DNA from: Promethearchaeota archaeon
GTDB taxonomy: Archaea > Asgardarchaeota > Lokiarchaeia > Sigyniarchaeales > SOKP01
NCBI GenBank assembly: GCA_016839765.1
Contig: JAEOTP010000028.1
Location: 1-37,298, forward strand
Direction: 5' to 3'
DNA length: 37,298 nucleotides
Made by a program: the position numbers and the translations under genes. Under the pieces are notes generated by a model that was not told where the DNA came from, did not search any database, and worked only from the letters and a program-made list of their open reading frames with translations. Of this stretch, positions 1-37,298 are shown piece after piece (position 1 is the stretch's first letter; every line of letters begins with the position of its first letter).

Positions 1-101
1 CTCATAGAATTAGGATTTGATTGATTTCAATCATTGATTTTTCATAATCATTTTAATTAATTTTATTATCTTTTATTAAATTAAGTACATTTAAGTAAAA
101 T

Positions 102-106
102 AGGAG
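102..106 (+). promoter_or_regulatory. Shine-Dalgarno AGGAG before a TTG start
   Basis: AGGAG lies 7 bases before the TTG at 114. It supports TTG as the initiation codon of the following 880-codon gene. No in-frame ATG lies near this position. Confidence 0.65.
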
Positions 107-113
107 ATCACAA

Positions 114-2756
114 TTGATATTAAAGATATTTATAATAGGTCCAGGTGGAATACCTTGTTATTCAAAGAATTTTTTTGAGCAAATTGATATTGAGGACAGT
201 ATTATTAGTGGATTTCTCACTGGAATTAGCCATTTCGCCAAAGAAATTAAAGGAGGAGAGATTAAGGCTCTAATCTTTAAAAATTTTAATTTTATATATT
301 CGTATTCGATTGAGTTTAATTGTATTTTTGTTATTGTTATAGATAAAGATGATTTAGAAGAAGACGCTAGATTGAAAGTTGAATTAATGAAAAGTGAATT
401 TGTTAAAAGATATCAACAATATTTAAAAAACTGGACAGGGAATGTTAGTGTCTTTGAAAGTTTTGATGACTTTATTGAGAAAAACATTTTTATTCCTCCT
501 AAAATAATATTAACTGGAGAAAATGGTGTAGGAAAAACCACTATCATGGATCTATTTCCTGGTGAAACAATTATAGAGTTAGATGATTATTCAAATGAAA
601 TTATCCAAAAGCCGATTGACTTTATTGATTTTGAAGAAATTAAACAGTGTATTATAAGAGAAATTGATTTAGAAGAATTAGTAAATAATACAAATAATTA
701 TAAAGATCTGTTAAATTCTGCAGATATCGTATTAATTGTAACAAATTCGGGAGCAAGTAATTTAGGGAGAACTCAAAAGCTAGCTTCCTTATTAAAACCT
801 AAAGTTCATAAATCAGATTTCTATATTATCGCAAACTTTCAAGATTTAAAAGACACTGCATTTGAGCCGGAAAAAATTGAAGAAATGTTTGATATAAAGA
901 CATTTGGCTTCTCTGCAAATAAAAAAGAATCTAAAAACCAAATAAGTTTTATTCTAAAGGAAATATTGCAGACTTCTATTTTACTTAAACAAGAAAAGAG
1001 ACATTTCATTGCCGAAGAAAAAGTAACTGCAATCAATGCTGAGGAAAAGGCAGGGATTGAGCAACCAGTAGAAAAATTTGAGGTAGACGTGGATTATGCT
1101 GATATTTGGAATCAAATAGAAGAAGCAAGAATGCTAGAAAAACAAGGAGAACATCTTGCATCTGCTGAAAAATTTTCTAGTGCGGCATCTCAGTTTAAAA
1201 ATCTGTGTTCAGATATAATAGATAATCAAGATAGAGAAGAATTAAATGCAATATATTATCTTTGCAAAGCATGGGAGTGTATGGAATTTGCTGAGGAATA
1301 TAATGATTCCAATAAGTTCACAGAAGCTGTGGAGCTATTTGATAAGGCTAGTGAGCACTTTGTTAATAATAAATCGAAGTTATTAGCCTTAGGAAATTCT
1401 GCTTTTTGCCAAGCTTTAGAACTAGGTTCTAAATTTGATAAGACAAGTGAAACATCAATTAAAGCAGAATATTACCCAAAAATTAAGATGATGCTCAGAA
1501 ATGCAGCTAATTTATATAGAAAAGGTGGATTTGAAAATGAAGCTGACTGGGCTTTAGCAACTTCAACTCATTTTGATGCAACGTGGCATATAATAAGAGC
1601 AGATGAAGAATTAAATCTTAATGAAAAGAAAGAACTATTAGAAATTGGTTCTGGCTTATTTAAATCTGCAGCACAATTATTTGGAAAAGCGGGATATAAA
1701 GATAAAGAAAAAGAAGTTTTAGATCGCTTAGACTTAGTAAAAAAAGAAGAAAAAATAATTGTATCAGCACTTAATACGATTAGAGAGCCGTTAATCTCCA
1801 AAGACACGCTGGATATTTTAACTCCTTCAATTCCCCAAAAAGATGAAGTTAAGAAAGTCAAAGAAAAAAGAACTAAAGAACAGAAATATAAATTAATCTA
1901 TAAGGATTTACTTAAAAAATACCCCAAAATTCAAAAAAGAGAATTTAGAGTCGGTGTTGCTCAAATAGGAGTGTCAAGTTCAGGAGATCTCATGAAAGAA
2001 TTTTATGAAGAAAAGGATTCTGGGTTATTAGGACTTCGGGAAGAAAAAGTTGAAATAATATTAGATAAAGTTAGAAATATGATTGAAAATGCTCATAATA
2101 ATGAAGTTAACATTCTCATATTTCCAGAAATATCCATAGATCTCAATTATGGTCACTTTTTAGAAGAAATATCAAATTTAGCAAAATCATTTGAGATGTT
2201 TATTATTCCTGGCTCATTTCACAATCTAGAAACGAAACAAAATATTAGTGTTGTAATTGGACCAGATGGAATTCTTTGGGAACAAGAAAAACATATTCCC
2301 GCAATTATACATTTTGGGGATAAAAAATTTGAAGAAGGAATAAAATTAGATGCATTTCCTAGACAAACTTTTGTTTGTAATACTGAGTTTGGGAGAATTG
2401 CCATAATAATATGCCGAGATTTTCTTGATATGGATTTACGTGTAGAATTAAAAAATTTCGAACCTCCAATAGACCTTATCTTCAACCCTGCATTCACTCC
2501 AGTTACAGAAGATTTCAAAGCAGCACATTTTGATGCCCGAAGATCAATTTATGCTTATTGTTTTTTTGTAAATATTGCTGAATTCGGTAATTCATTAATT
2601 TATACACCAGAAAAGGAACGAACCGAAAGAATTATCCCTCCAAAAGAAGAAAACCTAATTTACAAGGATATTGATCTGTTCAAACTTCGTTCAGAACGTA
2701 AGAAATGGGAAAAAGAAAAGAAAAAAAAGCGTCAATTTATCCAAAGTACACGATAA
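114..2756 (+). CDS. Longin-like / degenerate GTPase / TPR-SNAP-like / nitrilase fusion protein
   Basis: This 880-residue multidomain protein starts at TTG behind AGGAG. Residues 1-125 match the longin-like segment of the receptor-like protein at the right end of the window; both share an IP-x2-SK motif and a later NW-x-G motif. Residues 128-290 form a P-loop domain with GENGVGKT (135-142), NFQD (241-244) in place of NKxD, and SAN (267-269); no DxxG switch II is visible, so nucleotide hydrolysis is doubtful. Residues 330-545 are amphipathic helical repeats resembling TPR or SNAP proteins. Residues 610-835 are a carbon-nitrogen hydrolase (nitrilase) domain with a plausible Glu-Lys-Cys triad: E672 (FPE), K726 (EKH) and C767 (ICRD). 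The tail is Lys-rich. I infer a cytoplasmic amidase whose activity or location is set by the front modules. The substrate is unknown. Domain calls are firm for the nitrilase and P-loop, moderate for the longin. Confidence 0.85.
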   Translation: MILKIFIIGPGGIPCYSKNFFEQIDIEDSIISGFLTGISHFAKEIKGGEIKALIFKNFNFIYSYSIEFNCIFVIVIDKDDLEEDARLKVELMKSEFVKRYQQYLKNWTGNVSVFESFDDFIEKNIFIPPKIILTGENGVGKTTIMDLFPGETIIELDDYSNEIIQKPIDFIDFEEIKQCIIREIDLEELVNNTNNYKDLLNSADIVLIVTNSGASNLGRTQKLASLLKPKVHKSDFYIIANFQDLKDTAFEPEKIEEMFDIKTFGFSANKKESKNQISFILKEILQTSILLKQEKRHFIAEEKVTAINAEEKAGIEQPVEKFEVDVDYADIWNQIEEARMLEKQGEHLASAEKFSSAASQFKNLCSDIIDNQDREELNAIYYLCKAWECMEFAEEYNDSNKFTEAVELFDKASEHFVNNKSKLLALGNSAFCQALELGSKFDKTSETSIKAEYYPKIKMMLRNAANLYRKGGFENEADWALATSTHFDATWHIIRADEELNLNEKKELLEIGSGLFKSAAQLFGKAGYKDKEKEVLDRLDLVKKEEKIIVSALNTIREPLISKDTLDILTPSIPQKDEVKKVKEKRTKEQKYKLIYKDLLKKYPKIQKREFRVGVAQIGVSSSGDLMKEFYEEKDSGLLGLREEKVEIILDKVRNMIENAHNNEVNILIFPEISIDLNYGHFLEEISNLAKSFEMFIIPGSFHNLETKQNISVVIGPDGILWEQEKHIPAIIHFGDKKFEEGIKLDAFPRQTFVCNTEFGRIAIIICRDFLDMDLRVELKNFEPPIDLIFNPAFTPVTEDFKAAHFDARRSIYAYCFFVNIAEFGNSLIYTPEKERTERIIPPKEENLIYKDIDLFKLRSERKKWEKEKKKKRQFIQSTR

Positions 2757-2916
2757 TAAATTTAATGTTTATAATTTTGAAAAATCTAATGATTTTTAAA
2801 AAAAATGTCGCTTGACAAAGATTTCATATTTTCAGTTCTTACAAAAAAATTTAATATCATTGAAAAGGCAATATTGTAATAATAGATGATTAAATTGTAA
2901 TCGCTGGATAAATATA

Positions 2917-3177
2917 TTATAGTTGTCCTCCGACAACCCTTGCCCATAGTGATAATTTGTCATTTTCTTGAAGACCAAATTTATGTATTGCATCTTCAAT
3001 TGATATTGAATTGGGCAATTCTTTCTCATGAAGTACTAAAGTATATGAGCGTTGCTCTGCACTTATAATTCCCATATGCTTAATAACTATATCTATAATA
3101 CGTTCAATTAGATGATGTTCTTTAACATCTAACTTTATTAACTTACCGGTTCTCGTATCTTCAACGGATAATCTCAT
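2917..3177 (-). CDS. Ubiquitin-like beta-grasp protein with C-terminal GG-QL
   Basis: This 86-residue protein has the length and strand-helix-strand pattern of ubiquitin-like folds: a beta hairpin (1-18), a helix (22-35), strands around 45-50, and a 'GLQENDKLSL' turn near 68-77 like the end of ubiquitin. It ends VVGGQL, so a diglycine (83-84) is followed by two residues that a protease would have to remove before conjugation. In archaea that encode ubiquitin systems, a JAMM/Rpn11-type protease does this. No E1, E2 or JAMM gene lies in the window. The next upstream gene on the same strand, 126 bp away, is a membrane protein with a RING-like tail, suggesting a linked modifier/ligase pair. A non-conjugated YukD-like or Urm1-like role remains possible. 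Confidence 0.8.
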   Translation of the reverse strand: MRLSVEDTRTGKLIKLDVKEHHLIERIIDIVIKHMGIISAEQRSYTLVLHEKELPNSISIEDAIHKFGLQENDKLSLWARVVGGQL

Positions 3178-3303
3178 TAAAGTATCATTTTTTATTTTTT
3201 AATGGTTTTAACTTAAATAATAATGAAATAATTTTTAAATTTCATCTATTTGATGTTTCTGTAATATAATAATTATTTTGTAAATCCTCTAAGTAGATGT
3301 TGG

Positions 3304-4344
3304 TTAATCTTTAGTTTTTTCAGGTTTTTTAAAACTTGCTTCAACCTCCTCCATTTCAAACGGTTTAGAAGGCTTAGATTTATCAATTGGCTCATTACAA
3401 GCCCAACAAGCATTTTCCATGGTAGATAAAGTGCGAGCACAGTTTTCACAATATAGAGCATCACAACCAGTGCAAATATACGTATTAAATCCCCCAACTC
3501 CTCCTTTACACACTAAGCATATCTTTTGTTCCTTATAATAAGTAACTTCTTCTTCAGTAATTTGAGCAGGTCTTTTTCTTATTCTAAATAAAGAATCTTC
3601 AATTTTAATTTCTTCTTTAGGTTTTTCTTTTATATGTTTCTCAGGTTCTTCTCTTAATCCCAAATATACAAACAAAAAACTACTCATAGCTCCTATTCTA
3701 ACTAAAACTAAAACTATACTAAATGTAAAACTATCAAGCATCCCAAAAACAAGAACAAGAAAAACTGATACTGATAAATAGACAAATTTTTTTCTAATTA
3801 CACCTTCAGATTTAATTCCTTTGTATATATATACCAATTCTGAAAAACCTAGAAGTATGAGAAAATTGAGTAAACCTAAAAAACTTGAGATAGTTGCTGG
3901 ATTGAGCCCTGCTTTATGAATAAAACCAGTTAGTGGCGGTTCTATAAATATTACGACACCTAATGGATTTAAAATTGTTCCAACCATGGTAAAGCCAATA
4001 TAAGCTAAATACGGAATTAAAATATACCATTTCTTTTTAGCTGCAATAAACTCTGCAGCAATATAAAATAGAAAAATACTAGCAATAGGAGCTGATAACC
4101 ACATTAAATATACATATAGGACCTTATTTATACTAATGGATGTCAACAACACAGAAAAGAATTCAATCACAATTGCCAACCAAGCTGTAGCTACAAATAT
4201 TTGACTTAAACTATAAAGGGTAAGAAGTCTAATTTTTAATTTTCTTGATTTATAGAAGAAATAAATTCCTAAACTATACCCAAATATAAGAATTCCAAAT
4301 GTTGATATACCAATAAGCCAATCTTCAGCTGAAAAGTTTACCAT
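3304..4344 (-). CDS. Seven-helix membrane protein with C-terminal RING-like Cys8 zinc domain
   Basis: About seven hydrophobic segments (roughly 10-30, 42-66, 76-100, 106-130, 152-173, 187-204 and 207-230) are followed by a charged linker. A zinc-binding tail has eight cysteines at 276, 279, 291, 294, 299, 302, 313 and 316, that is four CxxC pairs. The order resembles a RING or related cross-brace finger in which cysteine replaces the usual histidine. A Lys/Glu-rich end follows. The seven-helix part resembles archaeal 7TM sensor-like proteins but I cannot name a family. The gene lies directly upstream of the ubiquitin-like gene on the same strand, so a membrane-bound E3-like role is an attractive inference. 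The tail could equally be a double zinc ribbon for other protein contacts. Confidence 0.75.
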   Translation of the reverse strand: MVNFSAEDWLIGISTFGILIFGYSLGIYFFYKSRKLKIRLLTLYSLSQIFVATAWLAIVIEFFSVLLTSISINKVLYVYLMWLSAPIASIFLFYIAAEFIAAKKKWYILIPYLAYIGFTMVGTILNPLGVVIFIEPPLTGFIHKAGLNPATISSFLGLLNFLILLGFSELVYIYKGIKSEGVIRKKFVYLSVSVFLVLVFGMLDSFTFSIVLVLVRIGAMSSFLFVYLGLREEPEKHIKEKPKEEIKIEDSLFRIRKRPAQITEEEVTYYKEQKICLVCKGGVGGFNTYICTGCDALYCENCARTLSTMENACWACNEPIDKSKPSKPFEMEEVEASFKKPEKTKD

Positions 4345-4530
4345 TTTAGAATTTCACCTATTTAAATTTTTATTTTAAATTAAAAGTAATTTAATTAATT
4401 TAGTATTTAGACGAAGTTTTATAAAAAGTTAACTTTTGTGTTAAAAAAAGTAAAAAATCTTCTTTATATTTCTCTTAGTTTTTATCATATTAAAATTTAA
4501 AAAAAAGAGAGAAAAAAAATTGAACTTTTA

Positions 4531-4761
4531 TTATTTTAAGTCTTTTAATCCAAACTTAAACTTTTCTGGATGCAAAAGATAATATCCCATTGTTTGCTTC
4601 CAATTTTTTATAGTTCTTTGCATTTGTACAGGGTCTTGATCAGTTTCTAAAGTAGTAAATAAATCTACTTCCTTTTTTACTCTCTCTTTTACTTCATCTA
4701 AAACTTTGTATTTAGGAAAATCTTTTAAAATAGGGGTTATTTTTTCTTCAATTACTACCAT
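4531..4761 (-). CDS. Small charged hypothetical protein, 76 aa
   Basis: This short soluble protein has no family I recognise. It has a predicted charged helix (about 18-40), a QDPVQMQ stretch and an aromatic-rich end. It starts at ATG and has codon use like its neighbours. It lies upstream of the 7TM/RING-like gene on the same strand with a 186 bp gap, so joint transcription is possible but not shown. Confidence 0.55.
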   Translation of the reverse strand: MVVIEEKITPILKDFPKYKVLDEVKERVKKEVDLFTTLETDQDPVQMQRTIKNWKQTMGYYLLHPEKFKFGLKDLK

Positions 4762-4907
4762 TTTTTATCTTCCTCCATATTGTTTTATTTTTTAATTTAT
4801 AGATTGTTTAAAGGATTAATTAATGTTGTGTATAAAATATTAAAGGTTAATCAAGAAGTTTAAACAAATTAAACAATATTAAATAAAACTTCGTCTAATA
4901 AGTAATT

Positions 4908-5798
4908 ATGGAAAGTTTTTTTCGTAAACTGCAAAAAATCAGTGGTTCATTTTTTGTAAGTCTCCCTAAAAAATGGATCGAAAACTTTAATTTAGAAAGC
5001 AAATCACCAGTTAGAATTGACATTCGTAGTGATGGATCTTTATTAATCTCACCAAAAATAATCCAACAAGAAAAATATCTTAAAGATGAATTGATACTTC
5101 AAATTAGTCCATATGTTCCCAGAGAAATTGTAAAGCATAGTTTATCGGGACAAACTAACATCGTTGTAATTTCAGATAAAGAGATTGATAAAGATTTAAA
5201 AAGTGAAATTAGATGGTTAGTTAACGGACTTCCTAATACCGAAATAATTGAAGATCATCGACAAAGGATTGTCATCCAGAATTTTGGATACAAGAAAATT
5301 CCCACAAAAAAATTAATACAACGTCAATTGTATTTAATAACTGATATGTTTGAGAATTTATTGGATAATATTATTGAAGAATTAAAAGATAACTTCAAGC
5401 AACTAAGAAGATTTTATTTTATATTAGTTACCCATATTAGAACATATCTTAGGACAGGAGTATATGTTTCAGAAGATAGTGATTTTACCCCACTCGAAGC
5501 TATGGATCTTCGAATGTTTTGTGAAAAAATTGAAGATATTGGTATTATTTTAAGGGATTTGCGTCTCAGTGAAAATGTAATTGAATTTTTTCAGGAGATA
5601 CAACAATATTTTAATGAAGTAATGACCGCATATCTCAAAAAAGATTTAGAATTGGCACACCATTCATGGTTAAAAAAAGACCAGTTGGTCGTTAAAGCAA
5701 ACTCTTTAATAGAAGAATTAAATTATGACGATAAGGATAAGATTAAGGATATGATAAAAATTGCAAAACATTGTAAAGATATGGCAGCTTTAATTTAG
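4908..5798 (+). CDS. AbrB-PhoU family regulator
   Basis: Residues 1-50 are a SpoVT/AbrB-type swapped-hairpin DNA-binding domain of the archaeal kind, starting MESFFRKLQKISGSF and followed by SLPKKW. Residues about 100-296 are all helical and match the PhoU helical-bundle pattern. This fusion is common in archaea and is annotated as a phosphate-uptake regulator. The PhoU part is expected to sense phosphate-transport status, while AbrB may bind DNA. No Pst transporter or phosphate gene lies nearby, so the target is unknown. The gene is transcribed divergently from the 76-residue gene; the 146 bp between them is AT-rich. Confidence 0.85.
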   Translation: MESFFRKLQKISGSFFVSLPKKWIENFNLESKSPVRIDIRSDGSLLISPKIIQQEKYLKDELILQISPYVPREIVKHSLSGQTNIVVISDKEIDKDLKSEIRWLVNGLPNTEIIEDHRQRIVIQNFGYKKIPTKKLIQRQLYLITDMFENLLDNIIEELKDNFKQLRRFYFILVTHIRTYLRTGVYVSEDSDFTPLEAMDLRMFCEKIEDIGIILRDLRLSENVIEFFQEIQQYFNEVMTAYLKKDLELAHHSWLKKDQLVVKANSLIEELNYDDKDKIKDMIKIAKHCKDMAALI

Positions 5799-5893
5799 CT
5801 TATCTTATAATGAGTAGGTCTAATGTTATTTTTTGGTTAGATATGATTAAATGAATTCTGAAAACAAAAAGATTTTATTAATTAATTTAATTC

Positions 5894-6493
5894 TTAATAT
5901 ATTTTGAAAATAATATCGTTTAAAGCTCTTTTTGGAACATGCATGCGCCCCTCCTCATCTTTCCAATATTTAAAAGATTCCTTGAAAGGTTCCATTACTG
6001 ATTTTTCATCAGGATAACCTAAGCTAATTACGTGCGTTATCTTATAAAAATCAGGGATATCTAATAACGTTCTAATTTTATTATGATTTATTGAACCCAT
6101 CCAACAAGTGCCCAGATTAAAATTGATTGCTCCTAATAATATATTCTCGACAGCGGCACCAATATCATAATCAACATAAGATTGTTTAATTTTGGTGTTA
6201 ACAAGTACTATAATATATGCTGTTGGTTCTCTTCCACTTTCAGGAGTTCTTTCATTTTTAGGTAAAGATCTTGCCCATTTTAGCAATGAAAATAATTTTT
6301 TACACATTTCATCATTTTTAACAATAATAAATTCTAGAGCCTGAACATTTCGAGCTGCGGGGGCTATTCGTGCAAAATCTATGAGTTTTTTTAAGATCTC
6401 AATAGATATAGGGTTTTGTTTAAATCTACGAATAGTTCTTCTTTTATATACGATTTCTTCATAATTCATTTTAGTTAAGTAAGAGTTAATCAT
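5894..6493 (-). CDS. Nitroreductase family FMN-dependent oxidoreductase
   Basis: This is a 199-residue nitroreductase-fold protein. The FMN-phosphate-binding RRTIRRF motif lies at residues 18-24, followed by PAARNVQ. The later segment GAAVENILLGA, then GTCWMGS, is typical of the family. Such enzymes reduce nitro groups, quinones or other acceptors using NAD(P)H, and the physiological substrate cannot be read from sequence. The start at 6493 gives eight residues before a second Met (codon at 6467-6469) that directly precedes the conserved NYEEIVYKRR block. That second ATG is an equally good start; neither has a clear Shine-Dalgarno box. Confidence 0.9.
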   Translation of the reverse strand: MINSYLTKMNYEEIVYKRRTIRRFKQNPISIEILKKLIDFARIAPAARNVQALEFIIVKNDEMCKKLFSLLKWARSLPKNERTPESGREPTAYIIVLVNTKIKQSYVDYDIGAAVENILLGAINFNLGTCWMGSINHNKIRTLLDIPDFYKITHVISLGYPDEKSVMEPFKESFKYWKDEEGRMHVPKRALNDIIFKIY

Positions 6494-6529
6494 ACTTAAA
6501 TGATATTAATCAAAAGGAAATTAGTTATC

Positions 6530-7594
6530 TTAATTATTCATCGAGGGAATTTTCTTTAATTCTATTAACTGTTTTGCGATATCATAAAATGCATTTTCGA
6601 CATTTTGTCCAGTTAAGGCAGAAATTTCAATATATTTAAGATTTAAGGCTTCTGCTAATTTTGTAGCCGTTGTATTTTTCACTTTTCTTTTAATTACTAA
6701 ATCAAGTTTATTTCCAAAAATAAATCCTACTATAGATATTTTATCACTAAGATGGCTTTTTATGTCTTTATACCAAGCTGAGATATTCTCAAAACTTTTT
6801 GGGTTAGTTAAATCATAAATCAAAATAATACCATTTATCCCTTGGTAAAAATGCTTTCTCATAGTTTGGAATTTACTCTGACCTGCTATATCCCATATAA
6901 TAAGTTCTACAAAGTCATTATCAACCTGAAAATTTTTATCGCTAATATTGGTTCCCATTGTAGGCACGTACACTCTACTAAAAGCGTTATCGGTAAATCT
7001 TAATATTGTTGATGTTTTTCCTACACCTGGATCTCCTACAACAGCTAATTTAAATTTATAGCTAGCTTCTATTCTTTCTTTTTCGATTGATTCTGGAAAT
7101 TCTTCTCCTGTAGTTAGGGATAGTTCTTTTTTTCTTAATTCTTCAATTAAATCAAGAACATTATTTCTTAATTGATTAATTTCTAAAAATATATCTTTAT
7201 CAATAGCGTCAGAGTTTTCTAATTCAATTATTTTTTTAGAAGTATTAGAAAATAAAGTTTCAAGATAGCTAATGTATTTATAAAAAATTACATCCTCAGC
7301 TTGTCTAAATAGAAAAGTAATTGCCGATCTAGCAGATTTTCCTCTTCTTTTATCGTCTTTTCTTTCTATATATTTTACAATTCCTTTCAGTTTAATAGAT
7401 GGAAATGGAAAAATGATTAAAGAATCAGGTGTGTATCCATAGCTACCAGAAAGTAGCGTAACAGCTTTAATACTTACTAACATATTTACATTTTCAGGAA
7501 GATCAGAAGGATAGCAATAAACTGGATTAGGACCAAGTTCATCATGTAGATCCGTATAAATTATTGCATGAATTAACTCTTTACGTGACATCAC
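6530..7594 (-). CDS. Longin-like domain plus Ras-like small GTPase (copy 1)
   Basis: Residues 1-125 are a longin-like domain with the motifs LGPNP-x5-P (20-29) and FPFPSIKLKG (62-71), shared with three other GTPases in this window. A helical linker leads to a complete Ras-superfamily G domain (180-345): G1 GDPGVGKT (187-194), G2 Thr212, G3 DIAGQ (235-239), G4 NKLD (295-298) and G5 SAL (325-327). All catalytic and guanine-recognition residues are present, including the switch II Gln, so GTP hydrolysis is likely. The C-terminus (SMNN) lacks a prenylation cysteine, so any membrane recruitment would need the N-terminal domain or a partner. The first codon is GTG, with ATG next; the ATG at 7591 is the more likely start. 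Confidence 0.9.
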   Translation of the reverse strand: MMSRKELIHAIIYTDLHDELGPNPVYCYPSDLPENVNMLVSIKAVTLLSGSYGYTPDSLIIFPFPSIKLKGIVKYIERKDDKRRGKSARSAITFLFRQAEDVIFYKYISYLETLFSNTSKKIIELENSDAIDKDIFLEINQLRNNVLDLIEELRKKELSLTTGEEFPESIEKERIEASYKFKLAVVGDPGVGKTSTILRFTDNAFSRVYVPTMGTNISDKNFQVDNDFVELIIWDIAGQSKFQTMRKHFYQGINGIILIYDLTNPKSFENISAWYKDIKSHLSDKISIVGFIFGNKLDLVIKRKVKNTTATKLAEALNLKYIEISALTGQNVENAFYDIAKQLIELKKIPSMNN

Positions 7595-7832
7595 TTTCTT
7601 ATACGCTATATCTAATTTGAAAATAATAAAAATATTTTTCCAAATACTAAATACATAAAATGTTTTGATTATTTATATTTGGGTATCTAGAATATTATCT
7701 ACTCAAATATTAAATATAAAAAATTTGTTATATGATTATCATCGCCTAGTTTAATAAAATTAAAGAACCCAACTATTTTCATCTTTAGATTATGGAAGTT
7801 TATAAAAAACATTATTTTAAGACAGTAAAAGT

Positions 7833-9080
7833 TTAATAGAACAAATCTTCTGCTCTTTCCAAAAGTATCTGGTTAATTTCTGGATAGAATTTGTAGAATA
7901 ATTCAATGTCAAAAGCAAAACTTATACCACGATTAAACATCAATATTACCCCAAAGGTGCCCTTTTCATTTTCATTTATAAACATATTAGCAAGGTAACC
8001 TGGAGTTGCTCCATCATGTCCTCGAAAATTATTCTCGTAAATGAGCCAACCTAGTCCATAACCATCTAGATCAAAACCCAAATAAGGGCCAGTAAGCGAA
8101 ACTTGTTTTTCACTCATTAGTTCGACACTCTTTGGTTTTAGGATTTGAGTTTCGTTAACTTTCCCTAGATTCATATGAGCGATCATGTATTTTGCCATAT
8201 TTGGCACAGTACTTCTCAATGAACCAGCCCCTGATGGTGCCCAGTTGTAAAGAGGTATTTCATAAATCCTATTACCAATCCTTTCATAAGGAATAGCATT
8301 CTTTCCAACAAAATCCGTGAAGTTACATCCGCTATTTATCATGTTTAAAGGATCAAGGATGTTTTCTTGATAATAATTTGGTAATGACTGATTTGTAATT
8401 TGTTCAATTAAATATCCAAGTAAAATAAAACCCGTATTAGAATAGAGAAAGTGGGAACCCGGTTCTGAATCCCAATTGTGGGAAGAATAATATAAACCTG
8501 TAGAGGTAAAAGAACCATTTAGGAACTCTTCTAGAGAAGGTCTAGGTTCCCAATAAGTGATATTAGTTCCTAAGTTATTATTCATCCATCCGATTGTAGT
8601 ATTGTCAAAATACCATTGAAGAGCGTAAGAGAGATCTCTTGCTAAACCTGCTGTGTGTGATAAAAGCATTCGAATTGTTATTGGAGTACTAGTATAGTTT
8701 GGGTGCTTCACGTCAAATGGGAGATAATCATTAATATCATCATCTAAATTAAACAAATTACTTTCATTAAGTTGAAGTATTGCAGTTGCTGTAAATGTTT
8801 TAGTAATTGAACCTATCATGTAAACTGTATCTAAATCGGGTTGTTCACCATAACCTTTTGCCCAAACTAGAGTATCATTAATAACAATCCCTGCTGCCAA
8901 TGATGGAATTTTATAGTTTCCCATAATCACCTGAATCTTAATATCAAAAAATTTTTCATCGGTAATAATAAAAGCAGTAATAATAAAATAAGATACAATT
9001 CCAGCACTAACAATACCAGATGCTATAATTAATACAACTAAGAGCTTTTTATTAAGTTTCATTTTTCTAATTTTTTCCAT
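7833..9080 (-). CDS. Membrane-anchored serine hydrolase, beta-lactamase class C / PBP4* fold
   Basis: A single N-terminal hydrophobic segment (12-40) after a Lys-rich start acts as signal anchor, placing the enzyme outside the cell. The catalytic domain has S91-ITK (SxxK), Y213-SN (YxN) and H355-DG, the three motifs of the serine beta-lactamase/penicillin-binding-protein-like family. Several N-x-S/T sites fit an extracellular glycoprotein. Family members are mostly esterases, D-amino-acid peptidases or peptide hydrolases; true antibiotic resistance is unlikely in an archaeon without murein. Substrate unknown. It appears to be a single transcription unit, with a 238 bp AT-rich gap on its downstream side that shows no gene. 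Confidence 0.9.
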   Translation of the reverse strand: MEKIRKMKLNKKLLVVLIIASGIVSAGIVSYFIITAFIITDEKFFDIKIQVIMGNYKIPSLAAGIVINDTLVWAKGYGEQPDLDTVYMIGSITKTFTATAILQLNESNLFNLDDDINDYLPFDVKHPNYTSTPITIRMLLSHTAGLARDLSYALQWYFDNTTIGWMNNNLGTNITYWEPRPSLEEFLNGSFTSTGLYYSSHNWDSEPGSHFLYSNTGFILLGYLIEQITNQSLPNYYQENILDPLNMINSGCNFTDFVGKNAIPYERIGNRIYEIPLYNWAPSGAGSLRSTVPNMAKYMIAHMNLGKVNETQILKPKSVELMSEKQVSLTGPYLGFDLDGYGLGWLIYENNFRGHDGATPGYLANMFINENEKGTFGVILMFNRGISFAFDIELFYKFYPEINQILLERAEDLFY

Positions 9081-9139
9081 TTTTCTTCTAATTTAATTTT
9101 TTTCATAATTTGAGTATTTATAAAATTCAAAAAATATAA

Positions 9140-9382
9140 TCTGATATAAAAAGGAATGGCAGTTCAATTTATTTTACTATTCCCTCGGGAGAAGTTCCAG
9201 GAGCTATTAATTTCATTGATGTATATAATAAACGTGGTGAAGTTGATATTCCAGAAGTAGAGATTAATCTCTACTATAATAGATACGGTGAACCAACTCT
9301 AACAGGTCTAGCTGAAGAAGAAATCAAAGCGAGAGAAGAAAAAAAGCGAAATCAAAAAAGAAAAATTAATTCTTTTTTTTAA
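9140..9382 (+). pseudogene. Open-frame gene remnant without a start codon
   Basis: In the 466 bp gap between the hydrolase and the MFS gene, the frame from 9140 to the TAA at 9380-9382 stays open for 80 codons. It encodes a protein-like sequence: SSIYFTIPSGEVPG, a GEVDIPEVEINLYY strand pattern, then a Glu/Lys-rich helical tail ending KINSFF. There is no ATG, GTG or TTG in this frame, and a TAA lies immediately upstream at 9137-9139. The composition reads as real protein, so I take it as the 3' end of a truncated gene, or a gene broken by an assembly or sequencing error. The family is not recognised. The rest of the gap (9081-9139 and 9383-9480) shows nothing. Confidence 0.45.
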
Positions 9383-9546
9383 GAAAACATCATAAAATTG
9401 ATAAAATATAGACATAATACTTAATTTATTTTCATCTCTCTCCTATAAAAGCTAATTTTAGATTTAAATTTTTGATGTGAAACGTTATTAGTTCGATACA
9501 AACAGCTCCAAAGGAAAAATTCAACAAACGCCTCCTAATTATTTTT

Positions 9547-10716
9547 ATGATTCAATTTACTGAAATTTTAGGATTCAGTAGCGTTATGCCCCTAATTCCC
9601 ATTTTAGGAATAAATTTAGGGTTGAATAAGTTACAAGTAGGACTAATTCTTAGTATCTTTAGTTTATGTCAACTTTTTGCTAGTCCAATTACCGGTAAAC
9701 TTAGCGACAGGTTCGGAAGAAAGCCGTTGTTATTATTCAGTCAAACGAGCACTCTTGTAGGATTTTTTCTTCTCGGAATAGCTACTAATGTCTGGATACT
9801 AGTTGCGGCACGTCTTGTAGATGGACTGTTAGGAAGTAATATGACGGTTACTCAAGCATATATTAGTGATGTGACGACACCTAAGCAAAGAACCAAAACA
9901 TACGGTTATTCAAGCGCAGTTTTTGGTGCAGGTTTAATTTTCGGGCCTATGATAGGAGTTGTGTTATTATTAATTAGCTTTTCAGCTCCCTTTTTCTTTG
10001 CAGCTGGGGTTAGTCTTCTCTCTATTATTTTAGTATTCATATTTTTACCCGAATCAATAACAGAAAAAAAGGACAAATTTAGCTTAAAGCTTGGAGATAT
10101 TATACCCATTAAGGAAACTAAGCGTTTCTTTAAATCAGCTGAAAGTCGAGGTATATTAATAACATTCTTCATTTATAGTTTCGGATTTTTTCTCTTTATT
10201 TCAACATTTGCTCTCTATACCACAAGCCAGCTCAAAATATCTGCCCAACAACTTACATTTTATATGGCTTGGATAGGCGTTCTTAGAGTTCTATTTCAAA
10301 GCATTCTGATAAACCCAATATTGAAGAAGGTGAGCGAAAATACAACTCTAAAATTAGGTATTTTTGCATTGGTTTTCACGATGGCGTTTCTTATATTCAC
10401 CAATAACTTCTGGATCGTTTTTATTCCCATTTCCTTTTTAGCTTTTGGAACAGGCGTAACTCGCCCCATTCTCACCAGTAAGTTAACAAAAGTAGTTAAA
10501 AGGGAAGAAACTGGAAGTATACTCGGCGTAAACAATTCGTTAAATAGTATCGCTCAAATAATAACCCCAATTCTTGGAGGATTAATCTTGCAATATTTCC
10601 CTCCTCAAATACTCCCTCTCTTATCAGCAATCATATTCTCTCTTATATTTATCATATGGCGATGGGCATTTATAAAACCATTTCGAAGTAAAGAAAATCC
10701 ACTTTCAGAAGATTAA
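9547..10716 (+). CDS. Major facilitator superfamily transporter
   Basis: This is a 12-helix MFS permease of about 390 residues. The loop 2-3 signature GKLSDRFGRKP lies at residues 50-60 and a charged central loop lies near 170-200. It resembles drug/multidrug or sugar exporters of the DHA1 type; the substrate cannot be inferred. The ATG at 9547 falls inside TM1. The same frame is open upstream to 9481 and encodes TAPKEKFNKRLLIIF, a typical cytoplasmic lead-in to TM1, but has no ATG, GTG or TTG. An ATG at 9475 is followed at once by an in-frame TGA. The true start may be a non-standard codon (ATT at 9487 or ATA at 9496), or there may be a sequence error. Confidence 0.88.
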   Translation: MIQFTEILGFSSVMPLIPILGINLGLNKLQVGLILSIFSLCQLFASPITGKLSDRFGRKPLLLFSQTSTLVGFFLLGIATNVWILVAARLVDGLLGSNMTVTQAYISDVTTPKQRTKTYGYSSAVFGAGLIFGPMIGVVLLLISFSAPFFFAAGVSLLSIILVFIFLPESITEKKDKFSLKLGDIIPIKETKRFFKSAESRGILITFFIYSFGFFLFISTFALYTTSQLKISAQQLTFYMAWIGVLRVLFQSILINPILKKVSENTTLKLGIFALVFTMAFLIFTNNFWIVFIPISFLAFGTGVTRPILTSKLTKVVKREETGSILGVNNSLNSIAQIITPILGGLILQYFPPQILPLLSAIIFSLIFIIWRWAFIKPFRSKENPLSED

Positions 10717-10834
10717 AATTTATAATTTTTTTATTAAAAAAATAGAACTTGTTTGTTATATCATCTCCATAATATGAGGATAATATGAGAACATATATGT
10801 TTCAGCGTGAAACTCAGCTTTCACGAATTTTGAA

Positions 10835-11869
10835 TTATTTAAATGTATTATAAAGTTTATTCGCTAAATCATTAAAAGCAGAATCAACGTTTTCACCCGT
10901 TAATGCGCTCGTTTCTATATAGCTGAGATCCTGAGTATTTGCTAATTCAATTGCTTTTTCGGCACTTATTTGTAATTCTTCAGTTAAATCCTTCTTATTT
11001 CCTACAATAAATCCAACTAAATCTGGACGATTTTTTAATTGATTCTTTACATCCAAATACCAATTAGATAAATTTTTAAAAGATTTTTCATTAGTTAAGT
11101 CAAAAACTAAAAGGATGGCATCAGATCCAAGATAAAACTGTTGCCTCATCGTTTCAAATTTAATTTGTCCCGCAATATCCCATAAAACTAATTGAACTGT
11201 TGACCCCTCGACCTTAAAAATCTTATCTGATACGTGGACGCCAAGAGTTGGAATGTAACTTCTTCTAAATGCATTATTAGTATATCTTAAAATTAGAGAG
11301 GTCTTTCCAACTCCAGGATCTCCTACAATAGCTATTTTAAATTTATAATCAACGAGACCAGCCTCTTTTACTTTTTGCTCAGGAAATTCTTTCGCCTGGA
11401 CTTTTTCTTTATTCTTTAATTCTTCTAATAGATTTGATAAATTTAATTCAAATTCTTCTAATGACTCGGAAAAAGTTTCTTTAGGAGCTTTTTTTTTTTC
11501 TAGGTTGATTATTTTTTGCGTAATTTCACCAAATGGAGGAGTAAGCTGATTCATATATTTATAGAAAATAACATCATCTATTTCCCGAAATAATAAGGCT
11601 ATGGCAGATTGACCTATGCCACCTCGTCTATTTGGATCATCCCACTTAATATATTTAATCAATCCTTTCAAGTTTAATGTTGGAAATGGGAGAACTACCA
11701 ATGATTGGGGTACAAGACCCTGCTCACCTGAAAGAACCGCGATGACTTTGATTACAATATGCATTACGTCATTTGGTGAATAATTTGTAGGAAGCCATAC
11801 TAGAGGATTTGGGCCGAGTTCATCATCAAGTTGCGCGTACAAAAGTACTGTAATAACTTCTTCTGTCAT
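10835..11869 (-). CDS. Longin-like domain plus Ras-like small GTPase (copy 2)
   Basis: This is a paralogue of the gene at 6530-7594 with the same architecture. The N-terminal longin-like domain has LGPNP-x4-LP (18-27) and LPFPTLNLKG (60-69). The Ras-like domain at 175-344 has G1 GDPGVGKT (183-190), G2 Thr208, G3 DIAGQ (231-235), G4 NKKD (291-294) and G5 SAL (321-323). All motifs are intact, so it should bind and hydrolyse GTP. The two copies diverge mainly in the linker (about 125-172). The protein ends YNTFK, with no lipidation cysteine. The MFS gene converges on it from the other strand, and the UPF0147 gene diverges from it. Confidence 0.9.
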   Translation of the reverse strand: MTEEVITVLLYAQLDDELGPNPLVWLPTNYSPNDVMHIVIKVIAVLSGEQGLVPQSLVVLPFPTLNLKGLIKYIKWDDPNRRGGIGQSAIALLFREIDDVIFYKYMNQLTPPFGEITQKIINLEKKKAPKETFSESLEEFELNLSNLLEELKNKEKVQAKEFPEQKVKEAGLVDYKFKIAIVGDPGVGKTSLILRYTNNAFRRSYIPTLGVHVSDKIFKVEGSTVQLVLWDIAGQIKFETMRQQFYLGSDAILLVFDLTNEKSFKNLSNWYLDVKNQLKNRPDLVGFIVGNKKDLTEELQISAEKAIELANTQDLSYIETSALTGENVDSAFNDLANKLYNTFK

Positions 11870-12095
11870 TATATATAGAAATATTATCTTTTTAATGAAT
11901 TTAAATAGATATTAGCTAAACGCTAGTAATATTAGTTTTTTATAATATAAATTTTAACTTTCTTTTTAATTATTTAATTCAAAATCCTAATTAAAAGAAA
12001 TTAATTTTCCGTTAGGATCACAAAAATTAAATTTAATTATAATTTTAACAGATTAACTGGCTAATTTTTGTTTTTACAACAAATAATATCATAAT

Positions 12096-12100
12096 GGTGA
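12096..12100 (+). promoter_or_regulatory. Shine-Dalgarno GGTGA before a TTG start
   Basis: GGTGA lies 8 bases before the TTG at 12109. It supports TTG as start of the UPF0147 gene, which has no ATG at its expected N-terminus. Confidence 0.6.
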
Positions 12101-12108
12101 AATAACCA

Positions 12109-12387
12109 TTGTCACAGAAGTTTAGTGAGGAGGTGGAGAAGGCTTTTAATAATGTTACCCTCTTACTTCAAGGTATGATAAACGATAGAGCAGTACCCAG
12201 AAATATTAAAAGAATAGCCCAAAGAGGAGTAAATGAGCTACAGAGAGAAGATGATTCAGCAGCAGTTCTTGCAAGTAATGTGATGTACATGATGGACGAT
12301 CTAACTCTTGATCCAAATTTACCATTTCACAGTCGAACTACAATTTACAGAATTCTTTCTATCTTAGAAAAAATAAAGGATATTTAA
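12109..12387 (+). CDS. UPF0147 family protein
   Basis: This 92-residue, all-helical protein matches the archaeal UPF0147 family: NDRAVPRNIKR near residues 21-31, then a DP-x3-PFHSRTTI block near 63-73, and a final ILEKIKD helix. The family is nearly universal in archaea and has no assigned function. Length and motifs are complete. It starts at TTG behind a GGTGA box. It is divergent from the longin-Ras gene across a 239 bp AT-rich region that should hold both promoters, and convergent with the PEP synthase gene. Confidence 0.92.
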   Translation: MSQKFSEEVEKAFNNVTLLLQGMINDRAVPRNIKRIAQRGVNELQREDDSAAVLASNVMYMMDDLTLDPNLPFHSRTTIYRILSILEKIKDI

Positions 12388-12454
12388 AAAATATTCTAAG
12401 GTTTAATCTTTTTTCTTTTATATTGAAGTTAAACTATAAAAAATCTTTTTGTAA

Positions 12455-15373
12455 CTAGAATATCCCAAATTGACGAACTTTTTTACTAATTAAAGGAAGT
12501 ATCTTTTTTAGTTCCTTGATTCGGTTGTCACTCTTCGTATATATTATCTCAAAATCATCCACTTGTTCCTTATTAATCTCACCAATAAAATTTTGAGAAA
12601 TATTTGAAATTTCTTCGAAAATTTTATCAAATTTTTGAGTTGTATCTTGAAGTTCAGTATCGATATTCTTATGTTGTTTACGGATCATATTTCTCAATTT
12701 CCCTCTTGGAATTCTTATATTATCTATTAATGTATCACATGCATCAAGTAATTCATAAGCTTTTGTTTTATTCTCTGATGCTAATCTTGATTCTATTATT
12801 TCAGTTCTGTAAGTATTAATCCTCCCTCGTGCATATGTATCAAAATTTAAAGAAATAGAATCAATTCCTTCTCTTACTAAAAATCTTAGGAATTCAGGAT
12901 CATCGCTAGGAGCTTGTCCACAAATTCCTACTTTTTTACCATTTTCATGAGCGACTTTAATTAAATGACTAATAGCCCTTCTTAATGATTCACTATTAGT
13001 TTCATAATTATACTTTTTCGACAATGGGATTAATTTTTCATTATCTCTCCCAACACCATAAATCAGTTGAGTTAGATCATTAGAACCAATAGAAAAGCCA
13101 TCAAAATAATTACAAAATAAATCAGCGCAGAAGATATTTGAAGGTATTTCTGCCATGCAATAAATCTGTAATCCCTCTTTTGTTCTTTCTAATCCTTCTC
13201 TTAACATTATATCTTGAATCTTCTTAGCTTCTTCAGGAGTTCTACAAAATGGAATCATTGGAATTATATTCTTTAACCCCCATTCACGTGCTTTTGATAT
13301 GGCTTTTAATTCTAAAATAAATGCGTTTTGGAAATCATCTGAAACGTAACGTGAAGCTCCTCTAAATCCTAACATTGGATTATTTTCTTCACTTTCATAA
13401 AGCCATCCTCCTAATAAATTCTCATATTCATTAGTCTTAAAATCTGAAAGCCTAACAATACAAGGGGCAATATTTCCATCGGGTAAAGTTTTCCAGACTC
13501 CTGCAGCTATAGTTGCTATGCCTTCAGCTAATTTTTCTATATAAAAAGCTTCTTTGTCATCATAACCAACTGTTAATTCTCGGATTTTATCAAATGTATC
13601 CTTAAGTTTCTTAATTTGTTGATTAAAGGGGTCCTTATGATAAAGATCACTTTTTTTAATACTTTCAATTCTTTTGCGTTGTTCCAAAAGAATATCATAT
13701 CTCATTATTAGAGTATCAAAGTCAATTAAGGCATTTGGATGAATCTGAATCTCATCATTAATTATAAATTCTAACCTTGCTAGACCAGTTCCATCAGGAT
13801 ATTTACCAGAGGATAATGCCCCTTTTGGAATTCCTAAATTGACTAAAACTTGAGTCCTAGTATGGGGGAGTTTAGCAAATTCAATAGTATCAAAATCATA
13901 TTCTACTTCTTTGGTCCAAATTCTTGGCTCACCTTCACTGCAATCAATAGTGACAGTTTTAAGATCTTCTTCACGTTGTTTTTCTTTTATAATTTCTAAT
14001 ATATTTTCAGCTCCGACAATTGAGGCAATATTTAATTCTCTTGAAACAATCGCGGCATGACATGTAGGACCACCCCTCTCAGTTATAACTCCTCCAAGGT
14101 TTTGCATATAAGAGGTCCAATCTGGATTTGTTTCTTCCGTAATTAAGATATCTCCTTCTTCTAATAAATAAGCATCGTTGATAGATTCAACTACTTTTAT
14201 TTTACCATAACCTATTCGACGACCAATTGCTGACCCAGAATTTTCTATTAAATAACCGCTTTTAGTTAATTTATTGGAATCTTCTAATAGATAGAATATC
14301 TCTTCTGTATCTCCTTTTTGGGAATGGACAGTTTCTGGCCTCGCTTGAACAATATAGATTTTTCCATTATTCCCAAGAGCCCACTCAATATCCATAGGTC
14401 TTCTATAATGCTCACGAATTTTTATTGCATAGTCTGCTAAGATTCTTACTTGATCTGAATTCAAGCAGAATGTTTTTTGCTTTTCTGTATCAACTGGAAC
14501 TGTAATAGTTCCACCTTTTTCTTTATCAAATACCATCATTTTTTCTTTTCTTACTAGAGTACGACTGATTATTGGCAACTGTGGGCTATGTTTAAAAACT
14601 ATGAATTCATCTCCCTTTTCAATACCTTGTACTATTAATTCTCCTAATCCAAAAGTTCCTCGGATCACCACCACATTTGGATTTCCTGAATCTGGTCCCT
14701 CTGTGAACATGACTCCCGAGGTTTTTACACCTTTTAAGCCTCCAGCCATTTCTTGCACTCCCACACTTAATTTAACAGCAAAATGATCAAATCCTGCTCT
14801 TTCTCGATACATAGTTGCTCGCGTGGTAAAAACCGACGCCATGTCTTTGAGGATATATTCTAAAATTTGATTTTCGCCAGAAATATTTAAATGGGTATCT
14901 TGTTGACCAGCAAAAGAAGCATCTGGAAGATCCTCAGCTGTGGCTGAACTCCTCACAGCAAAGGTTGTATCTTCCCCTATACGAGCAATAAGTTTAAAAT
15001 AAGAGTCCAAAATCTCATCTGCTAAGCTATCTGGGATTTTTGCTTGTTCTATGGAATACCTAATATCCGCGCAAAATTTATCTACTTCTTTAATTGATTT
15101 AATATCTTCTTTTGTTAATTCATCGGAAATCTTGTTAATAGTTCGGTTAATATATTCTTTAAGTGAAATTTCCTCTTCTTTTATTCTAAAATAGTTAGTT
15201 TCTAGTATATAATCATATGCTGTTGCGGTTACAGCAAATCCTAGCGGGACAGGAATTCCAAATGAAAGTAATTCTCCTAAAGAACTATTTTTACCACCCA
15301 CAAGACCTACATCATTTGATCTAACATCATCAAAAAATTTTATATATCTATACTCGTATTCAGTCATTTCCAA
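12455..15373 (-). CDS. ppsA: Phosphoenolpyruvate synthase (pyruvate, water dikinase) with C-terminal extension
   Basis: This enzyme makes PEP from pyruvate and ATP, releasing AMP and phosphate, for gluconeogenesis. All three domains are present: an ATP-grasp-type nucleotide-binding domain (about 12-350, with GLVGGKNSSLGE), a phosphohistidine swivel domain with TERGGPTCHA containing the catalytic H439, and a PEP/pyruvate TIM barrel (about 500-860) with GSNDLTQ and GICGQAPSD (catalytic C818). Typical PpsA is near 800 residues, while this one is 972. Residues about 865-972 form an extra charged helical or coiled-coil segment of unknown role. The called start is TTG (15371-15373), but the ATG two codons later (15365-15367) fits the promoter spacing for a leaderless message. 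Confidence 0.95.
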   Translation of the reverse strand: MEMTEYEYRYIKFFDDVRSNDVGLVGGKNSSLGELLSFGIPVPLGFAVTATAYDYILETNYFRIKEEEISLKEYINRTINKISDELTKEDIKSIKEVDKFCADIRYSIEQAKIPDSLADEILDSYFKLIARIGEDTTFAVRSSATAEDLPDASFAGQQDTHLNISGENQILEYILKDMASVFTTRATMYRERAGFDHFAVKLSVGVQEMAGGLKGVKTSGVMFTEGPDSGNPNVVVIRGTFGLGELIVQGIEKGDEFIVFKHSPQLPIISRTLVRKEKMMVFDKEKGGTITVPVDTEKQKTFCLNSDQVRILADYAIKIREHYRRPMDIEWALGNNGKIYIVQARPETVHSQKGDTEEIFYLLEDSNKLTKSGYLIENSGSAIGRRIGYGKIKVVESINDAYLLEEGDILITEETNPDWTSYMQNLGGVITERGGPTCHAAIVSRELNIASIVGAENILEIIKEKQREEDLKTVTIDCSEGEPRIWTKEVEYDFDTIEFAKLPHTRTQVLVNLGIPKGALSSGKYPDGTGLARLEFIINDEIQIHPNALIDFDTLIMRYDILLEQRKRIESIKKSDLYHKDPFNQQIKKLKDTFDKIRELTVGYDDKEAFYIEKLAEGIATIAAGVWKTLPDGNIAPCIVRLSDFKTNEYENLLGGWLYESEENNPMLGFRGASRYVSDDFQNAFILELKAISKAREWGLKNIIPMIPFCRTPEEAKKIQDIMLREGLERTKEGLQIYCMAEIPSNIFCADLFCNYFDGFSIGSNDLTQLIYGVGRDNEKLIPLSKKYNYETNSESLRRAISHLIKVAHENGKKVGICGQAPSDDPEFLRFLVREGIDSISLNFDTYARGRINTYRTEIIESRLASENKTKAYELLDACDTLIDNIRIPRGKLRNMIRKQHKNIDTELQDTTQKFDKIFEEISNISQNFIGEINKEQVDDFEIIYTKSDNRIKELKKILPLISKKVRQFGIF

Positions 15374-15393
15374 GGTTAGTAAATGGGTAATTA

Positions 15394-15414
15394 TTTATAT
15401 ATAATTTTAGTTTC
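15394..15414 (-). promoter_or_regulatory. Putative BRE/TATA promoter of ppsA
   Basis: Read on the minus strand, GAAAC (15410-15414) is followed by an AT run ending TTATATATAAA (15394-15404), a plausible BRE and TATA box. About 26 bases separate the box from the ATG at 15367, the distance expected if transcription starts at or next to the start codon. This is by eye only, in an AT-rich background. Confidence 0.45.
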
Positions 15415-15545
15415 TTTTTGACTTTAATTTAATTTATAAGAAGAAAGTAAATAAAACTTAATACTCGTTTCTTCAATAAAATCAATCTATCAATATACAA
15501 ATGGTTAGAAACAAATAAAATGTATGAAGAAATAAAATTTGATTA

Positions 15546-16178
15546 TTAATTCACGAGAATTCCAAATCTTTTTTTATACAAATAGATCCCAACGGATGTA
15601 ATTATTAATGCATAAAAAGCATATGCTTTTGTAAAATCAGTGGAAACTACTTCCCATAAACCCGTTATTATATTAATTCGTTGGTAGTCATCATAGGATG
15701 CCATAAATGCTAAGTAAAATAAAACTCCCCATAATAAGTACCTCTTGCTCATAGGAATCTTAGGATGAAATACGAGAAATATCTGAAAGCATGCTATAGC
15801 GCCATGTAGTATTGGTCCTACGAATACATCAGCAATACTATCTATCGTAAAAATAAATAGTATTGTTACATTTAGGAATCCATAAAAACTTATACACGAA
15901 ATAGTATTTAAAAAAACTGATTCTAATTTAAAGATACAGGAGAAACTTATTAAAATAATTGTAAAATACGTTGTCTCTAAGAGTTCATTAAATCTTTGAA
16001 GTATGAACATATAGAGAATCCAGTATCCTATACATGCAAAAAGCATCAGCCAACCTAATATCTGGATAATTTTTTTAATTCTTTCATCAAAAAGATCGAT
16101 TTTTATTCTGTCCTTTTTAAATAACATTTTAAATTTTTTTAATTTACTATTTGCTTCGGTAGATTCTCCCATTATCAT
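15546..16178 (-). CDS. Multi-pass membrane protein, function unknown
   Basis: A 210-residue integral membrane protein with a basic cytoplasmic start (about 1-36) and roughly six hydrophobic segments (38-60, 71-87, 96-114, 119-138, 147-161 and 183-200). No catalytic motif or known family is visible. It lies upstream of ppsA on the same strand with a 172 bp gap. It might be a small sensor or scaffold protein, but nothing in the sequence decides this. Confidence 0.7.
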   Translation of the reverse strand: MIMGESTEANSKLKKFKMLFKKDRIKIDLFDERIKKIIQILGWLMLFACIGYWILYMFILQRFNELLETTYFTIILISFSCIFKLESVFLNTISCISFYGFLNVTILFIFTIDSIADVFVGPILHGAIACFQIFLVFHPKIPMSKRYLLWGVLFYLAFMASYDDYQRINIITGLWEVVSTDFTKAYAFYALIITSVGIYLYKKRFGILVN

Positions 16179-16403
16179 GCGACTCTTTATTAGATGGTTT
16201 TAAGTTTCATTTAAAATTACATTTGGAGTGTGCAATTAATGATTGCTATGAAATTTTAAAAACCTTACTGAATTTAATGTCAAATTACAGAAAAAAAATA
16301 AAAAAAGATATAAAGTGATAAAAATATGGAACTGATTCAATAATTAAAATTTTAATATTTATAGATTAAGATAAATGTAATTGTCCTCCTATAAGAAACA
16401 AAA

Positions 16404-16922
16404 TTAAATTAGTTCCTTTTCGAAAATATCAAAATCAGATTGAGTATAAAGGCAGAATATCACTCTTTTAATCTGAGTATCTCCTTTAAGATATTCTTTA
16501 GCAGTGGCGATCATAATTTTTGCGCATCTATCTATAGGGTAACCAAATATCCCTGTGGAAATAGCCGGAAAGGCGATTATTTGCAAATTATTTTCGTCCA
16601 TTAATTTAAGACTATTTAATGTAGCATTTTTTAATTTTTCATCTTCATTTCCCTCCCCCATTCGCGGACCTACTGCATGTATTACATATTTGGCTTTTAA
16701 ATTGCCACCAGTTGTTATAATAGCCCCTCCTACATAAGTGCTCCCTATTTTATTACATTCTTCTTGAATTTTGGGACCCCCTTTCCTCCTAATTGCTCCC
16801 GCTACGCCTCCACCCATAATTAGTTGTGAATTTGCTGCATTTACAATAACATCTGTTTCTAATTCAGTGATATCTCCCTGTTGTAACTTAATTAATGAAT
16901 TTTTAACTTTAATTTCATTCAT
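16404..16922 (-). CDS. Macro-domain ADP-ribose-binding hydrolase
   Basis: A 172-residue stand-alone macro domain of the MacroD/YmdB type. GDIT (16-19), VNAAN (27-31), the GGGVAGAI loop (37-44), IHAVGP (81-86) and the phosphate-binding ISTGIFGYP (121-129) are all intact. Such proteins bind ADP-ribose and remove it from acidic residues or from O-acetyl-ADP-ribose. The NAAN asparagine and the glycine-rich loop needed for hydrolysis are present, so activity is likely. No ADP-ribosyltransferase or sirtuin lies nearby. Upstream and downstream gaps (225 bp and 112 bp) show only AT-rich sequence. Confidence 0.93.
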   Translation of the reverse strand: MNEIKVKNSLIKLQQGDITELETDVIVNAANSQLIMGGGVAGAIRRKGGPKIQEECNKIGSTYVGGAIITTGGNLKAKYVIHAVGPRMGEGNEDEKLKNATLNSLKLMDENNLQIIAFPAISTGIFGYPIDRCAKIMIATAKEYLKGDTQIKRVIFCLYTQSDFDIFEKELI

Positions 16923-17034
16923 ATTAAACTTCAGTATTTATTTCATATAAAAACGTTATTGACTACTAGGTTAATTTGCATCAAAGCAAATTAAACTTCA
17001 TTTAAAAATTAAGAAAAAGATAAAATTAAACAAA

Positions 17035-17793
17035 TTACTCTGGAGGTTCTCCAACCTCTGGAGTGTTTTCACCAGTTTTTTTGAATATTTCATCCAATTT
17101 TGCACGATCCTCATCTGACATCTTACTCATAGCTTCTAAATTTTGCCTCATTAAATCCATCATGACTTTCTGTGAAACAATTTGATTCAAAACTGGTAAT
17201 GAAATTCGTATTCGTGTTAATTCGTAATACATAGTTTTAGCAGAGTCACGCATTTCTTTTAATTCATCTTTAGTCATTCCCTCCTCTCCTACTCCTGGGC
17301 AATCTACATCAACAATACTAAAATTTTTCCCATCAAATTCGAGTGGATAAACCCTGCAGCTCAATGGTCGATTATCATACACTAAACAATTTTTCTCATT
17401 TTGATTATATAAAGGACACTTAACTTCTAATAAATCTTCAATTGGTGTAATTGAAAAGGGTTCCTTTTTTGATGGATCATCACCTTCTTCTGGAGGTGGT
17501 GGTAAAGGCTTTAGAATTAAATCCATAACTCCATCTGGCTTTTGATATATGTCCAAATATGGCATAAAATTAGCAATTACACCATTTCGGGCCCAAAGTT
17601 CTAAATCCCAAAAAGTAATTGGAATTGGTCCCCTTTCTAAGCAGCATTTATCACAACGAGTACACTTAAACGTAAATTTCGTTTTTGGTTCCTCTTCTTT
17701 ATCTTTTTCTTCTGATTTCTCACTTTCAGAGGGTTTTGTTTCTGTTTCTTCATCTTTTTTAGAATTTTGAGGTTCTTTATTCTTTTTTGGCAT
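17035..17793 (-). CDS. YkgJ-type cysteine-cluster protein (copy 1)
   Basis: The N-terminal 40 residues are a disordered Lys/Glu/Ser tract. The YkgJ core follows: C44-x2-C47-x2-CC (50-51), then C126, C136 and RPLSCRVYPLEF with C146, and C165 in DVDCPG. These cysteines are thought to bind zinc or an iron-sulfur cluster in this poorly understood family. The C-terminal 75 residues are helical and acidic. ATG at 17793 has GGGAG seven bases upstream. A second, shorter member of the family lies at 34794-35408, without the charged ends. Function unknown. Confidence 0.88.
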   Translation of the reverse strand: MPKKNKEPQNSKKDEETETKPSESEKSEEKDKEEEPKTKFTFKCTRCDKCCLERGPIPITFWDLELWARNGVIANFMPYLDIYQKPDGVMDLILKPLPPPPEEGDDPSKKEPFSITPIEDLLEVKCPLYNQNEKNCLVYDNRPLSCRVYPLEFDGKNFSIVDVDCPGVGEEGMTKDELKEMRDSAKTMYYELTRIRISLPVLNQIVSQKVMMDLMRQNLEAMSKMSDEDRAKLDEIFKKTGENTPEVGEPPE

Positions 17794-17800
17794 TATAATT

Positions 17801-17805
17801 CTCCC
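17801..17805 (-). promoter_or_regulatory. Shine-Dalgarno GGGAG of the YkgJ-type gene
   Basis: On the minus strand GGGAG lies seven bases before the ATG at 17793 and fixes that start. Confidence 0.6.
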
Positions 17806-18006
17806 TTTACATAATTAATTTCAATTTTAAACATGAGAATTTATTCTTAAAAAAAAGTTTTATTCTTATTATGAAAAAATTAATTATTTTTTTTATTATG
17901 ATTCAATTTATAATTTTTAAATAAATGAAACGATTTAATTGAGAATTTATGCCATAAAGCTTTTTAGAGTTTAATAATTAACTTTTTTATTATTAGATTT
18001 TGAAGT

Positions 18007-19071
18007 ATGATGAAATTTTCAGATTTGAATAAATATATAATATGGTTAATACTATCAATTCTTTTGATTGGTACCTTCTTTATTGGGGCTTCTATATCTT
18101 CAATTCCTTTGGAATTAACAAAAATAATTTTAATAATTATTGGAATTATTTTATTTCTACTTCAATATTTAGTTATCATTAAATCTTCGATTGGTGCTCT
18201 ACTTTCACGTAAGAAATTTGGAGCAGTAATTATGTATAGTTTTAATTTATTATTTTCATTCATCATAGGATTTACAATTCCTTTAATGGAATCTTACAGT
18301 AGAAATAACTTCGCAATAGTAATGCTGCCTTTATTACTAATTATGAGTTTAATAATTACTGATAAATTCTTTAAGGATTTTGAAAATAGCAAGCATGGAA
18401 ATTCAAAAATAGATATCGATCGAGAATTTAGTAGCCCAGTTATCGAGTTTGAAGGAAAAAAGTATATCTTTTCAATTCGATCTTTGATAGCACTAGCAGT
18501 TGGCACTCCACTATTAGCTCTATTAATTTATTATTTTTTTGATTGGAATGCTAATTACTGGTTGCATGAGCTAGTGGTTAAGCAAACTGTTTATTTTCTT
18601 AATTTATTCTTCGATATGGGATCAGCAGCTAGCTATTTTCCTTTTGGAAACTATCATTGGAGTTTTCTAGTTCCTGGACAGCATGGTATTTTTTTTGAAA
18701 CCTTCTGTACCGGAGTTCAAGCTATTTGTGTATTTGCAGGAATTATAATTTTTATTCCACACTCACAAGATAAAGAAACAAGTAAAGATATAATTTGGAG
18801 AAAGGCTAAATCTCTGGTAATTTCCTCGATTATATTTTATGTGGTAAACATTATTCGAATGCTTATTCAAATTGAATTATATTATCTGGGTTATCCTTGG
18901 GAATCGATTCATGTATCCATAAGCGCAGCATCATCATTTATTGCCGCGATTATAATATTATTAATGCATAAATGGATTCCAGAGTTTATTATAAGTATAA
19001 TTTATACTGGAACTTTAATCAAGAAAAAGCTTGGAAAAGTTGGTAAAACTAAAGAGAGAAATCAAAATTAA
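18007..19071 (+). CDS. Archaeosortase/exosortase family transpeptidase
   Basis: A polytopic membrane protein of 354 residues. Three features identify the family: FFETFCTG with the active-site C234, R284 in NIIRM, and H302 in ESIHVS, each at or next to a membrane helix as in known archaeosortases. These enzymes cut proteins that carry a C-terminal tripartite signal (short motif, TM helix, basic end) and attach the product to a lipid. No substrate with such a tail is present in this window. The first 150 residues are an extra set of about four helices ahead of the core. The MtrH-like gene follows only 35 bp later and may be co-transcribed. Confidence 0.9.
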   Translation: MMKFSDLNKYIIWLILSILLIGTFFIGASISSIPLELTKIILIIIGIILFLLQYLVIIKSSIGALLSRKKFGAVIMYSFNLLFSFIIGFTIPLMESYSRNNFAIVMLPLLLIMSLIITDKFFKDFENSKHGNSKIDIDREFSSPVIEFEGKKYIFSIRSLIALAVGTPLLALLIYYFFDWNANYWLHELVVKQTVYFLNLFFDMGSAASYFPFGNYHWSFLVPGQHGIFFETFCTGVQAICVFAGIIIFIPHSQDKETSKDIIWRKAKSLVISSIIFYVVNIIRMLIQIELYYLGYPWESIHVSISAASSFIAAIIILLMHKWIPEFIISIIYTGTLIKKKLGKVGKTKERNQN

Positions 19072-19106
19072 TTGACTTTAAATTAAATAAAATAAAGAGA
19101 AATAAA

Positions 19107-20009
19107 ATGTTAGATTACAAACAAGAACAAAAGATTATAGAAATTGATAAGGTAAAAATTGGCGGCCAACCAGGAGAAAATTCAACAGTTATGATTGGTA
19201 CGGTTTTTTATGCTAAGCATTCTGCTTTATTAGATGAAAAGACTGGAAAAATAGACAAGGACCTTGTTGAGAAAGAATTGAATGAGTTTTCTGAAATAAT
19301 TGAAGATACTGGAATGCAAGGAATTATTGACGTTGTTGGAGCTTATTCAGAGGCTCTTATTAAAGAATGTGAGTTTGTTTCAGAAATTGTTGAATATCCT
19401 TTTCTGGTTGATGGGTTAAACGATGGTTCACGCATTCCAGCCATGGAAGGCTTGAAAGAGATTGGATTATTAGATAGAGCAATTTTAAACAGCATTGATG
19501 AAAATACTACTGAAGAAAGTTTAAATAAATTAAAAGAGATTGGAGTCAAAAATGCCGTGCTCTTAACTTTTGGCTCAAAATATATCTTTCCAAAACAGAA
19601 AATTGAATTTTTAAGGAATAAACTTATTCCTAAAGCTGAAAAAGCAGAGATAAAAAATTTCTTAGTGGATACTGCCGTTTTAGATTTACCTTCTATTGGG
19701 ATTAACGTTGAAACTACGCGACTAGTAAAAAGTGAACTTGGGTTACCAACTGGTTTTGCTCCTGCAAATGCAATTTATGGATGGAAATATGGTAAAAAGT
19801 TTGGAGAAACATCGAGATGTGGAGCAATTGCATCTATAATGTCTTATTGTGTAAATGGTGGAAGTGATTTTGTTTTGTTTGGTCCTATTAAATTTGCCAA
19901 ATGTATTGTGCCAGCGATTTCATTAATTTCAGGAATAAATTCCTATTATAGAAAAAGAATTTTAAGGAAGTCTATATCCGAGAAGACACCTTTAAAAAAG
20001 ATTTTTTAG
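19107..20009 (+). CDS. MtrH-family tetrahydropterin methyltransferase
   Basis: A 300-residue TIM-barrel protein of the MtrH family, shown by IDKVKIGGQPGENSTVMIGT near 14-33, a central VDGLNDGSR, and APANAIYGWK near 219-228. In methanogens MtrH moves a methyl group between tetrahydromethanopterin and the corrinoid of MtrA. Isolated MtrH-like proteins in other archaea are thought to pair with corrinoid proteins fed by methyltransferases for methylated compounds. None of MtrA-G, MttB or a corrinoid protein is in the window, so methanogenesis is not implied. The stop codon at 20007-20009 abuts and, within the ORF limits, overlaps by 4 bp the end of the convergent GTPase gene. Confidence 0.88.
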   Translation: MLDYKQEQKIIEIDKVKIGGQPGENSTVMIGTVFYAKHSALLDEKTGKIDKDLVEKELNEFSEIIEDTGMQGIIDVVGAYSEALIKECEFVSEIVEYPFLVDGLNDGSRIPAMEGLKEIGLLDRAILNSIDENTTEESLNKLKEIGVKNAVLLTFGSKYIFPKQKIEFLRNKLIPKAEKAEIKNFLVDTAVLDLPSIGINVETTRLVKSELGLPTGFAPANAIYGWKYGKKFGETSRCGAIASIMSYCVNGGSDFVLFGPIKFAKCIVPAISLISGINSYYRKRILRKSISEKTPLKKIF

Positions 20010-21505
20010 GCAATATATCTAATTAATAAATCTTTTGTGCGATTTAAGAAATTTGGTAAATTATTATTTATTTTATCTTTTTTAATTTCATCATCTAAAA
20101 GAAATAAGAGATACATTTCATACCTATAGACATTTATTTTTTTAAAGAGAATGGTGGAGTCAGCAACTTTAAATATAGCCTCACCTTCTTTTATGGCTTT
20201 ATATTTAGAAAAGATTTTGAATAAGATGGCAAACTGAGGTGCTGTTATTTCAAATACGTTTAATAATTCCTCTGTTTTAGGTATATTTGTTAAAGATACA
20301 GCTTCAGGTGTATAATAATCTGCCAGCACTAAACCATCACTGTTTAACATTAAAGTTAAATAAGTACCAGTTTCTCTTGAAAAATTCTCTAAATTATGAC
20401 CTATTAATTCCTTATTAGGACTTAGTTTTGAGATTCCAGAGGAGAAAGCTCTTAAAATTGAAAAGAGACGAAATATACTAGTTATATAAATTTCTGGTTT
20501 ATTATTCGAATCTATAATAATTAATTTTTCCTTAATTATTTTTAAATTATCATTTAGTTCTTTAGATTCAATAATATCAGGGTCTCCCTTCGATAAAATA
20601 TATATAATTGGAGTATCTTGCTTAAAACTTTTTAATACTTTAGTTATATTTTGAAGATATTCAAAGCTCTCTTCAAATCTATTTCTATTTCTAATATCAA
20701 TAAAATAAAATATTAAATCTGCTTCATACAAATAAATTTGAGCTCTTTTAAGATATTTTTCTCTGAGACTTAACTGACCTCCTAAATCCCATAAAAAAAT
20801 TGTTGTGCCAAGTGTTTCAATAGAACTCACTTGGGCTCCAAATGTTGGTTTCAATCCCATTAATTTAGAAAATTTTCTATCTACTGATAATAAATATGAG
20901 GTTTTACCCGAATCATCTAAACCTGCAAATATAATTTTCATTTTTCTCTGGGTTGTAATAGGCGTTGTAGGAGTTTCCTCAATCTTAAGAACTTTTTCTA
21001 AGAAATCTTTTAAGTGGTGCTCTATTTCATCTTGTGATTTAAAATTATCTATAATTTCTTTATCAAAAACTTGAAATAAATCCAAAATAATGTTTTTTAA
21101 CCTATTAATGTTATTATACAAAAAGCTCCTCTTATTCTCATCCACAAATAGAGAAAAAGATGTCGCTAAAGGCTCTTGGCTAAATTTTACATCTATAAAA
21201 TGAAAAAATGTCAGTGAAGTTAAATTGAAATCTGGAAATGGGATTATACCAAAATACTGAAATTTTTCAACATCCACTCTATTAAGTATAGTACTATCAC
21301 CGATTAATAAACTCAAATTTTTTATCGAAATTTGAGTATAATCTCTTAAATTTAAATCGAGAATTTCCTCATGCATAGTATCTTTTGTTTCAGATTTGTT
21401 TTGCTCACTAGGTTTTGGGAACATGTATATCGGCTCAGGACCTAATTTATCATATGCGCTGAATAGAATTCCTCTAACAATTGATGATTTAAGTATTTCT
21501 TCCAT
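20006..21505 (-). CDS. Longin-like / Arf-Rag-like GTPase / roadblock-like protein (copy 1)
   Basis: Three parts are visible in 499 residues. The N-terminal longin-like domain (1-150) has LGPEPIYMFP (21-30) and IIPFPDFNL (87-95). The central Arf/Rag-like G domain (188-360) has G1 GLDDSGKT (195-202), G2 Thr221, G3 WDLGGQ (239-244) and a Rag-like G5 TSIF (342-345). G4 reads SKGD (305-308) where NKxD or HKxD is expected, so guanine recognition may be altered. The C-terminal part (about 365-499) has a roadblock-like pattern, LMLNSDGLVLADYY, as in the other two Rag-like proteins here. It has the same build as 28746-30164. No lipidation cysteine is present at the end (RYIA). Confidence 0.88.
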   Translation of the reverse strand: MEEILKSSIVRGILFSAYDKLGPEPIYMFPKPSEQNKSETKDTMHEEILDLNLRDYTQISIKNLSLLIGDSTILNRVDVEKFQYFGIIPFPDFNLTSLTFFHFIDVKFSQEPLATSFSLFVDENKRSFLYNNINRLKNIILDLFQVFDKEIIDNFKSQDEIEHHLKDFLEKVLKIEETPTTPITTQRKMKIIFAGLDDSGKTSYLLSVDRKFSKLMGLKPTFGAQVSSIETLGTTIFLWDLGGQLSLREKYLKRAQIYLYEADLIFYFIDIRNRNRFEESFEYLQNITKVLKSFKQDTPIIYILSKGDPDIIESKELNDNLKIIKEKLIIIDSNNKPEIYITSIFRLFSILRAFSSGISKLSPNKELIGHNLENFSRETGTYLTLMLNSDGLVLADYYTPEAVSLTNIPKTEELLNVFEITAPQFAILFKIFSKYKAIKEGEAIFKVADSTILFKKINVYRYEMYLLFLLDDEIKKDKINNNLPNFLNRTKDLLIRYIA

Positions 21506-21583
21506 TACCTAAGACTTTTGATTTAATTTGAATTAAAACACTTATATTATTTTTTAGGATAATTAATTATTTATATATTAGAT

Positions 21584-22546
21584 TTGTATATGCTAGAAAG
21601 AATTGCAGATAGTATTCGAAATAATGAAAATATACTTGAAAAAAAAGAAATTAATCCAATAGTCAAATTTATTGATAAAAATTCCTTTAAAAGTGAGCGT
21701 ATCTTTTCTGACATTGGAGAGGATTCAGCTGCAATAAAAAACAATGCAAGTTATATTTTAGTAACAACCGACCGAATTAAAACAGAATTCGTAGAAAACT
21801 TTCCGTTTGGAGCTGGTTTCAGCTCGATTTTGGTTGGTGTTGATGATATCTATTGTTGTGGAGGAAAACCCATTGCTGTGAGTATAATTCTTTCATATAA
21901 GGATTCTGATGTAGGAAAGAAAATTATTGAGGGAATATGTGAAGGTTCGCAAAAATTCCAATTACCAATAATAAGAGGCCATACTAAACCAGGTAGTAAT
22001 CACTATGAACTTAGTTCTACTCTTATTGGTGAAATTAAAAAAGAAAACTATATCTCTGCACTAAACGCTAAAGAGAACGATGATATAATTTTAGCTGTAG
22101 ATTTTGATGGAAAAGTAGGAAGAGCTAGTGAATATTACTGGGATACAGTTACATTTAAAAGTACTACTACCTTATTACAAATAAGAGAGTCAATGAATCT
22201 TATTGCTGAAAAACATTTGGCTAATTCATCAAAAGATATTTCTAATGGCGGAATTTTTGGAACTTTATTACAATTAATAAAATATTCAAATATGGGTGCA
22301 AATGTGAATATCAATAATATTCATATTCCTGAAGCTTTAATTAAACAAAATTACAATTTAAATAAATATATACAAATGTATTTAACAACCTCCTATATTT
22401 TGACCGCATCAAAATACAATTCAACGAAAATTTTAAATATTTTTTCCAAATTTGGGTTATATTCAAATATTATTGGGAAAATCATAAAAGGAAACCAATT
22501 AAAAATTAATAATGGTAAAGAATCATTACAAGTTATAAGCTATTGA
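21584..22546 (+). CDS. AIR-synthase-related ATP-binding protein (PurM/ThiL/HypE superfamily)
   Basis: This has the PurM-like two-domain fold. SDIGEDSAAIK near 40-50 is the N-terminal ATP/metal segment, VGVDDIYCCGGKP near 84-96 is the characteristic helix-turn, and SKDISNGG near 216-223 is the C-terminal glycine-rich part. Among superfamily members it looks most like archaeal AIR-synthase-related proteins such as methanogenesis marker 2, more than ThiL or SelD, but I cannot rank these by eye. The listed start is TTG; the ATG at 21590 (MLERIADSIRN) is more likely. It heads a compact set with the LOG-like and 83-residue genes, spaced 51 and 50 bp. Confidence 0.8.
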   Translation: MYMLERIADSIRNNENILEKKEINPIVKFIDKNSFKSERIFSDIGEDSAAIKNNASYILVTTDRIKTEFVENFPFGAGFSSILVGVDDIYCCGGKPIAVSIILSYKDSDVGKKIIEGICEGSQKFQLPIIRGHTKPGSNHYELSSTLIGEIKKENYISALNAKENDDIILAVDFDGKVGRASEYYWDTVTFKSTTTLLQIRESMNLIAEKHLANSSKDISNGGIFGTLLQLIKYSNMGANVNINNIHIPEALIKQNYNLNKYIQMYLTTSYILTASKYNSTKILNIFSKFGLYSNIIGKIIKGNQLKINNGKESLQVISY

Positions 22547-22597
22547 AATTTGCTAAATTAGATGGGTTTGTGAATAAGGGAGTGAGGATGAGATATT

Positions 22598-23155
22598 ATG
22601 AATTTTAACTATAGAGAAAATATTAAGGGTATTGTTTCAATAATAGGTGCTAGCGAGATTGATATTAAAACAGAAAAACTAACTTTTGAATTGGGAAAAT
22701 TATTAGCACAAAATAAATATGCCGTAGCTTGTGGAGGCTTATCTGGAGTAATGGAGGCAATATGTAAAGGTGTAAAAGAGGAAAATGGATTAACAATAGG
22801 AATTATTCCCTTTATTGAGAAATCTGCTGCAAATAAATATGTTGATATTGTTATTCCTGTCCCTTTTTCTCAAGCTAGAAATATTGTAGTGGTTTTGACA
22901 GGGGATATTTGTATTGCTATTGGCGGAAAAGCAGGCACTTTATCTGAGATTTGCTTTGCATGGATATACCAAAAACCAATAATTGCTTTATCTAATATAT
23001 CAGGCTGGTCATCTAAAATTTCAAATCAAAAAATCGATGATAGAAGACCTGATAAGATACATGGTGTTGAAACTCCTCAAGAGGCAATTAGAAAAATAGA
23101 TGAATTACTTAATTCAAATGCTAAAGTAAGCAGTAGTATTAATGAAAAATTTTAA
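22598..23155 (+). CDS. LOG-like Rossmann protein, TIGR00725 type
   Basis: A 185-residue Rossmann-like protein with CGGLSGVM (45-52) and the phosphate-binding GGKAGTLSE (109-117), the hallmark of the LOG / so-called lysine-decarboxylase superfamily. The short form matches TIGR00725. Relatives hydrolyse nucleoside monophosphates (cytokinin-activating LOG enzymes), while TIGR00725 members have no proven role. The conserved Arg expected in the LOG active site may be R94 (QARNIVV). A GAGG/GATGAG stretch just before ATG can act as ribosome-binding site. It is the middle gene of a three-gene set. Confidence 0.85.
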   Translation: MNFNYRENIKGIVSIIGASEIDIKTEKLTFELGKLLAQNKYAVACGGLSGVMEAICKGVKEENGLTIGIIPFIEKSAANKYVDIVIPVPFSQARNIVVVLTGDICIAIGGKAGTLSEICFAWIYQKPIIALSNISGWSSKISNQKIDDRRPDKIHGVETPQEAIRKIDELLNSNAKVSSSINEKF

Positions 23156-23205
23156 ATATATTTTGTAACTGAAATAATATTAACTAACAAAATGTTGAGA
23201 ATATC

Positions 23206-23457
23206 ATGGTAAAAATAGCTGGAGGAAATGGAACTTCCTTAGATGATGCTATAATCATTTCCGATTGTTCATATTTTGAAGGTATTGATCAAGAATATAT
23301 TGTATTAAAGAAAAGATTTGGTAATTATAAACTCATAAAACAGAGTTTGATTGAAGAAAGCGGAAAAAGTTATGATCTTTTTGAAATACAATTAGAAGAT
23401 GGGAATAAAGTTGAGGTATATTTTGAAATTACAGATTTCTTCGGAATAGGGTTTTAG
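23206..23457 (+). CDS. Small conserved-looking hypothetical protein, 83 aa
   Basis: A compact predicted beta-rich protein starting MVKIAGGNGTSLDDAIII and ending in an acidic strand and EITDFFGIGF. It resembles small uncharacterised proteins of bacteria and archaea with a GG-x-G-x-S/T start, but I cannot name the family. It lies 50 bp after the LOG-like gene and is probably co-transcribed with it. Confidence 0.65.
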   Translation: MVKIAGGNGTSLDDAIIISDCSYFEGIDQEYIVLKKRFGNYKLIKQSLIEESGKSYDLFEIQLEDGNKVEVYFEITDFFGIGF

Positions 23458-23642
23458 GATTATGAAATTTCATTTTACTCATGAGTATAATTAAAAATTA
23501 GAAGGAATTTACAAATACGGGAAATATTAATAAATATCAAGATATTAAAAATTTTTTACGAAAGAATTTTATACAATAAGATAATCTATTTTTTTATAAA
23601 AGAATATATTTATATTTTGTTTTAATTATCAAAACCTTAGAT

Positions 23643-23648
23643 AGGTGA
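23643..23648 (+). promoter_or_regulatory. Shine-Dalgarno AGGTGA before a TTG start
   Basis: AGGTGA lies six bases before the TTG at 23655. It supports the TTG start of the Rag-like GTPase gene. Confidence 0.65.
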
Positions 23649-23654
23649 ATTTAT

Positions 23655-24617
23655 TTGTCAATCCAATATTTAACCAAGAAAAAAGAAGAAAGACCTGCTG
23701 AACCTTCTAAGATTTTGTTCACAGGACTTGACGCAGCGGGTAAGACCACCATCATTTTGGGATTACAGCGCGAATTTTCTAAGATAGCTTTGCTTAAGCC
23801 AACTCGTGGTGCGCAAAGAAGAATATTTGAATTTTTAGGGAGAGATATAGCGGAATGGGATTTGGGAGGTCAAGTTTCTTATCGAATTGCTTATTTAAAA
23901 AACCCGGGAAAATATTTTGATGGCACTGAGATTGCTATATATGTGATAGATATACAAAGTAGGGCTAGAATTCCCGAAGCAATAAGTTATTTTAAAGATG
24001 TTGTTGAGCAGTTTAAGAAACTTGAAATCTCACCTCCTATTTACGTGTTCCTTCACAAGTATGATCCCGCTCTAAGACGTAACGCTTTAAATGAACTAAA
24101 ATCATTAGAGATTGAGATAAAAGAAAGAATTAAAAAGGCTGTTGATTATAGGGAGATCTATTTTTATAATACTTCTATTTATGATTTACCATCAATAATT
24201 AAAGCAATGTCTGAGATTTTGTTGAATTTATATCCAAAATCAGATTTAATAGAGAAAACAATAAATCAATTTGCCGAAAAAGTTAATTCTGAGGGGGTGG
24301 TTATTCTTGATGATAATTCACTTATATTAGGAGCATATTATAAAAGTGATGAAGCACGAAATCTCTTATCAGCATCCACTCCTTATTTCTTGGCGCTGAA
24401 TGACAATCTTCAGTTTACGCAAGTTTTACCTGGAAAAGAATATGATGAAAGTAAAATGGTAGTACAAAGATTTGGTAAAAACTTTATCTTTAAACAATTA
24501 TCGTTAAAGGAAGGAAGCCCTCCTTACTATTTAATTATGCTTAAGCAAGATCCAAATGTACTAAAGGAGGATTTCGACTGTTTTTCTAATTTATTAAGTG
24601 AAATCCTCTATAAATAG
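23655..24617 (+). CDS. Rag/Gtr-like small GTPase with roadblock-like C-terminus
   Basis: A 320-residue GTPase that begins almost directly with the G domain: G1 GLDAAGKT (24-31), G2 Thr50, G3 WDLGGQ (68-73), G4 HKYD (134-137) and G5 TSIYD (173-177). HKxD and TSI-x-D are distinctive of eukaryotic RagA/Gtr1, which use HKMD and TSIWD. The second half (about 195-320) reads VVILDDNSLILGAYY and further strands, a roadblock-like fold in the position where Rag proteins carry theirs. Unlike its two longer relatives here, it has no N-terminal longin-like domain. The zinc-ribbon/roadblock gene follows 126 bp downstream and is a likely partner. No C-terminal cysteine is present. Confidence 0.9.
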   Translation: MSIQYLTKKKEERPAEPSKILFTGLDAAGKTTIILGLQREFSKIALLKPTRGAQRRIFEFLGRDIAEWDLGGQVSYRIAYLKNPGKYFDGTEIAIYVIDIQSRARIPEAISYFKDVVEQFKKLEISPPIYVFLHKYDPALRRNALNELKSLEIEIKERIKKAVDYREIYFYNTSIYDLPSIIKAMSEILLNLYPKSDLIEKTINQFAEKVNSEGVVILDDNSLILGAYYKSDEARNLLSASTPYFLALNDNLQFTQVLPGKEYDESKMVVQRFGKNFIFKQLSLKEGSPPYYLIMLKQDPNVLKEDFDCFSNLLSEILYK

Positions 24618-24743
24618 GTTAAAATTAATAACAAAACTTCCCTTTATAAAAAATTTCCTTCTTTTTCTTAAAAAAAAACATTAATAAAATTTGATTTTCA
24701 TTATTATAATACAGAAATTACTTTAAGTTTTAAATTTAAAAAA

Positions 24744-25700
24744 ATGATAATCTGCTCTAATTGTGGTACAACAAATTCTTCAGAAGAACGTATTTGCAGA
24801 ACATGTGGAGCTCTTCTCCCTGTCTCTAATAAATCACCACGTATGAAAATTGGAACTGGCAAAAAAAAAACCAAATCAAAAAAAAAGGCAATTCAAGAAA
24901 CAAAAGTTGAAAAGCCTTCATTATTAGAGCTACAAGAAATACCAAAAGAATTTGATGAACCGTATTTTAAAGAAAATGAATCATCTGAATATAAAGAGAT
25001 TACTCAAGAATCAGTTGAGAATGAAAATATAATTGATGAGGAAGAAAAGGAAATTTTAAAAGAAATAACTCCTAAACCATTTAGAGGTTCAATTATTTCT
25101 TCTAAAGTAATATTCGGAACCCCTCCTGCTAAAGTGACTAAAAAAGTCTCTAAACAAACTACAGAAGATCAAGAATCTACTTTATTAAAGCAAAAACAGT
25201 TAGAGGAGGATATGACAAAAGTTCTTAAATTTCTTTCAAAAAAAATAACAGTTGAAAAATTACCAACTGAAAAAACTAAGGAAAAAAAGAAAGAAAAAGA
25301 GAAGGTTATTTCTCCATCAAGTATGAATGAAATTTTGAAAGATTTATTAAAACTAGACCTCCATATCGAAGCTTCAGCAATTGTCAAAAAGGATGGTACT
25401 ATTCTCGCCTCAGCTATATCTTCTCGCATATCTGATTCTTTATTTGGTACAATTGGTCAAAGTTTGTCTTTAATCGGAATGGATGTAATTGAAAGTTTAA
25501 GTGCTGGAAAACTACTAAATATCTCATTACGTGGTACTAATGGAGTTCTGGATCTAGCACCCATTGACATTAAAACAACTCAAGGGAGTGATATGATTCT
25601 AATTATTCTTTCACATCCGCGAGTTAAGAGTGGAATAATTCATTTTGCAGCAAATATAGTTAAAAAACAAGTTAAGGAATATTTAGGTTTTTCAAAATAA
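24744..25700 (+). CDS. Zinc-ribbon plus roadblock/LC7 domain protein
   Basis: The N-terminus is a four-cysteine zinc ribbon (C4, C7, C18 and C21). A long Lys/Glu-rich, probably disordered linker (about 30-190) leads to a C-terminal roadblock/LC7 domain (about 195-318). That domain has the usual layout: an IEASAIVKKDGTILAS strand-turn-strand, a central helix, a LLNISLRGTNGVLDLAPI beta section and a final helix. Roadblock proteins such as MglB and the Ragulator subunits bind and regulate small GTPases. Its position behind the Rag-like GTPase makes it a candidate regulator or scaffold. The zinc ribbon and long linker suggest a tethered roadblock domain. Confidence 0.85.
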   Translation: MIICSNCGTTNSSEERICRTCGALLPVSNKSPRMKIGTGKKKTKSKKKAIQETKVEKPSLLELQEIPKEFDEPYFKENESSEYKEITQESVENENIIDEEEKEILKEITPKPFRGSIISSKVIFGTPPAKVTKKVSKQTTEDQESTLLKQKQLEEDMTKVLKFLSKKITVEKLPTEKTKEKKKEKEKVISPSSMNEILKDLLKLDLHIEASAIVKKDGTILASAISSRISDSLFGTIGQSLSLIGMDVIESLSAGKLLNISLRGTNGVLDLAPIDIKTTQGSDMILIILSHPRVKSGIIHFAANIVKKQVKEYLGFSK

Positions 25701-25708
25701 ATTAATCC

Positions 25709-26506
25709 CTAAAAAATCTGTTTTTGAAACGATAGTTTACTAATTTTAAGAGTTCTAAAATATGTTAAATTTTTTCTTAAATCTTGTAGAAAAGAATTAA
25801 ATCTATAAATAGAAACTAAAGGCACAAAATTTTCACTAATTTTAATCCAATTTTCTTCGAGTGTAACCATTAGAGGAATAATAATTATTGGCATTCTTAT
25901 TTTCAAATCACTTCTCTGTCCTATTAAGGATTGAATGAGACTTGATAAAATTTCAGGATTTTTTTGAAGAACTAGCGCTCTTTGATATTGTAAATTCGCT
26001 GCTTTATTAATCATACTATAAATATCTCTCTTTTTCCATTGTTTTGCATCGATAAATAAAACATAATTTTGTTCTAATCCTATAACATCAATTTCATATT
26101 TAGTTTGATTAGTCTTTTTCTTAAAGTATGACTTATCTGAAAACCGATAGTTCTTTATTGTTCTATAACTATTCTTCGTGAGGATTTCTTGGATTAAATA
26201 TTCAAAACCATTATAGTCTATTAAATTGGATAAGTTATTAATATCTAACTTTAAAAAATTAATTGCTTCAATAATAAATAGGATTTTATTAATTGCAAAG
26301 TAGTTATTATAGGGACCTTTTATAATTGAAATAAATTCAAAATTATTCACAAACTCTTGTAATTTCAATTCATGAAATTCTTTTAAAAATCTAATATCAT
26401 ACATTTCACACCAGATCTCAATCGCATCCTTAGCTGAATCTATTAAAATATGGTAAATTTCATTAAAAAATTGTTTTATAGACAACTCTGAAAGTTGGTA
26501 GGGCAT
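25709..26506 (-). CDS. PD-(D/E)XK nuclease-like (Mrr-type) protein
   Basis: A 265-residue protein. The C-terminal half has E102 in NGFEYLIQEIL, then EIDVIG (D140) and, eleven residues on, FIDAKQW (D153, K155): the E...D...D-x-K order of restriction-endonuclease-like folds such as Mrr_cat. The N-terminal 90 residues are helical and unrecognised. Metal-dependent DNA cleavage is plausible; a repair role fits better than restriction since no methylase is nearby. It ends 8 bp from the convergent roadblock gene. Confidence 0.65.
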   Translation of the reverse strand: MPYQLSELSIKQFFNEIYHILIDSAKDAIEIWCEMYDIRFLKEFHELKLQEFVNNFEFISIIKGPYNNYFAINKILFIIEAINFLKLDINNLSNLIDYNGFEYLIQEILTKNSYRTIKNYRFSDKSYFKKKTNQTKYEIDVIGLEQNYVLFIDAKQWKKRDIYSMINKAANLQYQRALVLQKNPEILSSLIQSLIGQRSDLKIRMPIIIIPLMVTLEENWIKISENFVPLVSIYRFNSFLQDLRKNLTYFRTLKISKLSFQKQIF

Positions 26507-26652
26507 ATTAATAATATTTTTATAGCTAAAAATAAACCAAGGAGGCTTTAAGAATAATGATTTTAGATTTAAGTAGATATTTTTATATCATAATTTAATT
26601 AAATTATAATGAATTCATAGTGTTAGCATCGTTAATTTAATTTATTAACATT

Positions 26653-28530
26653 TTGAATAATTTGGAATTAAGAATGCCCCAAGAAAATAGATCTTATTTA
26701 AAACAATTAATGCCAAAAGTATTTAGAACTGAGGGTGATGTTGTTGACTTTGAACCTGCTAAAATTGAACAAAGCTTAATAAAAGAAACAGGATTAAAGA
26801 AAGAAATCGCAGGAAGGATAACAGAATTAGTAGTTAGGAGGATTATATCTTCAGGGATTAAATTTCTTTCTGGTCCACATATTAGAGAAATAGTATGTTC
26901 AATTTTATCAGAACAGCATTTTGAAGAAGAACGTAAGCTGTATACCAGAATTGGTATGCCATTAATGGATTATGAAGAATTACTTGAGAAAGGTTTTAGT
27001 AAGGAGAAGCATAAAATATTGAATCCAGAAAAAATACATCATAAAGCAGCAAATCAATTAGCTGAAGAATATGCATTGCTCAGAATTTTGAATGATGAGG
27101 AATCACATGCCCATTTATATGGAGATATTTACATTCACCAATTAAAATATTTTGATTTAAGGCCTTATAGCCAATTATGGGATCCAAGATTAATTCTACA
27201 TTTTGGCCTTCCACCATTGAAGAATTGGAATATTACCAGTAGAACACAGCCTCCAAAAAACCTAACAGACGCTTGTATTCAACTCGCTAATTGGTTGGGA
27301 ATCATTCAATGTGAGTTCTGTGGAAATCAAGGCTATGATTTTTTTACAATTTTTTTAGCTCCATACGCTACTCATTTATCATACCAAGAGATTAAAACCG
27401 AATTAAGAAGATTCATTAACGAGATTAACCATTTTTCATTGATTTCTGGTAAAGATTTTTTAAAATCTTCCATTGCTTGTTTTCCAACAATTATTGAAAA
27501 TTTAATGAATCTTGATTATATTGATTCACAGGGAAACAAAAAGGGAGTTTATGGAGATTTTGAGGAAGAGTGTTTAAAAATCTTTAATGCTGTTATCGAT
27601 ATTTTTATTGGGGGAGATTATAACAAAAATCCGTTTCTTATACCGAAACATTTAGTATATTTTGATCTGAATTACTTATATCAAGTTAAAGATTCTTATT
27701 TAAAGCTTTTTGAGGAAATCAATAAGACATACACCCCCTATCTTATAAATTTATCAAGTAAATGGATTAAAGATACAATTATTAGAAACATCTCAGATTC
27801 ATATCTTAATCATGGAATTCTTCAAAAAGTATCATTAAATCTTCCTAGGTATGCATATTTAAGCAAAGATGAAGATTTTTTCTTAGAAACATTAATACGT
27901 TATATAAATTTATCTATAGAAATTTTGAATAAGAAATATGATATTATTCAAAAACGGCTGACGACAAATTATTTGCCAATTTGTAGTGGAAGTATAAATG
28001 GGAATCCTTTATATGATTTGAATAGACAAGATTTGTGTCTAGGATTTATTGGATTAAATGAAGCTGTTCAATTTTTAACTAATTGTGAACTTCATGAGAA
28101 TGATGACGCTTTTTCCCTTGGTAAAAAAATATTGCTAGAGCTCAATAAAATATGCAATGAGAAATCTAATCAATTTAATAGAAAATACGCTCTAGTTGAA
28201 AACACTTCAAATGGACTAATGTTTAGATTCGCTAGATTAGACTATAAGCATTTCCCTATGAAAATTAATCCCAAAATTGTAAGGCGTTATAAAAATGGTG
28301 AAAAATTATATTATAATAATTCTGCTCACTTCATTAAGAACACTAACTTAAAGTTAAAAGAACAAATAGCTAAACAGGGGAGATATCAATATTTAATTCA
28401 GAATGGAGTTGTTGAACAAATTTCTCTTAGTAAAAACAAGAGCGAATTTCAAGATGCTCAAGCTTTCCAAAATTTTCTAAAATATACAAGTGAAAAAACT
28501 CAAATTGGATGTCTTAAATTTATTCCTTAA
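26653..28530 (+). CDS. NrdD-like protein with ATP-cone, apparently lacking radical residues
   Basis: Residues about 14-105 are an ATP-cone allosteric domain (PKVFRTEGDVVDFEPAKIEQ). Residues about 115-610 align by eye to class III (anaerobic) ribonucleotide reductase: CEFCGNQGYDFFTIFLAPYA matches its conserved 'AGAQAF...DTYLAPF' block, and VSLNLPRYAYLSKDEDFF and SNGLMFRFARLD match later blocks. Two essentials are not seen. The cysteine-rich CCRLRLD segment that supplies the thiyl radical is replaced by a stretch without Cys. The protein stops at 625, before the usual CxxC zinc site and the RVxGY-type glycyl radical loop. No NrdG activase is nearby. It may be a non-catalytic nucleotide-sensing paralogue. 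The first codon is TTG; the ATG at 26674 is an alternative. Confidence 0.8.
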   Translation: MNNLELRMPQENRSYLKQLMPKVFRTEGDVVDFEPAKIEQSLIKETGLKKEIAGRITELVVRRIISSGIKFLSGPHIREIVCSILSEQHFEEERKLYTRIGMPLMDYEELLEKGFSKEKHKILNPEKIHHKAANQLAEEYALLRILNDEESHAHLYGDIYIHQLKYFDLRPYSQLWDPRLILHFGLPPLKNWNITSRTQPPKNLTDACIQLANWLGIIQCEFCGNQGYDFFTIFLAPYATHLSYQEIKTELRRFINEINHFSLISGKDFLKSSIACFPTIIENLMNLDYIDSQGNKKGVYGDFEEECLKIFNAVIDIFIGGDYNKNPFLIPKHLVYFDLNYLYQVKDSYLKLFEEINKTYTPYLINLSSKWIKDTIIRNISDSYLNHGILQKVSLNLPRYAYLSKDEDFFLETLIRYINLSIEILNKKYDIIQKRLTTNYLPICSGSINGNPLYDLNRQDLCLGFIGLNEAVQFLTNCELHENDDAFSLGKKILLELNKICNEKSNQFNRKYALVENTSNGLMFRFARLDYKHFPMKINPKIVRRYKNGEKLYYNNSAHFIKNTNLKLKEQIAKQGRYQYLIQNGVVEQISLSKNKSEFQDAQAFQNFLKYTSEKTQIGCLKFIP

Positions 28531-28745
28531 TCCCTTACAGTTTTACTTTTTACTTTTTATATTGGAATTAAAATAAAAAATTAAATAATAGGACTATTTT
28601 TGATATATTAACATATTATATTGTTTTAAATCAAAAACATTTGAATAAAAAAATAAAATATATCGGTGTTTCTTAAGAGAAAATTATTATAAATATTTCA
28701 GGCTCTCTTTTTCACTAATTAAAATCTAACAATGCCCATTAAATT

Positions 28746-30164
28746 ATGAGTGGTATAGAAAAACAGATCATAAAATCAGTAATTTTAAGTTTATTTGATG
28801 AAGATGGACCTACACCTAAAATATACTGGCCCCAAGATATAGAAGAATCTGCTCGCTTATTGATTGCAATGAAAACAATCAGTCTTTTAATGGGGGATGC
28901 GGTATATCAAAATGGAACTGAGATTGATGGAGTTAACTATTTTGGTATATTACCTTTTCCTGATTTAAAAATGAATGGATTAACCTATTTTTTTTTAATA
29001 TCTGATCCAAAAGCACGCGGAAATGCAACAGCAGCAACCATTACAGTTTTAATTGATGAGAATAACAGGGTTTTTTTTTATGAAAATATGAAATATCTTA
29101 GAATGATTATAGATAAAGCAGCTTCAAGAGTTCAAACTTCAAAAAGTTTCGATGAGAATAAACAAATTATGGAAGATTTAAGACAAGAATTATTTGAATT
29201 TACTAATGAATTAAAAGATCCATTATCAATAAAACGACAATTAAAAATACTTTTTGTTGGACTGGATAGAGCTGGTAAAACAAGCTTTTTACATGGTGTT
29301 AAGAAGCGGTATTCTGAAATTATAAAAATTCTCCCTACTAAGGGTGTTGTTAGAACAGAAGAAAAATTATTTGAAGAGCAAAACTCTCAAATATCAATCT
29401 GGGATTTGGGTGGACAGCAAAAATATCGAGAAAAATTTCTTGAACAGGGTAAAATATATCTTTATAATGTAGATCTATTATTTTATTTTATTGATATACA
29501 AGATTCAAAAAGAATTAAAGAAGTTATTGATTTATTTAAAAAAATCTTAAACTCATTAAAGGAATTAGATGAATTTCCACCAATAGTGATATGTGTAAAT
29601 AAATTTGACCCAGATTTGAAAAAATCTAAAGAGATTAGGAAGAATTTAAAAATCCTTGAAGAAGAAATAATAAAGTGTTCAAGCGATTTCTTTTTTAAAA
29701 TATTTCATACTTCTGTCTTTGATCACTGGTCTTTAATTTCAGCTTATTCTTATGGGCTCTCACAACTTAGCCCCAATCGTGAATTATTTGAAAATCAATT
29801 AAAATTCTTGGCTAATAAGACAAAATCAGATGCATTATTATTACTAAATGACAACGGAATTATTTTATCAAACTACTCAAACGAGAAATCAAAAATTTCT
29901 GAAAAGGTTTTTGAAATATCCGCACCTCACTTCCAAACTCTCTATAAAACATTTAAAGAATTTAAATTGCTAAAACAAGACTTTATTGTATCTTCAGGAA
30001 TAACAGATGAAGAGAGAAAGATCATTTTTAAAAAAATTGATATAGATAAACATAATTTATATTTACTTCTTTTTATGGAGAAATTTGAAGGAATCGAAAA
30101 GATAGAAAAGCAATTACCAAAATTTACTAAAAATGTAAAAGAATTAATCCAAACTTATATCTAA
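28746..30164 (+). CDS. Longin-like / Arf-Rag-like GTPase / roadblock-like protein (copy 2)
   Basis: A paralogue of 20006-21505 on the other strand, 472 residues. The N-terminal longin-like domain has EDGPTPKIYWP (19-29) and ILPFPDLKMNG (68-78). The G domain has G1 GLDRAGKT (172-179), G2 Thr198, G3 WDLGGQ (219-224), a normal G4 NKFD (285-288) and Rag-like G5 TSVFD (322-326). The roadblock-like C-terminal half (about 345-472) has LLLNDNGIILSNYS. All nucleotide-binding motifs are present, unlike copy 1, where G4 is altered. The pair could form a heterodimer as Rag proteins do; this is inference. The longin-winged-helix gene follows 119 bp downstream. Confidence 0.9.
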   Translation: MSGIEKQIIKSVILSLFDEDGPTPKIYWPQDIEESARLLIAMKTISLLMGDAVYQNGTEIDGVNYFGILPFPDLKMNGLTYFFLISDPKARGNATAATITVLIDENNRVFFYENMKYLRMIIDKAASRVQTSKSFDENKQIMEDLRQELFEFTNELKDPLSIKRQLKILFVGLDRAGKTSFLHGVKKRYSEIIKILPTKGVVRTEEKLFEEQNSQISIWDLGGQQKYREKFLEQGKIYLYNVDLLFYFIDIQDSKRIKEVIDLFKKILNSLKELDEFPPIVICVNKFDPDLKKSKEIRKNLKILEEEIIKCSSDFFFKIFHTSVFDHWSLISAYSYGLSQLSPNRELFENQLKFLANKTKSDALLLLNDNGIILSNYSNEKSKISEKVFEISAPHFQTLYKTFKEFKLLKQDFIVSSGITDEERKIIFKKIDIDKHNLYLLLFMEKFEGIEKIEKQLPKFTKNVKELIQTYI

Positions 30165-30283
30165 AATTTAGGTTATACTCCTCTCACTTTTTATTTTAGA
30201 TTATTACAAAAAAGGAAAGTAAAGATTCTTAAGAAGATAATTTTATTATTTTGGTAATAAAAATAAATTATCTTCTATAGATC

Positions 30284-30925
30284 TTGATATACAAAATCTA
30301 TCTAATCGATGGGGATAATGGGATTTCCATACTAGAAACAACATTTAAGGAATTTCAGAAAGGAAAACTTGGAAACAATGTAATCCCTGGATTTTTCAAA
30401 GAGCTAAATCAAATTATTGATAATATTCAAGAAGCTATGGCTAAAGGGAAGAGAAGTGATGAAATGATAAGAATACTAGAATCTGAAGATTCCACAATAG
30501 TAATTTATTATCATCCTGCTTCTAGAATTCTTTTTTGCTCCATTTCTGATGCTGATGATAACACGGATAAATTAACCGAAGTTATTCATAAGATCGCGAA
30601 TAGATTTTGGAAAAAACATCAATCAGATATTAAAACATTTCGAACAACAACCGAGAAAAGTAGATTTCAAACTATTGGAACGGACATTGAGAATTTAACA
30701 CATGGAGGAAAAATTGCAGAAACTTTCCCAAACTTATTAATTGTTAAAAGTGTTTTAGAAAAAATTCTGTCTATGGGGATGATTAATGAATTTGACTTCA
30801 AAATAGCTGTAAAATGCACTGGAGATAATTCTCCCCTAAAGATTGCTAGATTTTTTAATAAAACAAGAACCGAAATTAATGAAGTCTTGAAAAAATTAGA
30901 AGAATTAGACATCATTAAAATATAA
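30284..30925 (+). CDS. Longin-like domain plus winged-helix protein
   Basis: A 213-residue protein starting at TTG. Residues 1-140 follow the pattern of the longin-like segments at 114-2756 and 35436-37298: a short YKIYLIDG strand, a PGFFKELNQIID helix, an ILES-x4-VIYYHPASRILFCSISD beta pair and a long helix with FWKKH. Residues about 155-213 read as a winged helix-turn-helix, with SPLKIARFFNKTRTEINEVL and a final DIIKI strand. The same order, longin then winged helix, closes the receptor-like protein at the right end. It may be a soluble relay or DNA-binding partner of the preceding GTPase. Confidence 0.65.
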   Translation: MIYKIYLIDGDNGISILETTFKEFQKGKLGNNVIPGFFKELNQIIDNIQEAMAKGKRSDEMIRILESEDSTIVIYYHPASRILFCSISDADDNTDKLTEVIHKIANRFWKKHQSDIKTFRTTTEKSRFQTIGTDIENLTHGGKIAETFPNLLIVKSVLEKILSMGMINEFDFKIAVKCTGDNSPLKIARFFNKTRTEINEVLKKLEELDIIKI

Positions 30926-31052
30926 GGTTTGCTTCAAACATTTTATTCAAACCATCGTAAATAATACATTTTCTACGTTAAATAGAAAAGAATAAAAACT
31001 TTCAATATTTATCCTAAATACAACTATTACTGCTAAATTAAGTGTTTGAATT

Positions 31053-31664
31053 ATGGAAACGGAAACTAACGAAAAATTTTATCCAACAATTAAATCACCA
31101 TCTAGAGAACATCATATTAGGAAAGGAACAGGATTCTCATTAACTGAAATTAAAGAGGCTGGAAAAACAATACAATTGCTACATGATTTAAATATTCCGG
31201 TTGATTATTTTAGGAAATCTACTCATAAGGATAATGTAGAAAAGTTAAAAAAGTTAAAAACTGAAAAAAAAAAAGATCAAAAAAAGAAACCCTATGTGTT
31301 TAAAGAAAAGAAACGTACACCATTTAAACCGAAAAAAGAAAAAGTCGTTAAAAAAACAATTAAAAAAGAAGTAGCTGTTAAAAAACCAACGCCTAAAAAG
31401 AAACCAAAGCCTATTAAGAAAGAAAAAATAAAAATTGAACCTAAAAAAGTTAAAAAAGAAAAGATTGAGCTAAAAGGCATGCCATTAACTTCATTAAGTG
31501 GGCTAGGACCAGCAACAGAGACAAAACTTCACGAATTAGGGGTTAATACAGTTGAAGATTTAACAAAAGAAGATCCTAAAGAACTTGCAGCGTTGATTAA
31601 GGGAGCTTCAGAAGAGAGACTCCTAAAGTGGATTGAAGAAGGAAAAGAACTAATCAAACAATAA
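31053..31664 (+). CDS. rpl13e: Ribosomal protein eL13 with C-terminal helix-hairpin-helix extension
   Basis: Residues about 18-70 match eL13 (L13e): HHIRKGTGFSLTEIKEAG, then NIPVDYFRKSTHKDNVEKLK, equivalent to 'RGFTLEELK..G' and 'R..N..ANVQRLK' in eukaryotic eL13. A Lys/Pro-rich basic linker (about 65-140) should contact rRNA. Residues 141-203 form a helix-hairpin-helix-like domain with LSGLGPATETKLHELGV (148-164), as in DUF4332/HhH_5 proteins. eL13 is a large-subunit protein shared by eukaryotes and some archaea. No other ribosomal gene is nearby. The HhH extension is not part of eukaryotic eL13 to my knowledge. Confidence 0.78.
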   Translation: METETNEKFYPTIKSPSREHHIRKGTGFSLTEIKEAGKTIQLLHDLNIPVDYFRKSTHKDNVEKLKKLKTEKKKDQKKKPYVFKEKKRTPFKPKKEKVVKKTIKKEVAVKKPTPKKKPKPIKKEKIKIEPKKVKKEKIELKGMPLTSLSGLGPATETKLHELGVNTVEDLTKEDPKELAALIKGASEERLLKWIEEGKELIKQ

Positions 31665-31798
31665 AGCCATCAAACTCTTAAATTAATTTATTCAATTTAT
31701 GTTGAATAACTTCTTTTATCTTAATTTTCATTTTTATAAAGATTTTTAAAGTTTTAATATATTAGAAAAGTAAGTTTTTCTTAATTATACAAAACTTA

Positions 31799-32299
31799 GT
31801 GTTAAGCGTGGAATACAATTATTATATTTATGATAAACCTGAATGTAAATTGACCATAAACAAGATGCCCATTTGGTTTAGAGAAATTAAGTTTGAAGGA
31901 GATTACAATGAAGGAATTATCGTACTTCATTCTCAAAATGACTATGATGAAATTTGGGGTGCCGACGCCAAAATGGAGATTTTTTGGGAAAAAAAAGATC
32001 GCGCAAGTTTGTTTTATGCAAAAGAAATTCAAAAATCTATTGATATATATAATACTATTGGATTAGTTATTATTTCAAAAGAGAATACGTACGTAATGAG
32101 TCATAATTTTACTTTTTGGTATGGACGACGCTCAAAAATGATTAGAAAAAGATATTATAATGAAAAAAGTATCCATGGTATTCTTTATTGTGAAAATACT
32201 GAACGGTTGATTAATATACATACTACTATTGTTGACAAATTATATGAAAACTTTAAGCCATTCATTCTTAAATGTTATAATAATATTTTATGCCATTAA
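31799..32299 (+). CDS. Hypothetical protein, 166 aa
   Basis: A soluble protein, rich in Tyr, Ile and Trp, predicted alpha/beta. Nothing in it matches a family I recognise. Starts at GTG 31799 or at a second GTG three codons on (31808). Codon use is like its neighbours. Convergent with the Trm9-like gene, 17 bp apart. Confidence 0.55.
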   Translation: MLSVEYNYYIYDKPECKLTINKMPIWFREIKFEGDYNEGIIVLHSQNDYDEIWGADAKMEIFWEKKDRASLFYAKEIQKSIDIYNTIGLVIISKENTYVMSHNFTFWYGRRSKMIRKRYYNEKSIHGILYCENTERLINIHTTIVDKLYENFKPFILKCYNNILCH

Positions 32300-32316
32300 C
32301 TATTCGTTAATTCAAA

Positions 32317-33069
32317 TTATTTATTCATTTTTTGAGCTAAAATAAAAAAGTTGTCTTTCTTATTTGGTCCTCCAAGTTTCTTAAACTCTCTGATTGCAAA
32401 TCCTTTTATAATCTTTTTAACTTCATTTTTAGAGAAAAAATGATAAAATCTATAATAGATTTTGTTATTAGTTGAAATTTTCCAAGAAACAAGTTTATCA
32501 CCGAAGCAATTTAGCCCTTTTTCCTTTTGCTTAATTCTATATTGATTGGAAAACACCCTTTTAATTAAATCTCTAATGAAATAAAATCGATATTTTTTTT
32601 GAAATTTTCTCCATAATGTAATACAACAATAACCACCTGGCTTTAAAATGTTATAAATTTGAGAGAAAAATTTATTTCTTTCTAAATTAGTGTGAATATG
32701 GTGGATGGTTGCTATTGAAAAAACATTATGAAATGATTTCGGTCTTATTGGTAAATAACAAATATCACTCAAAATTAATTGGGGGGTACTTTTCAATGCT
32801 CTAAAAGTTAACTCTAAATCTTTTGACCGTGAAGTAGCGATTTTTAAAAATTCATTAGAATTGTCAATTCCGATCAATTTTTGTGAAAAGGTGGAAAGAA
32901 TTTCAAAATGTCTTCCATTAGCGCACCCCAAATCCATCGTATTTCCAAAAAATTTATAATATTTGTTTTTTAGATGTAATATGAAATTTTCAAAATCTTT
33001 CCAGGGTTTTTTTCTCTTTAAATGATAATCTTTTGCAATTAAATTATATGTAGAATTCTTTAGAGCCAT
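32317..33069 (-). CDS. Trm9/ALKBH8-like SAM-dependent methyltransferase
   Basis: A class I methyltransferase with SAM motif I MDLGCANG (45-52), the acidic end of beta 2 at D69, and motif IV/post near SIATIHHIHT. The opening YNLIAKDYHLKRKKPW and the end RFYHFFSKNEVKKII closely follow the Trm9 family, whose eukaryotic members methylate carboxymethyluridine at tRNA position 34. Trm9 needs Trm112 as partner; none is visible here. Target tRNA modification is an inference. Starts at ATG with MALKNSTYN. Confidence 0.8.
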   Translation of the reverse strand: MALKNSTYNLIAKDYHLKRKKPWKDFENFILHLKNKYYKFFGNTMDLGCANGRHFEILSTFSQKLIGIDNSNEFLKIATSRSKDLELTFRALKSTPQLILSDICYLPIRPKSFHNVFSIATIHHIHTNLERNKFFSQIYNILKPGGYCCITLWRKFQKKYRFYFIRDLIKRVFSNQYRIKQKEKGLNCFGDKLVSWKISTNNKIYYRFYHFFSKNEVKKIIKGFAIREFKKLGGPNKKDNFFILAQKMNK

Positions 33070-33177
33070 TTTATAAGAAATTATTAAACAATTTACATAT
33101 TTTATGATTAAGAAAATAAATAAAGTCTTTAAAATTTTAATTCATTAGCAGATATTAGATTTTATTTTACTATTTTT

Positions 33178-33182
33178 AGGAG
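33178..33182 (+). promoter_or_regulatory. Shine-Dalgarno AGGAG before ATG 33187
   Basis: AGGAG lies four bases before the ATG of the large helical protein and supports that start. Confidence 0.6.
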
Positions 33183-33186
33183 CAAA

Positions 33187-34809
33187 ATGAAAAACATAAG
33201 TAAAATATTAACAGAATTAACAAATCAGCTTAAACCAGAAATTTTAGACTGTTATAATAAATGCCACACTTACATAAAAGACTTATATTCATATAAGAAC
33301 ATAGATGTTAGTAAAAAATTGTCTGATTTACCTAATAATTTAGTCGAACAAAGCATTTATGCTATAATTTCTGCGACTAATTCAGCTTTAAATACGATTG
33401 GAATTCCGTTTCAAGAATTAATCACTGAGGCTGAAATTTTTAATGGAGTGTTTAAAATTCAAAGAGAAAGATATTCAGATTATAATAGTTTCTTTGAATT
33501 AAGTTTAAAGCCGTATATTAATCAATACATCTTTAAAAGCGTTCTTGAATATCTAGTTGGGTTTGATGATAAAAAAATAAAAAATTTAGATTTGTTTGAT
33601 TTATTACCAAAAAATTTTCTAAAGAAAGTGAATAAAATAAAAAGGCAAAGCGAAAATTATTTAGAAGACAAAGAATACCTAAAAAAAATCATTGAAAAAC
33701 TTAATAAGTTTTATGATGCAACCAACTTTTCAATTAACCAAGAAAATTTAGAGGAACTAAGCAGAAAAATGCAAGAAGATTCGAGTGATGACATATTAAA
33801 ACAACTAGAAGAAGCAAAAAAAGAAAATATTGAATTTCTTAGTAAATCACCCTTATCAGACATGATAACAAACAATCAAGTTCAAATTGACAATACAAAT
33901 GAAGTTATTCAAAGTTTCACTAGTTTTCTTGATTATTTTGGTAATTTTCCTCAATTAAATCAAGATTTAATCGGTAATTTAAATATTAAGGTTAAAGACC
34001 TTATCAATTCTGCAGATAATCTTTTCTCTTTTCTTGATTTAGAAAATCTCTTTTATTTTCTAAGCATATTAAGAATATTAGGAAAACAACTACCTTTTAC
34101 TCAAGAGGAAATATTAAAAGCTTTAAATAATTTTGGAAGTGGAAAAGTATTTAGTACAGGAAAGTATCATAAACCAAATCCAATAAGTAACTTTTTTGGC
34201 CTATCTATTTTGTCTGAATTGGGCTTAATTAATCAAACAGAAGTAATAGATCCTTTAGATATTGAAATGTTTTTAGAAAATGAATTAAATAATTTTTTAC
34301 CGGAAAAAACATCTTTAAATTTTTTTACTGTATTATCCTTAAAAATTTTGGAAAGAAACGGTGGAATAATTATAGATAAATATAATTTAATTAAACCGTT
34401 AATAGAGTTAGACTTAATTAACTTAGAAGACAAAAACTTTCCTGTGGATATGTTATACCATATTGGGCTTTTAAAAATGATTGATAAAGATATAAATTTA
34501 AATATATTTAAAAATCCTTATAATACTGAAATTAAAAAGTTAATATCTCCAGCAGGACTCATAAATAATAATTTAACTGATACTGTTAGAGCATTATTGA
34601 TATATGATTTATTAGAATTAAGAATTGATGAATTTGCAACTATTAATACCTTACTTAATAATATAATTAGTTATTCTAACTTCTTTGAAGAAGTAGATTT
34701 TAAAGATTTTAATTGGATGAAAAATAAACTTGCTTTTAAAGTAGAACTTCGTATGCTTTTCTGGACTTTATTAGCTTTTTTACAATTTTCGGATTATTTA
34801 GTAGGATAA
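33187..34809 (+). CDS. Large all-helical protein of unknown function, 540 aa
   Basis: A soluble protein that is almost entirely predicted helix. The first 240 residues are charged with coiled-coil character. From about 245 it has repeated helix pairs with small/hydrophobic alternation, e.g. NPISNFFGLSILSELGLI and LNFFTVLSLKILER, followed by similar units to the C-terminus. These look like alpha/alpha-toroid or prenyltransferase/cyclase-like repeats but show no catalytic zinc or DxDD motif. Function unknown; a scaffold is possible. Its last 16 bp overlap the end of the convergent YkgJ-type gene. Confidence 0.65.
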   Translation: MKNISKILTELTNQLKPEILDCYNKCHTYIKDLYSYKNIDVSKKLSDLPNNLVEQSIYAIISATNSALNTIGIPFQELITEAEIFNGVFKIQRERYSDYNSFFELSLKPYINQYIFKSVLEYLVGFDDKKIKNLDLFDLLPKNFLKKVNKIKRQSENYLEDKEYLKKIIEKLNKFYDATNFSINQENLEELSRKMQEDSSDDILKQLEEAKKENIEFLSKSPLSDMITNNQVQIDNTNEVIQSFTSFLDYFGNFPQLNQDLIGNLNIKVKDLINSADNLFSFLDLENLFYFLSILRILGKQLPFTQEEILKALNNFGSGKVFSTGKYHKPNPISNFFGLSILSELGLINQTEVIDPLDIEMFLENELNNFLPEKTSLNFFTVLSLKILERNGGIIIDKYNLIKPLIELDLINLEDKNFPVDMLYHIGLLKMIDKDINLNIFKNPYNTEIKKLISPAGLINNNLTDTVRALLIYDLLELRIDEFATINTLLNNIISYSNFFEEVDFKDFNWMKNKLAFKVELRMLFWTLLAFLQFSDYLVG

Positions 34810-35408
34810 TTATTATTTAAAAGAAAATTTAAGAAATTTTTCACTGAAGGTTTAATTTTATTTTCATCGACTAAGGTGTTATACTTATTAATTATATCTT
34901 CATTCAATTCCATATCTTTTAAGGTATTATTTCCTAATTCTAAGTGTTTCTCAATATTAATAAGAGGAGAATCTCCGCCTATTCCGGGACAATATTCAAC
35001 TCCTTTATTACTATAAAATATATCTATTTCACTTTTATGTATTCTCTTAAAAGAAAAGGGAAAAGTTCGACAAAAGTTCGGACGTAAATTATAAATTTTA
35101 CATATTTTATTTTTAGTATCATAAAAATAACATTCTCCAGTCTTTTTCTTGAATAAACCTACAAAAGCGAACCCTTTTTGTGTTTTTATAGGAGATATTA
35201 CCATTTTTTTACGATCTTTTTCATTCAGCTCCGTTTCAAATACATAAAATGCTAATACGTAAATTAACTCATTAAGAGTTAGAGTTAATCCATCTTTAAT
35301 CCTTAATATATCACTAGAACTAATATTTACTATTGTATTACTATCTGTACAACAATTACCACATCTAATACATTCAAATCTAAAATCATGTGATATTTTC
35401 ATTTTCAA
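34794..35408 (-). CDS. YkgJ-type cysteine-cluster protein (copy 2)
   Basis: 204 residues. Near the N-terminus FECIRCGNCC (11-20) gives the CxxCxxCC metal cluster. Later cysteines occur in GECYFYD, NKICKIYNLRPNFCRTFPFSF and EYCPGIGG, in the same order as the protein at 17035-17793. The metal (zinc or Fe-S) and function are not established for this family. It lacks the charged extensions of copy 1. The next upstream gene on the strand is the receptor-like protein, 27 bp away, so co-transcription is likely. Confidence 0.85.
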   Translation of the reverse strand: MKMKISHDFRFECIRCGNCCTDSNTIVNISSSDILRIKDGLTLTLNELIYVLAFYVFETELNEKDRKKMVISPIKTQKGFAFVGLFKKKTGECYFYDTKNKICKIYNLRPNFCRTFPFSFKRIHKSEIDIFYSNKGVEYCPGIGGDSPLINIEKHLELGNNTLKDMELNEDIINKYNTLVDENKIKPSVKNFLNFLLNNNYPTK

Positions 35409-35435
35409 AATATAAAAATAAAAAGTAAATATAAT

Positions 35436-37298
35436 TTAATTGGTTTTAGGAATAATGACTTTCTTTTGAATTAAAGATTCTAGGGCATCAATGATTTTCT
35501 CTTTATTATGCTCATGAACAGAATCAATAATGAAATCTAAATGAAATTCGCTCTTGTTTTTAGCTATCGAATAGATAACATTGAGAATTCTAGTTTCCAT
35601 GGTGCTTAACTCGCTTTCTTTTCTTATTTTTGCAACTGGTACTGGTTTATTAATTACAAATGGCTCTTTATAATATAGTTCAATATAATCATTGATAATT
35701 GGTGGTACTAAATCTTCAAATTGATCTAAAGAACCATCCCAATTTTCAATATGTTCACTCAACTGTAAAGTTAATCCCAGTGAAAGATGCATTATTTGCT
35801 CTTTTAATCTCTGTGATGCTTTTTCTTTAAGAACAAAAACGATCCGAAGATCTTCCTTATCGAATACTAAGCAGTAGAAATATTTGAAATCTAATTCTAA
35901 AATTCTTTCTTTTGGTTGTATTTTGGATTTAGATTCTTTTTTTTCATAATTTAAGCCTTTCCCTACAATTTCTTCTCCTATTGTCGTAATTGCTTGAATA
36001 AAACCAGAGAATAATTCTTTTTTATGTTTCTCAAGAATTGAATAACTCTTCGAGAAAAGGGGGATTCCACTAATTCTATTAATTACAACAATAGCTTGAA
36101 CATTAGAAAGATCTTTAAATCGTTGAGTTCTTGCGAGTAATTCAGATTCTTTTTTTCTTTTTCTTGGTAGAATCACATACGACCTCAAACTTAAAGCTCC
36201 CAATACTCCTATAATAGCAGTAGCAGCAATTATAATTACCAAAAATAGAATATTTGCTTCATTATTATTGGGTGGGGGATTAACTATATTAAATTGATAA
36301 AGTTCCACTTGTTCTTCGTATCCTGGAGCAGAAAATTCAAATTCCAACATATATGTTCCCGGTATATTGATAAAAACTGTACTAAATTCAATCTCATAAT
36401 AACCATCTGAAAGATCGTGAACAGTGTAATAACTTGGATTTGAGATATTAACAGTTACATATGCTCCAGGAATTCCTTCTTCATCAAAATCTGCATAATA
36501 ATAAAATTTAATCGTGCTATTTGCATTGATTACAATATGAGATTCTGAATCTAATCTCTGTAAGATAGTTTCTTCCCCTAAATTAATACTTAATGTTATG
36601 TTGCTAATCGTATACCCTGTTTTATTCATGTTAATAACTATAGTATATAATCCAAGAGCCCCCAAATCTCCCGTATCGAGAACGGCCTCATAGATTCCCA
36701 AGGCAGCTTGAGTCATATATCTAGTTCCCGAACTCCAGTTAAATATTACAATGGCATCAGATAAAGTAAAATTATTTTCAAAATCCCTTACAAATACTCG
36801 TAATGGGATTATATCACCAACCGATCCTCCTGTTATTAAATCTTCTTTTGCATCATCTGGTTTAAGAAGTGTAATATAACTCTCATGAATAACTGTAAAA
36901 TAGGATTTTAATCCACCTAATGAAGTTCCATTATTCCAAAATAGTGTAAAGTTATAAATACCGCCTGATGTGTTTAAAGAGGAAACACTAAATTCCGGAA
37001 AAATCACGGTTCCATTTGATTCAGGTACTTTTACTTCTTCATACCAAATATCTCCTTGTGGGTTGTATATAGTTAGATTTACAACGGTTTGATCCAATCC
37101 TGTCGGTATATCGTCTGAATAATTTATTTGTGTTTTTATCTTACCAAAATCTCCAGTATAAAATTCCATTGCGTCCCATTGTCCATTTTTAGAAATAAAT
37201 GTATTTTTATCTAGAATATAATTGGGTAAAATTGCCTTGAATTTCCACCAACCAGGGAATATAGCATGCGTTTTATTAATTTTGATATAATTATCTCC
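35436..37298 (-). CDS. Receptor-like membrane protein: beta ectodomain, TM, longin-like, winged helix (partial, 5' end outside window)
   Basis: The frame is open without stop to the window edge. An internal Met at 37169 is not the start: 43 more codons precede it (including FPGWWKFKAILPNYI), so the gene begins beyond the window. Numbered from that Met, residues 1-295 are beta-sandwich-like repeats with many N-x-S/T sites, resembling MG2/Ig-like extracellular modules. Residues 306-326 are the only TM helix, followed by RKRKK, giving an outside-to-inside orientation. Residues 355-500 are a longin-like domain matching the start of the gene at 114 (IP-x2-SK; NW-x-G). Residues 515-577 are a winged helix. 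This looks like a one-span receptor with a cytoplasmic signalling part; ligand unknown. Confidence 0.8.
   Translation of the reverse strand, partial: GDNYIKINKTHAIFPGWWKFKAILPNYILDKNTFISKNGQWDAMEFYTGDFGKIKTQINYSDDIPTGLDQTVVNLTIYNPQGDIWYEEVKVPESNGTVIFPEFSVSSLNTSGGIYNFTLFWNNGTSLGGLKSYFTVIHESYITLLKPDDAKEDLITGGSVGDIIPLRVFVRDFENNFTLSDAIVIFNWSSGTRYMTQAALGIYEAVLDTGDLGALGLYTIVINMNKTGYTISNITLSINLGEETILQRLDSESHIVINANSTIKFYYYADFDEEGIPGAYVTVNISNPSYYTVHDLSDGYYEIEFSTVFINIPGTYMLEFEFSAPGYEEQVELYQFNIVNPPPNNNEANILFLVIIIAATAIIGVLGALSLRSYVILPRKRKKESELLARTQRFKDLSNVQAIVVINRISGIPLFSKSYSILEKHKKELFSGFIQAITTIGEEIVGKGLNYEKKESKSKIQPKERILELDFKYFYCLVFDKEDLRIVFVLKEKASQRLKEQIMHLSLGLTLQLSEHIENWDGSLDQFEDLVPPIINDYIELYYKEPFVINKPVPVAKIRKESELSTMETRILNVIYSIAKNKSEFHLDFIIDSVHEHNKEKIIDALESLIQKKVIIPKTN

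Follow-up and report, generated by a model that had tools for sequence, protein, structure and literature searches.

A ubiquitin-like modifier gene and a candidate membrane RING ligase gene as the probable remainder of a larger ubiquitylation cluster in an Asgard archaeon

Two neighboring genes, encoding a ubiquitin-like modifier and a seven-transmembrane (7TM) protein with a RING-like tail, are probably what is left of a complete ubiquitylation cluster, the membrane protein belonging to a set of RING E3 candidates that would be served in trans by an E1-E2 cascade. The window (the whole stretch of DNA analyzed, 37,298 nucleotides) is contig C95 of an Asgard genome from the Lokiarchaeia, 3.32 Mb in size and 96% complete. 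Both ORFs lie on its minus strand, with the 7TM-RING gene 126 bp upstream of the modifier gene, an adjacency first noticed in a sequence-only reading of this DNA and borne out by the ORFs themselves. The relevant features are these:

114 to 2756, plus strand: protein of 880 aa with a P-loop region and a C-terminal nitrilase (C-N hydrolase) domain (Pfam; blastn)
2805 to 2879, plus strand: deletion scar, in which the start of a JAMM gene is joined in frame to C-terminal codons of an E1 gene and then a stop (blastn, shuffles, alignment)
2917 to 3177, minus strand: ubiquitin-like modifier of 86 aa, ending ...VVGGQL (ORF)
2920 to 2931, minus strand: Gly-Gly (2926-2931) and putatively removable Gln-Leu (2920-2925) (sequence; relatives' alignment)
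3304 to 4344, minus strand: membrane RING protein of 346 aa, with a 7TM domain and a C-terminal RING-like tail (ORF; 19-homolog alignment; AlphaFold2)
3361 to 3573, minus strand: RING-like tail, residues 258-328, with eight Cys (tail profile; PDB and Pfam matches)
3655 to 4329, minus strand: seven predicted transmembrane helices, residues 6-230 (AlphaFold2 secondary structure; hydropathy; helix-end charge)
4531 to 4761, minus strand: conserved small protein of 76 aa, also found beside RING/ubiquitin genes in loci L009, L013 and L020

Compared with the orthologs in genomes G122 and G123, dN/dS is 0.05-0.16 for the modifier, 0.07 for the RING part and 0.23 for the 7TM part, and by their coding sequences both genes look real and under selection; these ratios span time before the deletion, so that a recent relaxation is possible. 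Elsewhere, the window encodes four GTPases of Ras/Rag/Arf-like type whose N-termini carry long extensions (6530-7594, 10835-11869, 20006-21505 and 28746-30164).

No Pfam family reached its cut-off for the modifier in a Pfam scan, which argues that its sequence has diverged. From 20 natural homologs AlphaFold2 predicted a confident beta-grasp (pLDDT 86.8) with the order beta-beta-alpha-beta-beta-alpha-beta and disorder past the Gly-Gly, and the best Foldseek matches in the PDB were ubiquitin, SUMO and NEDD8 (E about 4e-7 to 3e-6; TM-scores normalized to the target mostly 0.77-0.84). Ubiquitin chains also ranked first in a profile search of PDB sequences, although tandem repeats of ubiquitin inflate the top E-values there and the scores of single domains are weak. 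An affiliation with Urm1 or YukD was rejected, YukD reaching only 0.014 in Pfam and the fold search pointing to ubiquitin, SUMO and NEDD8; the ubiquitin-like fold proposed at first sight stands as a prediction. The proposed Gly-Gly end fares equally well: it is invariant in all 22 aligned sequences (the window copy, paralogs and relatives), followed in the relatives' alignment by 0-4 variable residues (none, S, F, Y, L, QL, IR, YSY or YYKQ), and the mature modifier is predicted to end at Gly84, with QL as a two-residue extension. Model and alignment support a beta-grasp protein of ubiquitin type in which the Gly-Gly never varies, and which is by analogy a candidate for conjugation to proteins. 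Three such paralogs occur in the genome, namely the window copy, one on contig C33 (85% identical to it, ending GG-YSY) and one on C76 (71% identical, ending at GG); the C-terminal remnant that the window (C95) copy would leave on a conjugated lysine after tryptic digestion reads VVGG, and that of the other two VIGG.

A search for E1, E2 and JAMM genes elsewhere in the genome had been suggested from the outset, and all three are indeed present on C33, together with the second ubiquitin and a broken RING gene. For the enzymes encoded at C33 and in relatives' loci, Pfam assigns the E2 to UQ_con (1.8e-11), the E1 to ThiF (1.7e-47) and the JAMM protein to JAB (1.1e-13), and invariant motifs are HPN and Cys112 in the E2, the nucleotide motif SNLNRC and SCT (Cys203) in the E1, and E35, H105xH107P and S115xxD118 in the JAMM protein; Cys112 and Cys203 we take to be catalytic. 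No cognate E2 besides the C33 copy was found in this genome. In 14 loci of relatives the ubiquitin gene converges on intact genes for E2, E1 and JAMM, and as a rule between one and three genes for membrane RING proteins lie close by; L004, L008, L013, L016, L017 and L020 are among the loci in which all five components stand together.

The partner protein has seven membrane helices by both AlphaFold2 and hydropathy, and its basic residues cluster at the TM1-2, TM3-4 and TM5-6 joints, which argues for an N-out, C-in topology with a cytosolic RING. Its nearest 7TM-RING ortholog, in G123, is 79% identical. Foldseek returned no significant match for the membrane domain (E >= 3.6e-3), and a GPCR-like fold was dropped on this account. 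Stand-alone 7TM paralogs that carry no RING tail occur at G000:C40:17832-18515 and G000:C75:58928-59611 (L036 and L037), and imply that the membrane part also serves as a separate module.

The tail itself carries its cysteines in the order C276-x2-C279-x11-C291-x2-C294-x4-C299-x2-C302-x10-C313-x2-C316. Across 19 homologs seven of the eight are invariant, as are Y298, N311, W314 and D321, with C299 replaced by His in one protein. These eight metal ligands have the order and spacing of a RING, of C4C4 type with natural C2-to-His and C5-to-His variants; the C4-x4-C5 spacing exceeds that of canonical C3HC4 RINGs and equals that of the p44 C4C4 RING. Searched against the PDB, a profile built from 13 tails found the RNF4 RING best (1.7e-4), the C1 domain of PKC delta (2.5e-4), the C4C4 RING of TFIIH p44 (4.9e-4, all eight Cys aligned) and next PHD fingers, the RING scores being modest; Pfam zf-C3HC4_3 matched the tail of the L013 ortholog at 1.8e-4, under the family cut-off. 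In the AlphaFold2 model (RING-region pLDDT blocks of 68-82) the tail follows a beta-beta-helix order, with a helix at 300-309 that separates the third Cys pair from the fourth, a treble-clef or RING-like feature that is ill-suited to a second zinc ribbon. The initial description of four CxxC pairs in RING-like order is upheld by the best scores falling to RING domains and by the alignment of the p44 domain over its whole length, while the model does not bear out two ordinary zinc ribbons. A double zinc ribbon was rejected on scores as well (DZR E 0.5-1.4, poorer than RING models). Cysteine pattern and model may fit a zinc cross-brace, with C1 and PHD domains matching comparably; the tail is a candidate for binding an E2 and acting as a ligase.

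E2-binding RINGs typically have a hydrophobic residue before C2, a Pro after C7 and an Arg, the linchpin, after C8. In the 19-homolog alignment the tail has V or I before C2, as in such RINGs, together with Trp for the usual Pro after C7 and no Arg after C8, so that two of three canonical E2 contacts are absent. Canonical E2s, for their part, carry a WSPAL motif and a Phe in loop 4; the cognate E2 reads WSRLSD where WSPAL is expected and has a Gly near the usual loop-4 Phe. Here lies the main doubt: either the RING-E2 interface has been rebuilt on both sides, or the tail has another role.

A first scan, of one genome per GTDB species, recovered 21 loci with relatives of the modifier, almost all in records labeled Lokiarchaeota or Lokiarchaeia. 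One locus, L022 (WJJB01000194.1), bears a Bathyarchaeota label and a ubiquitin near-identical to that of Sigynarchaeum, and is probably a mislabeled bin. The modifier's ubiquitin was found in 29 of 228 Asgard genomes, all of them in families f1 and f4 except for one weak match. When a strong match is set at E <= 1e-10, RING tails occur in 23 of the 25 ubiquitin-bearing genomes of Lokiarchaeia (f1) versus 8 of the 40 others (Fisher p=1.3e-8, with shared ancestry uncorrected), and, among genomes at least 90% complete, in 17/19 with ubiquitin versus 4/25 without it (p 1.6e-6, phylogeny uncorrected). The two exceptions are G139, whose ubiquitin has two stops, and G127, whose ubiquitin is cut by a contig end; eight Lokiarchaeia genomes have a strong RING tail without the modifier's ubiquitin, one of which (G133) is rated 100% complete. 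The cognate E2 is present in 22 of the 25 ubiquitin-bearing f1 genomes versus none of the 40 others, again with phylogeny uncorrected. The adjacency of modifier and RING gene is itself recurrent in relatives: at 24 inspected ubiquitin loci, several of them shortened by contig ends, a RING-tail gene lies within 1.3 kb upstream on the same strand in 12 (two being remnants), within 2.7 kb on the other side in four more, and 3.6 kb upstream in one.

Many ubiquitin-bearing genomes hold from five to at least 25 copies of the tail (14 in G109, 21 in G126, 23 in G159, and at least 25 in G100 and G161), on hosts of several kinds: proteins with 7TM (about 350 aa), 8-9TM (about 400 aa) or 11-13TM (about 490 aa) by a simple hydropathy scan, soluble TPR proteins of about 500 aa, and proteins of 600-2800 aa in which an extended N-terminal part is followed by a single hydrophobic segment and then by the RING at the C-terminus. 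Most of these giant proteins belong to family f4 and G100; in those that were scanned, the domains present are of NosD/right-handed beta-helix, Ig-like or carboxypeptidase-regulatory-like type. Judged by sequence comparison, the RING tails form a modular family that has expanded and is linked to the modifier's ubiquitin system. Six members (L133, L134, L138, L139, L140 and L142), of about 1000-2700 aa, end in a TM segment and a RING, some with NosD/right-handed beta-helix or Ig-like domains, and resemble receptors of the cell surface whose RING faces the cytosol.

Repeated siting beside ubiquitin genes and co-occurrence with the E2 weigh, together with the V or I before C2, against the strongest competing explanation, which we consider unlikely though far from negligible: that the tail, as a zinc module of RING-like or C1-like type, brings in ubiquitin, an E2 or other proteins but has no ligase function, and that the membrane proteins serve as receptors or scaffolds, either being ubiquitylated themselves or reading the mark. 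It draws its strength from C1 and PHD domains scoring near RINGs, from the missing linchpin Arg and post-C7 Pro and the non-canonical RING-contact loops of the E2, and from the precedent of the p44 C4C4 RING, whose role in TFIIH is mainly one of protein-protein contact.

The history of the locus gives no support to the proposal that a modifier and a membrane ligase form a distinct arrangement here. The window is collinear with L009 (G122) and L013 (G123) over the nitrilase protein, ubiquitin, 7TM-RING (a remnant in L009) and 76-aa protein genes; unlike both, it has no JAMM, E1 or E2 gene between the nitrilase and ubiquitin genes. The 160-bp gap between these two holds an in-frame MSLDKDFIFSVLTKKFNIIEKAIL-stop (2805-2879). 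Its first part, MSLDKDFIF (about 2805-2836), aligns to the JAMM N-terminus (MSIEEDFVFPV in L009) into the start codon, and its second, LTKKFNIIEK (about 2837-2867), has a counterpart, LTNKFNIIEK, in the 3' region of the E1 gene in L009, with 29 of 31 bases matching (blastn E 3e-7, a score attained in 0 of 1000 shuffles). Scar and synteny together argue that E1, E2 and JAMM genes were deleted from the window locus, and, with the enzymes at C33, the restriction to modifier and candidate ligase is, on this genomic evidence, a local loss from a full JAMM-E1-E2/ubiquitin/RING cluster. The five-component clustering of archaeal systems is accordingly absent from the window, where ubiquitin and RING genes are accompanied only by the JAMM/E1 scar.

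The synteny is fixed by the 880-aa nitrilase gene, which flanks the JAMM side and is 82.8% identical to L009 and 77.7% to L013 by blastn. This P-loop/nitrilase protein is found on the JAMM side repeatedly (window 114-2756; L009:8442-11084; L013:8358-10964; L020:7573-10221), and a functional link with the ubiquitin cluster is possible. Also on that side are short ORFs of 49-56 aa with a common PPNDKI motif (L032:5251-5400, L008:9553-9714, L009:11215-11385, L005:10410-10559). The ubiquitin locus is nearer to genus g8 (ubiquitin 91%, 7TM-RING 77-79%), identities that hint at a possible lateral transfer. A mis-binned contig was ruled out by the window's single-copy PPDK, which is 94% identical to that of G138, of the same genus, and about 74% to that of G123, of genus g8. 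Ubiquitin or RING copies with internal stops (G139:C22:56513-56794, G137:C90:4893-5090, G000:C33:163041-163274, G122:C1:2222485-2222679) suggest repeated loss of the ubiquitin system within Lokiarchaeia.

It might be asked whether the window pair is itself decaying, a second ubiquitin and a RING protein left with no role once E1, E2 and JAMM had gone. The deletion scar and the redundancy of this ubiquitin with the one at C33, where all enzymes reside, would fit, and the broken RING at C33 indicates that decay does happen in this genome. Both window genes are nevertheless intact and constrained relative to the G122 and G123 orthologs, and the RING lost at C33 has been kept in the window, which looks like a division of parts; we rate decay as less probable than the non-ligase module and improbable overall. 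The idea that one modifier and one membrane ligase suffice as a minimal system has in its favor only the isolation of these two genes in the window; it is scarcely credible and is refuted for this locus by the scar, the synteny with complete clusters, and the E1, E2 and JAMM genes in trans.

Under the preferred reading, a leftover pair supplied in trans, ubiquitin would be made as a precursor and cut after the Gly-Gly by the C33 JAMM protein, by analogy with CsRpn11; the C33 E1 would activate the trimmed form and pass it to the C33 E2; and the cytosolic RING of the 7TM protein would dock this E2 and aid transfer to lysines on proteins that lie at the membrane or within it. Membrane proteins would thus be the presumed substrates. 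As the same tail occurs on multi-TM, soluble and single-pass ectodomain proteins, the choice of substrate or signal would lie in the attached domains, and the two ESCRT-III (Snf7) genes of this genome make sorting of ubiquitylated membrane proteins possible. A broader proposal, to which we give slightly less than even weight, is that in Lokiarchaeia and Sigynarchaeia one ubiquitin-E1-E2-JAMM core serves an expanded set of RING E3s, reaching at least 25 per genome, as modular membrane signaling. If true, this would parallel, in prokaryotes, the diversification that transmembrane E3 ligases underwent in eukaryotes; beside multi-TM and soluble members there would be receptor-like ones, in which one TM segment joins a predicted ectodomain, for example a beta-helix, to a cytosolic RING. 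Lokiarchaeia are related to the ancestor of eukaryotes. A RING family of this size, mostly membrane-bound and tied to one ubiquitin core by position and co-occurrence, would mean that E3s diversified and membrane proteins were ubiquitylated before eukaryotes or in parallel to them, and the proposed archaeal ubiquitin-ESCRT link would become testable with defined proteins.

Several known systems invite comparison. The C4C4 RING of TFIIH p44/Ssl1 (PDB 1z60) resembles the tail in that their alignment runs the full length of the domain and takes in all eight Cys; p44, unlike the window's RING protein, is a transcription and repair factor subunit with no membrane domain. Eukaryotic transmembrane RING E3s (HRD1/synoviolin, PA-TM-RING, MARCH) join a membrane domain or ectodomain to a cytosolic RING. 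The window protein is predicted to share this plan, and the synoviolin RING is among the weak profile matches; it differs from them in a membrane domain of no detectable homology and in a C4C4 tail with Trp after C7. Among Asgard archaea, ubiquitin clusters and RING proteins have already been reported (PMC6043591, PMC9192718), and Lokiarchaeota are described as having a discrete ubiquitin gene region (PMC9192718, PMC10936438); the ubiquitin-ESCRT gene sets so described resemble the present genome in that discrete region and in its accompanying Snf7 genes. The membrane RING family, its expansion and the split cluster do not appear in the passages searched of PMC9192718 and PMC10936438, supplements aside, and the wider literature searched, supplements and subscription papers aside, mentions neither membrane RING proteins nor an expansion of them nor split clusters. 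The archaeal ubiquitin system reconstituted so far has one small RING E3, and E3 diversification has been treated as eukaryotic (PMC5654768). That system, the ubiquitylation operon of Caldiarchaeum subterraneum, comprises ubiquitin, E1, E2, the small RING-H2 protein srfp and an Rpn11/JAMM homolog; CsRpn11 trims the CsUb precursor after the Gly-Gly, and the RING protein stimulates its E2 (PMC5654768, PMC6043591). The clusters described here are alike in the Gly-Gly with a short removable tail, the ThiF-type E1, the UBC-fold E2, the Rpn11-like JAMM protein and a RING candidate, all encoded together. They differ in that the single small RING-H2 E3 of C. subterraneum is replaced by a C4C4-type RING borne in many copies on multi-TM or large proteins, and in that the window locus, unlike the operon, has lost its enzymes.
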